The notes under the pieces are model-generated. The model made no database searches and had not been told where the DNA came from. It worked only from the letters and a program-made list of their open reading frames with translations. Shown piece by piece: positions 1 to 64,000 of a stretch of DNA of 64,000 bases. Position 1 is the stretch's first letter. Each line of letters begins with the position of its first letter. The translations under genes and the position numbers were made by a program. This stretch comes from Bacilli bacterium (GTDB taxonomy: Bacteria; Bacillota_I; Bacilli_A; RF39; UBA660), in the NCBI GenBank assembly GCA_017484205.1, contig JAFUTO010000033.1:1-64000 (forward strand), written 5' to 3'.

Positions 1-127
1 TGGTAGCCCATCCCGTTTTACCATTTTCTGTGACAGTATTAAATCTACTATCATTTCCATAAGTATCATTTAGCCATTGTTGGGTATAAAATACATATGG
101 ATCTCCTACTACTTCGTTATTTGCCAT
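1..127 (-). CDS. Peptidoglycan-binding-like protein, N-terminal part only
   Basis: The first 42 codons of a leftward gene cut by the window edge. The ATG at 127 has an AAGGAG site a few bases upstream. The residues include TQQWLNDTYGND and a TENGKTGW stretch. This resembles the start of the peptidoglycan-binding repeat found in clostridial cell-wall hydrolases and GH25-type lysins, where QQWLN and NGKTGW are conserved. No signal peptide is visible, which would fit a phage- or element-type lysin. The catalytic part, if any, lies outside the window, so the enzyme class cannot be stated. Confidence 0.5.
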   Translation of the reverse strand, partial: MANNEVVGDPYVFYTQQWLNDTYGNDSRFNTVTENGKTGWAT

Positions 128-408
128 ATTTTCATCTCCTTAAATATTAAATTTTTTATTTAATATACAGAAAAATAAAAATACCGTATTTAAATCCGTC
201 TCAATCATAATATTAAATAAAATGGTTGACAATTGAATATAATAAACAAAAACCTATTTTATTTATAGTCCGGACATATAAAGTAAATATTAGGTAATAA
301 AAAAAGTATTAATTACAAAAACCATCAATGATGGTTAAAATATAATTAATACCGTAAATATACCATATCCGTTTGTCATAATAATATTATCACTTTATTT
401 AGAATTAG
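128..408. other. AT-rich intergenic region with a nested inverted repeat
   Basis: No gene is visible in these 281 bases. The only structure is a nested inverted repeat at 308-350: outer arms ATTAATTA (308-315) and TAATTAAT (343-350) around inner arms ACCAT (321-325) and ATGGT (331-335). It lies between two leftward genes and could be a terminator-like hairpin for the lipoprotein transcript or a protein-binding site. There is no clear U-run beside it. Confidence 0.4.
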
Positions 409-975
409 TCAATACTTATTTTTTAAAATATTATATTCTATTTGATTTTTAATATTCTCTAAGCTGTCCACTTCATATATCTTATTTAAATCGGCACTTA
501 TTTTAAGATATATTTCCTTATTGCCATCAAAATAACTTACATATATATTTTCTTTATTTGCACCATATACATTAACAGTGGATTTTATTTTCTTATTATC
601 TATTATAACAGGTGTTTCTTTTTCAGAAGATAACTTAAATCCCACAATTCTAAAAGTCTTTTCCTCATCTTGATTAAAAAAATATATATAATTGGAAGTT
701 CCCAAGATAATATCCCCTTTTTGATAATACGATGAATCTACAGAAAAAAATAACTGATACTCTTGAGTATGTTCTTCTTGTTTTAAAATGCTTAATGTTC
801 CATCTTTAATTCCAGTATGAGTATTTTCATACAAAATAGCATAATTTAGCCAACGCTTTCCGTTATTAGAATCTATGTATGTAGGATGGTACGAATAACC
901 AGTTTTTTCATTACTGCAACCAGGTAAAAGTAAAATTAAAAACAAAGATATAATTAATATATATTTTTTTACCAT
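409..975 (-). CDS. Putative lipoprotein beside the secreted-protein/ABC locus
   Basis: A 188-residue protein starting MVKKYILIIS. I choose the ATG at 975 because an AGGA site lies 9 bases upstream, while the longer reading has none. A hydrophobic signal segment ends in the lipobox LLLPGCSN, so the mature protein should be lipidated on Cys and anchored on the outer face of the membrane. The rest is polar and probably beta-rich, with no domain I recognise. It is divergently transcribed from the secreted protein and ABC genes at 1112-4500. A surface lipoprotein next to a putative bacteriocin operon could be an immunity or sensing protein, but that is only inference from position. Confidence 0.7.
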   Translation of the reverse strand: MVKKYILIISLFLILLLPGCSNEKTGYSYHPTYIDSNNGKRWLNYAILYENTHTGIKDGTLSILKQEEHTQEYQLFFSVDSSYYQKGDIILGTSNYIYFFNQDEEKTFRIVGFKLSSEKETPVIIDNKKIKSTVNVYGANKENIYVSYFDGNKEIYLKISADLNKIYEVDSLENIKNQIEYNILKNKY

Positions 976-1111
976 TAAATCATTTCCTTTCACATATAAT
1001 ATAAGTAAGTAGACCCATTTATTTTATTATATCACAAAAATTATTTTTTATTCATACTTTTATATTAATTTTTTTAAAGATAATAAATACAATATAATAG
1101 GAGGTGAAAGA

Positions 1112-1525
1112 ATGAAAAAATTATTAATGCCATTATTTATCTTGGGAATAACTGTTTTATCTCTTTTTGGAACCACAAAAGTTTCTGCAGCCGAATATAA
1201 ATCGACATTAAACATGCCAGCTAATTCAAATCATATTGGTTCATATAGATGGTATGACACAAAAAATTTCATCATAGATATTTCTATGGATGCACATACA
1301 GATTGTACATCTAATAGAGAAAAACTTTTATGGGTTACATTACACTATAGTCCAACTACTCAAGTTTCCGGTAAAATGATGAGTACAGAATTATATCAAT
1401 GCGTTAGAGCTAACATGGGAAAATTTAAAAACGGACAATATGCATATGGTTTCTCTACAAATTATACTGGTGGAAGACAATTTTGTGGAATTAAATCAAA
1501 TAGTGTAATTATGACTCAAAACTAA
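1112..1525 (+). CDS. Small secreted protein, candidate bacteriocin or secreted effector
   Basis: A 137-residue protein behind a strong AGGAGGTG site. It has a classical signal peptide: MKK, a hydrophobic core at about residues 4-20, and a likely cleavage after VSAA at about 27. The mature part of about 110 residues holds three cysteines (DCTS, QCVR, FCGI), many aromatic, Ser, Thr and Gly residues, and ends in MTQN. It heads an operon with an ATPase (22 bases downstream) and two FtsX-type permeases. Secreted proteins placed this way are known from lactococcin-972-type bacteriocin loci, but I see no convincing sequence match to that family. It may be a bacteriocin, a signal protein or the substrate of the adjacent transporter. 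Confidence 0.75.
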   Translation: MKKLLMPLFILGITVLSLFGTTKVSAAEYKSTLNMPANSNHIGSYRWYDTKNFIIDISMDAHTDCTSNREKLLWVTLHYSPTTQVSGKMMSTELYQCVRANMGKFKNGQYAYGFSTNYTGGRQFCGIKSNSVIMTQN

Positions 1526-1547
1526 TTAGAAAGAAAGAAGGTAAATA

Positions 1548-2228
1548 ATGATAGAGTTAATTAATATACAAAAAAAATATTTATTGGGAAATAAATCTAT
1601 AAATGCTTTAAATGATATTAGCATTAAATTTGAAGAAGGAAAATTATATGGAATTATGGGTGAATCTGGGAGTGGAAAATCTACATTAATGCAAATAATC
1701 GGTCTTCTTATAAAGCCAACGAGTGGAATCTTAAAAATAGATGGACATAAAACATCAAAATTATCAGAAAAAAATATAGCTAATCTTAGAAAAGAAAAAT
1801 TAGCATATATATTTCAATCTTTTAATTTGATTCCAACGATGAATGTTACAGAAAATGTAATTTTACCACTTTATACTAACAGGAATTTAACAAAAAAAGA
1901 AAAAATTGAAAGGGTCAATAACTTATTAAATTCATTAGGGATAGAAAATAGAAATAAGCATTACCCAAATCAGCTTTCAGGTGGAGAACAACAAAGAGTT
2001 GCAATTGCTCGTGCGTTATGCAATAATCCTGATATTATATTAGCTGATGAACCAACTGCTTCTTTAGATAAAGAAAACTCAATTAAAATTTTAAGTATAT
2101 TTAAAAAACTCTCAAACCAAAAGAAATGTGTAATTGTTATTTGCCATGATGACATTATTAAAGATTATGCTGATGAAATTATTTACCTAAAAAACGGAAG
2201 GATGGAGATTATAGATGAAATTAATTGA
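1548..2228 (+). CDS. ABC transporter ATP-binding protein (LolD/MacB type)
   Basis: A 226-residue ATPase with all hallmarks: Walker A GESGSGKST (about 38-46), Q-loop near FQSFN (about 89), signature LSGGEQQR (143-150), Walker B IILADE (163-168) and the switch His in VICHDD. Its length and motifs match the MacB/LolD family, which powers FtsX-type permeases that move or sense peptides and lipoproteins without passing them through a classical channel. It overlaps the next gene by 14 bases, so the subunits are likely made in fixed ratio. With the two permeases it should form one complex in the cytoplasmic membrane. Its substrate is probably the product of the gene just upstream, or the permeases give immunity to it. 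Confidence 0.93.
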   Translation: MIELINIQKKYLLGNKSINALNDISIKFEEGKLYGIMGESGSGKSTLMQIIGLLIKPTSGILKIDGHKTSKLSEKNIANLRKEKLAYIFQSFNLIPTMNVTENVILPLYTNRNLTKKEKIERVNNLLNSLGIENRNKHYPNQLSGGEQQRVAIARALCNNPDIILADEPTASLDKENSIKILSIFKKLSNQKKCVIVICHDDIIKDYADEIIYLKNGRMEIIDEIN

Positions 2229-3432
2229 TATGATAAAAATTGGAATTAAAGAATTTTATAAAAATAAAGCAAATTATTTTAATACTATTTTTATTTCTAT
2301 AGCTATTTCAATCGTAATATTTTGTTTGGCTTTTTCCAACAGTCTAAATAACTATTGGAATCAAAGTGTTAAAAAGATGGTGGATTATCGTACTTTTTTT
2401 GTATATTATGATCCCAATGAGAAAACAGAAAAAGAAGCATTAACAGAATTGCAATCATACAATACTATCGAGTCTATATCTCCCTATACTTCCTACATAA
2501 TAAATATGAGAATGTTTGAAGAACTTAATAATACAACTGAAATCAATCTATTTCTTTTTGGGGTACCAAAAAATACTGTAACAATATCTAATGGGAACAA
2601 TATTGATAATTATAATTCTAGTGATAAAGTTATGGTATGCCCAGAAAATATATTTTATGAATATAAAAAGGGAAACAAAACAGAAAAAAAAGAAATAAAT
2701 TTAAATAATCTTTTAGGAAAACAAATTTCTTTAAAATTTATTGACGATGATAATAAAATAGAAAACTTCAAATTAATTGGAACTTATGATTCCTCTATGA
2801 GACAGGGAAAAGAAAATTTTTGTTATACAAATTCAGATATTGTAACAAATTTAAATTTATATTATCAACCAGAGGCATTTAAAGAAGAAGAAGGAATAAT
2901 TTATCCTCTAATAGTAAGACTTAAAAGTACAGATAACATTCAGGAAACTTTAAAAAAATTTGAAAAAGATCATTTTTATACAAATGGGGATCCGGTTGTA
3001 AAAATTGATACCACAATTGGAAATAAAATTTTGAATTTAATCACATTAATAAGCTTACTGGTGGGGATTATTTCAATCATAGTTATCATCTTAATATCAA
3101 TTAAAAATCAATATAACCAAAATAAAAAATATGCAATATTTAAGACAATTGGATATAATCGAGTAGATATCATAAAATTACAGTGCATCGAATCATTTTT
3201 TTGCATATTAGTAACTTTAGTTTTAATATTAATTATAACTACTTTCATAATTTTTGTCTTTCAACGCTATTATGTGAATCATGAAGAAATGCTATATGGA
3301 TTAAAATTAATAATTTCAAAATTCAATATAGTACTAGGAATTTCATTCTGTATTATCATAAATATCTTATTAGCACTGATACGTAATAATAAAGTTAAAA
3401 AAAATAATATTATGGAAGAACTAAAAAGCTAA
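2215..3432 (+). CDS. FtsX-like ABC permease, first subunit
   Basis: A 405-residue membrane protein with the FtsX/MacB plan: one N-terminal membrane segment (about 22-43), a large extracytoplasmic domain of roughly 230 residues, then three membrane segments near the C-terminus (about 275-295, 325-350, 370-390). The start overlaps the ATPase gene by 14 bases. The extracellular domain is Asn-, Lys- and Glu-rich with no motif I know. The next gene begins on the base after its stop codon and has the same plan, so the pair probably forms a heterodimeric permease. The low GC content matches the flanking operon. Confidence 0.85.
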   Translation: MKLIDMIKIGIKEFYKNKANYFNTIFISIAISIVIFCLAFSNSLNNYWNQSVKKMVDYRTFFVYYDPNEKTEKEALTELQSYNTIESISPYTSYIINMRMFEELNNTTEINLFLFGVPKNTVTISNGNNIDNYNSSDKVMVCPENIFYEYKKGNKTEKKEINLNNLLGKQISLKFIDDDNKIENFKLIGTYDSSMRQGKENFCYTNSDIVTNLNLYYQPEAFKEEEGIIYPLIVRLKSTDNIQETLKKFEKDHFYTNGDPVVKIDTTIGNKILNLITLISLLVGIISIIVIILISIKNQYNQNKKYAIFKTIGYNRVDIIKLQCIESFFCILVTLVLILIITTFIIFVFQRYYVNHEEMLYGLKLIISKFNIVLGISFCIIINILLALIRNNKVKKNNIMEELKS

Positions 3433-4500
3433 ATGAATACATTATTATTAAAAGAATTCATAAAATTAAGTAAAAAACAAATAATTTCGTCTATTGTATT
3501 ATCATGCTTATTTTTATCAATAATAATAATTTTTCAATCATATGCTCAAATAGCAAAAAGTTTAATTCCTAAACTTCAAAATCGAGATGAAAACCGGATA
3601 GTTTATACATCATTTAGTACTGAAGAAATCGAAATGTTTTATAAGATATTAAAGAATCAAAACATAAAAAAAATTTACTCTTATATAGGAAGCATTAACA
3701 TATATAATGAAAAACTAGGAAATATAATGCTCACCTCAATTTTGCCAACTGAGGAAATCAGTGTACAAAATGGAACAAAATTTAATAACAAGAATAACGA
3801 AATTATTATACCTGAAAATTTATACAAAAATTTGACTAAAGAAATTATAAATTCTAATATTGTACTATCAATAGAAGAAAAAGAAATAACTTGTAAAATT
3901 ATAGGATTTTATAGTAATAAAGATTCTAATCTTCAAAATAAAATTTATATTTCAGATAATATAATTAGGACCATTCAAGATAGTAAAAATGAATTTCTAA
4001 TAAAAGTAAACGAACAAGGACAAATTGATAATTTAATAAATATATTTCAAAATCATAATATCAATGCTACTCTTTTTGATAATAGTTACCAAACTGAGTT
4101 AAATGAATATCATAGTTTGTTATCAATAATAAAGCCATTTATTTTTATAACTATTTCTCTTTTCATAATTAATTTATTCATATTTATAAATGATTTAATT
4201 AATGAAAAATTATTAACAATAATTATATTAAAATTATCAGGTTATACAAATCAGTCAATAGCTTGGAATGTGTTTTTAGCTGTTTTTTATCTTACTTATA
4301 CTATTTTTATAATAGACAATATAATAACTATCATTTTATTTAAGCTTGTTCATTTAATTTTGAAAGTCAATCTAACTTTCTTTATATCCTATAGTTATTT
4401 TATATCTATTATAACATGTATATTAATACTATTTATTGCTTTGTATCTGATTCATAAAATTAAAAACACAAAAATATTGAATAGATTATATACAAATTAA
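3433..4500 (+). CDS. FtsX-like ABC permease, second subunit
   Basis: A 355-residue protein with an N-terminal membrane segment (about 15-35), an extracellular domain, and three C-terminal membrane segments (about 235-255, 275-305, 315-345). It starts immediately after the stop of the previous permease with no space for its own strong ribosome site, which indicates translational coupling. It is shorter than its partner, mainly in the extracellular domain. A clear hairpin terminator follows at 4522, so the four-gene operon 1112-4500 is a closed unit. Confidence 0.82.
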   Translation: MNTLLLKEFIKLSKKQIISSIVLSCLFLSIIIIFQSYAQIAKSLIPKLQNRDENRIVYTSFSTEEIEMFYKILKNQNIKKIYSYIGSINIYNEKLGNIMLTSILPTEEISVQNGTKFNNKNNEIIIPENLYKNLTKEIINSNIVLSIEEKEITCKIIGFYSNKDSNLQNKIYISDNIIRTIQDSKNEFLIKVNEQGQIDNLINIFQNHNINATLFDNSYQTELNEYHSLLSIIKPFIFITISLFIINLFIFINDLINEKLLTIIILKLSGYTNQSIAWNVFLAVFYLTYTIFIIDNIITIILFKLVHLILKVNLTFFISYSYFISIITCILILFIALYLIHKIKNTKILNRLYTN

Positions 4501-4521
4501 TATAATATCTTACTTATAAAA

Positions 4522-4552
4522 AACACGATGTCATTAATCGTGTTATTTTATT
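4522..4552. terminator. Hairpin terminator between convergent genes
   Basis: Arms AACACGAT (4522-4529) and ATCGTGTT (4537-4544) form an 8 bp stem with a 7-base loop, followed on the plus strand by a T-rich tract. It ends the secreted-protein/ABC operon and overlaps the stop codon of the convergent regulator gene. Confidence 0.8.
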
Positions 4553-4989
4553 GTATCATTATCTACTCTTCCAATTAGATAATCAGATGAAACATTAAAA
4601 TATTGAGATATAATTAATACTTTTAATGTAGTTGGTCTTCTATCTCCTACTTCAAAATGAGAATATGTTTGTTGGGCAAATCCAAGCTTTTCTGAAACTT
4701 GTTCTTGAGATAATTTAGCATCTTTTCTTAATTTAACAAGTCGCTCAGTAAATAAATCCCAATCTATAAATAAATCTTTATCAACAAAAATATTATTTCT
4801 TGTTAAACCTAACATGTAATCAAATGTAACTTTATAATAATTTGCTAAAATATTTGCCTTCTCTACCGGCATATCATTTATTTCATTTTCCCATTTAGAG
4901 TAAGTATTTCTCTTTACATTTAAAATTTCAGCTATATCTCCCTGTCGTTTTTCCATGTTTGATCTCAATTCTTCATATCTTACAGCCAT
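4543..4989 (-). CDS. Tandem-HTH (XRE family) transcriptional regulator
   Basis: A 148-residue protein with two XRE-type helix-turn-helix domains in a row: one at about 8-58 (GDIAEILNVKRNTYSKWENE) and one at about 85-140 (LSQEQVSEKLGFAQQTYSHF). Each is followed by the typical YYKVTFDYMLG or YFNVSSDYLIG tail. The ATG at 4989 is chosen because AGGTG lies 6 bases upstream. It probably binds DNA as a repressor of nearby genes; its target is not visible. A second protein of the same two-domain plan is encoded at 59356-59805. It runs convergently into the ABC operon terminator. Confidence 0.88.
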   Translation of the reverse strand: MAVRYEELRSNMEKRQGDIAEILNVKRNTYSKWENEINDMPVEKANILANYYKVTFDYMLGLTRNNIFVDKDLFIDWDLFTERLVKLRKDAKLSQEQVSEKLGFAQQTYSHFEVGDRRPTTLKVLIISQYFNVSSDYLIGRVDNDTIK

Positions 4990-5031
4990 TGTAATCACCT
5001 ACATATATTGTAAATTAATTACAGCTCAGTG

Positions 5032-5060
5032 TTGACTTTTGGGACGCTATGGAGTAAAAT
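5032..5060 (+). promoter_or_regulatory. Strong promoter for a possible small RNA
   Basis: A -35 box TTGACT (5032-5037) and -10 box TAAAAT (5055-5060) with 17 bases between them. No open reading frame follows on the plus strand; a structured AT-rich stretch ending in a terminator-like hairpin does. Confidence 0.6.
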
Positions 5061-5066
5061 CAATTA

Positions 5067-5136
5067 TATAGTAAATATTATGCAGTATATAATCAATAGA
5101 ATTAAGTGCCTCTATTGATTTGTATTGCATTTTTTA
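5067..5136 (+). ncRNA. Candidate small structured RNA
   Basis: Downstream of the promoter at 5032-5060 lie two perfect inverted repeats. The first has arms ATTATATA (5063-5070) and TATATAAT (5086-5093). The second has arms AATCAATAGA (5091-5100) and TCTATTGATT (5111-5120) with a 10-base loop, followed by a T-rich tract ending in TTTTTT. The arrangement of promoter, hairpin and U-run predicts an untranslated RNA of about 65-70 bases between two HTH genes. It matches no RNA family I can name. It could regulate the neighbours by antisense pairing or be a short attenuated leader. Confidence 0.45.
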
Positions 5137-5194
5137 TTATAATTTTATAGAAAAAAATGGAGGTGAATTAGGATTATTTCGCATATTAAGGCAT

Positions 5195-5222
5195 TAAAAA
5201 ACTTCTATTTTGAAGTAGAAGT
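5195..5222 (-). terminator. Rho-independent terminator of the HTH gene
   Basis: On the minus strand ACTTCTA (5222-5216) pairs with TAGAAGT (5207-5201) and is followed by TTTTT. The stem includes the last codons of the HTH gene at 5205-5432. Confidence 0.75.
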
Positions 5223-5432
5223 GTCTTTTGTTATTACTATTTTCATATTGTGAATTTTAGCAATATGAAGTAATGTGTCAACGGTACAGTGTCTATTTCC
5301 AGATTCTAATGATTGAATACTTCTTTCAGATCTGTTAATAGTTTTTCCAAATTCTTTTTGAGTTAGTCCAGTCCACTCTCTCAAAATTTTTAAAATATCT
5401 TCAGTTGAATAATTTTCGGCTTGTAATTTCAC
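5205..5432 (-). CDS. Small HTH (XRE-type) regulator
   Basis: A 75-residue single-domain helix-turn-helix protein. The DNA-binding core is TGLTQKEFGKTINRSERSIQ (about 16-36) followed by the SLESGNR turn typical of Cro/CI-type domains. GTGAGGTGGTAGAG before the ATG supplies the ribosome site. A perfect inverted repeat, CATAC-5-GTATG at 5451-5465, lies just upstream and could be its own operator. It is transcribed away from the three unknown plus-strand genes beginning at 5543 and may control them. Confidence 0.82.
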   Translation of the reverse strand: MKLQAENYSTEDILKILREWTGLTQKEFGKTINRSERSIQSLESGNRHCTVDTLLHIAKIHNMKIVITKDTSTSK

Positions 5433-5450
5433 TCTACCACCTCACTTACC

Positions 5451-5465
5451 CATACAAATAGTATG
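5451..5465. promoter_or_regulatory. Inverted repeat CATAC-N5-GTATG, possible operator
   Basis: A perfect 5+5 base dyad, 19 bases upstream of the HTH gene start and inside the divergent control region with the genes at 5543-7029. Position suggests autoregulation by the HTH protein; no second copy was noticed. Confidence 0.4.
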
Positions 5466-5542
5466 TATTGAATTATACCTTAATATTCTGTCAATGAAGA
5501 CATAACCCACACGACTTGTGTGGTATGAAATAATGTAGTTGT

Positions 5543-5818
5543 ATGAGAAGTAAGTTGTATTTTTATCTAGTATGCAAATTATTAGAACACGAAAAAAATA
5601 AATATGAAAAATTAGGTTATATAATAAAAAAGGAAAAAGATATTATTCATATTACATACGCAAGAAATAACTATGACATCTTTGTTGTAAAAGAAGATAA
5701 AAAATATTATCTAAAGTTAGTTCCTTATAAGACATCATATTTCAAAACTGAATTAAAGTTTAAAGAGTTAAAATTAAAAGTTGATATGTCTTTGTTTGCA
5801 ATAACAGAAGTTAAATAA
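5543..5818 (+). CDS. Hypothetical protein, 91 residues
   Basis: Not recognised. The protein is Lys-rich with alternating hydrophobic and aromatic residues in its second half (YDIFVVKEDKKYYLKLVPYK), suggesting a small alpha+beta fold. There is no signal peptide or membrane segment. The ribosome site is weak. A short hairpin, CCACAC-5-GTGTGG (5507-5524), lies in the leader. It is the first of three close plus-strand genes (gaps of 8 and 18 bases) that end at a terminator near 7070. Confidence 0.6.
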   Translation: MRSKLYFYLVCKLLEHEKNKYEKLGYIIKKEKDIIHITYARNNYDIFVVKEDKKYYLKLVPYKTSYFKTELKFKELKLKVDMSLFAITEVK

Positions 5819-5826
5819 TCAATTTT

Positions 5827-6516
5827 ATGAATAAAAAACTGGAAGAAAACAGAAATAAGATAATAGAATTATCTAGTGAAAATACTGATGATGTAAATAT
5901 GATTATATATGTATTTGCAATTAATAAAAAACTGGATTCTTTATTGATTAAACTTGACGATTTAAATGTTCCAACTAATGTTAGTTCTATTGTAAAAAAA
6001 GGATATTTAACTTCTGTTGAACACTTTTATCAAGTGTTATATCATTTTATAAGCTATATAAATACTAATCTTTGGTTTGTATCAAAAACTAAGAATTATA
6101 TTGTAGATAAAATTATACATAATAAAGAAGCAGAAGCATCTTTATATCATAAAGAATATTTTCATGATAATAATACTATTCCATATTATAAACATCATTT
6201 CAATAAAGCAATTATTTCTAACTTTTATAGATTTTTGAATACTATACCTATGGAAAAAGAAATATACTTGTTTTTAAAAAAACATGGTGTGGATATTTCT
6301 AAAACTGATATTAATAAAGATAAAGATATTGAAAAACTATTATATGTATTAAAATTAATTTGTATTGCTAATAATAGTAGTTTTGGATTATTCTATATCT
6401 TTGATGATGATTTAAACTTAAAAGGTATTCAACATGTAGTTGGAAATTTTGAAATTTTAATTGAACATGCTAAAGAATATGAAGATGTATATAAAACTAT
6501 ATTAGATAATTATTAA
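5827..6516 (+). CDS. Hypothetical protein, 229 residues
   Basis: Not recognised. It is a soluble, probably all-helical protein, rich in Lys, Asn, Ile and Tyr, without a signal peptide. His and Tyr cluster around SLYHKEYFHDN and YYKHHFNK (about 110-135), but I see no known catalytic signature. It is the middle gene of a three-gene plus-strand unit. Base composition is as low in GC as the neighbouring accessory genes. Confidence 0.65.
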   Translation: MNKKLEENRNKIIELSSENTDDVNMIIYVFAINKKLDSLLIKLDDLNVPTNVSSIVKKGYLTSVEHFYQVLYHFISYINTNLWFVSKTKNYIVDKIIHNKEAEASLYHKEYFHDNNTIPYYKHHFNKAIISNFYRFLNTIPMEKEIYLFLKKHGVDISKTDINKDKDIEKLLYVLKLICIANNSSFGLFYIFDDDLNLKGIQHVVGNFEILIEHAKEYEDVYKTILDNY

Positions 6517-6534
6517 AAAGGAAGGTAGAAAGAT

Positions 6535-7029
6535 GTGATAGATTACATAGATGATGACGAGATGTTTTCGTATACTGCAAATAGTGAAATTGATAAAACT
6601 ATTCCTCATTTAGATAGTTTAATTGAAGAAACTATGAACAGAAAAAAAGGCTATTTTGAAGAAAAGCTAACTAATCCATCATTTTTTAAAACTATAAAAT
6701 ATAAATTCAAAAAAAATCTAGTTGATACGCTAGATCATGAAAAGAAATATTTACATTCAAAATCTTTTAAGAAAGATGGTTATATCTTTAGAATTAAGGT
6801 TATTCGTGTTGTTGAAGAGGATGATTTTGAACCTAGATATATTTATCAATTTTATGCTACCCTAAAATATGATAAAGAAATAAGAGATAAACTCTTATAT
6901 GAAAAGTTTTACGATAAAGACCAAGCAACAGAATACTTTCATCAAATGGAAGGTGTATTTAAACATCTTAGAAGAAGAGATTTAGTTGAAAGAATTTTTA
7001 AAGATTTTGAAAAGAAAATTAAATCATAA
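6535..7029 (+). CDS. Hypothetical protein, 164 residues, GTG start
   Basis: Not recognised. The reading frame opens with GTG at 6535, nine bases after AGGAAGG. An ATG two bases earlier runs straight into TGA, so GTG is the likely start. The protein is charged, Lys- and Asp-rich, cytoplasmic, with an alpha+beta middle (YIFRIKVIRVVEEDD, IYQFYATLKYDK) and a basic C-terminal helix. It closes the three-gene unit; a terminator follows directly. Confidence 0.65.
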   Translation: MIDYIDDDEMFSYTANSEIDKTIPHLDSLIEETMNRKKGYFEEKLTNPSFFKTIKYKFKKNLVDTLDHEKKYLHSKSFKKDGYIFRIKVIRVVEEDDFEPRYIYQFYATLKYDKEIRDKLLYEKFYDKDQATEYFHQMEGVFKHLRRRDLVERIFKDFEKKIKS

Positions 7030-7036
7030 TTTAATA

Positions 7037-7070
7037 AATCAATTGCTTGTACAGGATTGATTTTTTTTTT
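7037..7070 (+). terminator. Rho-independent terminator
   Basis: AATCAAT (7037-7043) pairs with ATTGATT (7056-7062) across a 12-base loop and is followed by a run of Ts to 7070. It ends the unit 5543-7029. Confidence 0.8.
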
Positions 7071-7088
7071 CAAAAAAAAGAATGAATT

Positions 7089-8123
7089 CTAATAATCCAT
7101 TCTAAATGATACTACTGCATACCAATGACCATTAACTTCGTAGACACTTGCTGCAATAGCTGTATTTTGCTCTCTTAACATTGAAGCATTATGTGGTGGA
7201 CTGTTTTTCCAAGCTGTAATAAAATCTCCTCCTGAATCACCATGACCAATTATTTCACCAAATCCATATCCTACACCATCATGAGAATAATAATTAACTA
7301 ATTCCTTTGCTCTTCTATCTGCTTCAGTTTGTGTTTCTGATGTTACAGGTAATTCAGAAAGTCCATTTGCTTTTCTATAAGCATTTATTTGATTTACATA
7401 CGAATTAGATATATCTTTTCTATACCCTATGGAAGAAGTATTTTGAGATGTTGAATTAGAATTAACAGGTTTACTTTGTTGATTGCTGACATTATTTGAT
7501 GAAACATTATTTTTTTGTTGAGATGTAGATTTGTTGCTTATAATTTCCTTTTTCTTTTCATTTACCTTTAAAAGAAACTCTTTTGTTGAAATATTATCAC
7601 TTTCATCTTTTGCAATTACTTTTAGTTGATATTCTCCAGCTTTTGATGAATCATATTCACCATCTATTGACATTGTTACTTGTGATAAATCCTTTGCTTC
7701 AAAATTAGTTAACAAATCCACCTCTTCTTCTGTTTCTTCTAATTCAATTTTATCTTTTGAAGAAATAAACTCAGGAGCAATTGTATCCACTACTTCTACA
7801 ACAAATCTTTGCTCTTTTGACTTATATTTTATATTAAATTCATATTTACCAACTGGTACAAATTCATTATCTTCCATAACGAATTTCCCATCTCTATTTT
7901 TTAATAATTCTGATTTTAATTCATAATTTTTTATATTCTTAGTAGAATCAGCATCTTTCAAATAATAAGAAATATCTGAAGTTATCTCATCTCCTAATTC
8001 ATATACAAATTTATCCTCTTTTAATTCAATTTTACTTGTATCCCTTACCATAACAAATAATCCTACTAAAAATATAATTAGTATTATTATAATTGGTATA
8101 AATACTTTTAATTTTTTCTTCAT
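7089..8123 (-). CDS. Membrane-anchored CAP-domain (SCP/PR-1) protein
   Basis: A 344-residue surface protein. An N-terminal membrane segment (about 7-27) acts as anchor or uncleaved signal. Two bacterial Ig-like beta domains follow (about 30-190; DTIAPEFIS and AKDESDN are typical of the second), then a Ser/Asn/Gln linker (about 190-230) and a C-terminal CAP domain (about 238-344). The CAP domain shows INAYRKANGLSELP, the cavity His in NYYSHDG, the WKNSPPHNASML motif and the final YAVVSFRMDY strand. CAP proteins of this kind occur on many Firmicutes; their biochemical role is mostly unknown. GGAGGAG precedes the ATG. Confidence 0.88.
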   Translation of the reverse strand: MKKKLKVFIPIIIILIIFLVGLFVMVRDTSKIELKEDKFVYELGDEITSDISYYLKDADSTKNIKNYELKSELLKNRDGKFVMEDNEFVPVGKYEFNIKYKSKEQRFVVEVVDTIAPEFISSKDKIELEETEEEVDLLTNFEAKDLSQVTMSIDGEYDSSKAGEYQLKVIAKDESDNISTKEFLLKVNEKKKEIISNKSTSQQKNNVSSNNVSNQQSKPVNSNSTSQNTSSIGYRKDISNSYVNQINAYRKANGLSELPVTSETQTEADRRAKELVNYYSHDGVGYGFGEIIGHGDSGGDFITAWKNSPPHNASMLREQNTAIAASVYEVNGHWYAVVSFRMDY

Positions 8124-8182
8124 AAACTACTCCTCCAACTTCTATGTTAATGTGGCTATATAATAACCACATTATACTACTC

Positions 8183-8644
8183 TTAATCTAAGTAGAAATA
8201 ATAAGTTTTATCATAAATAAATTCCACTTGATTTGAATAAACAGCTAAATAGAAATATGCCCTCGCTTTTTGTCTTCTAACTTGCCTTTCACTTATATTT
8301 AGTTTTTCTGCAATATCTTTATCAGTATAACCATAAAAACATTTTAATCGTAGAAATCCAGCAATTGTTTTATCAATTTTCTGTATTTTTAGCACACTTT
8401 TTATATAATTAGCAATTTGATCATCATGCCAAGACAATACTTTTAATAATTTATCTGAAGCAGATGAACCTGTTGTTCCACTTGAGAATAACAATATACT
8501 TGCTGAATTAAATGCACTTGTATTTAATTGTCTTAAACGCTTTTCAACAAGTGGCTGATATAACTCACATACTTCTTTACCATTCATAGCTGTTTTTTCC
8601 ATATCTATTTTTGATATTATTTTACTATCAAAAATATCAATCAT
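8183..8644 (-). CDS. Sigma-70 region-4-like HTH protein of a mobile element
   Basis: A 153-residue protein whose C-terminal half has a sigma-region-4-type helix-turn-helix: FYGYTDKDIAEKLNISERQ then VRRQKARAYFYLA (about 107-138). This is the pattern of phage ArpU-like late regulators and small element-borne sigma-like factors. The N-terminal part has no recognisable domain. Its ATG shares one base with the stop codon of the upstream cold-shock gene (TAATG), so translation is coupled. It is the last gene of the leftward operon that starts near 10.3 kb. A palindrome TAATGTGG/CCACATTA (8148-8174) follows without a U-run. Confidence 0.7.
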   Translation of the reverse strand: MIDIFDSKIISKIDMEKTAMNGKEVCELYQPLVEKRLRQLNTSAFNSASILLFSSGTTGSSASDKLLKVLSWHDDQIANYIKSVLKIQKIDKTIAGFLRLKCFYGYTDKDIAEKLNISERQVRRQKARAYFYLAVYSNQVEFIYDKTYYFYLD

Positions 8645-8907
8645 TATTCAGAGTCCGTATCTTCTTCTACATTAGATTCTTCTGACTCTTCTTCAGTTAC
8701 TTTACGAACATTTACTGCCTTTTGCATCTCAGCATCATAATCAAAAATAACTGTTTCATTTTCTTCTAAAGTTTTATATCCTTTCATTTGAATATCAGAA
8801 AAATGAACATATACATCATTTTCTATTTCATCACATTGGATGAATCCATATCCTTTTTCACTACTAAACCACTTAACATTTCCTCTCATATTTACTTTTT
8901 CTTGCAT
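8644..8907 (-). CDS. Cold-shock domain protein with acidic tail
   Basis: An 87-residue protein with one cold-shock (OB-fold) domain: [14 protein letters not shown] carries RNP1 and VYVHFSDI carries RNP2. These aromatic residues bind single-stranded RNA or DNA, so it is a likely RNA chaperone. Unlike housekeeping Csp proteins of about 66 residues, it ends in a Glu/Asp/Ser-rich tail of about 20 residues. It sits in an element-like operon, overlapping a membrane-protein gene upstream by 16 bases and coupled to the sigma-like gene downstream. The acidic tail may tune nucleic-acid affinity (inference). Confidence 0.93.
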
Positions 8908-9536
8908 TTTTTGTTATCTCCTTTTCCATTCTTATCTACTACTACTTTTACTTCTCTACCATTTACTGCTATTTCATATAATCCATCAATTTTTTTAATT
9001 ATATAATCAATAGAAAATATTATTACTGCAACAACTATTACTAAATAAAAACTACTCATTAAACTACCAAGAATCATAAAATTATAATTCAATAAAGCAC
9101 TTATAGGTAAAAATAACAATAATCTAAATACATTTATAATTATATTTTTTAAATTTAATTTATTTTTCTTACCCAAATATAAAACTACAAATAGCATCAT
9201 AACAAAAGTGATTATATAAGTATTAAAAACAAATTTTCTTAAATCAATCAAACTTGTTAAACTTATTTCATCTCCACAGCAACTTAATTTATCAAATAAA
9301 CAAAACATTGTATTTGTTGATAAATATAAGCAATAAATAACTATTATTAACAATAAAACTACTCTTATATATTTCATAATAATAGATAGCTTATGATAAG
9401 TTTGCATCCTTTTGTTATTTCCTTCATCATTCCAATACTCTTCTGAACTACTATTAAATAAATCTTTATAAAACTGCTTTATCTTTTTTATACTTTTTCC
9501 TCCTCCTAAATCCCATAGATATGGATAAAGCATCAT
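8892..9536 (-). CDS. Putative membrane protein with four or five membrane segments
   Basis: Not recognised. Up to 214 residues with hydrophobic segments at about 54-74, 105-125, 135-165 and 165-190, and a Lys-rich C-terminus. The start is uncertain: the frame overlaps the MazF-like gene by up to 71 bases, and the strong AGGAGGAGG at about 9505 is not followed by an in-frame ATG, GTG or TTG at normal spacing. The true start may be a rare codon such as ATA, or the more upstream ATG at 9536. It lies in the operon 10306-8183. Confidence 0.6.
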
Positions 9537-9828
9537 CTATTCTTTTCATAGTTTTTTCATCAAATGATTTTACATAGTTTATTATTTGATCTTTTGAAAT
9601 AGTTAAAACACATTCACACAAAGCCATTGCACCATATTCTAAGACAACATGAACTGGCAAATAAGTCTTTTTGATTTTTGATGTTAGTGGGACAACTATT
9701 ATAGTTGGCGAAAATTTATTTCCTTTATTATTTTGAATTACTACACAAGGTCGTTTCCCATCTTGTACATGTTTTTCTTTATTATATAACTGTACAAAGA
9801 ACACATCTCCTCGTTTTACTTTTCTCAT
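9466..9828 (-). CDS. MazF/PemK-family toxin-like protein
   Basis: A 120-residue protein with the PemK/MazF fold signature: MRKVKRGDVFFVQL at the start, GKRPCVVIQNNKGNKFSPT, then IIVVPLTSKIKK and a terminal helix. Family members are mRNA endoribonucleases held in check by an antitoxin. The conserved RGDV, the RP of GKRPCVV and the S/T of PLTS are present. The start overlaps the stop of the preceding gene in an ATGA arrangement, so the two are translationally coupled. That 88-residue neighbour is the only candidate partner; it does not look like MazE. The C-terminus is unusually basic ([10 protein letters not shown]). It could also act as an element-encoded regulator. Confidence 0.82.
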   Translation of the reverse strand: MRKVKRGDVFFVQLYNKEKHVQDGKRPCVVIQNNKGNKFSPTIIVVPLTSKIKKTYLPVHVVLEYGAMALCECVLTISKDQIINYVKSFDEKTMKRIDDALSISMGFRRRKKYKKDKAVL

Positions 9829-10091
9829 ATAAAGTAACTTTTTACCACGCATTCTATTTCTAAAATATAATAAGCATCAACTGGATACTTCACTCTTCTT
9901 CTATGCTTCTTATATTTATTTTCATAAACTATTTTTAAAATACATGGATACCCTTCTTTTCTTAATAACTCAAGAAATTCATCTTTACCATATTTTTTAA
10001 CTATATCTCTTCCACAACAACAATTACCAAATCTTCTTAGATGACGCAAGATCCAATCAGGGATTTCTATATTTTCTTCTTGAAACTTCAT
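9825..10091 (-). CDS. Hypothetical protein coupled to the MazF-like gene
   Basis: An 88-residue basic protein. I take the ATG at 10091, eight bases after AGGGG. It contains RRFGNCCCGRDI with three adjacent cysteines, and a Lys/Arg-rich middle (ENKYKKHRRRVKY). No known domain is recognised. It directly precedes the MazF-like gene with an ATGA overlap, the position where an antitoxin normally lies. The Cys cluster and basic charge might indicate a nucleic-acid-binding role. Calling it an antitoxin would be speculation. Confidence 0.6.
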   Translation of the reverse strand: MKFQEENIEIPDWILRHLRRFGNCCCGRDIVKKYGKDEFLELLRKEGYPCILKIVYENKYKKHRRRVKYPVDAYYILEIECVVKSYFI

Positions 10092-10114
10092 TAATAGTTC
10101 CCCTCTCAAATCTC

Positions 10115-10306
10115 TCAGAATAACTTGATTAAATCAAAATCAAATTCACTACCTACTTCAAAAAACTTAATTTCATCATCTCCATCAAATAAATAATAGA
10201 TAATATTATCAATTACTTTAATGATAGTAAGAAAATAACCGTGATTATCAGATAAGGTATTAAAAACTTTGTACCTATCCTTTTCTCTATATTCTAAATG
10301 AATCAC
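10115..10306 (-). CDS. Small hypothetical protein, about 63 residues
   Basis: Not recognised. A short acidic protein (LFDGDDEIKFFEVGSEFDFD) likely folding as a small beta structure. The frame opens with GTG at 10306, but the AAAGGAG site touches that codon, so the exact start is unclear. It is the first gene after an operator copy at 10318-10333 and begins the leftward operon ending at 8183. Confidence 0.5.
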   Translation of the reverse strand: MIHLEYREKDRYKVFNTLSDNHGYFLTIIKVIDNIIYYLFDGDDEIKFFEVGSEFDFDLIKLF

Positions 10307-10317
10307 TCCTTTCTTCT

Positions 10318-10333
10318 GTCTACAATAGTAGTC
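10318..10333. promoter_or_regulatory. Operator copy 1 (GTCTAC-N4-GTAGTC)
   Basis: One of four near-identical 16-base dyads in 0.95 kb. This copy reads GTCTACAATAGTAGTC and sits directly upstream of the operon starting at 10306, about 12 bases from its first codon. Confidence 0.7.
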
Positions 10334-10427
10334 AATAATTTTAAAAAAATAATACTAGAATCACTACTTCAAATAATTATTATCTATATTTAATAATAAT
10401 CACCTCCATATATAACTTCTAAAAGGT

Positions 10428-10443
10428 GTCTACGATAGTAGTC
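10428..10443. promoter_or_regulatory. Operator copy 2 (GTCTAC-N4-GTAGTC)
   Basis: This copy reads GTCTACGATAGTAGTC. On the minus strand it lies about 14 bases past a good -10 box (10457-10462), that is just downstream of the predicted transcript start. A bound protein there could block elongation or initiation. Confidence 0.7.
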
Positions 10444-10456
10444 ATCTTATACTAAA

Positions 10457-10485
10457 ATAATAACCTTTTATTTAAAAAAAGTCAA
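10457..10485 (-). promoter_or_regulatory. Leftward promoter of the 10.3-8.2 kb operon
   Basis: Minus-strand -35 TTGACT (10485-10480) and -10 TATTAT (10462-10457) with a 17-base spacer. The transcript would cross operator copy 2, a GGAGGTG site at 10407-10401 with no usable start codon after it, and operator copy 1 before reaching the first gene. Confidence 0.65.
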
Positions 10486-10510
10486 TACCATTTTTTACAT
10501 TATATTTTTT

Positions 10511-10543
10511 TCTAAAGAAAACTGTATAGAATAATCTATACAG
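10511..10543 (-). terminator. Rho-independent terminator
   Basis: CTGTATAGA and TCTATACAG form a perfect 9 bp stem (10522-10530 with 10535-10543), followed on the minus strand by TTTTCTTT. It separates the two-gene unit 10555-11107 from the next operon. Confidence 0.8.
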
Positions 10544-10554
10544 CCGATACTTTT

Positions 10555-10863
10555 TCAGTCTTTAATTGTTTTTACACAATCACTTAATATGGTAATTGTT
10601 TTATCCAATTTTGCTTCGTCTTCAACTGAAATAGTACCGAGAGTACCAATTAATTCTATCAATTGCTCGTACTTTACTACCAAAGAATTACATAATAAAA
10701 GCTCATTTATAGTTTTATTGTAATCTTCCTCTGCTTGATTTAATTTATTTACAACATCCTTCAATACTTCATTGGATATATTTTCTTTCCTATCAATATA
10801 TCCATTTAATACTTCTAAAACTACTTTCACTTCATTTACTGCCTTAATTTCTTCTTTAGTCAT
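10555..10863 (-). CDS. Hypothetical helical protein, 102 residues
   Basis: Not recognised. A small, acidic, almost wholly helical protein with heptad-like hydrophobic spacing (EVKVVLEVLNGYI, LIELIGTLGTI), probably a coiled-coil dimer. AGGA lies nine bases before the ATG. It is the second gene of the unit controlled by operator copy 3 and ends at a strong terminator. Confidence 0.6.
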   Translation of the reverse strand: MTKEEIKAVNEVKVVLEVLNGYIDRKENISNEVLKDVVNKLNQAEEDYNKTINELLLCNSLVVKYEQLIELIGTLGTISVEDEAKLDKTITILSDCVKTIKD

Positions 10864-10865
10864 TT

Positions 10866-11048
10866 CTATTTTTCCTTTCCAATTGGTACTTCTTCTTTTC
10901 GTGATGCTTTATCCTTTAAACTATTTAAGCACTTTTCTAATACACGAATCGTAGATTCATCATCCAACTGGGTTGTTAAAGCAATATCATTATTTTTGAT
11001 CATAATTTTAATGCACCTAGTTTGACTTGAAGACTGCCCTTTATTCAA
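10866..11048 (-). CDS. Small hypothetical protein, 61 residues, likely TTG start
   Basis: Not recognised. The frame is open from an ATG at 11126, but that codon has no ribosome site. The TTG at 11048 follows GGAAGGCAGGTG at normal spacing and is preferred. The strong GGAGGAG further upstream instead serves an 11-codon leader ORF (11072-11107). The protein has an alpha+beta look (CIKIMIKNNDIALTTQLDDE) and a basic tail. Confidence 0.5.
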   Translation of the reverse strand: MNKGQSSSQTRCIKIMIKNNDIALTTQLDDESTIRVLEKCLNSLKDKASRKEEVPIGKEK

Positions 11049-11071
11049 AATTTCACCTGCCTTCCTAATAG

Positions 11072-11107
11072 TCAGGATGAAAACATCACCCATAGTCCTA
11101 TTGTCAT
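11072..11107 (-). CDS. Possible 11-residue leader peptide
   Basis: ATG at 11107, five bases after GGAGGAG, encodes MTIGLWVMFSS and stops with TGA just before the ribosome site of the next gene. It uses the best ribosome site of this transcript, in a different frame from the downstream gene. It may act by translational coupling or attenuation, or be fortuitous. Confidence 0.35.
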   Translation of the reverse strand: MTIGLWVMFSS

Positions 11108-11163
11108 AAATACTCCTCCACTTCATAACTACAAAAATATAGCTTTACTGCTATATATTAAAT

Positions 11164-11192
11164 ATTTTATCAAAAAAAAATCAAAATGTCTA
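11164..11192 (-). promoter_or_regulatory. Leftward promoter with -35 box inside operator 3
   Basis: Minus-strand -35 TAGACA (11192-11187) and -10 TAAAAT (11169-11164) with a 17-base spacer. The -35 hexamer is part of operator copy 3, so a bound repressor would block RNA polymerase. Confidence 0.7.
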
Positions 11193-11203
11193 CTATTGTA
11201 GTC
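11188..11203. promoter_or_regulatory. Operator copy 3 (GTCTAC-N4-GTAGTC)
   Basis: Reads GTCTACTATTGTAGTC on the plus strand; its complement is GACTACAATAGTAGAC. It overlaps the -35 box of the leftward promoter. Confidence 0.75.
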
Positions 11204-11241
11204 ATTTCGAAAAAATGTCGCATTATTTTTTCTTTGTTTTA

Positions 11242-11257
11242 GTCTACAATAGTAGAC
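11242..11257. promoter_or_regulatory. Operator copy 4, perfect dyad GTCTAC-N4-GTAGAC
   Basis: Reads GTCTACAATAGTAGAC, a perfect 6+6 dyad. It overlaps the -35 box of the rightward promoter of the HTH regulator gene, suggesting autoregulation. Confidence 0.78.
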
Positions 11258-11281
11258 AATTTCAAAAAAAAATAGTAAAAT
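11253..11281 (+). promoter_or_regulatory. Rightward promoter of the HTH regulator
   Basis: -35 TAGACA (11253-11258) and -10 TAAAAT (11276-11281), spacer 17. Both boxes are identical to those of the divergent leftward promoter, and both -35 boxes lie inside an operator copy. Confidence 0.7.
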
Positions 11282-11311
11282 GGTTATGAAGTCTTAAGAA
11301 TGTGAGGAAAA

Positions 11312-11710
11312 ATGATGAGTAATGAAGAAGCTTTAGCAATCATAATTGAGAATTATTGTAATAGACACGGTATAAGCCATTCAGAATTTGCAAGAAAAGC
11401 AGGTGTTAGTAGAGCATATATAAATAAAATCACAGCAAATAAATGTGGGAAATTTGGTGTATCCTCTACTATTAAAGAATTGATTGCTAAAGGATTAAAT
11501 ATCAGCTCTGCACAATTAGAAAAACAAATTGAACAATGTAAAAATAATGAATTGAAAATTGATAATTTTAATGCTGATGTTATTGCAAATATAAGTAATG
11601 AGCTCAAGAAATTTAACGCTGATGATTTAGAAATCATGTATGAAATTGTATGCAAATCAAATTCTGAAAGACTAAAAGTTATTAATGGTCTACTAAAAAA
11701 TATGAAATAA
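11312..11710 (+). CDS. HTH (XRE-type) regulator, likely owner of the GTCTAC operators
   Basis: A 132-residue protein with an N-terminal Cro/CI-type helix-turn-helix (HGISHSEFARKAGVSRAYIN, about 19-40) and a C-terminal helical region that may dimerise (NISNELKKFNADDLEIMYEI). GAGG precedes two adjacent ATG codons at 11312 and 11315; either could be used. It is transcribed alone, divergent from the element operons, from a promoter whose -35 box is embedded in a perfect dyad. The four dyads at the three nearby promoters or leaders make it the natural candidate to bind them, like a phage or ICE repressor. Confidence 0.85.
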   Translation: MMSNEEALAIIIENYCNRHGISHSEFARKAGVSRAYINKITANKCGKFGVSSTIKELIAKGLNISSAQLEKQIEQCKNNELKIDNFNADVIANISNELKKFNADDLEIMYEIVCKSNSERLKVINGLLKNMK

Positions 11711-11751
11711 AAACATATTTTTTATTTTGCACAAAAATAAAAAGATATTAA

Positions 11752-11955
11752 CTAATATCCCTTCAATTTATCAATGCTCTTAGAAAGAGAATCTAAAAAA
11801 TCTTTTTTTGTTATGTCATGATGTTGTATATATTTATATGCCATAAGACTTATAAATACGCCTAAATTTTTAGCATCCCAACTATGTATTAATACATCTG
11901 ATAGCCCATCAATATTTTCTGGTGTTGGTTCTAATATTTCATCTTCTTTACTCAT
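11752..11955 (-). CDS. Small hypothetical protein, 67 residues
   Basis: Not recognised. A small acidic, helical cytoplasmic protein (DGLSDVLIHSWDAKNLGVF, then ITKKDFLDSLSKSIDKLKGY). AGGAGG lies 11 bases before the ATG, a slightly long spacing. It lies between the regulator and the replication-initiator-like gene, both typical element genes. Confidence 0.55.
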   Translation of the reverse strand: MSKEDEILEPTPENIDGLSDVLIHSWDAKNLGVFISLMAYKYIQHHDITKKDFLDSLSKSIDKLKGY

Positions 11956-12038
11956 TTTGCAGCATACCTCCTGTCTGAAAAAGATAATAAATACAATAAT
12001 ATTGTATCATGAATTAATACATTCTCATACATTTTAAT

Positions 12039-12866
12039 TTAATAGAATTCATATTCATAGTCTTCATCAGGTTCTTCTAAATCTTCCCCTATTTCATTTT
12101 TTTCTCTAAACCAACCCAATTCTTCATCCCACTCAATCTCATTATTAATTAATTTATCTATATTGTTTAAAATAGAATTTTTAAAATAACCAAATTTATT
12201 TTCAATAGGATTATCATTTTCATCAACAAAATTACGACTAACCACCCTTGGAATGATGTAATGAGTTATTACTACTAAATCATTAAAATCATATTTTTTA
12301 ATTAAATCATTAAAGAGATTATCATAATATACAATTTGTAAATCATCATTTGAAATATACTTTCTGCTTATTAATTCATTTGTAAGAATATTATGATTTT
12401 TTGGATTATAAAACTCTGAATTTAAATTATTAAAATCATTTAAAATGGTTTTATCGTTTTTATCAATTTGTTCTTTAATTCTTTGTTCTTTAGTATTTAT
12501 TTGGGTATCATTTTCTAATGGTGGATTATCCATAGGTGGATTTTCTACCTCTGGATTCTTTTCGTGTATTATTTCTACTGGTTGTTCATAAATATTATAA
12601 ACATATTCAAAATATCCTTTATCTCCACGAACTTTATCTATAACTAAATACCCTGTTCTCTTTAATTCTTTTAAAGTGCTTTTAATTGCTGTTTCTTGTT
12701 CTTTACAAATTGCACATAATCCATTTAAAGAGTAATCCCAATCATCTGGTAATGACAACATAAATGATAATAATCCTTTAGCTTTTAGACTAAGATTTTT
12801 ATCCCTCAAATGATAATTACTCATTATTGTATAATTCTTATTTTTTTCTATTTTAAATACTGCCAT
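12039..12866 (-). CDS. Replication-initiator/replisome-organizer-like protein with N-terminal winged helix
   Basis: A 275-residue protein. The N-terminal half reads like the helix-turn-helix domain of element-borne replication proteins: FKIEKNKNYTIMSNYHLRD, LSLKAKGLLSFMLSLPDDW, then an ELKRTGYL recognition region (residues 1-95). A linker rich in ENPP and DNPP repeats (about 105-120) is also typical of this family in clostridial plasmids and ICEs. The C-terminal half (about 185-245) is alpha-helical and may contact replication proteins. AAGGGTG precedes the ATG. It indicates that the left region is, or was, a mobile element. Confidence 0.75.
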   Translation of the reverse strand: MAVFKIEKNKNYTIMSNYHLRDKNLSLKAKGLLSFMLSLPDDWDYSLNGLCAICKEQETAIKSTLKELKRTGYLVIDKVRGDKGYFEYVYNIYEQPVEIIHEKNPEVENPPMDNPPLENDTQINTKEQRIKEQIDKNDKTILNDFNNLNSEFYNPKNHNILTNELISRKYISNDDLQIVYYDNLFNDLIKKYDFNDLVVITHYIIPRVVSRNFVDENDNPIENKFGYFKNSILNNIDKLINNEIEWDEELGWFREKNEIGEDLEEPDEDYEYEFY

Positions 12867-12893
12867 ACTATCACCCTTTCTTTAAATTTTTAC

Positions 12894-12923
12894 ATCAAAA
12901 AAAGAGCCAATGTTATGACTCTT
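12894..12923 (-). terminator. Terminator of the complete serS
   Basis: On the minus strand AAGAGTC (12923-12917) pairs with GGCTCTT (12908-12902; one G-U pair) and is followed by TTTTTTT. It ends the transcript before the replication-initiator-like gene. Confidence 0.75.
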
Positions 12924-12934
12924 AATAGTTAAAA

Positions 12935-14218
12935 TTACTTTAATTCAATTTTTTCTTTACCACCCATATATGGTTGTAAAGCTTTTGGAATATTGATCGT
13001 TCCATCTTCATTTACATTATTCTCAATTACAGCAATCATCCCACGAGGTGAAGCGATTACTGTGTTATTAAGCGTTGAAAGTAAATAATTTCCATTTTCA
13101 CCTTTCGCTCTAATTCCTAATCTTCTAGCTTGAGCATCTCCTAAAGTTGAGCAAGAACCGACTTCAAAATATTTTTGTTGTCTTGGACTCCATGCTTCTA
13201 CATCACATGATTTAACTTTAAGATCTGCAAGATCTCCTGAACAACATTCTAATGTTCTAACAGGAACATCTAAACTTCTAAAGAATTCAACTGTATAACT
13301 CCACATTTTGTTATACCAGTCCATAGCTTCTTCTGGCTTACATAAAACAACCATTTCTTGTTTTTCAAATTGATGAACTCTATATAGACCTCTTTCTTCT
13401 ATTCCATGAGCACCAACTTCTTTTCTAAAACAAGGTGAATATGATGTTAGAGTAATTGGCAATTCTTCTTCCTTAACAATTTGTCCTTTAAATTTACCTA
13501 TCATAGAATGTTCTGATGTACCAATTAAATATAAATCTTCATTTTCAATCTTATACATCATATTTTCCATTTCTGAAAATGACATAACACCATTAACAAC
13601 ATCACTTCTAATCATGAATGGTGGAACACAATAAGTAAATCCTTTGTCTATCATAAAATCTCTTGCATAAGATAACATAGCTGAATGTAATCTTGCTATA
13701 TCACCTATTAAATAATAGAAACCATTACCACTTGTTCTTCCTGCTGAATCTTTATCCAATCCATTAAGTGCCTCACAAATATCTGAATGATATGGTATTT
13801 CAAAATTTGGAACAACTGGTTCTCCAAATTTTTCTATTTCAACATTTTCAGTGTCATCTTTACCAATAGGAACAGAGTCGTCAATTATTTGTGGAATAAC
13901 CATCATTTTTTCTTTTAACTTTTCTGCTAAATCATTTTCTTCTCTTTCAATGTCAATAAGTTTAGAATTAATTTCATTAACTCTTTTTTTCTTTTCCTCT
14001 GCTTCTTCAGTTTTCTTTTCTCTAAATAAAGCACCAATTGCATCACTTGTGGTATTTCTTTCTTGTCTTAAAGAATCACCTTCAGCTTTGTATTCTCTTA
14101 TTTTTTTATCAAGTTCAATTACTTCATCAACAAGAGGTAATTTTTCATCTTGAAATTTCTTTTTTATATTTTCTTTTACCTTTTCAGGATTTTCTCTTAC
14201 AAATTTTATATCTAACAT
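12935..14218 (-). CDS. serS: Seryl-tRNA synthetase, complete copy
   Basis: A 427-residue class II synthetase that charges tRNA-Ser. It has an N-terminal coiled-coil arm for the tRNA variable loop (about 1-110), the serine site LIGTSEHSM, motif 2 SPCFRKEVGAHGIEERGLYR with HQFEKQE, and motif 3 TLNNTVIASPRGMIAVIENN with its essential Arg. The NTVIASPRG form differs from the usual bacterial GSGLAVGR. AAAGGATG precedes the ATG. It lies 3' of a second serS of roughly three-quarters identity that lacks motif 3, so this copy must supply SerRS activity in this window. The divergence argues for acquisition from another lineage rather than a recent tandem duplication. Confidence 0.95.
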   Translation of the reverse strand: MLDIKFVRENPEKVKENIKKKFQDEKLPLVDEVIELDKKIREYKAEGDSLRQERNTTSDAIGALFREKKTEEAEEKKKRVNEINSKLIDIEREENDLAEKLKEKMMVIPQIIDDSVPIGKDDTENVEIEKFGEPVVPNFEIPYHSDICEALNGLDKDSAGRTSGNGFYYLIGDIARLHSAMLSYARDFMIDKGFTYCVPPFMIRSDVVNGVMSFSEMENMMYKIENEDLYLIGTSEHSMIGKFKGQIVKEEELPITLTSYSPCFRKEVGAHGIEERGLYRVHQFEKQEMVVLCKPEEAMDWYNKMWSYTVEFFRSLDVPVRTLECCSGDLADLKVKSCDVEAWSPRQQKYFEVGSCSTLGDAQARRLGIRAKGENGNYLLSTLNNTVIASPRGMIAVIENNVNEDGTINIPKALQPYMGGKEKIELK

Positions 14219-14293
14219 TTTTATTCATCCTTTCATTTTCACTTTGATTGATATTAAATTTTTTTTGGAAGTTTTGCTATGTATGTTAACCCC

Positions 14294-14431
14294 ATTAAAT
14301 GCACATAGCTACAACTATTTTTAAGTTTTCTACCTTAACTTTTACTCTTCCGTTATTTTTTGTTATATATTTGAAACCGTTAAATTCCTTAGTAAATTCA
14401 AGGACTTCCACGATTCTTTCAAGTGGGTGCA
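14294..14431 (-). CDS. Possible 45-residue ORF at the serS junction
   Basis: An ATG at 14431 opens MHPLERIVEVLEFTKEF and continues to KIVVAMCI with a TAA at 14294. It starts 16 bases beyond the point where the broken serS loses homology, in a different frame from the serS tail. The amphipathic start looks coding, but no ribosome site is visible and I do not recognise it. It may be a fragment of an element gene at the insertion junction. Confidence 0.3.
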
Positions 14432-15601
14432 TATTGAAACTACGAGGTTATTTAAAGTATGTAAGTAATAATTGCCATCATCAGATTTAACTCTAATACC
14501 TAAGCGTCTAGCTTGAGCATCACCTAAAGTAGAACAAGATCCTACCTCAAAATATTTCTTTTGTCTTGGACTCCAAGCTTCTACATCACAAGATTTAACT
14601 TTTAAATCAGCTAGGTCACCTGAACAACATTCTAATGTCCTAACAGGTATATCTAAAGATCTAAAGAATTCAACTGAATAAGACCACATTTTATTATACC
14701 AATCCATAGAATCTTCAGGTTCACATAAAACTATCATCTCTTGTTTTTCAAATTGATGAACTCTATATAGTCCTCTTTCTTCTAAACCATGAGAACCACC
14801 TTCTTTTCTAAAACAAGGTGAATATGATGTCATAGCTATAGGTAAATCACTTTTTTTAATCATTTGATTTTTAAATTTACCTATCATTGAATGTTCTGAT
14901 GTACCTATTAAATATAGATCTTCACCTTCTATTTTATACATCATAGCTTCCATTTCAGGGAATGACATAACCCCTTCTACAACATCACTATGAATCATAA
15001 ATGGTGGTATAGCGTATGTAAAACCTTTACTAATCATAAAATCTCTAGCATACGCAAGCATTGCCTCATGAAGTCTTGCAATATCTCCTAAAAGGTAATA
15101 AAATCCCTCACCACTAGTTCTTCCTGCAGCTTCTTTATCCATACCATTTAATCTATTAATTATATCTGCGTGATATGGTATTTCATAATCTGGTACTAAA
15201 GGTTCTCCATATCTTTCAATTTCTACATTTTCAGTGTCATCTTTTCCAATAGGAACACTATCATCAATGATATTAGGTATCAACATCATCTTTTCTCTTA
15301 TTTTCTTTGATAAATCTTCTTCTAATGTTTCTAATCTTTTAATGTTATCATTATAAACAGCTATTTCTTCTTTTACTTTATTGGCTTCTTCAATCTTTTT
15401 ATCACGCATTAAGGCACCAATTTCATTACTCTTACTATTCTTTAAAGCTCTTATTTGATCTCCTTCAAGTTTAGCTTCTCTAAAATCTTTATCTAATGCC
15501 TCTATTTCATCTACTAGTTTCAATTTTTCATCTTGAAATTTTTTCTTAATATTTTCTTTTACTAAATCTTTATTTTCTCTTATTAATTTTATATCTATCA
15601 T
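14363..15601 (-). pseudogene. serS: Seryl-tRNA synthetase, 3' end replaced (motif 3 lost)
   Basis: The first 385 codons encode a normal SerRS, including arm, LIGTSEHSM, motif 2 SPCFRKEGGSHGLEERGLYR and VEAWSPRQKKYFEVGS. Homology stops after LHTLNN at about 14447. It is replaced by 27 unrelated residues (LVVSICTHLKES and on), so the motif 3 arginine and the C-terminal strand are missing and the enzyme should be inactive. It follows murD2 by 14 bases and is the last gene of the T-box operon starting at 18440, whose specifier UCU codes for serine. This is therefore the native, regulated serS, disrupted by recombination or insertion of the element on its left. Confidence 0.85.
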
Positions 15602-15615
15602 ACATTTCCTCCTGT

Positions 15616-16902
15616 TTACTCACTTTTTACATATTTTTGGAAATAATTACCTTTTTCCTCAAAATTCTTAAATTTATTATAACTTGATGCGGATGGGGAA
15701 AGTAAGCAAATACTTCCTTTCTTAGTAACTTTTTTTGCTAAATTAACTGCATCTTCTAGTTCTACTATTTTATATGTATTCTTTGTTATATATGGTTCAA
15801 TCCTATATCCTGTTTCAGGCATACAAATAACATTAGATACATTGCTACTATTTATATAATCTATAAGTACCTGATAATCTATACCCCTATCTTTACCACC
15901 AGTAATTAATGTATCAACATTACCTAAGGCATCAATACAATCTATTGTAGCTTCAGGTATAGTAGCAATAGCGTCATCATAATATGTTACCCCATCATAA
16001 GTACCAACATTTTCCATACGATGAGGAAGTGGTTTGAAATTAGTAATTGCCATTATACATTTATTTATATCTAATTTTAATATTTTAGCTACATTTAAAG
16101 CCATAATAATATTCATTAGGTTATGTTTACCAATAAGGTTTCTTTTATTATTAATATCATAAATTTTTTCTTCATCAATAGTAATATAATTATCCTTAAT
16201 ATCATCTAAAGATACTGGTATTTTATGCCCTTTATATTTATCTTTCATAATAGTATCTAATTCTTTATTATCATGAGAATAAATACTATAGTCATTACTA
16301 CTTTGATATTTAAATATATTTAGTTTAGCATTATAATATTTTTCTAATGTACCAAAATGATCTAAATGTTCTTCAAATAAATTTGTTATGACACCTATAT
16401 GTGGTGAATGTTTAACATATTCTAATTGCAAAGCAGCCATCTCTATTACTAAATAACTATCTTCTTTAAATGAATCTAAATAGTCAAATATAGGAATACC
16501 TATATTACCTAATAAATAGGTATCTAATTGATTTGCTTTTAACATTTCATATATTAAAGATGTTGTTGTGCTTTTACCTTTAGATCCTGTTATACCTATA
16601 ATTGTACATTTACTATATTCTAATAATAATTCTAGTTCTGAACTAATCTTATTTTCAAATTTAGATATATCTATATCTTTTAAACTAATACCTGGACTTT
16701 TAATTATAATGTCATATTTATCCAAATTATCTAAATAGATATCACCATACACTCCATCTACATCTTGTTCTATTTTATCATGAACTTTTATATTAGTAAT
16801 ACCATGTTTAGTTAAATAGTTATATGTAGATTTACCTTCTTTACCAAATCCTAAAATACAAATACTTTTGTTTTTTAAATCTTTTATCATTTCATTATAC
16901 AT
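15616..16902 (-). CDS. murD2: Mur ligase, probably MurD2 (UDP-MurNAc-L-Ala : L-glutamate ligase)
   Basis: A 428-residue Mur ligase. It has the N-terminal nucleotide-substrate domain (LGFGKEGKSTYNYL), the ATP loop GITGSKGKSTTT (about 106), the NLFEEHLDHFGTLEKYYNAK region that positions the carbamylated Lys, and the C-terminal DDAIATIPEAT and GGKDRGIDY motifs. MurD adds glutamate to UDP-MurNAc-L-Ala in the cytoplasm. Its partner gene directly upstream is murL, overlapping by 16 bases. In organisms with MurL the cognate ligase (MurD2) uses L-Glu, and MurL then epimerises it. The assignment to MurD2 rests on this pairing. AAGGAG lies eight bases before the ATG. Confidence 0.85.
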   Translation of the reverse strand: MYNEMIKDLKNKSICILGFGKEGKSTYNYLTKHGITNIKVHDKIEQDVDGVYGDIYLDNLDKYDIIIKSPGISLKDIDISKFENKISSELELLLEYSKCTIIGITGSKGKSTTTSLIYEMLKANQLDTYLLGNIGIPIFDYLDSFKEDSYLVIEMAALQLEYVKHSPHIGVITNLFEEHLDHFGTLEKYYNAKLNIFKYQSSNDYSIYSHDNKELDTIMKDKYKGHKIPVSLDDIKDNYITIDEEKIYDINNKRNLIGKHNLMNIIMALNVAKILKLDINKCIMAITNFKPLPHRMENVGTYDGVTYYDDAIATIPEATIDCIDALGNVDTLITGGKDRGIDYQVLIDYINSSNVSNVICMPETGYRIEPYITKNTYKIVELEDAVNLAKKVTKKGSICLLSPSASSYNKFKNFEEKGNYFQKYVKSE

Positions 16903-18221
16903 TTTAAATTCTCCTTTATAATATCTTCATATTCTTTAGGAAGATTATTAATCTCATTATAATTATTTTCTAATGGTTCTTCTACCATATCATAATTATC
17001 TTTATAGTATTTTAATAAATATGGTAATTCATCTAATTTATTTATAGTTAATGATATAGCGTATCTTACTTCCTTTATAGTACCAACACATTCAAAAGGT
17101 TTTGTTTTGGCATCTCCTATTAACTCTTTGAAGATTGGAAGTAGTGATTCATCTTCGTATAAGTCTTTACCAAAAATGTCTACTAATGAATCTTTATATA
17201 ATTTTGGACTTAATACTATATATACAAATAAGCATTTAGCACACTTGCCACACCATACCCAAGGTGTTTCTTTACTACCAACATTACAACTTTTAAATAC
17301 TTTATGATATTTTTTATAATTACTAAATAATAATGATATTTGAAACTCTGATAATGGTCTTAAAAAACTAAAATATTTAATATCTATATTAAAGAATTTC
17401 TTAGTATATTCATTAAAATCATTTTCATATTCATAAGTTTTACTATATTGATGATTTATCTTTGTACCAATAACTGTACTTTCATTAGAACTATCCTCAT
17501 TAGATAAAACTATGTACTTTTTATTTGTTAAATATGCCATTAAATATGTAACAAAAGATACTAATGATGAGAATGGTGTATGACCGTTTAAATATCCTTC
17601 ATTATTTAACTCAACAATTTTTCTATCTAATATTCTTCTTATAGTAATTATCTCATCATCAGTATAACCTGCTTCATAAGCACATTTTAAATGTGTTTCT
17701 TTAGGATTTATAATAAATGGTGTATTATCCATATCTTTTAGAAGTTCCAAAGATACACAAGAGTCTTTACCACCACCTATAGGTATTAAATTACCATGAC
17801 CGTTATAGTCTACTTTGTATTCTTTTTCTACACCATTAACTTCTATATCCATAAAATCATCAATAGATATATCTATATTATTGACATAGAAAAATTCACC
17901 TAAACCATAATAATATAGTTTTTTAAAGAAAGATATTTGTTCATTATTTATATATCCTGCATTTATTATTACCTTTTTAGGACATGCACATTTCCAATAA
18001 CTTATAAGTTCTACTAAGCCAATATGAAAAATTAAGTATTTAGAAAATTCATCTATATCTTTTTTAATAACTTTCTTATCTATTTTATAACTTGGTTTAA
18101 AAGTAGTTAAACCTGGTATTTCAAAATAATAAGTTATATTTATAGATTCATTGTCTTCTTTTATTTCATATTTATCATATATAAACTCAGTATACTTATT
18201 TCTTAACTCTTCAAAATTCAT
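16887..18221 (-). CDS. murL: MurL, UDP-MurNAc-L-alanyl-L-glutamate epimerase
   Basis: A 444-residue PP-loop ATPase-fold protein with IPIGGGKDS at about 146-154. MurL-type signatures are NGHTPFSSLVSF, LSNEDSSNE, KINHQYSKTYEYE, YFSFLRPLSE, KSCNVGSK, the Cys pair in WCGKCAKCLFV and PFECVGTIKEVR. Known MurL enzymes use ATP and Mg to invert the terminal L-Glu of UDP-MurNAc-L-Ala-L-Glu to D-Glu, replacing the MurI route. It is the first gene of an operon with murD2 and the native serS. A serine T-box directly upstream controls it. Finding this pathway in a Firmicute-like genome is less usual than in Xanthomonas and some Actinobacteria. Confidence 0.88.
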   Translation of the reverse strand: MNFEELRNKYTEFIYDKYEIKEDNESINITYYFEIPGLTTFKPSYKIDKKVIKKDIDEFSKYLIFHIGLVELISYWKCACPKKVIINAGYINNEQISFFKKLYYYGLGEFFYVNNIDISIDDFMDIEVNGVEKEYKVDYNGHGNLIPIGGGKDSCVSLELLKDMDNTPFIINPKETHLKCAYEAGYTDDEIITIRRILDRKIVELNNEGYLNGHTPFSSLVSFVTYLMAYLTNKKYIVLSNEDSSNESTVIGTKINHQYSKTYEYENDFNEYTKKFFNIDIKYFSFLRPLSEFQISLLFSNYKKYHKVFKSCNVGSKETPWVWCGKCAKCLFVYIVLSPKLYKDSLVDIFGKDLYEDESLLPIFKELIGDAKTKPFECVGTIKEVRYAISLTINKLDELPYLLKYYKDNYDMVEEPLENNYNEINNLPKEYEDIIKENLKCIMK

Positions 18222-18224
18222 AAT

Positions 18225-18440
18225 ATCCCTCCTATACTATTATATGAAAAGAAGGCTATTTATAGGAGTATATAAAATACGGTACCATCCTAACAATAGC
18301 CTTAATTTTGATAACGGTCATCCCGTGATTTATTAAATCCTCTCCAAAGTAGATTCATAAATACTATATATTAGTTTCCATCAACCACTAACTTTCTATA
18401 ATACTCATATTTATTACTATTCTTCTTCATCAATTTCTAA
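18225..18440 (-). promoter_or_regulatory. T-box riboswitch, serine specifier (UCU)
   Basis: A leader before murL with T-box hallmarks. The promoter has -35 TTGACT (18473-18468) and -10 TAAAAT (18450-18445). The stem I distal part reads AGAAAGTTAGTGGTTGATGG; the specifier context is GAATCTACTTTGG with UCU at 18353-18351. The T-box bulge AGGATGGTACCGTA is at 18291-18278, and a terminator pairs AAGGCTATT with AATAGCCTT (18303-18295 with 18260-18252). Uncharged tRNA-Ser should favour the antiterminator and raise transcription of murL-murD2-serS. Confidence 0.87.
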
Positions 18441-18479
18441 TATTATTTTACTATTTTAACTGTTATAAGTCAATGTTTG

Positions 18480-19838
18480 TTATTTTAGAGTTTTCACTTT
18501 TTCAGAAGTAATTATAGGATTATCTAATCGATAATTAATTCTTTTAATATATTCATATCTCATATCTTTTAATATTGCCTCTGCAACTAAGAAAGATACC
18601 TCTCTTTGATTTTTATTGGTTGTATCAAATGAATGAATATTTAATTCATCTTTTAATAAATTTGTCATATTGTTAAGTGCTTCATTATACTCATCAACAT
18701 TTTTTTCATTTAGAAAATGTCTTGGTTTCAATGAAAGATTAGCCTTATAATCTCTTTTTATGGCTTCTTTACTACCTACATAAGTAGATATAATAGTATG
18801 AATTCCTTCTTTTATGATAGGAATATATATATCTTTATATGTTTCATAATTTTCATCACTAATACCATTTTCAGTATGTAATCTATCTATCCATACCAAT
18901 CTATCAAATAATGACCTATCTATTAAGATAACATCTGGATTACTACTTACTGCTTTAGTTAACTGTTTAAATACATGTATAGGAATTATACTATTAATGA
19001 CATCTTTTGGTTCATCTTTTATAGAAGGATATAATCCTTCTTTGTATTCTTTAGATGTTGTAAATTCTTCCAATAAAGTAACCTTCATTCCACTTTTCTT
19101 AAAGAAATCATATAAATTATTTATAAGTGTAGTCTTACCTGTTCTAGGTGTACCTGTAAATTCTATAACATAAGGTGTGGTATCAAAAGTATTTTTAAGC
19201 TTATATATTTCTTTGCTCATAGAATCTAACTTTTTTAATTCTTTATATTCTTCTTCTCCAATTATTTCATTTTTTAAATAATCATTTTCTTTTTTATAGA
19301 AAACACTATCGATTAATTCTTTCAATTCTTTAAACATTGGTAAATTAGAATCTTCATTTGTAATTAAACTATTATATATACTTTCATAATACCATTTTTG
19401 CTTATCTTCGCCTCTTTTGAATGCACCAAAATCATATTCACCTTTTTTATCAAATAGTATCATGAGATCTTCTAAATTACTTATTTTATCTGCACATACA
19501 ACTGCTTTATGTCTTAAATCTAATGATTTAATTCCTTCTATAGTATGGAGTTTTCTTTCTTCCCAAGATAAACTCTTATCAGGTTCTGATGCACCCAATA
19601 CTAAACTAGCAACATCATCACCAAATTTGCCTTCTATATCTTGAATAGTATAAGATGTATCTTCAACTACATCGTGAAGATATCCTGCCGCGATAACATT
19701 ATCATCAAAACCATATTTTTCTATTATATGTCCTACGTTAATAGGATGAATAATCATTGGTTTATCAGGTTCTGTCTTCCTTTTTTGTCCTTCATGTGCC
19801 TCTATAGCATAGTTAAGTGCTTCCGCTTTAATATTCAT
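18480..19838 (-). CDS. HD-domain hydrolase fused to a P-loop kinase
   Basis: A 452-residue two-domain protein. Residues 1-190 are an HD phosphohydrolase of the SpoT-like type: HPINVGHI, the metal-binding HDVVEDT at 55-61 and ADKISNLEDL. Residues from about 215 on form a P-loop kinase or ATPase with Walker A GTPRTGKTT, ILIDRSLFDR as a DRS-type motif and a helical lid (KRDYKANLSLKPRHF). Neither a (p)ppGpp synthetase nor a TGS domain is present. The combination suggests nucleotide turnover or salvage, perhaps removal and transfer of phosphate on small nucleotides. Its kinase half resembles the protein at 46919-47668 (GLPRTGKS). The substrate is unknown. Confidence 0.8.
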   Translation of the reverse strand: MNIKAEALNYAIEAHEGQKRKTEPDKPMIIHPINVGHIIEKYGFDDNVIAAGYLHDVVEDTSYTIQDIEGKFGDDVASLVLGASEPDKSLSWEERKLHTIEGIKSLDLRHKAVVCADKISNLEDLMILFDKKGEYDFGAFKRGEDKQKWYYESIYNSLITNEDSNLPMFKELKELIDSVFYKKENDYLKNEIIGEEEYKELKKLDSMSKEIYKLKNTFDTTPYVIEFTGTPRTGKTTLINNLYDFFKKSGMKVTLLEEFTTSKEYKEGLYPSIKDEPKDVINSIIPIHVFKQLTKAVSSNPDVILIDRSLFDRLVWIDRLHTENGISDENYETYKDIYIPIIKEGIHTIISTYVGSKEAIKRDYKANLSLKPRHFLNEKNVDEYNEALNNMTNLLKDELNIHSFDTTNKNQREVSFLVAEAILKDMRYEYIKRINYRLDNPIITSEKVKTLK

Positions 19839-19851
19839 AAAAACCTCCCTG

Positions 19852-20670
19852 TTATATTATATTTATTTTAATATTTAAATCTCTATATTGTTTTTTTAAA
19901 CTACCCTCTAGATAACGAACTATTTCATTAGCCATTCTTAAAGTTAAATTTTTGTCTAAAACAATATCACATTTAGCTTCATAATATGGTCCATATTTTT
20001 GAAGTGTAACATCTTTTATTGCAATAACATTTCTATTATTACTTATAAATGTTTTTATACCATTTATATATTCTTCGTTTTCTACTCTCTTACCAAAAAT
20101 ATCGCTAAGTTCTCTACTTATAATAACAAAACCAGTATAAATTACAAATAAAGATACTATAATAGATGTTACCATATCAGCATATTTAAAATATTCAAAT
20201 GTATCACTTAATGTCATTAATATCAAACCTATAAATACAATAATAGAACTAATAACATCTGAATTACTTTGTTTAGCATCACTAACTAATATTGTATTTT
20301 TATAAAGTAATCCTTTTTCCATTAAATATGCGGATAAAATATATTTAAATACTATTGTAAGTAATGATATTCCAAGTAAAATTGTTTTAGGCATAACTAC
20401 ACCTCTATTAATAGAGATAGAGATAAATGATAAACCTAATATCAAAACAATCATACCTAATAATATGTTTATTAAATGTTTAGCATTATCATTTTTATTA
20501 AATCTTGTATTGGAAATCGTTATAAGTTCCAATGACTGGTCTGCAAATGTATGCACACCATCTACAATAAGGCTCATTGATTTACCAACAAATCCTGCAA
20601 TTATTTTTATCATGGATAAAAAAGTATTACCCATAAAACTTACAAATACTGTATATGTTAATTTATTCAT
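19852..20670 (-). CDS. Cation diffusion facilitator (CDF) family transporter
   Basis: A 272-residue membrane protein with about six hydrophobic segments and a cytoplasmic C-terminal ferredoxin-like domain. The first metal motif is VDGVHTFADQ in TM2. The second, in TM5, reads SDAKQSNSD where the usual His (or Asn/Asp) is replaced by Gln, so metal choice may be atypical. Family members export Zn, Mn, Fe or Co using the proton gradient. The ATG at 20670 immediately follows the polA stop and has GAGGCG upstream, so it probably forms an operon with polA. Confidence 0.87.
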   Translation of the reverse strand: MNKLTYTVFVSFMGNTFLSMIKIIAGFVGKSMSLIVDGVHTFADQSLELITISNTRFNKNDNAKHLINILLGMIVLILGLSFISISINRGVVMPKTILLGISLLTIVFKYILSAYLMEKGLLYKNTILVSDAKQSNSDVISSIIVFIGLILMTLSDTFEYFKYADMVTSIIVSLFVIYTGFVIISRELSDIFGKRVENEEYINGIKTFISNNRNVIAIKDVTLQKYGPYYEAKCDIVLDKNLTLRMANEIVRYLEGSLKKQYRDLNIKINII

Positions 20671-20671
20671 A

Positions 20672-23260
20672 TTACTTCGCCTCATACCAATTTATACCAC
20701 TTTCAATATCAACTTTTAGTGGTACGCTGAAATCTACGACACTTTCCATAGATTCTTTTATAATTTTTGTTAATATATCTTTTTCACTTTCTAGTACATC
20801 AAATATTAATTCATCATGTACTTGTAAAATCATTTTACTTTTTAAATTATTTTCTTTTATTTTTTGATGTGCGACTACCATTGCTTTTTTAATTATATCA
20901 GCAGATGTACCTTGAATTGGAGTATTCAAAGCCATTCTTTCGCCCATTTTTCTAATCATATAATTCTTATTTTCTAACTCTGGAATATTTCTAATTCTTC
21001 CAAATAAAGTTTTTACATAACCATTTTTATGTGCAAAAGAGATAGTATCTTCCATATATTTATTAATTTCTGGATATGTATTCATATAATTAGCAATAAA
21101 TTCTTTTGCTTCCTTATTAGTTATTCCTATATTCTCAGCAAGACCATATTCACTTATACCATAAATAATACCAAAATTGACAGCTTTAGCCATTCTTCTC
21201 ATATCTTTAGTTACATCACTTTCTTTAACTTTAAAAATATCTGAAGCTGTTTTTGTATGAATATCTTTATCTTCTTTGAATGCTTTGATTAAACCTTCAA
21301 TATTAGCTATATGAGATAAAATTCTAAGTTCTACTTGTGAATAATCACTACTCATTATAATGGAGTTATCACTTGGTATAAATGCTTTTCTAATCATTTT
21401 TCCTTCAGGATACCTTATAGGAATATTTTGAAGATTCGGTTCTATGCTAGAAAGTCTACCTGTCCTAGTCATTGTTTGAGTATATATTGTATGTATTTTA
21501 TTATCTATTATTGTTTCTTTTAAACCTACAATATATGTACTATATAATTTAGAATAAATACGATATTCCATTATTAAATCAACAACGGGATGTAATCCTT
21601 TTAATTTTTCTAAGACTTCAGCTGATGTAGAATAACCATTTTTACCTTTTTTAGATCCATGAGGTAAATTAAGTTCTTCAAAAAGCAATACTCCTAATTG
21701 CATAGGACTAGCTAAATTAAATTCATATCCTGCTATTTCAAATATCTTTTTAGATACTTCATCAACTTTAGATTTAATTACATTACCCATTTCATCTAAT
21801 GTTTTTATATCAATATGTACACCTGTATATTCCATATCGCCCAATACTGTAGCTAAAGGAATTTCTATATCATTAAATAATGATGTCATTTCTTTTTCTT
21901 TTAGTTCATTTGTAAATCTTTCTTTTGTATCATATATAAATCTAGCTTTAATACATGCATTATAAGCAATAACATCAGATGTTGGTTCAGATAGTTTATT
22001 CCCTTTTCCATATACATTTTCATAAAAAGGTATTTCATCGCCTAATGATGTAGCTAAATAAGCAATATCCATTTTAGTGTTATATTCTAGTAAATCAGCA
22101 GCTATCATTGTGTCAAAAGCGACATTTGATATATCAATACCTTGCCATTTTAAAGCTACATACATCTTTTTTAAATCATAAGTATATTTAATATTTTCCT
22201 TTAAAAATTTAGGATTTTCTTTTAATATATCAAATGGAATATATGCCATTATATCTTTGTTATATATACCCATACCTAATACTTTTGCTGTATGATAATT
22301 AGTACCTAATATCTCTAGATAACAAGCAACATCACCTTTTATATTTAATTCATTTATATTTTTTATAGTTACTATATCTAAAGGTTTTTTTGTTACTTCT
22401 ACTTTATCTTTTTTTAAGAATGAGAAAAATTCTAAATCTTCATATAATTTATTTAATTTCTCATGGTCTGTTTTCTTATAAACTAAATCATTTATATTTA
22501 TATCCATAGGCACACTTTTATATATAGTAGCTAGGTCATAAGACATATAAGCTGCTTCTTTATCATTAACTAATTTATCATGAGTAGCACCTTTAATTTT
22601 ATCTATATTTTCATAGATTCCATCTAATGATTTATATTCTTGTAATAATTTTAAAGCGCCCTTTTCGCCTATTCCTTTAACACCCGGTATATTATCTGAT
22701 GGGTCACCCATCAAAGCCTTTAAATCTATTATGTTTATAGGTTCTATTCCATATTCCTCTTTAAATGAATCTCTATTATATCTAATATAATCTTTTTGCT
22801 TCAATAATTTTATATCTATATCATTACTTATTAGTTGTAATAAATCTTTGTCACTACTGATAATTGTACCTATAAAATCAGGATCTTTATCACAGTAAGA
22901 AGCAAATGTACCAATAATATCATCTGCTTCATAATTATCTATTTCATAATATTTAATTCCCATATAAGTAAGTAATTCTTTAGCTATTGGAAATTGTACT
23001 TTTAACTCATCAGGAGTTTCAGATCTACCACCTTTATAATCTGCATACTTTTCATGTCTAAAAGTTTTCCCTTTATCAAACGCGACTAATATATATGTTG
23101 GTTTTTCTTCTAATATAATTTTATTCATCATATTAGTAAAGCCAAACAAAGCATTTGTAGGTAATCCCTTACTATTTTTCATAAAATTACCATTGTAAGC
23201 TGTTGCATAGTAACTTCTAAATAATAAGTTATTTCCATCTACTAGAATTATTTTATTCAT
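20672..23260 (-). CDS. polA: DNA polymerase I
   Basis: An 862-residue polymerase with the usual order. The N-terminal 5' nuclease (1-290) shows VDGNNLLFRSYYA, DNYEADDIIG, GDPSDNIPGVKGIG. The middle is a degenerate 3'-5' exonuclease domain (about 305-470) in which the catalytic DxE is missing, as in Bacillus Pol I. The polymerase domain has motif A DYSQVELRILSH, motif B RRMAKAVNFGIIYG and motif C QVHDELIFD. It fills gaps in excision repair and removes RNA primers. A good promoter lies upstream (-35 TTTACA 23311-23306, -10 TATAAT 23288-23283, spacer 17). GGTGATAGT before the ATG supports the start. Confidence 0.97.
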   Translation of the reverse strand: MNKIILVDGNNLLFRSYYATAYNGNFMKNSKGLPTNALFGFTNMMNKIILEEKPTYILVAFDKGKTFRHEKYADYKGGRSETPDELKVQFPIAKELLTYMGIKYYEIDNYEADDIIGTFASYCDKDPDFIGTIISSDKDLLQLISNDIDIKLLKQKDYIRYNRDSFKEEYGIEPINIIDLKALMGDPSDNIPGVKGIGEKGALKLLQEYKSLDGIYENIDKIKGATHDKLVNDKEAAYMSYDLATIYKSVPMDININDLVYKKTDHEKLNKLYEDLEFFSFLKKDKVEVTKKPLDIVTIKNINELNIKGDVACYLEILGTNYHTAKVLGMGIYNKDIMAYIPFDILKENPKFLKENIKYTYDLKKMYVALKWQGIDISNVAFDTMIAADLLEYNTKMDIAYLATSLGDEIPFYENVYGKGNKLSEPTSDVIAYNACIKARFIYDTKERFTNELKEKEMTSLFNDIEIPLATVLGDMEYTGVHIDIKTLDEMGNVIKSKVDEVSKKIFEIAGYEFNLASPMQLGVLLFEELNLPHGSKKGKNGYSTSAEVLEKLKGLHPVVDLIMEYRIYSKLYSTYIVGLKETIIDNKIHTIYTQTMTRTGRLSSIEPNLQNIPIRYPEGKMIRKAFIPSDNSIIMSSDYSQVELRILSHIANIEGLIKAFKEDKDIHTKTASDIFKVKESDVTKDMRRMAKAVNFGIIYGISEYGLAENIGITNKEAKEFIANYMNTYPEINKYMEDTISFAHKNGYVKTLFGRIRNIPELENKNYMIRKMGERMALNTPIQGTSADIIKKAMVVAHQKIKENNLKSKMILQVHDELIFDVLESEKDILTKIIKESMESVVDFSVPLKVDIESGINWYEAK

Positions 23261-23282
23261 ACTATCACCATTTTCTATATTT

Positions 23283-23311
23283 ATTATATAGAAATATTAT
23301 TTTTTTGTAAA
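23283..23311 (-). promoter_or_regulatory. polA promoter
   Basis: Minus-strand -35 TTTACA and consensus -10 TATAAT separated by 17 bases, 23-28 bases before the polA start. Confidence 0.7.
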
Positions 23312-23321
23312 GAATAGTACA

Positions 23322-23353
23322 CAAAAAAGAAATAGTATCTTTTTTACTATTTC
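23322..23353 (-). terminator. Terminator between the small toxin locus and polA
   Basis: On the minus strand GAAATAGTA and TACTATTTC form a perfect 9 bp stem (23353-23345 with 23337-23329), followed by CTTTTTTG. It would stop antisense transcription crossing the toxin gene from reaching polA. Confidence 0.75.
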
Positions 23354-23356
23354 ATA

Positions 23357-23385
23357 TTTACTAGAAACTATGTTCGTCCTATAAT
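23357..23385 (+). promoter_or_regulatory. Promoter of the small hydrophobic peptide RNA
   Basis: -35 TTTACT (23357-23362) and consensus -10 TATAAT (23380-23385), spacer 17. Transcription should start near 23392, giving a leader of about 54 bases. Confidence 0.72.
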
Positions 23386-23445
23386 TGTATAGGAATACTT
23401 AATAGTTGGGTGATGCCTCCAATCTAGCGAAAGGAGGTGATCTTA

Positions 23446-23529
23446 ATGAATAAGAAAGATTTTTTAATCTTTTCTCTACTCATTATTATCATTTTACTAG
23501 TTATACTACTTTTTGTAGTTTTAATATAG
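23446..23529 (+). CDS. 27-residue hydrophobic peptide, candidate type I toxin
   Basis: ATG at 23446 follows AAAGGAGGTGATCTTA, a near-perfect ribosome site. The peptide begins MNKKDFLIF and is then entirely hydrophobic (Leu, Ile, Val, Phe) to the stop: one membrane-spanning helix. In the RNA, CCTCC at 23416-23420 can pair with the ribosome site GGAGG (23433-23437). GTTGGGTGATGCCT near the 5' end (23405-23418) matches the complement of 23573-23586 at 13 of 14 bases, so the 5' and 3' ends can pair. Folded, poorly translated mRNAs for short membrane peptides are typical of type I toxin-antitoxin systems. I recognise no named family. Confidence 0.7.
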   Translation: MNKKDFLIFSLLIIIILLVILLFVVLI

Positions 23530-23534
23530 AAAAC

Positions 23535-23634
23535 ATCGCCTGACTCAACTAAGACAGGCGATTCCTAACAATAGGCAACACCCAACACAGACATATTAAG
23601 TGTTCCTTTTTTATTTTATTCAAGTTTCCTTGAC
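23535..23634 (-). ncRNA. Candidate antisense RNA antitoxin
   Basis: A minus-strand promoter with -35 TTTACA (23669-23664) and -10 TATTAT (23646-23641), spacer 17, points at the 3' end of the toxin RNA. The RNA would start near 23634 and could end at the hairpin ATCGCCTG/CAGGCGAT (23535-23562), about 100 bases. It overlaps the toxin 3' region and itself carries GTTGGGTGTTGCC, close to the toxin 5' segment. Tail-to-tail overlap is the layout of TxpA/RatA-like and BsrG-like systems. Confidence 0.5.
23583..23615 (+). terminator. Likely terminator of the toxin RNA
   Basis: AACAC (23585-23589) and GTGTT (23600-23604) enclose a partly self-complementary loop and are followed by CCTTTTTTATTTTATT. 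A transcript ending here would include the 3' segment that pairs with its own 5' end. Confidence 0.5.
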
Positions 23635-23762
23635 AAATACATAATACCATATAATTATTATTTTGTAAATAGATGATTAATATGTAAAATACTTAAATAT
23701 TTATTAATAAATTATGTTTTTTCTTATAGTTTATGGTATAATTATTATGATAGGAGGCTGTT

Positions 23763-24488
23763 ATGGAAAGTACACCACATATAAATCCTACAGGAGAATT
23801 TGCTAAAACATTTTTAATGCCTGGAGATCCTAAAAGAAGTGCTTATATAGCAAGTAAGTTTTTAGAAAACCCTATCCTTGTAAATGACGTAAGAGGAGTA
23901 CAAGGATATACTGGAACTTATAAAGGTCATAAGGTAAGTGTTATGGCAAGTGGAATGGGAATTCCTAGTATGGCAATATATTCTTATGAATTATTTAAAA
24001 TATATGATGTTGATAACATCATTCGTATTGGTACATCCGGTGCGAATAGAAGCGATATAAAATTACAAGATGTTATTTTATCAGAATCAAGTTTTAGTTT
24101 AAGTACTTTTGCTAAACTATTTGATGGTTTTGAAGGGAATGAACTAGAAGCATCAAAAAAATTAAATAAGAAAATTGAAGATGTTGCTAAAGAAAAAAAT
24201 ATAAATATTAAAAAAGGAAGAATCATTACAAGTGATGTATTTAATCCATATTGTGATGATGAGGATAAGTATTTTGATAACTATCCTAAAGGACTAGATA
24301 CGCTTGCGAGCGAAATGGAGTCTTTCGCCTTATTCTATATGGCAAAAAAATTTAATAAACATGCGACTTGTCTACTTACTGTAGTAGATAGTCCATACGA
24401 TGATAGAATTATATCAAGTGAAGATAGAGAGCGTGCTTTAGATGATATGATATTATTAGCTTTAGAAGCTGCTATTAAGGAGGATTAA
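23763..24488 (+). CDS. deoD: Purine nucleoside phosphorylase, DeoD type
   Basis: A 241-residue hexameric-type PNP. It splits (deoxy)purine nucleosides with phosphate into base and ribose-1-phosphate. Recognisable parts are HINPTGEFAKTFLMPGDPKR at the start, the phosphate site GDPKRSAYIA, MASGMGIPSM, RIGTSGANR and SEMESFALFYMA for the ribose, and the catalytic DSPYDD near the end. GGAGG lies before the ATG and a TATAAT box at 23737-23742. It heads the operon deoD-deoB-cdd-pdp, whose genes are nearly contiguous. Confidence 0.96.
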   Translation: MESTPHINPTGEFAKTFLMPGDPKRSAYIASKFLENPILVNDVRGVQGYTGTYKGHKVSVMASGMGIPSMAIYSYELFKIYDVDNIIRIGTSGANRSDIKLQDVILSESSFSLSTFAKLFDGFEGNELEASKKLNKKIEDVAKEKNINIKKGRIITSDVFNPYCDDEDKYFDNYPKGLDTLASEMESFALFYMAKKFNKHATCLLTVVDSPYDDRIISSEDRERALDDMILLALEAAIKED

Positions 24489-24489
24489 A

Positions 24490-25650
24490 ATGTATAAAAG
24501 AATATTTTTGATTGTTTTGGATAGTGTTGGTATAGGAGAAGCACCAGATGCGGCTAGTTATGGTGATGTTGGTAGTAACACTATAAAAAGTATCTCTACA
24601 AATCCTAATTTCAAAGGAGATACAATGGAATCTTTTGGATTATTTAATGTAGATGGTGTAGATTATCATGATGATTATCCAAATCCAATTGGTGCATATG
24701 GTAAATGTACTGAAAAATCTAATGGTAAAGATACAACTACAGGTCACTGGGAGATGATGGGTATTATATCTGAAAAGCCATTTCCTACATTCCCAGATGG
24801 ATTTCCTGCTGAATTAATTCAAGAGTTCAGTGAAAAAGTAGGACACCCTGTACTTGTCAATAAACCATATTCAGGTACTGAAGTAATTAAAGACTATGGT
24901 GAACAAGCATTTAACGAAAAAGCTTTGATAGTTTATACATCTGCTGATTCAGTATTCCAAATTGCAGCTCATGTAGATGCAATTCCATTAAACGAATTAT
25001 ATAGATGTTGTGAAGTTGCTAGAGAAATGTTAAAAGGTGATTTAAACGTAGGTAGAGTTATAGCTAGACCATTTGAAGGAACACCTGGTAATTACACAAG
25101 AACTTTAGATAGAAAAGATTATTCTGTAATGCCACCTAAAAACGTTTTAAATTATTTAAAAGAAGCTGATAAAACAGTTATTGCTGTTGGTAAAATCAGT
25201 GATATCTTTGCTGGTTCTGGTGTAACCGCTAAAATATCTAGTCACAATAATCCACAAGGTATGGATGGAACTATGAAGATGTTAGAACAAGACTTTGAAG
25301 GTTTATGTTTTGTTAACCTAGTAGACTTTGATATGGTGTATGGTCATAGAAATGATGTTGATGGATATGCGAAAGCATTTGCTGAATTTGATGCTTGGTT
25401 ATCTACATTCAAAGATTCTATGAGAGATGATGACTTACTTTTAATAACTGCTGATCATGGTTGTGATCCAGCAACTCCATCTACAGACCACTCTAGAGAA
25501 TATACTCCAATAATCGCTTATAGTAAAAATATTAAGCCAGTTAATTTAGGTATAAGAGAAACATTTGCTGATATTGGTAAAACTATTACTCATAACTTTA
25601 ATATTGGAACTGACCTACCTGGTACAAGTTTCTTAAAGGACATTAAATAA
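24490..25650 (+). CDS. deoB: Phosphopentomutase
   Basis: A 386-residue alkaline-phosphatase-superfamily enzyme that interconverts (deoxy)ribose-1-phosphate and 5-phosphate. Metal-binding motifs are visible: FLIVLDSVGIGEAPDA at the start, GKDTTTGHWEM with the phosphorylated Thr, DFDMVYGHR and LLITADHGCDPATPSTDHSRE. The length is usual for the family. It begins one base after the deoD stop and its own stop overlaps the cdd start, so the sugar phosphates made by the phosphorylases are directly processed by the operon. Confidence 0.97.
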   Translation: MYKRIFLIVLDSVGIGEAPDAASYGDVGSNTIKSISTNPNFKGDTMESFGLFNVDGVDYHDDYPNPIGAYGKCTEKSNGKDTTTGHWEMMGIISEKPFPTFPDGFPAELIQEFSEKVGHPVLVNKPYSGTEVIKDYGEQAFNEKALIVYTSADSVFQIAAHVDAIPLNELYRCCEVAREMLKGDLNVGRVIARPFEGTPGNYTRTLDRKDYSVMPPKNVLNYLKEADKTVIAVGKISDIFAGSGVTAKISSHNNPQGMDGTMKMLEQDFEGLCFVNLVDFDMVYGHRNDVDGYAKAFAEFDAWLSTFKDSMRDDDLLLITADHGCDPATPSTDHSREYTPIIAYSKNIKPVNLGIRETFADIGKTITHNFNIGTDLPGTSFLKDIK

Positions 25651-26048
25651 TGGAAGAGAGTTTAATAAAGGCAGCTATATTGGCTGCCCAAAATTCTTAT
25701 AGCCCATATTCAAATTTTACTGTAGGTTCTGCCCTACTTGCAGAGAATGGTAAAATATATTTAGGATGTAATATTGAAAATGGGGCTTATACCCCAAGTA
25801 ATTGCGCTGAAAGAACAGCATTCTTTAAAGCCATATCTGAAGGAGTTACTAAGTTTAAAGCCATTGCAATAGTTGGTGGACATGATAAGAACTTTGATGA
25901 TTTTTGTTCTCCATGTGGAGTATGTAGACAAGTTATGAGTGAGTTTTGTAGTAAAGATTTTGAAATAATTTTAGGTAAAAAAGATTTATCATATAAAAAA
26001 TATACTTTAGAAGAATTATTACCACATAGTTTTGAATTAGAGGATTAA
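25650..26048 (+). CDS. cdd: Cytidine deaminase
   Basis: A 132-residue tetrameric-type cytidine deaminase, converting (deoxy)cytidine to (deoxy)uridine. The zinc site is complete: NCAERTAFF supplies Cys and the proton-shuttling Glu, and CSPCGVCRQ supplies two more Cys ligands. SYSPYSNFTVGSALL is the usual N-terminal substrate region. Its start overlaps the deoB stop by one base. Its product feeds the pyrimidine nucleoside phosphorylase encoded next. Confidence 0.97.
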   Translation: MEESLIKAAILAAQNSYSPYSNFTVGSALLAENGKIYLGCNIENGAYTPSNCAERTAFFKAISEGVTKFKAIAIVGGHDKNFDDFCSPCGVCRQVMSEFCSKDFEIILGKKDLSYKKYTLEELLPHSFELED

Positions 26049-26049
26049 T

Positions 26050-27348
26050 ATGAGAGTATACGATATTATAGAAAAAAAAAGAAATAAAAAAGCATTAACT
26101 AAAGAAGAAATAGAATTTGTAATTACTGGATTAGTAGATGGTAGTATACCTGATTATCAAGTGTCCAGTCTCATTATGGCTATATATTTAAATGGTATGA
26201 ATGATAAAGAAGTAACATATCTAACTGATGCGATGGCGCATTCTGGAGATATGATGAATTTAGAAGAATTATTTGGTAATACCATTGATAAACATTCTAC
26301 TGGTGGTGTAGGAGATAAAACAAGTCTAATTATATGTCCTATTGTAGCAAGTTTAGGATGTAAGGTTGCTAAAATGAGTGGTAAAGGTCTTGGTTTTACA
26401 GGTGGTACTATTGATAAGTTAGATTCTATACCACATTTTAAAACATCTATTTCTAAAGATGAATTTATAAGACAAGTTAATGACATTAATATATCTATCA
26501 TTAGTCAAACAGGTAATATTGCACCGGCTGATAAAAAGATATACGCGATTAGAGATATAACAGCTACTGTATCAAGTATTCCTTTAATTGCGTCATCAAT
26601 TATGAGTAAGAAGATAGCAGCTGGTGATAAAAATATATTATTAGATGTAAAAGTTGGTTCTGGGGCATTTATGAAAACTAAAAAAGATGCCACTGAATTA
26701 GCAACTAAAATGGTAAATATAGGTAAAAATTTAGGAAAAAATATGATGGCAATTATAACTAATATGGATGAACCTTTAGGTAATAATATTGGTAATTCAT
26801 TAGAAGTTATAGAAGCTATAGAAATATTAAAAGGAAAAGGTAACAAAGATCTTAGAGAACTATGTATTATTCTTGCTAGTAATATGGTTATGTTATCTAA
26901 AGATATTAGCTATGATGAAGCCAATAAAATGGTTATAGATTCTATTAAAAGTGGCAAAGCCTTAGATAAATTTAGAGAATTTGTCCATTATCAATATGGA
27001 GATCCTAATATAATTAATAATTATGATCTTCTTCCTAAAAGTAAATATTCATATGAAGTTATCGCGACTAAATCTGGATATATAACTAAAATAAACAGTG
27101 AAGAAATTGGTAAAATAGCTAATATATTAGGAGCAGGTAGAAATACTATGGACGATAAAATTGACTATGGCGCAGGGATTATAATGCATAAAAAATTAAA
27201 CGATCGTGTAAAAAAAGGAGAAGTCATTGCTACATTATATAGTTCTAAAAAAGATTTAACTGATGCTTTTGATAAATATGGTTCTTCAATAGTTATTGGA
27301 AAAACAAAAATTAAAAAACCTAAATTAGTTTTAGGTTATATAAAATAA
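26050..27348 (+). CDS. pdp: Pyrimidine-nucleoside phosphorylase
   Basis: A 432-residue enzyme of the thymidine/pyrimidine phosphorylase family that splits uridine and thymidine to base and sugar-1-phosphate. Family motifs include the phosphate site KHSTGGVGDKTSL, MSGKGLGFTGGTIDKLDSIP, ITATVSSIPLIASSIMSKK and the VKVGSGAFMK glycine loop. It is the last gene of the salvage operon and is followed by a strong terminator. deoC is not in this cluster, so the fate of deoxyribose-5-phosphate is decided elsewhere. Confidence 0.96.
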   Translation: MRVYDIIEKKRNKKALTKEEIEFVITGLVDGSIPDYQVSSLIMAIYLNGMNDKEVTYLTDAMAHSGDMMNLEELFGNTIDKHSTGGVGDKTSLIICPIVASLGCKVAKMSGKGLGFTGGTIDKLDSIPHFKTSISKDEFIRQVNDINISIISQTGNIAPADKKIYAIRDITATVSSIPLIASSIMSKKIAAGDKNILLDVKVGSGAFMKTKKDATELATKMVNIGKNLGKNMMAIITNMDEPLGNNIGNSLEVIEAIEILKGKGNKDLRELCIILASNMVMLSKDISYDEANKMVIDSIKSGKALDKFREFVHYQYGDPNIINNYDLLPKSKYSYEVIATKSGYITKINSEEIGKIANILGAGRNTMDDKIDYGAGIIMHKKLNDRVKKGEVIATLYSSKKDLTDAFDKYGSSIVIGKTKIKKPKLVLGYIK

Positions 27349-27371
27349 AAATCTCCATTAGGAGATTTTTT
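27347..27371 (+). terminator. Terminator of the nucleoside salvage operon
   Basis: AAAAATCTCC (27347-27356) pairs perfectly with GGAGATTTTT (27361-27370) across ATTA. It also separates the convergent toxin-like gene. Confidence 0.85.
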
Positions 27372-27375
27372 GCGT

Positions 27376-29541
27376 TTAGTTCGAGCTATATCCCGGATTT
27401 TCAACAAAATTATCTATACTATTATATATATTATTTGTAGTAGCATATCCAACAATATATTTTGGATTTAAAGTCGCATGATTATTATCCACGATAACCA
27501 CATCAGTAGCATTCTTCGGAAAAGATGTTATCATTACAGCTCCTGTATCATTATAATTCTTGTAATGACCTCCAACAGCAATTTCTCTTATAAATTGACC
27601 AGTATGATTACTATCATAAAAAGATATATTATTCTCCAATTTATCAACAAAGTTAGTATTAACATCATTCCAATTAGTTACAACACCCGAATTCAAATCA
27701 CCCGTTAATTTTATACCATTGTTAAAATACATATCTCCAAAATTATCAAAATTTGAAGCAGCACCAATTCTATGAATGCCAACTAAATTATCTCCGTTTT
27801 CTGTGCCTTTTGCAATTTCCAATATTTTAGAAATAGTATTATAGTTATCAACACTACTTATATTAGGATTTACACCAACAGAATATAGCATAGCATTCAA
27901 TGATGGTTTATCAGCATTGCTTCTTATTAAACCAGCTATATCCTTTCCTAATTTTTGATTAATTATATTATCTGATATATCCTTTGCTACTTTAAGTTCA
28001 GCTTCATTATATGCATTTCCACGCATAGTTTCCCATATAAATGCCTCTTCTAGTTTATTTTTAGATAGGTATTCACCAAACTCATTTATATAATTGTTCT
28101 TAGTCGCATATTTAAAAACATCATTAATATTTTCATTCTTTTTATATAATTTATCAAATTTGGATTGTATATAACTAGTATCTTTATCAATTGATACACT
28201 ATTTGTAACTTCATCAACATGATCAGCTAATACTTCTCCTACCGTCACCCTTAATCTTTTTTGTTGATGTAAAAACCTAGCAATATCAATTGTTTCTGCG
28301 CCAAAAGACATTATTCCACCTATTGTAGCCTGTGTATATACATCCTGCCAATCAAATAATTTCGAATATTTATCAGTAAATGTATCATTAATACCAAATT
28401 TTATATATTCACCATTAGTATTATAATAACCATCTTTATATATTGTATCCAATGCAGGTTGAACAAAGCCTTCAACACCACCATCTAAAGAATCTAATCC
28501 CACATGTGTTATACTATTACCTATATGTGCAGCCAAAGTACCACCAGTAAATGGCGTGAAAGCATTGATTCTACCACCAATATACCATTGTGCACCTTCC
28601 CAAGCACCTGTTCCAATACCATATGCTAAACCTTCGCCTACTGAAGCACCTTCACTCCATGCTTGTTCAGATCCTTTACCAACACCTGCTATTGTGGCTG
28701 TTGTTGCCATTGTTGATGTACTAGTTGCAGCAGCTGCACTAATACCTGATGCAGTTGACCCAAAACCTGCTGTAAAAAGCGTTAAAGCTACGATACCTGT
28801 GGAATATCCAATACCATTTCCAACTGATCTAGTTACATCATAAGCAAATGAGTTATTTTTTATACTCTTACCTGCATTACTATCATACATAGAATCAAAT
28901 AAATTCGTTGCATGTTTTTTGCCCACATTAGAACTTGTATTTTCCCACATTTTTTTAGTAGTTGATTCCCATTGATTACCTGTTGCAGCTCCATATATTG
29001 CTTTTACACCATCATATGCACCTGTATACATAGTATTGCGGGCTGACATAACAATTCTCCCAGTATCAGCTATTGCTTCGACGAAATCAGCCAAACCTTC
29101 AACTAATGAAGCAATACCAACTACTGAAGTAGCAGTATTTTTTAAGTATATATTATTATATTCAGCCATTGCTTCCCCTAAATATGTTCGCTTATCTATT
29201 TTATTTGTAGCTTTGCGATAGTTATTAAAATAATTATATATTTTTTTTGCACTAGTAACTTCTTCTTTTAAAATATCACCTGTAGCATCAACGACTGGAG
29301 CAAGTTTTTCTTTGGCATTCGAAATAATATCAGGTGCATCTATAAATACTGAAGCTCCAGGAACCAACATTTTTGTTGCTTGCTTAGATACATTTATAGA
29401 GTTAGTTTTATCAACTTCTTCATCTAAATATATTTCCGTATTATTATTTAGATGATTTGCAGTTTCTGTCACATTATTATTTACATCATTATAAACATCA
29501 AATTTTATAGATGATTTATCAATCGATTCTATTTTGCTCAT
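27376..29541 (-). CDS. Polymorphic-toxin-like large protein, possible T7SS effector
   Basis: A 721-residue protein without a signal peptide. An N-terminal helical part (about 1-150) precedes a Gly/Ala-rich middle with hydrophobic stretches (about 225-340; YGIGTGAWEGAQWYIGG), as in the pre-toxin regions of LXG/WXG-type effectors. The C-terminal 130 residues form a separate domain: NLVGIHRIGAAS, NNGIKLTGDLNSGV, LENNISFYDSN, FIREIAVGGHYKN, NPKYIVGYA. This pattern loosely resembles ADP-ribosyltransferase-like toxin domains, but I cannot prove it. The gene follows a DUF4176 gene by 8 bases; DUF4176 proteins accompany type VII effectors. No immunity gene follows on this strand. Confidence 0.6.
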   Translation of the reverse strand: MSKIESIDKSSIKFDVYNDVNNNVTETANHLNNNTEIYLDEEVDKTNSINVSKQATKMLVPGASVFIDAPDIISNAKEKLAPVVDATGDILKEEVTSAKKIYNYFNNYRKATNKIDKRTYLGEAMAEYNNIYLKNTATSVVGIASLVEGLADFVEAIADTGRIVMSARNTMYTGAYDGVKAIYGAATGNQWESTTKKMWENTSSNVGKKHATNLFDSMYDSNAGKSIKNNSFAYDVTRSVGNGIGYSTGIVALTLFTAGFGSTASGISAAAATSTSTMATTATIAGVGKGSEQAWSEGASVGEGLAYGIGTGAWEGAQWYIGGRINAFTPFTGGTLAAHIGNSITHVGLDSLDGGVEGFVQPALDTIYKDGYYNTNGEYIKFGINDTFTDKYSKLFDWQDVYTQATIGGIMSFGAETIDIARFLHQQKRLRVTVGEVLADHVDEVTNSVSIDKDTSYIQSKFDKLYKKNENINDVFKYATKNNYINEFGEYLSKNKLEEAFIWETMRGNAYNEAELKVAKDISDNIINQKLGKDIAGLIRSNADKPSLNAMLYSVGVNPNISSVDNYNTISKILEIAKGTENGDNLVGIHRIGAASNFDNFGDMYFNNGIKLTGDLNSGVVTNWNDVNTNFVDKLENNISFYDSNHTGQFIREIAVGGHYKNYNDTGAVMITSFPKNATDVVIVDNNHATLNPKYIVGYATTNNIYNSIDNFVENPGYSSN

Positions 29542-29549
29542 ATAATTCC

Positions 29550-29888
29550 TTATTCAAAATCTATATCAATTTTTAAGGGATCATCTAATTCATCACTATT
29601 TTTAGGCACATCTTTTAATTGCTTTATAACATTGTTTAATTGTTCTTTAAACTTAGTTTCCTCATCATCAACAAATCCCTTAAAATATATTTTTTCTATT
29701 TGATCATGATTAAATAGTAATGTCTTATCAGAAGAAATTATGCCTTCAGGATACATACAGCCATTATAGTCATACATCTTATCATTATTTTTTTCTTCCA
29801 TCGAACAAAATCCTGTAATCATAACACGTTTTGTTCCGCCTTTTAACATTACAACTGTTCCTATTGGTAAATACTTGTCTTCTATCAT
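29550..29888 (-). CDS. DUF4176 family protein
   Basis: A 112-residue protein with the DUF4176 pattern: YLPIGTVVMLKGGTKRVMITGF, a YDYNGCMYPEG turn, then LLFNHDQIEKIYFKGFVDDEE. GAGGGTG precedes the ATG at 29888, which is preferred over an ATG 18 bases upstream. In other Firmicutes such proteins are encoded beside LXG-type effectors of the type VII secretion system and may help targeting. Here it sits directly before the 721-residue toxin-like gene in one transcript, which supports the T7SS reading of both. Confidence 0.82.
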   Translation of the reverse strand: MIEDKYLPIGTVVMLKGGTKRVMITGFCSMEEKNNDKMYDYNGCMYPEGIISSDKTLLFNHDQIEKIYFKGFVDDEETKFKEQLNNVIKQLKDVPKNSDELDDPLKIDIDFE

Positions 29889-29936
29889 TTTTACACCCTC
29901 TATCATAATAATTATATCATATCTATAAAATATTTG

Positions 29937-29965
29937 GTAAAAAAATCAAGGTTTATGCCTTGATT
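29937..29965 (-). terminator. Terminator of the rodZ-like/pgsA transcript
   Basis: On the minus strand AATCAAGG and CCTTGATT (29965-29958 with 29951-29944) enclose CATAAA, followed by TTTTTTT. It overlaps the last codons of pgsA. Confidence 0.82.
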
Positions 29966-30546
29966 ATTTTTCTTCTATTATCATTATAATATTGAATACA
30001 AGATATAACACTTAATACTGTACCTACAATAAGTAATATATCAGATATATTTAAATTAAATAACTCAAATGGTAAATTATAGAATAGTGTTAAAGCAACA
30101 CCTATTTTTATAATTATATTTTTGTATTTATCTATTTTTACTGATTTTAAAGTAATATTTTTCTTTAAAGCCGTCATTCTAATTGCATTCGCGACATAAT
30201 CTCTACCAATTATTATGACTGGTATAAATGGATGTAGGAATCCTTGTGAAGATAATATAATTAATACTGAATCAATTAATAATTTATCTGCTATATAATC
30301 TAGAGTATCGCCTAGTTCAGTTACCATATCCTTTTTACGCGCTACATAACCATCTAAGTAATCTGTTATAAGAGCTATTACAAATAATATACCAACAATT
30401 ATATATTTAGCATTAACAACTATCAACTCATTAATAAATAAATTAGTAAAATTAATACCAGCTGATTCAAATGGAAATAATAAAATAATAATTATTAAAG
30501 CTGTAATAGCCATTCTTGATATAGTTATTTTATTTGCTAAATTCAT
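29953..30546 (-). CDS. pgsA: CDP-diacylglycerol-glycerol-3-phosphate 3-phosphatidyltransferase
   Basis: A 197-residue integral membrane enzyme making phosphatidylglycerol-phosphate, the first committed step to phosphatidylglycerol and cardiolipin. It starts NLANKITISRMAI and has the CDP-alcohol phosphotransferase motif as DYLDGYVARKKDMVTELGDTLD (about 62-83). The spaced Asp residues bind the two metal ions. Several further membrane helices follow. It lies four bases after the RodZ-like gene, the order also found in Bacillus (ymfM-pgsA). Confidence 0.93.
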   Translation of the reverse strand: MNLANKITISRMAITALIIIILLFPFESAGINFTNLFINELIVVNAKYIIVGILFVIALITDYLDGYVARKKDMVTELGDTLDYIADKLLIDSVLIILSSQGFLHPFIPVIIIGRDYVANAIRMTALKKNITLKSVKIDKYKNIIIKIGVALTLFYNLPFELFNLNISDILLIVGTVLSVISCIQYYNDNRRKIIKA

Positions 30547-30550
30547 GTAA

Positions 30551-31009
30551 TCACCTCTCTACATATGCGATAACATTGTTATCCTTATCATTTATACTTT
30601 TAATATATATATAACTAGTTACACCTACTAATACTATTATTAGTATTAAAAGAATATAAACATTTATTTTCTTTTTTTCATTCATTGTTGTATAAGGAGA
30701 CTTTACTTTTGGTGTTTCTTTTTCTTTTTTTGATTTAGCTTCTTTTATATCTTCTAATGATATTTTAGAAGTATAATCAAATAAGTATTCATTAAAATCA
30801 TCTACTAAATCTTCTTTATTTAATCCTAAGTATTTTGCATAATCTCTAATTAAATATTTAACATTGATAATATCTTTAAAACTATCAGTATTACCATTTT
30901 CCAAATTATTTAATTGTTCTTCATCTATTTTTAAATCAGTTCCTGCTTCTTCTAAAGAAATACCTATTTCTTCTCTAGCAGCTCTTAATTTTTCTCCTAT
31001 TTCTTTCAT
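30551..31009 (-). CDS. rodZ: RodZ-like HTH membrane protein
   Basis: A 152-residue protein with an N-terminal XRE-type domain (IGEKLRAAREEIGISLEEAG and the DLKIDEEQLNNLENGN turn, about 1-65), a charged linker with KEKETPKVKSP, and one membrane segment near the C-terminus (about 123-142). There is almost no outer domain, so it is a short RodZ/YmfM-type protein. RodZ links the MreB cytoskeleton to the elongation machinery. GGAGG lies five bases before the ATG at 31009. It shares a transcript with pgsA. Confidence 0.8.
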   Translation of the reverse strand: MKEIGEKLRAAREEIGISLEEAGTDLKIDEEQLNNLENGNTDSFKDIINVKYLIRDYAKYLGLNKEDLVDDFNEYLFDYTSKISLEDIKEAKSKKEKETPKVKSPYTTMNEKKKINVYILLILIIVLVGVTSYIYIKSINDKDNNVIAYVER

Positions 31010-31035
31010 AGATTCCTCCATAAATAAAAAAAATA

Positions 31036-31375
31036 ATATATCTTATAAGCCATGTTCTGTACTTCATAAAGAAGCGGCAAACATTTATCTACACTTTCGT
31101 GTCCTAGAATCAGTTCGTTTCCCTATCTAAGTTCCCCTACCAAAATTTGGGTTTCTTGCTTGTGGAGTTTACCTCGTTTCATTTTAGAGTTTCCCCTAAA
31201 TTCGTCACTGTGGCACTTTATCTAACTAATCATATCATAGACTTAGATTAGTTATTTGTCGTTAGCATACGCTACCTAAGGTTATTTTTTCCCTTAGCAC
31301 AAACACTACTACCATCACAGATAGTGCAAGCATGGACTTTCCTCTACATTATTCATGCAGCGTTTGCCCAGATAT
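31036..31375 (-). ncRNA. rnpB: RNase P RNA (class B)
   Basis: The catalytic RNA that trims tRNA 5' ends. Conserved blocks are readable on the minus strand: AGAGGAAAGTCCATGC near the 5' end (31350-31330), GGTAGCGTATGCTAACGAC, GTGCCACAGTGACG, GGTAAACTCC, CAAATTTTGGTAGGGGAAC, and the 3' ACATGGCTTATAAG (about 31056-31043). Length and layout fit the Firmicutes type B. It lies directly after gpsB, as in Bacillus. Ends are approximate. Confidence 0.93.
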
Positions 31376-31376
31376 A

Positions 31377-31700
31377 TTATTCTTTACCATAAATTATTTT
31401 TTCTAAATTAGATAATCTTCTAAGTACATCAGCACTGCTATTATTTCCGTCATCAGTACTTTTTAGTGCATCTAATTTCATCTTTAAACTACGGATTTCT
31501 TGTTTTAAAGCTATATTTTCATCAGATAATACTTTCTTATCATCTTCAAGTTCATCGATAATTTCATTCATCGCATTATAATCTTTAATAACTTGATCTA
31601 AGAATTCATCTACTTCTTGAAGTCTATAGCCTCTAGTATCAATCATAAAATCTTTTTCAAGAATTTCCTTACTAGTAAGTTGAACTTTCCCACGATACAT
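31377..31700 (-). CDS. gpsB: Cell division/cell wall regulator GpsB
   Basis: A 107-residue DivIVA-like coiled-coil protein that connects septal and lateral wall synthesis by docking class A PBPs. The N-terminal membrane-binding part LTSKEILEKDFMIDTRGYRL and QEVDEFLDQVIKDYN (about 5-43) is typical. A long coiled coil follows, then a short C-terminal trimerisation segment (DVLRRLSNLEKIIYG). GAGGTG supports the ATG at 31700. Its probable client ponA is encoded at 34880-37705. Confidence 0.92.
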   Translation of the reverse strand: MYRGKVQLTSKEILEKDFMIDTRGYRLQEVDEFLDQVIKDYNAMNEIIDELEDDKKVLSDENIALKQEIRSLKMKLDALKSTDDGNNSSADVLRRLSNLEKIIYGKE

Positions 31701-31802
31701 AAAACACACCTCTTTTATTCACTTATAATTATAACATATTAGTTAAATCTAAGCAATATTTGATTATAAAATGTCCACTATGGAAGTATATTTATATTAA
31801 AA

Positions 31803-31826
31803 ATTAAAAAAGACTCATAAGAGTCT
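31803..31826 (-). terminator. Terminator of uraA-upp
   Basis: Minus-strand AGACTC (31826-31821) pairs with GAGTCT (31816-31811) across TTAT and is followed by TTTTTTAATTTTT. Confidence 0.78.
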
Positions 31827-32451
31827 ATTTTGTGCCGAATATTCTATCTCCAGCGTCACCTAATCCTGGAACTATATATTTATTCTCATTTAAATGATCA
31901 TCTATACTTCCACAATATATTTCAACATCTGGATATTTTTCTTCTACTACTTTTAATCCTTCTGGAGCAGCTATAATACATAAAAATTTAATTTTTTTAA
32001 CACCTTTACTTTTTAGAAGTTCAATTGCATCAATAGCAGAACCACCTGTCGCGAGCATTGGGTCTAATATTATAACTTCTCTTTTTTCTATATCTTTTGG
32101 AACTTTAAAGAAATAATTAACTGGTTCAAAAGTTATTTCATCTCTATACATTCCAATATGACCTATTTTTGCGTTAGGTATAACTTTAATAACTCCATCA
32201 AGCATACCCATACCAGCTCTTAAAATAGGTACAAAAGCATATTTATCTTCATCAAGTCTACCTGTCTCCATCTTTGTAATAGGAGTTTCAATAGTTACAG
32301 TATTTAATTTAGAATCTTTCATAGCTTCGTAGCATAGAAACATTGCTATTTCACCTATTAATTCTCTAAACTCTTTAGTACCTGTTTTCTTATCTCTTAA
32401 GATAGATAACTTATGTGTGATAAGTGGATGATTTAATTCTTTAGCTTTCAT
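31825..32451 (-). CDS. upp: Uracil phosphoribosyltransferase
   Basis: A 208-residue salvage enzyme making UMP from uracil and PRPP. Motifs: [23 protein letters not shown] at the start, [14 protein letters not shown], the PRPP loop [21 protein letters not shown] and the uracil site [16 protein letters not shown] at the end. Its ATG overlaps the stop of the uracil permease gene by four bases, so uptake and capture of uracil are co-expressed. Confidence 0.97.
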
Positions 32452-33917
32452 TTCTTAGCCTTCTTTGTACTTGATTTAGATGTTTTTTTAGCTGTAGTTT
32501 TCTTTGAAGTTGATGTAGTCTTTTTAGTTGAGCTTTTCTTAGAAGTAGTTTTCTTAGCTGGAACTTTTTTAGTTACTTTAACTTCTACATCTACTTTTGG
32601 AGTTGATATTTTTTTACTATCTACTTCTACTACTAAAGCATCTCTATCATTAGGTAAGCATAAATTTAAGATAATACCTACGATAGACGCTAGAGACATA
32701 CCTGAAATAGTTAATGAAAAATCTCCACTAATAATTGATATAGCAGCTCCACCTAAGCCTAGTACCAACATAGAAGAAGCAACTACAACATTCTTACTGT
32801 CTTCAAAATTAACTTGGTTTTTAATTAATACTTTTAAACCATTTACAGCAATAAATCCATATAGTAATAATGATACACCACCTAATACTGGATTAGGTAT
32901 TGTTCCAACTAGAGATGTAAATTTACCTAAGAATCCTATAATAATTGCAAATATAGCTGCTAAACCTATAACTTTAACAGATGCAACCTTAGTCATACCC
33001 ACAACTGAAGTATTTTCTCCATATGTAGTATTAGCAGGTCCTCCTAATGCACCAGCCACAAATGTAGCAATACCATCACCAAGTAATGTCCTATCTAATC
33101 CAGGATCTTTAATTAAATCCTTACCAATAATATTACTTAATGAAGTATGATCTCCAATATGTTCACATAATGTTACTAAAGCAATTGGAAGTATTGTTAC
33201 TAATGCACCAAAATTAAGAGCATAATCTTTAAATGGAATTACAAATGCTGGAATACTAAACCATGATGCATCTTTAACAGGTGTGAAATCAATCATACCT
33301 AAACATACAGCTACTATATAGCCTGATACAATTCCTACTAAGAAAGGAATAATTTTTAAAAATCCTTTAGCTCTTGTCATAACTACTGCTGTTACGATAA
33401 ATGATACTAAAGCTACTATTAGAATTTTCCAATCAAATTGAGTACCAGATAATCCAATTTGACTTATAGCTGATGGCGCAAGTCCTAAACCTATAATCAT
33501 AATCATTGGTCCAATTACAACTGGTGGTAATATTTTATCTAGCCAATTTTTTCCTACCAATTTAATAACTAAAGCTACAATTATATAAACTATACCTACT
33601 GCCATAACCCCTGTCATTGCACCACTTATGCCACCTTTTAAATATGCCGCAGCAATTGGTGTTATAAAAGCAAATGAACTACCTAAATAAACTGGCGATT
33701 TTCCTTTAGTGCATAAAATATAAATTAATGTACCAATACCTGATGTTACTAAAGCAACTGGAATAGTAAGCACTGTCTCACCTGCAGCAGCATTTACTAA
33801 TATAGGAACTAAAATCGTTGCCCCAAACATCGCAAACACATGTTGTAATGCTAGAACAATCCATTTGCCTAATGGTGGTTGTTCATTAATGTCATACATC
33901 ATTCTTTTTTCTTTCAT
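32448..33917 (-). CDS. uraA: Uracil permease (NCS2 family) with Lys/Ser/Thr-rich tail
   Basis: A 489-residue transporter with 12 or more hydrophobic segments. NCS2 motifs include [14 protein letters not shown] near the N-terminus, [23 protein letters not shown] with the substrate-binding Glu, and [14 protein letters not shown]. It should import uracil with protons. The last roughly 45 residues are a repetitive basic tail of Lys, Ser and Thr ([12 protein letters not shown] repeats), unusual for this family. GGAGGAGG lies four bases before the ATG at 33917. The leader contains a terminator hairpin and two short ORFs, suggesting attenuation. Confidence 0.94.
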
Positions 33918-33952
33918 AAATCCTCCTCCTAGTGTGTAGTTAGACAAAAGAA

Positions 33953-33975
33953 AAAGGTGCCTAAAAAGTACCTTT
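33953..33975 (-). promoter_or_regulatory. Leader terminator/attenuator hairpin before uraA
   Basis: Minus-strand AAAGGTAC and GCACCTTT (33975-33968 with 33960-33953) pair across TTTTTAG and are followed by TTCTTTTG. It lies between the 28-codon leader ORF, whose stop codon touches the stem, and the uraA ribosome site. The position fits translation-dependent attenuation. Confidence 0.55.
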
Positions 33976-34060
33976 AATTAGAAAAAACAGTAATACCAGA
34001 AACAAATAAAACACTTGCAGTATTAGTAATAATATTTTTTTCTTGTACTACTCTTTTCAT
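33974..34060 (-). CDS. 28-residue leader ORF upstream of uraA
   Basis: ATG at 34060 is eight bases after AGGG. The peptide begins MKRVVQEKNIITNTASVLF and ends in FSN with the TAA overlapping the attenuator stem. It has a hydrophobic middle. It may be a regulatory leader peptide whose translation decides hairpin formation, or a short membrane peptide. Confidence 0.45.
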   Translation of the reverse strand: MKRVVQEKNIITNTASVLFVSGITVFSN

Positions 34061-34111
34061 ATCCTACACCCTAAAACAAGAATAGCATAAATAAAATTAA
34101 AATGCAAGTAC

Positions 34112-34207
34112 TTATTTTCTTTTACTATTTGCAAAATATGCTAACTTAATATATCTAACATCATCAATCATTTCATTAAAAATAGTATCAATATGATGTT
34201 CTTTCAT
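34112..34207 (-). CDS. 31-residue small ORF upstream of uraA
   Basis: ATG at 34207 with AGGTG five bases upstream encodes MKEHHIDTIFNEMIDD and ends NSKRK. A TATAAT box just before the ribosome site suggests it begins the uraA transcript. It is amphipathic, not hydrophobic, and unrecognised. Confidence 0.45.
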   Translation of the reverse strand: MKEHHIDTIFNEMIDDVRYIKLAYFANSKRK

Positions 34208-34335
34208 ATATTCACCTCAATTATACTTTATCACTTATTTATTTAAATTTGGGGTTTTCGACAAAACTAGATAAAATTAGTAGGAACAAAGTAGATAAAT
34301 TATTAAATTTATAGTATAATTAAATAGGTGATTAA

Positions 34336-34896
34336 ATGAGACTTGCGAACTTCAATACATCTACATATAGTAATAGAGGTATGGCCCTTGAAGAAGATAT
34401 CAATGTTACTAATAAATATTATTTAGATAACGATATCGCGGTTATATATAAAAAACCCACTTCAGTTACTATTCATAAAGCTGAATACCCAGGACCTCAT
34501 GAAGCCATAATAAGAGAAGCATATTTTAAGACACCATCAACGACTGATTATAATGGCATATATAAAGGTAGATATATTGATTTTGAGGCAAAAGAAACAA
34601 AAAGTAAAACAAGTTTCCCATTATCAAATATACATAATCATCAAATAGAACATTTAAAGCGTATCGTGAGGCATGGAGGGATTGGTTTCCTAATCGTTAG
34701 ATTTGTAACATTGGAGGAAACCTATCTATTATTCGAAAAAGATTTAATACTTTTTCTCAACAATAACGATAGAAAATCTATACCTTATGAATATTTTAAA
34801 GAAAAAGGACATTTAATCAAAATCAAATATGCTCCTAGACTTAATTATCTAGAAGTAATAGATAAATATGGAGGTTTATATGACGAAATCAAATAA
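34336..34896 (+). CDS. recU: Holliday junction resolvase RecU
   Basis: A 186-residue nuclease of the RecU family that cuts four-way junctions in recombination and chromosome segregation. The catalytic restriction-endonuclease-like core is visible in the middle: STTDYNGIYKGRYIDFEAKETKSK (about 72-95) with the Asp and the ExK pair, and NIHNHQIEHL after it. AGGTGATTAA precedes the ATG and a TATAAT box lies at 34315-34320. It overlaps ponA by 17 bases, the Bacillus recU-ponA arrangement. Confidence 0.95.
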   Translation: MRLANFNTSTYSNRGMALEEDINVTNKYYLDNDIAVIYKKPTSVTIHKAEYPGPHEAIIREAYFKTPSTTDYNGIYKGRYIDFEAKETKSKTSFPLSNIHNHQIEHLKRIVRHGGIGFLIVRFVTLEETYLLFEKDLILFLNNNDRKSIPYEYFKEKGHLIKIKYAPRLNYLEVIDKYGGLYDEIK

Positions 34897-37705
34897 AAAA
34901 AATAGTACTCAAAAGACTACTGCAAAAAAATCTAACACATATAATAATCAACATAATAGCAAGAAAAATAATACAAGTAATAGTATTAAACATAATAAGA
35001 CACTTACAAGTAACAAAAGAAAAAGAAATAAAGCTAAAAACATAATAAAAGTATTACTACTATTATTCTTAATTTTATGTATTTTTGTTTTATGTGCAAT
35101 AGGATTATTCTTTAACTATATTGTTAAAAATGCACCTGCATTTAATCCTAGTGAGCTTTACGATGCCGAACCTTCAACATATTACTATAAAGATGGTAAT
35201 AACTATGTTGAATTTGCAAGATTAGGTAATAAGATTAGGAGTATTGTTACATATGATCAATTACCTGAATCACTAGTAGACGCTATTGTTGCAACAGAAG
35301 ATTCAAGGTTTTTCCAACACAACGGATTTGATTTACCAAGATTCTTAGTTGCATCAGTTAAACAAGCTACGGGTAATAGTGACGCCGGTGGTGCATCTAC
35401 TCTTACAATGCAACTTTCTAAAAATAAAATTACAGTTAAAGAAAGTGAAGGTTTTAAAGGTCTAGATAATATTATAAGAAAATTTACTGATATATATATG
35501 GCAGTATTTAAAATAGAAAAATCTTATACTAAAGAAGAAATAATTGAATTTTATGTAAACTCTAACTATCTAGGTGCTGATACAAATGGTGTAGAAGATG
35601 CTTCAAAAGTATATTTTGGAAAATCAGTAACTGATTTAACTCTTGCTGAATCAGCAATGATTGCAGGTATATTTAATGCACCTGACTATTATGATCCGTA
35701 TAAAAACCCTGAAGGTTGTGAACAAAGAAGACAAACAGTTTTATATTTACTTAAAAGACATGAATACATCACTGATGAAGAATACGAAATTGCAAAATCT
35801 TTAACTGTTGATAAGTTAATTAAACCTCGTACTACAAGTTCAGACAATATTTATCAAGATTTTATTGATATGGTAACAAATGATGTATACAAAATAACTG
35901 GTAATGATCCATACAGTGTATCTATGAAAGTATATACTACAATGGATCCAGCAAAACAACAATATATTGCTGATTTAATGGCAGGACGTAACTCAGGTTA
36001 TGTATGGGAAAATGACGTAGTTCAAGGAGCAGCTGCTGTTGTATCTGCTACTGATGGTTCTATAGTTGCTATCGGTGGTGGTAGAAATAGAGTTGTTCGT
36101 GGTATAAATAGAGCTCTAGATGTAGAAGATGGTGGTATTAGAAGACAAATTGGTTCTACTGCTAAACCATTATATGATTATTCTATTGGTATTGAAAAAT
36201 TAAATTGGAGTACTGGACAAATATTCGTTGATGAACCATGGGGATATACTGGTGGAGACGAGATTAGAAACTGGGACTTAAAATACAAAGGATTTGTTGA
36301 TATGAGAACTGCTTTAGTAGAGTCTAGAAATATTCCTGCTTTAAAAGCATTCCAACAAATTGATAGTAAAACTAGATTAGAATGGGTTAATAGTTTAGGA
36401 CTTCATCCAGAAGTTGAAGATGGTATTGTTCATGAAGCTCATGCGACTGGTGGATATGTTGGTGAAAGTCCATTATCAATGGCTGGTGCTTATAACGCCT
36501 TTGCGACTGGTGGATATTACATAAAACCTTATTCATTTACTAAAGTTGAATATAATGATGGTTCTGAACCTTATGAATACAAATATACAATGAACAGAGT
36601 TATGAGTGAAGAAACAGCATGGATGATGACTAATGTCCTAATATCTGTTGCCAAAGGAACAGGATTTGTTAATTATTATGTTAATGGTGTTACCTATGCT
36701 GGTAAATCTGGTACTACAAACTTATCCCAAGAAGATTTAGCGTACTGGGGATTAAATAGCAAATCTGTTTCTGATTTATGGGCAGTTGGCTATACTGATA
36801 AATATACAATTGCTACTTGGTATGGATATGATAGTCTTAAAGAAGGACACAATACATTTGGTAGTGGACAAAACTATAGAATATTTACAGCAGTTGCTAA
36901 AGGTGTATTTACAGAGCAATCTAATTTCCCTCAACCAGAAGGAGTTGTTGCTATTGAAACTGAAAAGGGATGCTATGAAGCATGTTTACCAAGTGAATTT
37001 ACACCTGCAAGTATGAGAACTACTGAATACTATAAAAAAGGATATGAACCAACTATAGTATCTGATAGATATGCAAAATTAGATGATGTCACTAATTTAA
37101 AAGCTACAGTAAAAGGAAATCAAGTCGAACTTACATGGACAGCAATTAAAACACCTCATGCGCTTGATAAAGAATACTTATATGCTTACTTTAAAAATGC
37201 ATACAAAAATGAAGACTGGGCAATAAGTGAAGCAGAATATAGATATAATGAAAATCTTTCTAGTATGGGTACTATTGAGTATATAGTATACGAAAAAGTA
37301 AATGGTAAACTAAATAGAATTGCTGCCACTGGCGATAATAAAATTACCGTAAAATCAACTTCTACTAGTCCAACTTATGTAGTTCAAACTGGTTATACAT
37401 TATATGGTGCGAATAGAAGTGATGGAGCTACTGTAGGAGTTAGTGGTGTACAAGTTAATGATATTGTTACTGCAATACAAAATGTAAAAACTGCAAAAGT
37501 ATCTGTTGGAGACACAAAATTAACTAATGAAAATAAAATTGCAACTGTATCAGTTAATGGTGTTGCAATAAGTAGTTCAAGAGTAAGTTATGAATATAAG
37601 CTTGATAATACAAAAGCTTCTGGTGATACATATAAATTATCAGTTAAAGTAATTTATAATAATAAAACTGTAGATACATTTACAATTGATATTACAGTAG
37701 AATAA
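34880..37705 (+). CDS. ponA: Class A penicillin-binding protein 1A/1B
   Basis: A 941-residue bifunctional wall synthase. A basic, Asn/Lys/Thr-rich cytoplasmic tail (1-55) and one membrane anchor (about 58-82) come first. Then comes the GT51 glycosyltransferase with ATEDSRFFQHNGFD and the GGASTLTMQLSKN region. The transpeptidase follows with SxxK as GSTAKPLYDYSIG, SxN as SRNIPAL and KSGTTN. A fibronectin-III-like segment (TNLKATVKGNQVELTWT) and a further beta-rich C-terminal part complete it. GGAGGTTTAT supports the ATG at 34880, inside the end of recU. A perfect bidirectional terminator follows. Confidence 0.96.
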   Translation: MTKSNKKNSTQKTTAKKSNTYNNQHNSKKNNTSNSIKHNKTLTSNKRKRNKAKNIIKVLLLLFLILCIFVLCAIGLFFNYIVKNAPAFNPSELYDAEPSTYYYKDGNNYVEFARLGNKIRSIVTYDQLPESLVDAIVATEDSRFFQHNGFDLPRFLVASVKQATGNSDAGGASTLTMQLSKNKITVKESEGFKGLDNIIRKFTDIYMAVFKIEKSYTKEEIIEFYVNSNYLGADTNGVEDASKVYFGKSVTDLTLAESAMIAGIFNAPDYYDPYKNPEGCEQRRQTVLYLLKRHEYITDEEYEIAKSLTVDKLIKPRTTSSDNIYQDFIDMVTNDVYKITGNDPYSVSMKVYTTMDPAKQQYIADLMAGRNSGYVWENDVVQGAAAVVSATDGSIVAIGGGRNRVVRGINRALDVEDGGIRRQIGSTAKPLYDYSIGIEKLNWSTGQIFVDEPWGYTGGDEIRNWDLKYKGFVDMRTALVESRNIPALKAFQQIDSKTRLEWVNSLGLHPEVEDGIVHEAHATGGYVGESPLSMAGAYNAFATGGYYIKPYSFTKVEYNDGSEPYEYKYTMNRVMSEETAWMMTNVLISVAKGTGFVNYYVNGVTYAGKSGTTNLSQEDLAYWGLNSKSVSDLWAVGYTDKYTIATWYGYDSLKEGHNTFGSGQNYRIFTAVAKGVFTEQSNFPQPEGVVAIETEKGCYEACLPSEFTPASMRTTEYYKKGYEPTIVSDRYAKLDDVTNLKATVKGNQVELTWTAIKTPHALDKEYLYAYFKNAYKNEDWAISEAEYRYNENLSSMGTIEYIVYEKVNGKLNRIAATGDNKITVKSTSTSPTYVVQTGYTLYGANRSDGATVGVSGVQVNDIVTAIQNVKTAKVSVGDTKLTNENKIATVSVNGVAISSSRVSYEYKLDNTKASGDTYKLSVKVIYNNKTVDTFTIDITVE

Positions 37706-37729
37706 AAGACATCATATGATGTCTTTTTT
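37704..37729. terminator. Bidirectional terminator between ponA and nth
   Basis: A 24-base perfect palindrome (AAAAGACATCAT and its complement, 37704-37727) followed by Ts, serving both convergent genes. Confidence 0.85.
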
Positions 37730-38326
37730 GCATATATCTTTTAATTTACAATTATTGCAATTAGGATTGACGGCCTTACAATGATATCTACCAAATAATA
37801 GTAATTGATGGTGTAACCTACATAAATTGTAGTCTTTAAAATAATTAGTTACTTTATCTTCTACAATTCTAACATTATCATCAGGTTCTGCAAGTCCTAA
37901 TCTTTTACTTACTCTTTCAATATGAGTATCAACAGCGAGTAGTGGTTCATCATATATATTACTTAATACTACATTAGTAGTTTTTCTACCTACTCCACTT
38001 AAGCCCTCTAAAAATAATCTATCGTTAGGGACTACTCCGCCAGCATCATATAGTGACTTGGCAATCGCCTTAATATTATATGCTTTTTTATGATAATTGC
38101 CTAATGGTCTTACTATTTCTATCAAGTCAGTTTCTAGTGCTTCACTCAATGATTTTAAATCTGAATATTTATTAAATAGTATAGCAGTTATTTCATTAAC
38201 TCTTTTATCTGTTGTTTGAGCACTTAGCATTGTTGCTATTAATAGTTCATAATCTTTATTGTAGTTTAATTCGCATCTAGGATTAGGAACTACCTCATTT
38301 AAATAATCAATGATTCTATTCTTCAT
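37712..38326 (-). CDS. nth: Endonuclease III (DNA glycosylase/AP lyase)
   Basis: A 204-residue base-excision repair enzyme for oxidised pyrimidines. It shows LLIATMLSAQTTDKRVNEIT at the start, the helix-hairpin-helix LEGLSGVGRKTTNVVLSN with the catalytic Lys, VDTHIERVSKRLGL with the catalytic Asp, and the C-terminal iron-sulfur cluster CKAVNPNCNNCKLKDIC. It overlaps dnaD by 11 bases, as in the dnaD-nth pair of Bacillus. Confidence 0.97.
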   Translation of the reverse strand: MKNRIIDYLNEVVPNPRCELNYNKDYELLIATMLSAQTTDKRVNEITAILFNKYSDLKSLSEALETDLIEIVRPLGNYHKKAYNIKAIAKSLYDAGGVVPNDRLFLEGLSGVGRKTTNVVLSNIYDEPLLAVDTHIERVSKRLGLAEPDDNVRIVEDKVTNYFKDYNLCRLHHQLLLFGRYHCKAVNPNCNNCKLKDICKKDII

Positions 38327-38954
38327 CGTTTAACCAATCCCAATCAGCATCAGAGGTTTCTTTTCTAATTTGTTTTCTTTCTTTGAATTTCTTATTATCT
38401 TTTATAACATCATCTTTAGTTTTAATACCTTTTTTTCTCCAATTTTCTAATATTCTATCTATATATTTTAAATTAGGAGCATTATTATATATAGCCTCTT
38501 TTAAAGCTTCTTTAATTAATTCATCAGAATATCCAGTATCTTTCCAAAGATTTATTAAATCATACTCTAAAGGTGATAATGACCTAGCAAATTCATTTTC
38601 AATAATACTAAATATAGTATTATCCTTTTCTTCTTCCTCATTAACAACTAAGAATGTTAGTTTTTCATATAAAGGTTTTAAACTAATAACTTCTACTTTT
38701 TTATTATTCTTAGTTTCCATACTAATATTGATAATACCTTTTTCATTTAATTCATTTATCATATCCAATAAATTAATTAGTTCTATTTTCAAATTTTCAC
38801 TTATCTCTTTAGGATTATATCCATCACTATTTATTAAATATATAAGTAATATTAACTCACTATCAGTGATATTTAATTCTTTGTAGTTAAACATTAATAT
38901 CCTAGGTATTACCATATTCTTATTTTCTATTATATTAAGTACCTTATCAAACAT
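38316..38954 (-). CDS. dnaD: DnaD-like replication initiation protein
   Basis: A 212-residue protein with an N-terminal winged helix (about 15-100: LILLIYLINSDGYNPKEISENL) and a C-terminal DnaD/DnaB2 domain (FARSLSPLEYDLINLWKDTG, then IKEALKEAIYNNAPNLKYIDRILENW). DnaD helps load the replicative helicase at oriC and at PriA restart sites. AAAGGTG supports the ATG at 38954. The C-terminus is basic, as usual. Confidence 0.92.
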   Translation of the reverse strand: MFDKVLNIIENKNMVIPRILMFNYKELNITDSELILLIYLINSDGYNPKEISENLKIELINLLDMINELNEKGIINISMETKNNKKVEVISLKPLYEKLTFLVVNEEEEKDNTIFSIIENEFARSLSPLEYDLINLWKDTGYSDELIKEALKEAIYNNAPNLKYIDRILENWRKKGIKTKDDVIKDNKKFKERKQIRKETSDADWDWLNDEE

Positions 38955-38989
38955 ATTAATCACCTTTCGTTTATTATATCATTTTTATA

Positions 38990-39024
38990 GTTAAAATAAA
39001 ATGGTTATTTTTTAATAACCATTT
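38990..39024 (-). terminator. Terminator of the rimP-nusA-rnpM-infB operon
   Basis: Minus-strand AAATGGTTATT (39024-39014) pairs with AATAACCATTT (39008-38998), followed by TATTTT. Confidence 0.8.
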
Positions 39025-41101
39025 CATATGCTTCAATTATATCCTTTTCTTTAATATCGTTATAATTTTCAATTACGATACCACATTCAAGTCCTTTTTT
39101 AACTTCTTTAACAGAATCTTTTTCTCTTTGAAGAGAACCTATATTACCATCATATATAACAATACCATCTCTAATGATTCTGGCTTTTGCATTAGATTTA
39201 ATAGAACCTTCTAATACATAAGAACCTGCTATAGTACCAACTTTAGAGAATTTGAATAATTGTCTTACCTCTGCTGAACCTAATATTTCTTCCACATATT
39301 CTGGATCTAACATACCATGCATTGCAGCTTCCATATCTTCAACAACTTTATAAATAATATCATATAATCTAATCTCCACACCTTGTTCTTTAGCATAATC
39401 TCTTATTTCAGTAGATGGTCTTACATTAAATCCAATTATAATTGCATTGGATGCCTTCGCAAGGACAACATCTGATTCTTTAACTGCTCCTACACTACTT
39501 CTTATAACCTTAACTTTAACACCTTCAACATCCAACTTTTCTAATGAGTTTTTAACAGCTTCTGCTGAACCATTAACATCTGTCTTAATTATAACATTAA
39601 TTTCTTTTAATCCTTCATTAATCTTATTAAATAATTCATCTAATGAAAGCGCTGAATTAGATTTAAGTTCTTTTTGTTTTTCTTGAGTTTTTCTTGTTTC
39701 ACCAATGCTTCTTGCTTCTTTTTCAGTTTCAAAAGCAAAGAATTTATCACCTGCGGAAGGTACATCATTAACACCTGTTATTTCTACTGGTGTAGATGGT
39801 AATGCCGTAGTAACTTCATTACCCAAATCATTTCTTAAAGTTCTAATTTTACCATAAGATGTTCCTATAACAACAGGATCTCCTAATCTTAAAGTACCAT
39901 TTTGTACTAATACTGTAACTACTGGTCCCAAATGTTTATCTAATCTAGATTCAACAACTGTACCCATAGCATATCTATTAGGATTTGCTTTATATTCATT
40001 CAAATCAGCTACTAATACTATATTTTCTAATAATTCCTTTATACCTTCACCAGATTTAGCAGAAATTTTACAGAATATAGTATCTCCACCCCATTCTTCT
40101 GGAGTTAAACCATAATTAGTAAGTTCTGTCATTACTTTTTCAGGATTTGCATCTGGTTTATCAATTTTATTAATTGCAACTATAATAGGTACTCCTGCAG
40201 CTTTAGCGTGATCAATAGCTTCTTCTGTTTGAGGCATAACACCATCATCAGCAGCTACGATAATAATAACTATATCAGTTATTTTAGCTCCTCTAGCTCT
40301 CATTTCTGTAAATGCAGCATGCCCTGGAGTATCTATAAATGTAATATAATCATCATTTACTTTTACTTGATAAGCACTTATAGCTTGTGTTATTCCACCA
40401 GCTTCACCATCAGCTACACTTGTTTTTCTAATTGTATCTAAAAGTGTTGTCTTACCATGATCAACATGGCCCATAATTGTAACTACAGGAGGTCTTTTCA
40501 CTAAATCTTTTGGATCATCATTTACCTCATATTCTTCAAAATTAGTTACATCTGTAGTTTCTTCTCTTTTTAATTCTTTATTATAGTCTAATACTAATAC
40601 TTCAGCATTTTCATAGCTAATTGAACTATTTATAGTTACCATCATACCTAAATTAAATAGTTTCTTAATTACATCTCCACTATTAACACCTAAGGCTTTA
40701 GCAAGTTCACCTATAGACATATTTTCTTTATAAAGAATAATATTAGAATCAGTATTAGGAGTATTACTTTGTAATTTCTCCTTATTTTTATACATATCTT
40801 TTTTCTTTTTCTTTAAATCTTCTTTATTATTACTAGCCTTTTTAGCATTTATAACATCAGATTTTTTCTTTAATTTTTGTGTATTACTAAATGTTTCTTC
40901 AACTTTGATATTAACGTTTTCAATGATATTTTCTTCATAAGCATCATCATAATCGTCTAAACTATTATCTAATATCGTAATTGCTTCATCATCTAATAAA
41001 TCATCTTCATTTTCTGCTTGGATGTTTAATTCTTTACACATCTTTAATATATTTTCAACAGTTCTATTAACATCAGTTGCATATTCAAGTACTGTCATCA
41101 T
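39005..41101 (-). CDS. infB: Translation initiation factor IF-2
   Basis: A 698-residue GTPase that brings fMet-tRNA to the 30S subunit. A short, charged N-terminal region (1-200) contains the IF2 N domain around MSIGELAKALGVNSGDVIKKL. The G domain has GHVDHGKTTLLD (G1), DTPGHAAF (G3) and NKIDKPDA (G4). Domains II, III and the C-terminal beta barrel follow to the end. GGAGGTG precedes the ATG. It follows rnpM by 19 bases; the ylxQ (L7Ae-like) gene usually placed between them is absent. Confidence 0.97.
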   Translation of the reverse strand: MMTVLEYATDVNRTVENILKMCKELNIQAENEDDLLDDEAITILDNSLDDYDDAYEENIIENVNIKVEETFSNTQKLKKKSDVINAKKASNNKEDLKKKKKDMYKNKEKLQSNTPNTDSNIILYKENMSIGELAKALGVNSGDVIKKLFNLGMMVTINSSISYENAEVLVLDYNKELKREETTDVTNFEEYEVNDDPKDLVKRPPVVTIMGHVDHGKTTLLDTIRKTSVADGEAGGITQAISAYQVKVNDDYITFIDTPGHAAFTEMRARGAKITDIVIIIVAADDGVMPQTEEAIDHAKAAGVPIIVAINKIDKPDANPEKVMTELTNYGLTPEEWGGDTIFCKISAKSGEGIKELLENIVLVADLNEYKANPNRYAMGTVVESRLDKHLGPVVTVLVQNGTLRLGDPVVIGTSYGKIRTLRNDLGNEVTTALPSTPVEITGVNDVPSAGDKFFAFETEKEARSIGETRKTQEKQKELKSNSALSLDELFNKINEGLKEINVIIKTDVNGSAEAVKNSLEKLDVEGVKVKVIRSSVGAVKESDVVLAKASNAIIIGFNVRPSTEIRDYAKEQGVEIRLYDIIYKVVEDMEAAMHGMLDPEYVEEILGSAEVRQLFKFSKVGTIAGSYVLEGSIKSNAKARIIRDGIVIYDGNIGSLQREKDSVKEVKKGLECGIVIENYNDIKEKDIIEAYEMVIKK

Positions 41102-41120
41102 ACTTAAACACCTCCTTAAA

Positions 41121-41381
41121 TTATTTAATTGTATTCATAAGTTCATCAAAAATACTATCTGGTACTTCTATTTCTAATACTTTATCTAGTGTTTTAGATT
41201 TTTGTGCCTTTTCAAATACTTCTTTATCTTTTTTTAAATAGGCACCTCTACCATTAGCTTTAGAAGTAGTATCAATTATAACATTTCCTTCTGGAGTTCT
41301 AACAACCCTAATAAGTTCTTGTTTAGGTAATTTTTCTCTTGTAATCACGCATGTGCGCATAGGGATTTTTTTAGTCTTCAT
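41121..41381 (-). CDS. rnpM: YlxR/RnpM family RNA-binding protein
   Basis: An 86-residue basic protein with the YlxR signature: PMRTCVITREKLPKQELIRV and TTSKANGRGAYLKKDKE. Family members bind RNA and are reported to act on RNase P. It overlaps the end of nusA by 11 bases and precedes infB in the conserved translation-transcription operon. Confidence 0.93.
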   Translation of the reverse strand: MKTKKIPMRTCVITREKLPKQELIRVVRTPEGNVIIDTTSKANGRGAYLKKDKEVFEKAQKSKTLDKVLEIEVPDSIFDELMNTIK

Positions 41382-42549
41382 TATTTTCCTCTACAAAATT
41401 AATACCTAACTCACGAACTTGTTCAGTTGTTTTAACATCTAATTTATAATGTGTTAAACGCGCTGCTAATCTTACATTTAAACCTTTTTTACCTATTGCT
41501 AATGACAAATTATCATCATCAACAATAACTAATGCTGTTTCTTCTTTTGGGTCGTTTATAATTACATGTAAGTTCTTAGCTGGGCTTAATGCATTCTCAA
41601 TAAATTTAGCTACATCTTTATCATATGGAATAACATCAATTTTTTCACCATTTAATTCATCAATAATATTATTAATTCTAGATCCACGCTCACCTATACA
41701 TGAACCTACTGCATCCACTCTTTCATTTTCTGAATAAACAGCTACTTTAGTTCTATTACCTGCTTCTCTTGCAACACTATATATTAAGATAGTACCATCA
41801 TTGATTTCAGGTATTTCTAATTCAAATAATCTTTTAACAAAACCATAATGTTTTCTAGAAAGTAAGATTAAAGGTCCTTTACCATTATTATCAACTTTAG
41901 AAATATATACTTTAATATGACTACCCATTTCAATAGTTTCACCTGGTATAATTTCATCTTTAGATAAAATACCTTGAGTTCTACCTAAATCAATATAATA
42001 GTTTCTTTCATCTTCCATTTCAACTGTACCAGAAACCATTTCGCCTTCTTTATCAGCATATTCATCCTCTATAATACTTCTTTCAGCTTCTCTAATTTTT
42101 TGAATTACTACTTGTTTTGCTGTAGAGGCAGCTACTCTACCAAAATCTTTAGGAGTGATTTCTGTTTCAATAGTATCACCTAATTCTAAAGATTTATCTA
42201 TTTTTTTAGCGTCTTCTAATGTAATATGTAATCTTTCATCAAAAGTAAATGGTTTTAATTTCTCTAATCTTTCTGAAGGACTCATTTCTTCTAACTCTTC
42301 ATCTGTAATTGTTATTTCATCTTCATCTAAACTCTTTTCATGTTCTTTATCTAAAACAACTGTTTTAAATGAATATAAATGAAATTCACCTGTGTCTCTA
42401 TCAGCTTTTACTCTCGCGTTTTGTAGACCACTATTTTTCTTATAACTACTTGTTAAAGCTAATTCCATAGCTTCATATATAGTATCTTCTTTAATACCTT
42501 TTTCATCTTCTAATACTTTTACTGCTTTTAAAAATTCTTCACTATTCAT
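41371..42549 (-). CDS. nusA: Transcription termination/antitermination factor NusA
   Basis: A 392-residue factor that binds RNA polymerase and nascent RNA. It has the N-terminal RNAP-binding domain (about 1-125), an S1 domain (GEMVSGTVEMEDERNYYIDLG), KH1 (VDAVGSCIGERGSRINNI with GxxG) and KH2 (LAIGKKGLNVRLAARLT). No C-terminal acidic repeats are present, as in Gram-positives. The start MNSEEFLKAV at 42549 lies one base beyond the rimP stop and is preferred over an upstream in-frame ATG inside rimP. Confidence 0.96.
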   Translation of the reverse strand: MNSEEFLKAVKVLEDEKGIKEDTIYEAMELALTSSYKKNSGLQNARVKADRDTGEFHLYSFKTVVLDKEHEKSLDEDEITITDEELEEMSPSERLEKLKPFTFDERLHITLEDAKKIDKSLELGDTIETEITPKDFGRVAASTAKQVVIQKIREAERSIIEDEYADKEGEMVSGTVEMEDERNYYIDLGRTQGILSKDEIIPGETIEMGSHIKVYISKVDNNGKGPLILLSRKHYGFVKRLFELEIPEINDGTILIYSVAREAGNRTKVAVYSENERVDAVGSCIGERGSRINNIIDELNGEKIDVIPYDKDVAKFIENALSPAKNLHVIINDPKEETALVIVDDDNLSLAIGKKGLNVRLAARLTHYKLDVKTTEQVRELGINFVEENNED

Positions 42550-42550
42550 A

Positions 42551-42802
42551 TTAAATATTTCCTTTCTCTTTTGAACATACATCTAAGATGTAACTTCCTT
42601 CTATAAAATCTATGTCATCTAAAAGTGGACTTATTAAATTATTGATTTTGATACAATCTTCTATATTAATATATCCATCCTTATCAACAATAATTCTTAA
42701 AAAATAAGTTGATCCTTCTTTGACATACACAACCTCATCTAAGATATAATTATTTTCTTTGATAACATTCTCAATAAGATTTCTTACCTTTTCTTCTATC
42801 AT
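42551..42802 (-). CDS. rimP: RimP-like ribosome maturation factor, N-terminal domain only
   Basis: An 83-residue protein, about half of normal RimP. It has the N-terminal domain: LIENVIKENNYILDEVVYVK, LRIIVDKDGYINIEDCIKI and the strand SYILDVCS. The usual SSPGIERPL hinge and the C-terminal SH3-like domain are missing. The stop TAA is next to the nusA start, so there is no room for the lost part. RimP assists 30S maturation. It may be a reduced but working version or a decaying gene. GGAGG precedes the ATG. Confidence 0.85.
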   Translation of the reverse strand: MIEEKVRNLIENVIKENNYILDEVVYVKEGSTYFLRIIVDKDGYINIEDCIKINNLISPLLDDIDFIEGSYILDVCSKEKGNI

Positions 42803-42819
42803 ATAACCTCCACAAATTA

Positions 42820-42841
42820 AAGAGTGGGATTTCCCACTCTT
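42820..42841 (-). promoter_or_regulatory. Leader hairpin before rimP
   Basis: A perfect 9 bp stem (AAGAGTGGG with CCCACTCTT) in the short leader between a TATAAT box and the rimP ribosome site. Similar hairpins stand before rimP in other Firmicutes (rimP leader). It may act as an attenuator or a protein site. Confidence 0.6.
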
Positions 42842-42939
42842 GCTGCTAATTCGTTAATATTATAACACATATTTTTAATAATTAATACTTTTTTTACAAT
42901 ATTTATTTAATTTTTGATATAATTATTATAGGTGATATC

Positions 42940-43668
42940 ATGAAAGAGGAAAAAGAAAGTTTAAATACTAAAAATATTATAAGAGGAATATGTGTATTTA
43001 TTTTATACTTTGTACTTAGTTTTTCAGCAGTTTCTATAATTAAACTTATAGGTATTGATTATGATAATATGTCATTAATGGCTAAGCAAATATACCTAAT
43101 TTGTTATAACTTAGGTATTGTAATATTATTCTTATTCATATATAGAAAAGATATAGTAAAAGAATTTAAAGATTTTAAAGCTAATTATAAAGAATATTTT
43201 AAAGGTAATATTAAATATTGGTTATTTGCTTTAGCTGTTATGTATGCGAGTAATTTAATTATAGCTTTTATTAAATATAGCATGACTGGGGATATAAGTG
43301 TAGCTGAAAATGAAGCTACTATTAGAGAAACTCTTGGTAGAGCTCCTATATATACTTTCATATCAGCAGCTATATTCGCGCCTTTTATTGAAGAACTAAC
43401 ATTTAGAAAAAGTTTAAGAAAAATATTTAGTAATGATGTTTTATTTATAATAATATCTTCATTTATATTTGGTGGATTACATGTATTCACAGAAAATGTT
43501 GGATTAATTGATTTATTATATTTAATACCTTATTGTGCACCTGGAGTTGCATTTGCATATATTCTAGTTAAAACAAATAATATATTTAATACTATATCTT
43601 TGCACCTATTACATAACACTATATTAATGACTCTTCAAGTAATTTTGCTTACTAAAGGATTATTATGA
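42940..43668 (+). CDS. CPBP-family intramembrane metalloprotease
   Basis: A 242-residue membrane protein with about eight hydrophobic segments. The CPBP/Abi motifs are present: EELTFRKSLRK (EExxxR, about 148-155), FIFGGLHV (second His) and LHLLHNTIL near the C-terminus. Homologues include CAAX proteases and bacteriocin-immunity proteins. AGGTGATATC precedes the ATG. Its stop overlaps the start of the phosphoesterase gene by four bases. Confidence 0.92.
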   Translation: MKEEKESLNTKNIIRGICVFILYFVLSFSAVSIIKLIGIDYDNMSLMAKQIYLICYNLGIVILFLFIYRKDIVKEFKDFKANYKEYFKGNIKYWLFALAVMYASNLIIAFIKYSMTGDISVAENEATIRETLGRAPIYTFISAAIFAPFIEELTFRKSLRKIFSNDVLFIIISSFIFGGLHVFTENVGLIDLLYLIPYCAPGVAFAYILVKTNNIFNTISLHLLHNTILMTLQVILLTKGLL

Positions 43669-44507
43669 AAAATACTATATTAAAAATATTTATTGGAATT
43701 CTTATTATAGTTATAGTCGTTTTAGTATATGGGGCATTTATAGAACCGGTTAGATTAACTACTAAAGAAATTAAAGTTGTTAGTGATACAATAACAGATA
43801 ATTTTGATGGATTTAAAGTTGTACAAATATCTGATATACATTATGGTACAACGGTAGATAAAGAGATGTTTGAATCTATTGTAAATGAAATAAATTTACT
43901 TAAACCTGATATTGTTTTATTAACTGGTGATTTATTTAATAGTAAAGTTAATTTAGCAGAAGAAAGTTATCAAGATATAACTGAGGTTTTAAAAAATATA
44001 AACGCGAATATAGGAAAATATGCAATTAAAGGTGATAACGATACTAATGAAAAATGGGAAGATATTATTAAGAATAGTGAATTTATAGATTTAAATGATA
44101 GGTATGAATTATTATATGATAATGGTAATATTCCAATTATATTAAGTGGTATTAGTTCTAATAGTAGTTATGGTGAAATTAATGAAAAAATAGCTAAAAT
44201 TGATGAATATATTAATACTGTTGAAATTAAACCATGTTATTCAATACTAATTCTACATGAGCCTGATTATGTAGATAATATTGATGTTAGTAATTACAAT
44301 TTGATTTTGGCAGGGCACTCATTAGGTGGTATTAATATTCCTATAATTGGAAGAGTTAATTTACCTAATGGCGCGACTAAATATAGTCATGGTAAATACT
44401 CAATTAATAATACTGATTTATATGTATCTAATGGATTAGGTACAGATAAGCGAAAATTTAGACTTGGTAGTAAGCCTACAATTAATTTTTATAGAATAGT
44501 AAAATGA
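43665..44507 (+). CDS. Membrane-anchored metallophosphoesterase, incomplete metal site
   Basis: A 280-residue protein with an N-terminal membrane segment (about 5-27) and a calcineurin-like phosphoesterase domain of the YaeI/YkuE type. It shows VQISDIHYGT and VLLTGDLFNS. The usual GNHD appears as GDNDT, and the final GHTHGG as GHSLGG, so two normally conserved ligand positions differ. The His in LILHEPDY is kept. Relatives hydrolyse phosphodiesters such as lipid head groups. Activity here may be changed or lost. Confidence 0.85.
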   Translation: MKNTILKIFIGILIIVIVVLVYGAFIEPVRLTTKEIKVVSDTITDNFDGFKVVQISDIHYGTTVDKEMFESIVNEINLLKPDIVLLTGDLFNSKVNLAEESYQDITEVLKNINANIGKYAIKGDNDTNEKWEDIIKNSEFIDLNDRYELLYDNGNIPIILSGISSNSSYGEINEKIAKIDEYINTVEIKPCYSILILHEPDYVDNIDVSNYNLILAGHSLGGINIPIIGRVNLPNGATKYSHGKYSINNTDLYVSNGLGTDKRKFRLGSKPTINFYRIVK

Positions 44508-44533
44508 GATATCAATTGATATCTCATTTATTT
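44502..44533. terminator. Bidirectional terminator
   Basis: AAATGAGATATC (44502-44513) and GATATCTCATTT (44518-44529) form a perfect 12 bp stem between two convergent genes, with T-rich tracts on both sides. Confidence 0.85.
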
Positions 44534-44982
44534 GTTGAACCAAATCCTCCAGTTCTCTCTCCACTAGCTTCATCATCATCAGTAACAAAATATTTTTGGA
44601 ATACTGCTTGACCAATAGCTTCACCTTTTTTAATTTCTACATCTTCTTCTTTAATATTATAGAATGCAAACATTATATGTCCATCGTTATCTGGATTACC
44701 ATAATAATCTTTATCAACAACACCTACACTATTTGCTAAAATTAAACCTTTTTTCTTTGGATTAGAACTTCTATTATAAAGCATTAATACTTCATCATCT
44801 TGCATATATGCTTTAATACCTGTCTTAACTAATGTAGGAGCCATTCCTTTCTTAAAACTAGGAATAACTATATCTTCAGCTGCTTCCACATCATAACCAG
44901 CTGAATATTTTGTTTTTCTAACTGGTAAATTTATTTCTTCATTTTCATATCCTTTTGCAATTTCAAATCCTCTAACTTTCAT
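44524..44982 (-). CDS. dut: dUTP diphosphatase
   Basis: A 152-residue trimeric-type dUTPase, hydrolysing dUTP to dUMP. The five motifs can be followed: SAGYDVEAAEDI (motif 1), YNRSSNPKKKGL (2), GVVDKDYYGNPDNDGHI (3), KKGEAIGQAVFQKY (4) and RTGGFGSTNK at the flexible C-terminus (5). The catalytic Asp of motif 3 is present. It keeps uracil out of DNA. Confidence 0.95.
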   Translation of the reverse strand: MKVRGFEIAKGYENEEINLPVRKTKYSAGYDVEAAEDIVIPSFKKGMAPTLVKTGIKAYMQDDEVLMLYNRSSNPKKKGLILANSVGVVDKDYYGNPDNDGHIMFAFYNIKEEDVEIKKGEAIGQAVFQKYFVTDDDEASGERTGGFGSTNK

Positions 44983-45027
44983 ATTAATCCTCCTATATTT
45001 AATTATACCAAATATCTAGTTAAAATA

Positions 45028-46857
45028 CTATCTAAATCCTCCACCGTGAGATCCACTTGATGAATGGCCACCACTACTATAGCTACTTCCACCACCACCT
45101 GAACTACGGCTTGAACCACTATAACTACTACCACTTGAATAACTTCTAGCTGAGGCCCTATTAATACCTGTAGTATATCCTCTATATGCGGCGTATGCTA
45201 TATTAGTTACATAATTTATATTGCTCATATTAGCTACATTATCCTTAAATTCTGGATACAACTTACTAAATTATTCTTTTACTTTATCTGCTATGCCTAA
45301 TAATTCAGCAAAGATTAAATATTCATTCCATAAATGTACTTCGATATATTTCTTTTCATCTATCTCTGTATCTAATAAGAACTTTTTAAGTCCTGCTAAT
45401 TTTATAGCTTCTTCCCTAACGCTTTCTTTAACATGCTTAATGCTTATATTTCTTGTCTTACCAAATGAAGCAGCAACTTCTTCTGTTTCGACATTGATTA
45501 ATCCCTTTTGTTCTATTAAGTCAGTTTCATATGATAATATCTTACTAAACCAACTAGTTACTTTATAATAATTTCTTGTACACCATTTTTCAAATTCTTT
45601 TGCTTCTAATATTCTATTAGATCCTGCTGCAGATTCTAACATCTTAAATAATTCATTTTCTAATTCATTATTAGGATTAGTCATATTACCAAAATCTACG
45701 GCATAATTATTATCTTTAAAACTTAATAAACCTTTTTTAGTTTCAGTAATTGTTATTTTATTTTCTTTAACCCACTTTAATAATACTGCTCCTATTATAC
45801 CTTCTTTTATCTTACTAAGTGAACTTATATCAAAATTGTAAGCAAGAAAATACGCATAAAAAGGGTCTTTGTCACAAGGAATATCCCTAAAATTATTAAT
45901 CTCTTTTGGTAAAGTTTTTCCCCCTTCAAAAATTAAACCACCAACTTTAGATGAACCAATCATCCATTCTTTCCCTTTGACCATATATAATATTATAAAT
46001 AGAATGACCCAAGTAAATGGATTAAATATTAAATAAAATGCACATACTATTAAAAGGAATAATACACCAAATATAATAGATACTGGGCTAGCATCATAAT
46101 CATTACCATAATCATAATTTTTGTCTTCTTCGGATATGCCATCCATAGCATCTTCATACACATCATCAAATGATTTTGTAGATTCTTTTGGTTTTGTAAA
46201 CATATTAGTTTCAAATCTTATTAACCCAGACATATAAGAAGATGATGATAGAGAACCATTAGACTCTAAAACTATGTTTCCATCTACAATACTTATATTA
46301 CCATCATAACCAAATGCCCATATTTTTACATTATCTTCTATAGAAAATGAAGTATCTGAATGAATAGTTATTTTAGCATTTCCTATATATTGTTCCATGT
46401 CTATAAAAGTGAAATATATACCTTGTGTATCAGTATATTGTGTGACAAAGTTACTTATATCATAAGTTAATGTATATGTTCTATTACCATAATTTGATAT
46501 ACCAAAACATAACTCAACACCATCATAAGTTTTATTAATACCATTCTTATATGCTTTATTACTAAAACTTGCTGATGTATTCCAACTACTTAAAAATTCA
46601 TAAGTTTTTCCTGAATCATCTATTACAGTAAAATTTGATATAGAAGATATGCCTAAATCACTATATGGTTTATATCCTTCTGTCCCTTGTGTAAGGTTAG
46701 CTTCCCATAATTCTTTTATATGTGCATTACCCTCACTATCTAGATAAATATCCATATCAATACTTTTAATTGTATTAGCTTTAACATTTATTAAACAAAG
46801 TAAAAATGTAATTATAATAGTTAAACCGTATAATATATTCTTTATTCCTTTATTCAT
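45028..46857 (-). pseudogene. DUF2207 membrane protein gene with an in-frame stop codon
   Basis: One frame encodes 528 residues to KVKE at 45274, then TAA (45273-45271), then continues in the same frame for 80 residues (FSKLYPEFKDN to a Gly/Ser/His-rich end). DUF2207 proteins normally continue through this point and end in such a Gly/Ser-rich tail. The protein has a signal peptide, an outer beta-rich domain (about 25-225), a membrane hairpin (about 260-295) and a cytoplasmic domain. A single CAA-to-TAA change would explain the stop. The truncated form loses only the tail and may still work. Confidence 0.75.
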
Positions 46858-46892
46858 AGTATCACCTATAATTAGTATATCATAAATATAGA

Positions 46893-46920
46893 TAAAAAAG
46901 ATATCAAACCGATATCTTTT
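46893..46920 (-). terminator. Terminator of the HAD/kinase pair
   Basis: AAAAGATATC (46896-46905) and GATATCTTTT (46911-46920) form a 10 bp stem, followed on the minus strand by TTATC. Confidence 0.78.
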
Positions 46921-47668
46921 ATTTCTTAATTATTTTTTTGACCATACCATCAATTATATTATTCGCGATGATGATAGATGTATCTAATTCTTGTATATTA
47001 GTTGTATCTAATTCAATAATTTTATCATCCACTTCAATATTACTAAGTAAGTTTTCAAAACCATCTTTTAATTTTGATACGCCTTCTAATGTAGTCTTTT
47101 TTCTTGGTTCCAAAAATATAGCATTCATATAATCTCTATATATTATTGTTTCTGGTGAAGCACTCATAACAAATAATCTATCCATTGTAGCTAGATCCAA
47201 TGGTAATTCTTTTAATATCTCTTTAAATTCATCTTCAGTTATTAAGTTATCTTCATACATCATTTGATACCAAAAGTAATTATCAATAACACCTCTATCC
47301 TGAAGAATAATACTATTACCTTTTTGATTTTTTAATCTTTCTAACTCTTTTCTAGATATTTCTAAAGTCTTATTGTTAAAATCCACTTTAGTCATCGCGT
47401 CTAATTCTTCAACTGTATGTGTATCCTTAATTATTTGAGCTGGTTCTTTTGTCTTAACAACATTTATCTTTCCAAATTTAAAAAAATCAGCCAATCTTTC
47501 AACTGTAACACTTTTACCTGTTCTAGGTAAACCGGCTAACTCAACTACAAATGGTTCATTATCTTTAGTACTATCTAATAACTCTTTTAATACTACTTTC
47601 TTTTTATGTAATTTTTCCAAATCATCTAATAATTTTTCATCTTTAATATATTTTTTATAATCTTCCAT
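46919..47668 (-). CDS. P-loop (deoxy)nucleoside-kinase-like protein
   Basis: A 249-residue cytoplasmic protein with Walker A AGLPRTGKSVT (about 40-50), SIILQDRGVIDN as the DR-type motif (about 125-136) and IIYRDYMNAIFLEPRKK as a basic lid. This is the plan of thymidylate and deoxynucleoside kinases, though the loop is unusual. GGGGAGG supports the ATG at 47668. It follows a HAD nucleotidase gene by 11 bases. Its P-loop resembles the kinase half of the HD fusion at 18480-19838 (GTPRTGKT), suggesting related substrates. The substrate is not known. Confidence 0.75.
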   Translation of the reverse strand: MEDYKKYIKDEKLLDDLEKLHKKKVVLKELLDSTKDNEPFVVELAGLPRTGKSVTVERLADFFKFGKINVVKTKEPAQIIKDTHTVEELDAMTKVDFNNKTLEISRKELERLKNQKGNSIILQDRGVIDNYFWYQMMYEDNLITEDEFKEILKELPLDLATMDRLFVMSASPETIIYRDYMNAIFLEPRKKTTLEGVSKLKDGFENLLSNIEVDDKIIELDTTNIQELDTSIIIANNIIDGMVKKIIKK

Positions 47669-47679
47669 AAATACCTCCC

Positions 47680-48135
47680 CTAATCTATCCAACTTGAAAC
47701 ATGGAAAACTTTAACGTCATCATTATTTTTAACAACACACTTAATTATATCAGGATCATCATCTACTAATATATTAATTTCTTCTTTATCTGTATTTTCT
47801 TTTAAATAATTACTCTTTAGTTCCCTTGATGGAATACCTTCATATTCTTCCTTTGATATTAAATTAGCTTTGTTAACATCGAAAAATGGCATATATTTTT
47901 TTAACCATATTTTCTTTTCTTCAACCACTTTATTATTTTTGCAAATAGATAATAATTCAAGATTGATATTATCCTTTTTAACTAATTCTTCAATCCTTTT
48001 TATATTACTATATAGTGGTCTTATTGTGCCATAATCAAAATTACCTATGTCATATTCCGCGAGTACACCATCCATATCTACATAGATATTTATTTTCTTA
48101 TCATCATTATTTTCTATATAACTATAAAACTTCAT
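47680..48135 (-). CDS. HAD-superfamily 5'-nucleotidase-like protein
   Basis: A 151-residue HAD hydrolase with motif I IYVDMDGVLAEYD (about 16-28), a Ser/Thr motif II near LLSICKN, a conserved Lys around LKSNYLK and motif IV ILVDDDPDII (about 122-131). It matches small 5'(3')-deoxyribonucleotidase-like enzymes that remove phosphate from nucleotides. GGAGG lies before the ATG. It is co-transcribed with the kinase-like gene, so both may act on the same nucleotide pool. Confidence 0.8.
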   Translation of the reverse strand: MKFYSYIENNDDKKINIYVDMDGVLAEYDIGNFDYGTIRPLYSNIKRIEELVKKDNINLELLSICKNNKVVEEKKIWLKKYMPFFDVNKANLISKEEYEGIPSRELKSNYLKENTDKEEINILVDDDPDIIKCVVKNNDDVKVFHVSSWID

Positions 48136-48196
48136 CTATACCTCCATATTAGTGTATTACCATTATAAATTATATAAAAATTATTTTCAATAACTT

Positions 48197-48868
48197 TTAT
48201 ATTTTTTCTATATAATACCAATATTTTTTCTTATCAATTTCAAAACTTGTATATTTTATAGTATGAGAATTACTAAATTTGAATCCATCAGGAAATTTAG
48301 TTGTTTTAGATTTAGCTGTTTTGCCTGTGACAATATATAGTTTATCTTTTTCTATTGTATAATTATGGTACATTGGTATTTCTACTCTTGTTCCTTTATT
48401 AGCAGAAATTGTATATTCATCCCAATCTGTCAAAAATATATAATAAGCTGCCATGGCATTTCCATCACTTATATGTCTATCAAGCATATACATATCTTTA
48501 TATGATTCTATATTACCCAAATCTGCTGCTTGATCTGTAATTTTTTTATATTTCAATTCAATAAAATATTTCTCATTAACTTCTTTATTTCTATATACAA
48601 CGACAATATCCACATAATCTTTAAAACTATCAATAGGATTATTATCCTCAAAAAGCACTTGAAAACTTTCCTCTGGTGTCAAAGTATAAGTTCCTAATAC
48701 TTGTTCTAAAATTCTTGCATAATTAAATTGGAAAGTAAATTCTAATCCTACTGGAAAAAATTTATTTGCTAATTTATTACAATATATATTCATAGTCTCA
48801 TATATAGCCGTATCAACTCTTTTTCTAGGAGAATTATCTATATATTCCATCTCTTTTATCTTATCCAT
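48197..48868 (-). CDS. Hypothetical protein with PD-(D/E)XK nuclease-like core
   Basis: A 223-residue protein of unknown role. The segment DYVDIVVVYRNK, then YFIELKYKK (about 84-110) has the Asp and ExK arrangement of restriction-like nucleases. LTDWDEYTI and ELKYKKITDQAADLG follow as possible core strands and helix. Related domains occur at the C-terminus of AAA-ATPase/PD-(D/E)XK proteins; here it stands alone. The ATG at 48868 has AGGA nine bases upstream. It stands apart from its neighbours by gaps of about 60-80 bases. Confidence 0.6.
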   Translation of the reverse strand: MDKIKEMEYIDNSPRKRVDTAIYETMNIYCNKLANKFFPVGLEFTFQFNYARILEQVLGTYTLTPEESFQVLFEDNNPIDSFKDYVDIVVVYRNKEVNEKYFIELKYKKITDQAADLGNIESYKDMYMLDRHISDGNAMAAYYIFLTDWDEYTISANKGTRVEIPMYHNYTIEKDKLYIVTGKTAKSKTTKFPDGFKFSNSHTIKYTSFEIDKKKYWYYIEKI

Positions 48869-48946
48869 TATATTCATTCCTTTCTAAAACACAAATTATC
48901 TCAACATGATATGTTTATGTATCACAAACATATTACATTTATATAA

Positions 48947-49921
48947 TTATTTTAATACTTCCCAGTAACCAGTTTTATCTGATCCTACTCTTTCAATAAT
49001 ATTATTATCTATTAAAATTTTAAAATTTCTTTTAATAGTTCTAACATTAACCCCTATTATATCAGCAATTTTATTTTGAGTGATACTTTTATCATTAATG
49101 ATTAATTCTATAATTTTATTTTGAATATCATTCAATGCAAAATTACTACTTTTAATAACTTTATCAAGTGATGAATTAATAGTTTTTAAGGTGAACTTTA
49201 TAAATACATTGGCATTACCATTAACATGACAATTATCTATAGATTTATAATATTCTTCTTGATTTAAATATATTTCTTCCTCTATTGGAATAAATTCAAA
49301 GTTCTTATTATAGTTAATTAGCATTAATGAAACCCATAATCTAGCCATTCTCCCATTACCATCAGAAAATGGATGAATTGCTACAAAATAATAATGAAAT
49401 ATTGCCGATAAAATTATTAGGTTTAAATCACTCTTATTAAGATAATCAAAAAGACTTTTCATAAGGGTTGGTACTAATACTGATTCAGGAGCAACATATA
49501 TTATTTTATTTTCTCTTTTTACACCTTCACCATGATTTCTATAACCACCATTATCTTCATCAAAATATTTAGTCATTATTCTTTTTGCTTTTAGAAAATC
49601 TTCTTCACTTTTATAGTTATAATTATTTATATAATTATATGCTTCAATTGCATTCTTAACTTCTTGAACTTCGTCTCTTTTACCTAATACTTGCTTATTT
49701 TGTGATATATTTTCAACATCAAATAAAGATAAAGAATTAGCTTCTATAGAAAGTGATGAATGAATTGATCTAACTTTTGATTTAGTAACCATATATTTTC
49801 TTTTTTGTTTATCATTAATCTCTATATTTATTAATTTGTTATCAATATCATTAAGCATCTTTTTCATTTCATCATCAATTAAATATATTGGTTCAACCTT
49901 ATCAAATAACTTCATTTTCAT
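48947..49921 (-). CDS. Fic-family protein with C-terminal HTH
   Basis: A 324-residue Fic protein. The catalytic motif HPFSDGNGRMARLW (about 187-200) is complete, so it can probably transfer AMP or another nucleotide to a protein. The inhibitory helix SSLSIEANSL (about 53-62) near the N-terminus keeps such class II enzymes in check. A winged helix at the C-terminus (ITQNKIADIIGVNVRTIKRN) suggests DNA binding or target recognition. The start is at 49921 or 49915; AGGAG lies upstream. Two tandem copies of a 12-base repeat lie in its promoter region. Confidence 0.93.
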   Translation of the reverse strand: MKMKLFDKVEPIYLIDDEMKKMLNDIDNKLINIEINDKQKRKYMVTKSKVRSIHSSLSIEANSLSLFDVENISQNKQVLGKRDEVQEVKNAIEAYNYINNYNYKSEEDFLKAKRIMTKYFDEDNGGYRNHGEGVKRENKIIYVAPESVLVPTLMKSLFDYLNKSDLNLIILSAIFHYYFVAIHPFSDGNGRMARLWVSLMLINYNKNFEFIPIEEEIYLNQEEYYKSIDNCHVNGNANVFIKFTLKTINSSLDKVIKSSNFALNDIQNKIIELIINDKSITQNKIADIIGVNVRTIKRNFKILIDNNIIERVGSDKTGYWEVLK

Positions 49922-50173
49922 CACTCTCCTTGTATATGACAATTATACCATAAATGTCACTGTAAATGTCACTGTATTTTAAAAAGATAATCTTTAATCG
50001 TAATGCCACTATTATACGATTAATATAATATTTTTACTTTATTTCCTAATGGAACAAAGTTTTTCAAAAAATACACCCTAGTTATTGGAAACAAGTCATA
50101 CGCAAACATGGTTAATAATATTTTTTACTATTTTTACTAAAAATTAATAATTTTTAATTAATTATTTAAAATA
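49922..50173. other. Intergenic region with a tandem 12-base repeat
   Basis: No gene is visible. AAATGTCACTGT occurs twice without a gap at 49952-49963 and 49964-49975, 31-54 bases upstream of the Fic start and just upstream of a TATAAT box on the minus strand. This looks like a direct-repeat operator. The rest up to the terminator of the next gene shows no structure that I can name. Confidence 0.5.
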
Positions 50174-50198
50174 AAAGCCCTTATATATAAAGGGCTTT
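50174..50198 (-). terminator. Terminator of the rRNA methyltransferase gene
   Basis: AAAGCCCTT (50174-50182) and AAGGGCTTT (50190-50198) form a 9 bp stem, followed on the minus strand by TATTTT. Confidence 0.8.
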
Positions 50199-51386
50199 AC
50201 GAGTCATTGTACAAACCGTTTCAACATGATATGTTCTTGGAAACATATCAACAGGTATAACTTTTTCTATATTATATTTTTCTTTTAATATATTAAGATC
50301 TCTAGCTAATGTAATAGGATCACATGATACATATATAATCCTTTCTGGATTTATATTTATAATTTCATTAATTACCTTTTTATCTAATCCTGCCCTTGGA
50401 GGATCTACTATAATTTTATTAGGTTTGAAATTAATACTATCAATAACTTTACTATCACCTGCTATAAAAGATATATTAGAGACGTTATTTAAATCTTTAT
50501 TGTAATTAGCGTCTTTTATTGCCTCTTCATTAATTTCAATGCCAAGCACTTCATTACATAATTTTGATACATATATACCAATTGTACCAGTACCACAATA
50601 TAAATCTAGTATCCTATCAGATTTATTAATATCTAAATTAGTTAATACTAAATCATATAGTTTTTTAACTTGATATTTATTAACTTGAAAAAATGAAGTA
50701 GGTGATATTTTATACTTCATATTACCTATCTCATCTATTATATAATTATTACCTTTAATAGTTTTATAACTACCTTTGTATGCTTTTACTACGTTACATT
50801 CTAAATTACTAGTATCAATATCTATATCTTCATCACACATAAATATAATCATCATATCATTTATAGATTCTCTCATTATAACTTCATATATATGTGATAA
50901 ATCCATTTTATTAATAATATCAATATATTTATTCATATTATCTGATATTAAAAAACATTTATTAACATTAACAATGTTATGAGAATCATGTTGATATAAT
51001 CCTAATTTGTCATTAACTTTAAATGTAACTTTATTTCTATAACCTAATTCTTTATCACATTTAATAATACTAGATATATTATCTATACCTGCATATCTTT
51101 TCATAATATCTTTTATTTTTTCTTCTTTATATTTAGATTCATTAAGGTATGATAGATGCATCAATTCACATCCCCCACATTCACTAAAATATGGACATAC
51201 TGCATCAATTCTTTTATCACTTATCTTTTTATAATTCTTAACTTTACCAATATTATATTTACTTTTAGTACAAGTAATTTCTATATCAACTATTTCACTA
51301 GGTAAAGCATTAGATATAAAAGTAACTTTATCAGTATTAGCTATACCTCTACCTTGATGATCTAATCTATCTATTTCAACTTCCAT
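50181..51386 (-). CDS. rlmD: 23S rRNA (uracil-5-)-methyltransferase, RlmCD/RumA type
   Basis: A 401-residue enzyme that methylates C5 of uracil in 23S rRNA using SAM. It has an N-terminal TRAM domain (1-55), the iron-sulfur cysteines CPYFSECGGCELMHL (about 65-79), the SAM-binding RILDLYCGTGTIGIYVS, VDPPRAGL and the catalytic YVSCDPITLARDL. All catalytic parts are present. In Firmicutes one enzyme often methylates two sites (RlmCD), so the exact target is open; a tRNA U54 role is less likely. Confidence 0.9.
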   Translation of the reverse strand: MEVEIDRLDHQGRGIANTDKVTFISNALPSEIVDIEITCTKSKYNIGKVKNYKKISDKRIDAVCPYFSECGGCELMHLSYLNESKYKEEKIKDIMKRYAGIDNISSIIKCDKELGYRNKVTFKVNDKLGLYQHDSHNIVNVNKCFLISDNMNKYIDIINKMDLSHIYEVIMRESINDMMIIFMCDEDIDIDTSNLECNVVKAYKGSYKTIKGNNYIIDEIGNMKYKISPTSFFQVNKYQVKKLYDLVLTNLDINKSDRILDLYCGTGTIGIYVSKLCNEVLGIEINEEAIKDANYNKDLNNVSNISFIAGDSKVIDSINFKPNKIIVDPPRAGLDKKVINEIININPERIIYVSCDPITLARDLNILKEKYNIEKVIPVDMFPRTYHVETVCTMTRKALYI

Positions 51387-51472
51387 AATTCACCTTCTTT
51401 TAAAAGAAATAATTATATATTTATTTTAACATATTTTATATATATTTTCACATACTAAAGATGGTGAATACT

Positions 51473-52849
51473 ATGTTTGAATATATTGATAGGCTTAAAA
51501 AAGATACAAATAACATAACTGATATAGTATATAGAAAAAAAAGAATTAGAAAAAAGGATATCTATATTATTTTTAATGAACCTTTAACAAGCGGTGATAG
51601 GATAAGTGACCATATCTTTGAAAGTTTATTTGAAATGAGAGTCATAAATACTAAAAAGGTATTAGAAAATATAGAAAATAATATATACAATTTTAAAGTT
51701 ACAACGACTAATGATTATGATGAAATGTGTTATTACTTACATAATGGATTTACTATAATTATTATAGAAAATGATCCCAATATTTTAGTTTTAGAAACTA
51801 AAAGTAATGATAAAAGAGCTATAGCGATACCTTCTTCAGAGAATACTTTGAGGGGATCAAAAGATGCCTTTATAGAAGATTATCAAACTAATATGGGATT
51901 AATTAAAAGAAGAATTAGAGATAATAATTTATGGGTTAAGGATGTTGTTGTAGGTAAATATTCAAAAACAAAAATAGGTATTTTATATTTACATGATAAA
52001 TGTGAAGGAGAATTAGTAGATAGAGTATATGAAAAACTGAAAGATGCGGATGTAGAAAGCATTTTAAATAGTGGTGCGGTTAAAAGTATATTAGGTGATA
52101 GTAATATAGAGCCTATGCCTACTATTATGTCCACAGAAAGACCAGATAGAGTTGCAAGAGCACTTATAAGAGGTAAAATATGTATTTTAGTAGATAATGA
52201 TCCTTATGTTTTAATCTTACCAGTTGCGTTAAATGATTTTTTTAAAACAACTGAAGATTATTTTGGTAAAAATATAAATACAACATTTACTAGAATAATT
52301 AGATTTTTAGCTTTTTATATAGCTTTATTTACTCCTGCTTTATACATTGCATTAATAACTTATAATCAAGAAATGTTACCAAATGAATTTTTAGTTAATT
52401 TTGCGATGCAAAGAAGCACTGTACCTTTCCCCGCCTTTTTTGAAGCGTTTATGATGATGATTGCATTTGAACTACTTCACGAAAGTGATTTAAGAACTTC
52501 AGGATTTGCAGGTAGTTCTTTATCTATTGTAGGCGCACTTATATTGGGTGATGCAGCTGTATCCGCAGGGCTTGTTTCCCCTATTATGATTATAGTAATT
52601 GCGTTAACCGCAATTGCATCTTTACCATTCAATGAATATGACTTAGTTAATGGTCTTAGATGGTATAGAATATTATTCATGATAGGATCTTCATCATTAG
52701 GAATTATAGGAATAGTACTCGCGTTTATTTTCTTTGTAATAAATATGGCATCTACATCTTCGTATGGAGAGCCATACTTAACACCACTTGTGCCAACTAA
52801 TTTTGAAAAACTAAAAGATAGTATTATAAGGATGAATCCAAAGAGGTGA
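51473..52849 (+). CDS. Spore germination protein, GerA family (A subunit)
   Basis: A 458-residue membrane protein of the GerA/GerKA/SpoVAF family. A cytoplasmic N-terminal part (about 1-240) has GSKDAFIEDYQTNMGLIKRRI and MSTERPDRVARALIRGKI, and five or so membrane segments follow (about 280-430), with FEAFMMMIAFELLHESDLR. GGTG supports the ATG at 51473. GerA-type receptors sit in the inner spore membrane and sense nutrients. It heads an operon gerA-gerC-gerB. Confidence 0.95.
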   Translation: MFEYIDRLKKDTNNITDIVYRKKRIRKKDIYIIFNEPLTSGDRISDHIFESLFEMRVINTKKVLENIENNIYNFKVTTTNDYDEMCYYLHNGFTIIIIENDPNILVLETKSNDKRAIAIPSSENTLRGSKDAFIEDYQTNMGLIKRRIRDNNLWVKDVVVGKYSKTKIGILYLHDKCEGELVDRVYEKLKDADVESILNSGAVKSILGDSNIEPMPTIMSTERPDRVARALIRGKICILVDNDPYVLILPVALNDFFKTTEDYFGKNINTTFTRIIRFLAFYIALFTPALYIALITYNQEMLPNEFLVNFAMQRSTVPFPAFFEAFMMMIAFELLHESDLRTSGFAGSSLSIVGALILGDAAVSAGLVSPIMIIVIALTAIASLPFNEYDLVNGLRWYRILFMIGSSSLGIIGIVLAFIFFVINMASTSSYGEPYLTPLVPTNFEKLKDSIIRMNPKR

Positions 52850-52852
52850 TTT

Positions 52853-53977
52853 ATGAAATATTTAAAACTATTAATAATTGTACCTATAATTTTTTTGATA
52901 ACGGGATGTTATAATTATAGAGAACTTAATGACCTAGGAATTACTACCGCGATCGGCATAAGCAAAGAAAATGATTTATATAAACTTTCTATAGAAGTTT
53001 TAAAAACTGAAGTTAATGGTGATAGTGACGCGGATATGCCAAAATTTATTGTTTTTGAATCTACTGGTAGAACCATTCAAGAGGCATTAAGAAATACTAT
53101 TTTAGAATCAACTAAAAGATTATATGTGGACCATTTAGCAATACTCATTATTGATGAAGATGTAGCTAAAGATGGAATAAGTGAAATAATGGATTTATTT
53201 TTTAGAGATCCTGAGTCTAGAAAACAATTTTATATTCTTATATCTAAAGTAGATGTTAATAAACTTTTGAATACAGAATCATTACTTGAAGAAGTAAATT
53301 CTAAAAGTATTTTTGAAAGATTAAAATCTAATGAAGATTATTTAAATAGTGTCGTATCCATAACATATTCTAAATTACTTAGTAAATATGTTAATCCATA
53401 TATTGAACTTTCCATACCAACTATTACATTAGAAGATGTTGAAGTTAAAAGAGAAAATTTACCATCTAAAAAGATAGTTCTTGAAGATATAGCTATATTT
53501 AAAGATGATAAACTTGTAGGGTATATTACAAAAGAAGATGCATTATATTTAAATTTTATTTTAAATAATGTTAAAGATACTATATTAACAGTAGAAGATA
53601 AAGATAGTTATAACTCAATCGAGGTAATTAAAAGTGATACCAAGATAGATGTCTCTAATAACAATATAAATATTAATATAAAATTATGTGGAAATATAGC
53701 TGAAGTTAATAGTGTTAATGATTTAACTAATCCTAATACAATTAATTATTTAGAAGATTTATTTGAACAAGATTTAAATAGTAAAATTAAAAATTCTATA
53801 GATAAAATAATTAAAGAATATGATAGTGATATATATGGCTTTAGAGATTTAATATATAAAAAAGATTATAAACATTTTAATGAGAACATAAAACTTAAAG
53901 ATTTAAATATAAAAATAGATACTCAAGTAGAGCTTAAGTATAAAGGAAATGGGGCTTATGAATTAGATGAAAGATAG
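52853..53977 (+). CDS. Spore germination lipoprotein, GerC family
   Basis: A 374-residue Ger(x)C lipoprotein. The signal peptide ends in a lipobox FLITGCYNYRELNDLG, followed by the family pattern TTAIGISKENDLYKLSIEV. The rest forms the three-domain outer part of the receptor. GAGGTG precedes the ATG, three bases after gerA. It should be lipidated and face the intermembrane side of the spore inner membrane. Confidence 0.94.
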   Translation: MKYLKLLIIVPIIFLITGCYNYRELNDLGITTAIGISKENDLYKLSIEVLKTEVNGDSDADMPKFIVFESTGRTIQEALRNTILESTKRLYVDHLAILIIDEDVAKDGISEIMDLFFRDPESRKQFYILISKVDVNKLLNTESLLEEVNSKSIFERLKSNEDYLNSVVSITYSKLLSKYVNPYIELSIPTITLEDVEVKRENLPSKKIVLEDIAIFKDDKLVGYITKEDALYLNFILNNVKDTILTVEDKDSYNSIEVIKSDTKIDVSNNNININIKLCGNIAEVNSVNDLTNPNTINYLEDLFEQDLNSKIKNSIDKIIKEYDSDIYGFRDLIYKKDYKHFNENIKLKDLNIKIDTQVELKYKGNGAYELDER

Positions 53978-55028
53978 AATAAATTTATTAGAATTTTGTA
54001 CTACTTTTTATATGGTAATCGCATCACCTTTTTTAGGAATCGGTTTATATAATCTTTTAAAAGTCGCGAATATAGATTCAACAATATCAATAATTATTGC
54101 CTACCTATTAAGTTTCATTATTCTTTTTTTATATATTAAAGTTAATAATTATAAAGAAGATATGAATCTCAAAGAAAAAATTGATAACTTATTTAGCAAA
54201 GGTATAGCTAAAATAATTGCAATAGTATTATCAATATGTATTTTTATTATGATGTCTACATTATCATATAATTTAAATAGTTTTGTTATATCTCAATTTT
54301 TATCAGAAACACCTATAATAATTATAGGAATCATTATAGGTATTTTAGTGATATATGTTAACAAAAAAGGAATTGAGACAATTATGAGAACAGCTAATCT
54401 TTTATTTTTTATTACATGTATCCTTATGCTTATTGGTATTTTTGGGGAGTACAATAAGGTAGAATATATAAATCTACATCCAATACTAATAGAAGGTATA
54501 TATAGACCTATTAAAGGAAGTTTATATATTATTTTAATTAATACTGTATACGCATTTTTATTACTTATAGTTCCTAAGAAAAATATAGTTAATAATAAGC
54601 ATATAAATTTAGGATTATTTATAACTATCACTTTTGTATTTATAATATTTATGATAGTAGTATGTTATACTATTGGTTCATTAGGTATTGATTTAGCTAC
54701 TCTATATCACTATCCGGCATATATAGTTATGAAAGAGATAAGTATTTTTGAATTCATTGATAAGATTGAAAATTTTGTTATTATATTATGGATATTTGAA
54801 ATATTTATAACATTGAGTTTAAGTACATATTTCATAAATAAAATGACAAATATAGAACCATACATAATTGTAATTACAAGTCTTATTTTGTATATATCAT
54901 TTTTTAAAAATAGTACCTTTTTTAATTATTTTGCCAGTAAATATATACCCATATTAAGTATTATAGTAATTATAATTATGCTTGTAATATGTATTAAAAT
55001 TTTATATAAAGAAATAAAAAGAGTTTAA
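53967..55028 (+). CDS. Spore germination permease, GerB family
   Basis: A 353-residue protein with ten membrane segments, of the APC-like GerAB/YndE family. It binds the germinant in known systems. The start overlaps gerC by 11 bases. Hydrophobic segments are regularly spaced, with the FYMVIASPFLGIGLYNLLK region in the first. The three receptor subunits are complete, so the organism should be able to germinate, which implies spores. Confidence 0.92.
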   Translation: MKDRINLLEFCTTFYMVIASPFLGIGLYNLLKVANIDSTISIIIAYLLSFIILFLYIKVNNYKEDMNLKEKIDNLFSKGIAKIIAIVLSICIFIMMSTLSYNLNSFVISQFLSETPIIIIGIIIGILVIYVNKKGIETIMRTANLLFFITCILMLIGIFGEYNKVEYINLHPILIEGIYRPIKGSLYIILINTVYAFLLLIVPKKNIVNNKHINLGLFITITFVFIIFMIVVCYTIGSLGIDLATLYHYPAYIVMKEISIFEFIDKIENFVIILWIFEIFITLSLSTYFINKMTNIEPYIIVITSLILYISFFKNSTFFNYFASKYIPILSIIVIIIMLVICIKILYKEIKRV

Positions 55029-55041
55029 AACTCTTTTTATA
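55017..55041. terminator. Bidirectional terminator after the germination operon
   Basis: AAAAAGAGTTT and AAACTCTTTTT form an inverted repeat spanning the stop codons of both convergent genes. Confidence 0.75.
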
Positions 55042-55801
55042 GTACAAATTTATATACGATAAATATAACAACAGCAACAAATAGAAGTGATAATATAATT
55101 AAAAGTATTGTTGTCTTATTATTACTATCTTTTACTTCTTCTAAAGCATCATCGTCATTTTTTAAATCTTCAGGTTTAAATCCTAAACTTGAAGTAAAAA
55201 ATGAATTATCCATATCTTCTACTTCTGTAGCTTTTTTTGCGTCATCAAGAATTTGTTTAATACTTGGGCTGACAACTGTTTCTCCCGTAGCTCTCATATC
55301 ATCTAAAAGCCCATCACCATTTTCTGACTTAAGTAAATTTGTGTCATATATGGTGTTAATCAAGTCCTTAACATCCTCTTTATCCATTTCCGTTTTTTCT
55401 GCATACGTTTTTCTACTAACTAAATCTTTTAAGGTTAATACTTGTGTATCATCTAAGCTTCTTCGCCTTTCTTCAACAGGTTTATCTCCTCTAGCGGCAT
55501 CTATCATTTCTTTGATATCATGGCTACTAGGTTCAGCCTCATCATAGTATTTTACTTTTCTTGTAACTTCTACTTCTGGTTTAACTATGCGGTAATCTTT
55601 AACGTCGTTATATAATTCTCTTTTTTCTAGCATCGCCTTAACATCACTGATATCAATTTGTTTACCAACATTATAATCTAATCTTTCGATATTATCATAA
55701 TCTCTATTTTTATATACTTCATCATATAATTTTGAATTTTTAGAAGTACGTTTGAAATCTTCAGGATGCTTTTCATAATAGCGTTCCATTCTACTAGACA
55801 T
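55037..55801 (-). CDS. Hypothetical tail-anchored protein, 254 residues
   Basis: Not recognised. A highly charged, mostly helical cytoplasmic region of about 225 residues, with short repeated helices such as DISDVKAMLEKRE, DIKEMIDAARGD and DVKDLINTIYD, is followed by one C-terminal membrane segment (about 231-252) and no further residues. This is a tail-anchored layout. The repeated D-V/I-K-x-M/L-I/L pattern may be interaction motifs. It lies alone between the germination operon and ferredoxin gene; a role in sporulation or division is possible but unproven. Confidence 0.7.
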   Translation of the reverse strand: MSSRMERYYEKHPEDFKRTSKNSKLYDEVYKNRDYDNIERLDYNVGKQIDISDVKAMLEKRELYNDVKDYRIVKPEVEVTRKVKYYDEAEPSSHDIKEMIDAARGDKPVEERRRSLDDTQVLTLKDLVSRKTYAEKTEMDKEDVKDLINTIYDTNLLKSENGDGLLDDMRATGETVVSPSIKQILDDAKKATEVEDMDNSFFTSSLGFKPEDLKNDDDALEEVKDSNNKTTILLIILSLLFVAVVIFIVYKFVL

Positions 55802-55912
55802 ATTACCACCTTCTTAACCATCTAATATAATAATAACATAAATAATCAAATTTATAAACTATTTCCTTGATTTTTTTGTGTATTTTTCTTATAATGAAAT
55901 AGGAGGATGAAT

Positions 55913-56134
55913 ATGAAAAAAGTATTTGTAAGTGAAGCATGTATTGGTTGTGGTGCTTGTGTATCAATAGCAAATGAATTATTTGATTTTGATGAAACAG
56001 GTTATTCACGTCCTTTAAAAGAAGTTATTGAAAGTAAAGAAGATATAGAAAAAGCAACAGACGCGGCAGAAGCTTGTCCTGTTAGTGCGATTGAAATTGA
56101 AGACGCAAATGAAAGTGAAGAAAAAGCAGCATAG
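55913..56134 (+). CDS. fer: Ferredoxin, single [4Fe-4S]
   Basis: A 73-residue electron carrier with CIGCGAC near the N-terminus and a fourth Cys in EACPVSAIEIED. The spacing fits one [4Fe-4S] cluster, as in the Bacillus-type ferredoxin. The C-terminal tail is acidic. GGAGG supports the ATG at 55913 rather than an ATG six bases earlier. It is monocistronic with its own terminator. Confidence 0.93.
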   Translation: MKKVFVSEACIGCGACVSIANELFDFDETGYSRPLKEVIESKEDIEKATDAAEACPVSAIEIEDANESEEKAA

Positions 56135-56152
56135 CTGCTTTTATTATTTATT
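56119..56152. terminator. Bidirectional terminator between fer and rluB
   Basis: AAAAGCAGC and GCTGCTTTT around ATA form a perfect stem, followed by a T-rich tract on the plus strand. Confidence 0.78.
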
Positions 56153-56869
56153 TTTACTTTTACTAAGACCATATAACATTTTAACTTCATGTGTAGTTAA
56201 ATATCTATATTCACCTGATTTTAGTCCATCTAAAGTTAAGAAAGCAAAACTTTCTCTTTTTAATTTAAGAACACTATATCCTAAACTTTCAAACATCTTT
56301 TTAACTTGGTGATTTCTTCCTTCGTGAATTATTAATTTGATATAACTTATATTATTTTTTTTATCTACCTTTTCTACTTTTACCAAAGCTTTAGCGGTTT
56401 TCCTACCATCAACAATAACACCTTTACTTAACTTAGAAATATCATCTTTAGATAAAATACCTTCTATTTTAGCTACATATACTTTCTCGATATTATTTGA
56501 TGGATGTATAAGTAAGTTAGTAAGTTCGCCATCATTAGTAAGTAGTAATACCCCAGTAGTATCATAATCAAGTCTACCAACAGGATAGATTCTTTTATTT
56601 GTATTAATTAGATCTATTACTGTTTTTCTATCTTTTTCATCACTTGTTGTAGTGACTACTCCTCTTGGTTTATATAATAATATATATTCTTTTAATTCTT
56701 TATTTAAAATAGTTCCATTAACTTCAATAGTATCAGTATTATTTACTTGAACACCCATTTCAGTTACAACTTTACCATTTACTTTTACTCTACCATCTTT
56801 AATTAATTCTTCTGCTTTTCTTCTAGATGTATATCCAGATGAGGCAATTACTTTTTGAAGTCTTTCCAT
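56144..56869 (-). CDS. rluB: rRNA pseudouridine synthase, RsuA/RluB family
   Basis: A 241-residue enzyme with an N-terminal S4 domain (MERLQKVIASSGYTSRRKAE, about 1-60) and the catalytic pseudouridine synthase domain with YPVGRLDYDTTGVLLLTNDG carrying the catalytic Asp. HEGRNHQVKKMFESLGY and LKRESFAFL complete it. It modifies a uridine in 23S (RluB) or 16S (RsuA) rRNA. In Bacillus rluB also lies beside dacB-spmA-spmB, which supports RluB. GAGGTG precedes the ATG. Confidence 0.93.
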   Translation of the reverse strand: MERLQKVIASSGYTSRRKAEELIKDGRVKVNGKVVTEMGVQVNNTDTIEVNGTILNKELKEYILLYKPRGVVTTTSDEKDRKTVIDLINTNKRIYPVGRLDYDTTGVLLLTNDGELTNLLIHPSNNIEKVYVAKIEGILSKDDISKLSKGVIVDGRKTAKALVKVEKVDKKNNISYIKLIIHEGRNHQVKKMFESLGYSVLKLKRESFAFLTLDGLKSGEYRYLTTHEVKMLYGLSKSKNK

Positions 56870-56900
56870 AAAATCACCTCTTTAAGTATATATTAAAAGT

Positions 56901-57395
56901 TTAGAAAAAGCAATTATATAATAAAGTTACAACAATAAATGATATTATAAATGAAAATAGGTCAGCAAGTAGCCCATTAAATAAAGCATATCTTGTTTTT
57001 TTTATACCGACTGAGCCAAAATAAACTGTTAAAATATATATCGTTGTATCTGTAGAACCCATCATAGTTGATGCGAGTACCCCTGTAAAACTATCTGGAC
57101 CTACTATACTTAATATATTAGATAATAGTGCGAGAGATGAACTACCTGATATAGGTCTTAATAGCATGAGTGGTATTACTTCCATGGGTATTAAACTTAT
57201 TTTAACAAAATTGAATATATAATTTAATAAACCACTTCCTACTAAAATATTAATACTTAATATCATACCAAGTAAGGTTGGAAATAAATTTAATATTACA
57301 CCAAAGCTTTCTTTCGCGCCTTCTATAAAATCATCATATATATTATTACCTTTATATAACCCATATATTACTATAATTAGTACTAAGATCCACAT
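56901..57395 (-). CDS. spmB: Spore maturation protein SpmB
   Basis: A 164-residue membrane protein of the nucleoside-recognition (Gate) domain family. Segments GAKESFGVILNLFPTLLGM and RPISGSSSLALLSNI with STMMGSTDTTIYILTVYFG are characteristic. SpmA and SpmB act in the mother cell or spore membrane to help core dehydration. It overlaps spmA by 13 bases. AAGGAG precedes the ATG. Confidence 0.94.
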   Translation of the reverse strand: MWILVLIIVIYGLYKGNNIYDDFIEGAKESFGVILNLFPTLLGMILSINILVGSGLLNYIFNFVKISLIPMEVIPLMLLRPISGSSSLALLSNILSIVGPDSFTGVLASTMMGSTDTTIYILTVYFGSVGIKKTRYALFNGLLADLFSFIISFIVVTLLYNCFF

Positions 57396-57967
57396 CTATA
57401 TATTCTCCTTATTATCATATTTATTATTATGCCAATGGTTAAAGATATAAAAGATGATATGATACATATTGGGATAATGGCACTAGGGTTAGTACTATGA
57501 TATAACATACGATAAGATATAATAGTCGTTGGGATAATCGTAAATCCTGTAGTATTCAAAATTAGAAAAGTAATCATACTATCTGATGCTTCATCACTAT
57601 TAGATAGTTCTTTCATTGATTCCATAGCTTTTATACCCATAGGGGTAGCTGCGTTGCCAAGTCCAAACATATTCATAATCATGTTAGAAGATATATATTC
57701 TAATGACTTATGACCTTTAGGAATATCAGGAAACAAAAAAGATAATACAGGTCTTAATATATTGGATAGTTTTTCTAATAGCCCTGATTTATGTGCAATA
57801 TTCATGATACCTAACCATAAAGCCATAAGAGGAAATAATCCTTTTATTATGTCAAAGGTATCTGATGCACTTTTAAGTATTTCATTTGATATATTATAAC
57901 TAGTACCATTAAATATAGAGAATAATATACCTGCTATTATGAATATACCAAATATTAGATTAATCAT
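57383..57967 (-). CDS. spmA: Spore maturation protein SpmA
   Basis: A 194-residue membrane protein, the partner of SpmB. FPLMALWLGIMNIAHKSGL, MNMFGLGNAATPMGIKAME and FLILNTTGFTIIPTTIISYR match the family. It overlaps the end of dacB by 8 bases. With dacB and spmB it forms the classic sporulation operon of Bacillus and Clostridium, normally expressed in the mother cell. Confidence 0.95.
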   Translation of the reverse strand: MINLIFGIFIIAGILFSIFNGTSYNISNEILKSASDTFDIIKGLFPLMALWLGIMNIAHKSGLLEKLSNILRPVLSFLFPDIPKGHKSLEYISSNMIMNMFGLGNAATPMGIKAMESMKELSNSDEASDSMITFLILNTTGFTIIPTTIISYRMLYHSTNPSAIIPICIISSFISLTIGIIINMIIRRIYRCGS

Positions 57968-59009
57968 GAAATAGTCCTTTTATTTTTTGCCAAAATGTTA
58001 CTTTTTTTGTTTCATCTACATACACATCAGTTTTATATAATTCTTTTTTATTTAAGTATACATATACTTCACCTATTTTGTTATTTGTATCCTTTACATC
58101 ATTTATGTCAAAGTCTACAACTATATTATCTTTTTCATATTCTCTTAAATCATATTTAAAATTATCTAAAATATAATATGAATTTTTATCTTTTAAATTG
58201 GCTATAGATATATCACCTTTTTTTAAGATGTCATAACCCTCATATTCATTAAATAATCTTTCATATAAATTCTTATGGTCGTTAAAATCATTTCCATCAT
58301 TTAAGGTAACTATAACAATATTCATATTATTATTAGAAGCAGTAGTAACAAGCGTTCTTTTAGCTATCTTAGTAAACCCTGTTTTACCACCTGTTGTATA
58401 TTTATAACTGAATAATAATTTATTCTTATTAGTCCAAGAATAATAATTCATATTAGTTTTTACTGTATGTTTTTTAGTACCAGTTATTGTTTTGTAGTCT
58501 TCATTTTTCATCGCATAACTAGTAAGTATTGCCATATCATATGTAGAAGATAGATTGCCACCTTTATCATCTAGACCATTTGGATTATTAAATGTACTAT
58601 CATTCATCCCTAATTCTTTTGCTTTATCATTCATCATAGCAACAAAATTATCTACTGTACCACCCACATACTTAGCTATACTAAAAGCTGCATCATTTCC
58701 ACTTCTAAGCATTAATCCATATACTAAATCTCTTAAAGTCATCTCTTCGCCTATTCTAATATATATACCTGACCCATATGCTTTATTTATTTCATCACCT
58801 ATTATAACTGTATTATCTAATTTACCAGATTCACATGCTAGTATCGCGGTCATTATTTTTGATATAGAGGCGACTGATCTTGTTTCATGAATATTATCTC
58901 CATATAGAATTTGTTTAGTATCCATATCATATCCTATCATACTTGATGCATATATGTTAGTTGGTATAAATAATACTAATATTAATAGTATAAATATTAT
59001 CTTCTTCAT
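57960..59009 (-). CDS. dacB: D-alanyl-D-alanine carboxypeptidase, spore type
   Basis: A 349-residue secreted low-molecular-weight PBP with a signal peptide (1-21). The active-site motifs are SISKIMT (SxxK), MLRSGNDAA (SxN) and TTGGKTGFT (KTG). A C-terminal beta-rich domain (about 255-330) and an amphipathic end (WQKIKGLFHD) that can bind the membrane follow. It trims pentapeptides. Position before spmA-spmB indicates the DacB role in making cortex peptidoglycan of proper cross-linking. Confidence 0.94.
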   Translation of the reverse strand: MKKIIFILLILVLFIPTNIYASSMIGYDMDTKQILYGDNIHETRSVASISKIMTAILACESGKLDNTVIIGDEINKAYGSGIYIRIGEEMTLRDLVYGLMLRSGNDAAFSIAKYVGGTVDNFVAMMNDKAKELGMNDSTFNNPNGLDDKGGNLSSTYDMAILTSYAMKNEDYKTITGTKKHTVKTNMNYYSWTNKNKLLFSYKYTTGGKTGFTKIAKRTLVTTASNNNMNIVIVTLNDGNDFNDHKNLYERLFNEYEGYDILKKGDISIANLKDKNSYYILDNFKYDLREYEKDNIVVDFDINDVKDTNNKIGEVYVYLNKKELYKTDVYVDETKKVTFWQKIKGLFHD

Positions 59010-59036
59010 ATTATCACCTATAAAAATATATGAAAT

Positions 59037-59067
59037 AAAAAAACTATTAGTCCAAATAATAGTCTTT
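59037..59067 (-). terminator. Terminator
   Basis: Minus-strand GACTATTA and TAATAGTTTT pair around a short TTTGGAC loop and run into a T tract; it ends the small gene at 59047. Confidence 0.65.
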
Positions 59068-59253
59068 CATAATCTTATCATAATCATTTAATTTTTCTAA
59101 ATATACTTTTTCATATTTATCAATAAGTTCTTTATATCCATCTCTATTTAATCTATCTATTAGTTTATTACTATAATAGTGTTTATATAATTCTTTTAAA
59201 TTATTCTCTATAGGTCTCAAAATAAAATACATGTATGATTCTAGTAAATTCAT
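59047..59253 (-). CDS. Small hypothetical protein, 68 residues
   Basis: Not recognised. A charged, Tyr- and Lys-rich helical protein (ELYKHYYSNKLIDRLNRDGY). AGGAAGTG supports the ATG at 59253; an in-frame start 51 bases upstream has no site. It is divergent from the tandem-HTH regulator at 59356, with which it shares a 100-base control region. Confidence 0.55.
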   Translation of the reverse strand: MNLLESYMYFILRPIENNLKELYKHYYSNKLIDRLNRDGYKELIDKYEKVYLEKLNDYDKIMKDYYLD

Positions 59254-59355
59254 ATAGTTCACTTCCTGTATACTATTATACCACTTTTGTTCGCATATTT
59301 GCACATATTTAACTTATTTAAATAAAATAATGGGAAAATATTGATAGGTGGTAGT

Positions 59356-59805
59356 ATGTTTGATGGATTAGCAAAAATAAGAGAAGAAGCTGAATTAAGC
59401 CAGGAAGATTTGGCAAAAATAATAGGCGTTGATAGGTCAAACATTTCAAAATGGGAAAGGGGAAAAGAAATTATACCTTTGAAGCATCTAAATACTTATG
59501 CAAATTATTTTGATGTCAGTATGGATTATCTATTAAATCTATCAAAAATAAGAAACTATAATCGTGTAAATCATAATCTTGATAGAAAGATTGTTGGTAT
59601 GCGTATAAGAAAAGTTAGAAATAAATATAATTTAACTTTAAGAGAATTAGCTAAAGTCCTAAATACAAGTTCATCAACTATATATGCATATGAAATAGGT
59701 AAAACATTAATATTAACTAGTTTTGCATATCAAATATGTTTGAAATATAATCTTTCATTAGACTATTTATGTGGAAGAATTGATGCGGTTCTTATAAATG
59801 TTTAA
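59356..59805 (+). CDS. Tandem-HTH (XRE family) transcriptional regulator
   Basis: A 149-residue protein with two XRE domains: LSQEDLAKIIGVDRSNISKW (about 14-33) and LTLRELAKVLNTSSSTIYAY (about 94-113). Each is followed by a YFDVSMDYLLN- or KYNLSLDYLCG-type tail. AGGTGG supports the ATG at 59356. It has the same plan as the regulator at 4543-4989, but the sequences differ, so they are paralogous types rather than copies. Targets are unknown; the divergent small gene at 59047 is the nearest candidate. Confidence 0.88.
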   Translation: MFDGLAKIREEAELSQEDLAKIIGVDRSNISKWERGKEIIPLKHLNTYANYFDVSMDYLLNLSKIRNYNRVNHNLDRKIVGMRIRKVRNKYNLTLRELAKVLNTSSSTIYAYEIGKTLILTSFAYQICLKYNLSLDYLCGRIDAVLINV

Positions 59806-59828
59806 AGCCAATATTATTGGCTTTTTAA
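59804..59828. terminator. Bidirectional terminator
   Basis: AAAGCCAATA and TATTGGCTTT pair perfectly and are followed by Ts; it serves the HTH gene and the convergent lipoprotein gene. Confidence 0.8.
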
Positions 59829-60358
59829 TATGCATAAATACCACTTATTTTATCCAAAGTCTCATCTGATAGTTCATCTATCATCCATTTATCATTAACC
59901 TTAGTTAGATGAAAATCAATAGTATATGTTACTTTATCTTTTGCGTCTTTTAACTTATCCAATTTATAATCATTAAATTTAATGGTATAACTACCATTCT
60001 CTAAAAATTCTTCCTTATGACTTTCAAAATATATATTTGCTTCTTTTAAGATTTTATAATAGTCTTTAACTGTTACTGCAACTGTAACAGTAGCTATATC
60101 ACCATTAATTTCATCATCCTTAATTTGATAAGTTAAACTTTTATATTGATTTTTCATTATATCTTTATATTTTTCTTTTTGAGATTCTGTATAAGTAGTA
60201 TTTTCTAAACTTTTATTCAAATCATTAATAATACTTTCATCTAATGTTTGATAGTTGTTAAATAAATCTTCTACTTTATTAATTGGAGTATTATTTAAAT
60301 TAGTACATCCTACTAAAAATAATGCGACAAATATAAAACTCCATATAAACTTTTTCAT
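59825..60358 (-). CDS. Putative lipoprotein with NTF2-like/DUF-type domain
   Basis: A 177-residue protein with a signal peptide ending in the lipobox FLVGCTNLN. The mature part (NKVEDLFNNYQTLDESIINDL, GDIATVTVAVTVKDYYKIL, YTIDFHLTKVNDKWMIDEL) reads like the small alpha+beta lipoproteins of Firmicutes that carry an NTF2-like fold. Function unknown. GGTGATATC supports the ATG at 60358. Confidence 0.78.
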   Translation of the reverse strand: MKKFIWSFIFVALFLVGCTNLNNTPINKVEDLFNNYQTLDESIINDLNKSLENTTYTESQKEKYKDIMKNQYKSLTYQIKDDEINGDIATVTVAVTVKDYYKILKEANIYFESHKEEFLENGSYTIKFNDYKLDKLKDAKDKVTYTIDFHLTKVNDKWMIDELSDETLDKISGIYAY

Positions 60359-60400
60359 GATATCACCATTTATAGTATAACCATTATATAAATATATATA

Positions 60401-60424
60401 CAAAAAAAGACCGAAGTCTTTTTA
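60401..60424 (-). terminator. Terminator of asnS
   Basis: AAAAAGAC and GTCTTTTT around a CGAA tetraloop, followed on the minus strand by TTTTTTTG. Confidence 0.82.
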
Positions 60425-61798
60425 AAAATCACAGTTACCTGGAGTTCTTGGGAATGGAATAACATCTCTTATATTTTCAACACCTGTTAAATATATAATT
60501 AATCTTTCAAATCCCATACCAAATCCACTATGTACGCATCCACCATATCTTCTTAAATTTAAGAACCACTCTACAGTATTTCTATCTACATTCATTTCAT
60601 TCATTCTATTAACTAATTTATCATAATCAATTTCTCTCTCAGATCCACCCATTAGTTCTCCAGCACCTGGTACTTCTAAATCTACAGCTGCCACTGTTTT
60701 ACCATCATCATTTAATTTCATATACCAAGCTTTTATATCTTTTGGCCAGTTAGTTATAAATACTGGACCATTAAAGTATTCAGTAATATATTTTTCATGT
60801 TCCTTTGCAATATCTTCACCATATTCTGGTTCAAATTCCCATTTAACTTTAGCTTCTTTTAATATTTTAATTGTATCTTCATGAGTAATTCTTGTAAATT
60901 TACTATTTACTAATTTATTTAATTTATCTAATAGTCCATTTTCAACAAATTTATCAAAGAATTCTAATTCATCAGGACATCTATCCATAACGTATTTAAC
61001 TACACTCTTAAGCATATCTTCTTCAATATCCATAAGCTTATTTAAATCACAAAATGCAATTTCTGGTTCAATCATCCAAAACTCATTAGCATGTGTCTTG
61101 GTATTTGATTTTTCAGTTCTAAATGTTGGTCCAAAAGTATAAATATTTCTAAATGCCATAGCAAATGCTTCACCATGTAATTGACCTGTTCCTGTTACAT
61201 AAGCTTCTTTACCAAATAAATCTTTAGAAAAATCTACTTCTCCATCTTTTTTAGGTAAGTTTTTAAAATCCAAAGTTGTTATTTTAAACATTTGGTCTGA
61301 ACCTTCGCAGTCAGCAGTTGTTATTAATGGTGTATGAACATATACATAATTATGATCTTGGAAATATGTATGTATCGCCATAGCAGCTACACTTCTAACT
61401 CTAAATACAGCATTAAATAAGTTAGTTCTTGGTCTTAAATATGCTTGTTCTCTTAAAAACTCATTAGAATGTCTTTTAGGTTGAATAGGATAATCCTCAT
61501 CAGAATCACCTAATAAAGTTACTTCTGTAGCTTTAATTTCATAATCTTGACCTTTACCTTCAGATTTAGCAAGTACACCTTTAATGCTAATAGATGAACC
61601 TACTCTAATCTTTTGTATATCATCAAAGTTTTTTAACTCATTAGTATATACTATCTGCATTCTTTTAAAAGTAGTTCCATCAGAAAATTCAATAAAACCA
61701 AATTCTTTTTGCTTTCTATGATTTCTAACCCATCCTTGTAATTCTACTTCACTGCCTACATATTCTTTAATCTTTTTGTTTAATTCTACTAATTCCAT
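60422..61798 (-). CDS. asnS: Asparaginyl-tRNA synthetase
   Basis: A 458-residue class IIb synthetase. An OB-fold anticodon-binding domain (1-105; VELQGWVRNHRKQKEFGFIE) is followed by the catalytic core with motif 2 FGPTFRTEKSNTKTHANEFW and motif 3 GFGMGFERLIIYLTG. AsnRS features such as the EHEKYITEYF and PGAGELMGGSERE regions separate it from AspRS. AAGGAGG supports the ATG at 61798. It is controlled by an asparagine T-box directly upstream, which confirms the assignment. Confidence 0.96.
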   Translation of the reverse strand: MELVELNKKIKEYVGSEVELQGWVRNHRKQKEFGFIEFSDGTTFKRMQIVYTNELKNFDDIQKIRVGSSISIKGVLAKSEGKGQDYEIKATEVTLLGDSDEDYPIQPKRHSNEFLREQAYLRPRTNLFNAVFRVRSVAAMAIHTYFQDHNYVYVHTPLITTADCEGSDQMFKITTLDFKNLPKKDGEVDFSKDLFGKEAYVTGTGQLHGEAFAMAFRNIYTFGPTFRTEKSNTKTHANEFWMIEPEIAFCDLNKLMDIEEDMLKSVVKYVMDRCPDELEFFDKFVENGLLDKLNKLVNSKFTRITHEDTIKILKEAKVKWEFEPEYGEDIAKEHEKYITEYFNGPVFITNWPKDIKAWYMKLNDDGKTVAAVDLEVPGAGELMGGSEREIDYDKLVNRMNEMNVDRNTVEWFLNLRRYGGCVHSGFGMGFERLIIYLTGVENIRDVIPFPRTPGNCDF

Positions 61799-61809
61799 AA
61801 TATCCTCCT

Positions 61810-62020
61810 TAAACAATAAAAAGAATGGTATAAGGAGTCATATAGACGGTACCATCCTTTTTTTATCTTATTTTATAACGGCATTACCGGTTTAACCTAC
61901 TAAATTCAGTTAAACATTCCGTGGTGTTATTCATATATACTAATTATCAGTTTCCATCAACCACTGACTTTCTATAAATATCATATATATTACTTCTCCA
62001 CATCATCAATTTAAATATAC
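61810..62020 (-). promoter_or_regulatory. T-box riboswitch, asparagine specifier (AAC)
   Basis: Promoter with -35 TTGACT (62055-62050) and -10 TATAAT (62032-62027), spacer 17. Stem I reads AGAAAGTCAGTGGTTGATGG, with specifier AAC at 61928-61926 in GAATAACACCACGG. The T-box AGGATGGTACCGTC lies at 61858-61845. The terminator pairs AAGGATGGTA with TACCATTCTT before TTTTT, so terminator and antiterminator compete. Confidence 0.9.
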
Positions 62021-62064
62021 ATTTATATTATACTCATTATATCTACTTTAGTCAATTGATTAAT

Positions 62065-62093
62065 AAAAAATAGATATTATTTAATATCTATTC
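62065..62093 (-). terminator. Terminator of metG
   Basis: Minus-strand AATAGATATTA and TAATATCTATT pair and are followed by TTTTTATT; it overlaps the last metG codons. Confidence 0.8.
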
Positions 62094-63678
62094 TTTCAAA
62101 AAGTAATCCTATATCATTTAATTTAATATCACCTTTTAGTGTAACCTCATTCCAACCATTTTCTTCAATACCTAATAATGTTTTAATTCTATCAGTTGTA
62201 TCAGGTATAAAAGGTCTTAGTAAATTAGATAAGTTAGCTATCATATACATACATGTATAAGTAGTATTATTAAATGCATCTATATCTTCTTTAACTTGAA
62301 TCCAAGGAGTACTAGTATCATAGTATTTATTTGCTGCATCTACATAATCAGATACTTTATCTAAGGCACTTCTAAGTTCACCTAATTCAATTAAATCAGC
62401 AACTTCTTTATAAGTATCTTTAGTTAATTTAATAATATCTTTATCAACAATACCTTCTTTAACAACACCATCAAATTTCTTATTAATAAATGATACATTT
62501 CTATTAATAAAGTTTCCTAATCCTCCAACTAAGAATTTATTATGTGCCATGATTAAATCATTTTCTGAGAAATTAGAATCTTTCTTTTCAGGACCATTAG
62601 CTATCATAAAGTATCTTACAGTATCCTTACCATATTTATCTATAATATCATTTACTGTTATTAAGTTACCTTTTGATTTACTCATTTTTTCATCTAACAT
62701 ATTCATAAATTCACATGAGATTATATGAGTAGGTAATGTCATATTCATACCTATAGCTTCTAAGATTGCTGGATAAATAATTGTATGGAATGGGATATTA
62801 TCTTTACCAATAGAGTAATAACTTTTTAAATTAGGATCAGTTATAAATTTGATAAAATCTTCTTTTCTTTCTTCTAATACTCTTTCACAAGTTGTTGTAT
62901 ATCCTAATACTGCTTCAATCCACACATATATTCTTTTATCATCATAACCTTCAACAGGAACTTCTATACCCCAATCTAATTGTCTAGTAGCTGCCCTGTC
63001 AATTAAACCCATATTTAAAAATTTCTTAGATTCATTTAAAGCATTCTTTCTCCAAATTGGTTCTCTATCTTTGATTAATTTTTCTATTTGTGGTTGAAAT
63101 TTTGATAAAGCTAAATATAGGTGCTTATTTTTTCTTAATTCTGGTGTACTTCCACAAGTACTACATTTTCTATCTTTAAGTTCACTTGATTCTAAAGATG
63201 CAAAGCAACTATCACATTGATCTCCTTTAGCTTCACTACCACAATGTGGGCATGTACCTATAATTTCTCTATCTGATAAGAACTTATCACATTTAGGGCA
63301 GTAATCTTGAACTTCTTCTTTTTCATATATATGACCATTATCATACATCATTTTAAAGTATTTCTTCACTTTTTCTTTATGATAATCTGACTCTGTTGAT
63401 GTATACATATCATAAGATAGTCCAGCTTTTTCTAAACTCTTTTTATCTTCTTCATGATAATACATAGCTATCTCTTCAGGTGTCTTACCTTCTTTTTTAG
63501 CTCTTTCAGTAATAGGTGTACCATGGCAATCACTACCACTTACATAAACAACATTATCACCATTCATACGATAATATCTTGCAATTACATCCCCTGGAAG
63601 TAATGCAACTAAATGACCTATATGTAATAAATAATTCGCATATGGCCAAGCTCCTGTAACTAAAATATTTCTTTTCAT
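62077..63678 (-). CDS. metG: Methionyl-tRNA synthetase
   Basis: A 533-residue class I synthetase. The HIGH motif is in YLLHIGHLVAL (about 17-27) and KMSKS in DEKMSKSKGN (about 330). Between them lie four paired cysteine knuckles (CPKCDKFLSDRE, CPHCGSE, CDSCFA, CSTCGS), the two-zinc type. A helical anticodon domain ends the protein; the C-terminal EMAP-like dimer domain seen in some MetRS is absent. A methionine T-box lies upstream, and AAGGAGG precedes the ATG. Confidence 0.97.
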   Translation of the reverse strand: MKRNILVTGAWPYANYLLHIGHLVALLPGDVIARYYRMNGDNVVYVSGSDCHGTPITERAKKEGKTPEEIAMYYHEEDKKSLEKAGLSYDMYTSTESDYHKEKVKKYFKMMYDNGHIYEKEEVQDYCPKCDKFLSDREIIGTCPHCGSEAKGDQCDSCFASLESSELKDRKCSTCGSTPELRKNKHLYLALSKFQPQIEKLIKDREPIWRKNALNESKKFLNMGLIDRAATRQLDWGIEVPVEGYDDKRIYVWIEAVLGYTTTCERVLEERKEDFIKFITDPNLKSYYSIGKDNIPFHTIIYPAILEAIGMNMTLPTHIISCEFMNMLDEKMSKSKGNLITVNDIIDKYGKDTVRYFMIANGPEKKDSNFSENDLIMAHNKFLVGGLGNFINRNVSFINKKFDGVVKEGIVDKDIIKLTKDTYKEVADLIELGELRSALDKVSDYVDAANKYYDTSTPWIQVKEDIDAFNNTTYTCMYMIANLSNLLRPFIPDTTDRIKTLLGIEENGWNEVTLKGDIKLNDIGLLFERIDIK

Positions 63679-63689
63679 ATTATTCCTCC

Positions 63690-63935
63690 TTTAAAATAAA
63701 AAACTCTTAGAATAAATCTAAGAGGCAAATCGCGGTACCACTCTTATTTAGGTTAAAACCTAATCTCAGTAACACATAAGTGTATATGCTTTAACGTGCA
63801 CAAATCCGTAATAACCTAAATATCAGCTACTAACCTCCAAGACCATCTTCACTAAGTTACTACATCCTCATTTTACACCATCTAGAGTTCTCTTTATGCT
63901 TTAACTTAATTACTCTTCTCTTCATTGGTTTTGAC
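63690..63935 (-). promoter_or_regulatory. T-box riboswitch, methionine specifier (AUG)
   Basis: The leader before metG carries specifier AUG at 63846-63844 (GAAGATGGTCTTGG), the T-box AGAGTGGTACCGCGAT (63744-63729) and a terminator CTCTTAGA/TCTAAGAG (63724-63717 with 63711-63704) followed by TTTTTT. A likely -10 TATAAA lies near 63945. It lets uncharged tRNA-Met turn on metG. Confidence 0.92.
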
Positions 63936-64000
63936 AATATTATTTTATACCATATTTTATAAAATGTAAACAATTATTATTATCTTGATTTAATAAATTT

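Follow-up and report, generated by a model that had tools for sequence, protein, structure and literature searches.

The window analysed here, a stretch of 64,000 nucleotides, is contig 34 of the 34-contig, 1.27 Mb assembly of a small-genome Bacilli MAG from a gut bacterium. Two overlapping open reading frames, murL and the ligase gene murD2, lie on its reverse strand (Table 1), with exactly the limits given in the original prediction. The start of murD2 falls inside the end of murL, the overlap being 16 bases, and the AAAGGAG ribosome-binding site of murD2 sits in the tail of murL. A good Shine-Dalgarno sequence also precedes murL, the motifs of the pair being AGGAGG (murL) and AAGGAG (murD2). 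Directly behind murD2 are two tandem serS genes, the first of which is probably a decaying duplicate because its C-terminal end, including motif 3, is lost with no continuation in any frame; a genome of the same genus has a single serS at the place adjoining murD2. The reverse-strand frame at 18480-19838 encodes an HD domain (RelA/SpoT type) and a thymidylate-kinase-like C-terminal part in one protein.

Table 1. Features of the murL-murD2 locus (positions are those of the window).
Feature	Position	Strand	Length or residues	Assignment
murL	16887-18221	-	444 aa	NF041275 profile match and X. sacchari comparison
PP-loop GGGKDS of MurL	17760..17777	-	149-154	Predicted ATP pyrophosphate-binding loop
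CNVGSKETPWVWCGKCAKC of MurL	17232..17288	-	C312, C324, C327, C330	Predicted QueC-type zinc site, C(x)11CxxCxxC
murD2	15616-16902	-	428 aa	TIGR01087 match; clade of X. sacchari MurD2
Stereospecificity position of MurD2	16369..16371	-	E178	Equivalent to E. coli MurD D182, X. oryzae MurD2 E197
Stereospecificity position of MurD2	15967..15969	-	I312	Equivalent to E. coli MurD K319
MurD2 residue	15886..15888	-	R339	Equivalent to E. coli MurD K348, X. oryzae MurD2 R358
MurD2 residue	15679..15681	-	Y408	Equivalent to E. coli L416, X. oryzae F435
Tandem serS genes	12935-14218 and 14363-15601	-		Directly behind murD2
HD-domain and thymidylate-kinase-like protein	18480-19838	-		RelA/SpoT-type HD domain

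The MurL signatures that had been noted in the longer of the two frames were confirmed both by profile and by direct comparison. The NCBIfam MurL profile NF041275 matched the protein with 237 bits (E 2e-70), a score under the profile's own cut-off of 700 that we do not hold against the assignment, because this cut-off is specific to the Xanthomonadales for which it was set. By BLASTP the protein shares 33% identity over 324 amino acids (E 6e-60) with the annotated MurL of Xanthomonas sacchari. Across 62 MurL homologues 53 residues are invariant, 44 of which are also present in X. sacchari MurL, and the PP-loop, NGH, NHQ.SK, SCN...WC..C.KC and KPFECVG motifs of the MurL of X. oryzae and its relatives are all found in the protein of the window. 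No Pfam family matched MurL at E 0.001; DUF6395 gave weak matches for 21 of 25 MurL members. The context is also that of a MurL, with a MurD-type ligase adjoining and MurI absent from the genome.

The adjoining ligase matched the MurD profile TIGR01087 with 316 bits, over its cut-off of 212. It shares with canonical MurD the Mur ligase fold, the P-loop, H183, the carbamylated-lysine position K198 and T321, but differs from it in having I for K319, E for D182 and Y for W/L416. Mutagenesis of X. oryzae MurD2 assigned stereospecificity to the pair E197 and R358 (D182 and K348 in E. coli MurD), the double mutant E197D/R358K turning the enzyme back to D-Glu, while K319T in E. coli MurD lets L-Glu in (PMC8788868). 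The ligase of the window has the E, the R and the non-lysine residue at K319 that mark a MurD2, and lacks the Lys of canonical MurD at this last position; its E/I/R triad is identical in X. sacchari MurD2, the annotated neighbour of the MurL of that species. Only the E is informative of the E/R pair, because the canonical MurD of the host family also has R at the K348 position. At the K319 position all 25 MurL-linked ligases of the host family have I or L, as against K or E in 40/40 rows of canonical MurD (37 distinct family sequences plus E. coli, mainly best MurD matches), and 75 ligases adjoining named MurL loci have I (72) or L (3), the window ligase being kept in both of the MurL-linked counts. 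The L416 position in the host family is Y in nearly all MurL-linked ligases and W in nearly all canonical ones. In a tree, 100 of 100 MurL-linked ligases, including that of X. sacchari, grouped in a single clade (support 0.98) that excludes canonical MurD. The expectation that the ligase is probably L-Glu specific thus agrees with residues of the L-Glu type and with the grouping with X. sacchari MurD2, and we infer from these sequence characters that it is a MurD2-type, L-Glu-adding enzyme.

A MurD2-type ligase was present at every one of the 105 MurL loci inspected. In 24 of the 26 family genomes that carry the pair, the ends of murL and murD2 share 4 to 28 bases, the exceptions being G019, where the genes are 2 bases apart, and G090, where one gene separates them. 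The order murL then murD is identical in X. sacchari (overlap of 20 bases), and the same order with overlapping ends is found in X. oryzae (XOO_1319/XOO_1320) and its relatives (PMC8788868, PMC5808125). Identity to these known systems is 33% over the MurL core and 26% for the ligase, and the window ligase has Y instead of F at the L416-equivalent. MurL and MurD2 distances were correlated over 100 pairs (Spearman 0.79; 0/500 shuffles as high), and an uncultured Bacteroidia MAG (RUG14460) contains a MurL-MurD2 fusion in a single reading frame of 897 amino acids (L172:3974-6667), the two parts being joined by a linker of some 35 residues, perhaps an inserted repeat. The pair lies within a cell-wall gene cluster in G019, G020 and G090, adjoining rsmH and the gene for a PBP2x-type protein, murG, or murE and mraY. 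A record from human faeces labelled 'Bacteriophage sp.' (L197, MT836755.1) also carries murL-murD2 and probably represents DNA of bacterial origin that entered a virome assembly. Plasmids of Pseudonocardia encode a MurL homologue with no Mur ligase (L196:3764-5164); this homologue, with K152R, N212I and further changes at otherwise invariant places, probably has a different function.

In the host assembly, which is 92.5% complete, family searches detected no MurI (TIGR00067 or PF01177), no D-amino-acid or class-IV aminotransferase (PF01063 or TIGR01121) and no second MurD, the window ligase being the sole MurD. The genome check for murI and a second murD had been set beforehand as the one that could overturn the MurL-MurD2 reading; neither gene was present, and the prediction that MurI would be missing held. 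The absence of MurI could be an assembly gap, given the completeness of the assembly; a genome of the same genus is likewise devoid of MurI. MurC, MurE, MurF, Ddl, MraY and MurT are encoded elsewhere in the genome, and since MurC, MurE, MurF, Ddl and MraY are present, this is a wall pathway whose only MurD is the window ligase. Apart from MurL-MurD2, the D-Glu source of this pathway is missing. Two MurF-like genes were found, one a clear MurF and the other MurF-like, and MurE is represented by two full paralogues and a third, short copy beside one of them (L005, L008 and L006; contigs C2 and C33).

MurL and MurI never occurred together among the 145 genomes of the host family, MurL being found in 26 and MurI over cut-off in 49. 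The corresponding proportions (MurI in 0/26 MurL genomes and in 49/119 others) give a Fisher p of 7e-6 with shared ancestry ignored, or of 9e-7 when limited to MurD-bearing genomes, relatedness again being ignored. Two MurL genomes of the family gave weak TIGR00067 matches, and three carry PF01177 proteins of another, aspartate-racemase-like kind. MurI over cut-off was similarly found in 0/50 MurL-bearing genomes from named records of Bacilli, Clostridia and Bacteroidales, a few of which duplicate genomes of the family survey; nine of the 50 had weak matches. Conversely, 44 of 112 MurD-bearing family genomes (e.g. G001, G005, G007, G029 and G036) have no MurL, no MurI over cut-off and no D-amino-acid aminotransferase, and only three of these 44 have a PF01177 racemase of any kind; another D-Glu source must therefore exist in the host family. 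Because these genomes lack both MurL and MurI, MurI absence alone is weak evidence that MurL supplies D-Glu, and it is the ligase residues that carry the argument for the MurL-MurD2 route. Six MurL genomes of the family (G012, G030, G060, G082, G109 and G141) have a canonical MurD as well, with K or E at 319, but no MurI, and are possibly transitional states or mixed bins. One further genome, with a canonical MurD and no MurL, has a glutamate racemase gene interrupted by stop codons (G026:C1:13278-13975).

The many family members with MurD and no known D-Glu source, which must rely on scavenging or on an unknown racemase, together with the best profile match of the window ligase being canonical MurD, would suit an ordinary D-Glu-adding MurD in the host as well, with D-Glu taken up by scavenging or supplied by a racemase that has escaped recognition and the MurL-like protein otherwise employed. 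We consider this very unlikely, as the ligase lacks the K319-equivalent, has the MurD2 residue set, clusters with X. sacchari MurD2 rather than with canonical MurD from the host family, and belongs to a type linked to MurL at all loci inspected. Slightly less probable still is a MurL-MurD2 pair that serves a side product, e.g. a secondary envelope peptide, while another route builds the main wall, which the canonical MurD of the six MurL genomes might suggest but which fits poorly with a host whose sole MurD is the window ligase and in which the other cytoplasmic Mur steps searched are all present, or with the pair's place inside cell-wall gene clusters in three genomes. We put at approximately 0.93 the probability that the host makes the D-Glu of its wall via the coupled murL-murD2 pair, without free D-Glu.

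Reviews place the pathway in some Gammaproteobacteria, Alphaproteobacteria and rare actinobacteria (PMC8788868), and our host, a Bacilli MAG, differs in this from the known carriers, although, like X. oryzae and its relatives, it combines the E/I/R ligase residues with a genome devoid of MurI and Dat. When species genomes were scanned with the MurL alignment, at least 581 relatives were confirmed; the 80 matches listed are from Bacilli, Erysipelotrichaceae, Clostridia, Lachnospiraceae, Ruminococcaceae and Bacteroidales, mostly MAGs but including two cultured genomes. The original prediction named Xanthomonas as the genus in which the pathway was described; its view that the pathway is sporadic elsewhere does not stand, since at least several hundred species genomes of Bacilli, Clostridia and Bacteroidales carry it. 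We found no report of MurL in these three groups in the open literature. The pathway itself is thus known, from Xanthomonas, and what is new is the better-grounded mechanism and the wider range of MurL-MurD2, a pair that is common in uncultured gut Firmicutes and Bacteroidales and probably replaces the usual glutamate racemase there.

The AlphaFold model of MurL (pLDDT 95, pTM 0.93) gave no match below E 0.001 with Foldseek. With a second structural aligner, QatC was the best match (Z 18.8 and 18.3; 317 residues, spanning 9-402), followed by QueC (Z 13.1 and 12.6) and Cap9 (Z 12.2), the remaining PP-loop proteins scoring about 9 or less; the QatC match takes in part of an N-terminal domain that QatC has but QueC does not. 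Sequence by itself does not establish the link to QueC: PF06508 (Pfam QueC) matched none of 25 MurL when the limit was relaxed to E 5, in a profile comparison with a single E. coli QueC the alignment was confined to the Cys motif (probability 5%), and a sequence search of solved structures with MurL returned nothing better than a weak match to TtuA (E 0.08). The GGGKDS loop of MurL, invariant in the 62 MurL and in X. sacchari, sits where QueC has SGGxDS, and its four cysteines, equally invariant, form a C(x)11CxxCxxC motif, these being close but not exact variants of SGGxDS and of the QueC zinc motif C(x)8CxxCxxC (PMC13329287). QatC (of qatABCD defence) and QueC (PMC13279940, PMC13329287) resemble MurL in predicted fold, place of the PP-loop and zinc-type C..C..C motif, but a 7-deazaguanine substrate is not expected for MurL, QatA/B/D neighbours are absent, and outside the Cys motif the sequence similarity is undetectable; PADLOC gave no defence match. 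Two recent papers on the QueC family mention neither MurL nor an epimerase, and we found no paper that links MurL to QueC in fold or mechanism. Since reviews give MurL no known domains, the fold offers a structural handle on how it works.

We propose that murL and murD2 would act as a translationally coupled pair that provides peptidoglycan with its D-Glu residue, no free D-Glu being involved, ordinary L-Glu being attached first by MurD2 and then flipped in place. MurL, as a QueC/QatC-fold PP-loop ATPase, would adenylate the alpha-carboxylate of the terminal L-Glu (ATP to AMP and PPi) and make the alpha-hydrogen more acidic; exchange of the alpha-proton on the acyl-adenylate would then be followed by hydrolysis. 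QueC acts on a carboxylate with ATP, and conversion of ATP to AMP is reported for MurL, so an acyl-adenylate route is the natural reading. The two reactions, with ATP consumed to AMP and one-way conversion of L to D, come from published studies of the enzymes of Xanthomonas and Micromonospora (for X. oryzae, PMC8788868), and by analogy MurL and MurD2 of the window would perform the same ones; the PP-loop and zinc details are likewise inferred. For the acid-base role, likely candidates are polar residues that are invariant and also present in X. sacchari MurL, such as K77, H214, E242, H257, K261, E266, C378 and E384, the choice among them being guesswork. If true, the QatC/QueC fold would give MurL a concrete adenylation mechanism. 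It seems quite likely that MurL is a QatC/QueC-type PP-loop peptide epimerase and that the pair is the normal D-Glu route in hundreds of MurI-less gut species of Bacilli, Clostridia and Bacteroidales.

All wall synthesis depends on a supply of D-Glu, a step that is also a drug target. The MurL route has been regarded as confined to a small number of genera, most of them pathogenic, and hence as a narrow-spectrum target (PMC8788868), an argument that is weakened because the route is widespread in gut commensals, with collateral effects on the gut flora predicted. For RF39-type Bacilli, in which gaps in peptidoglycan precursor synthesis have been predicted (PMC10868615), MurL-MurD2 may represent one concrete patch.
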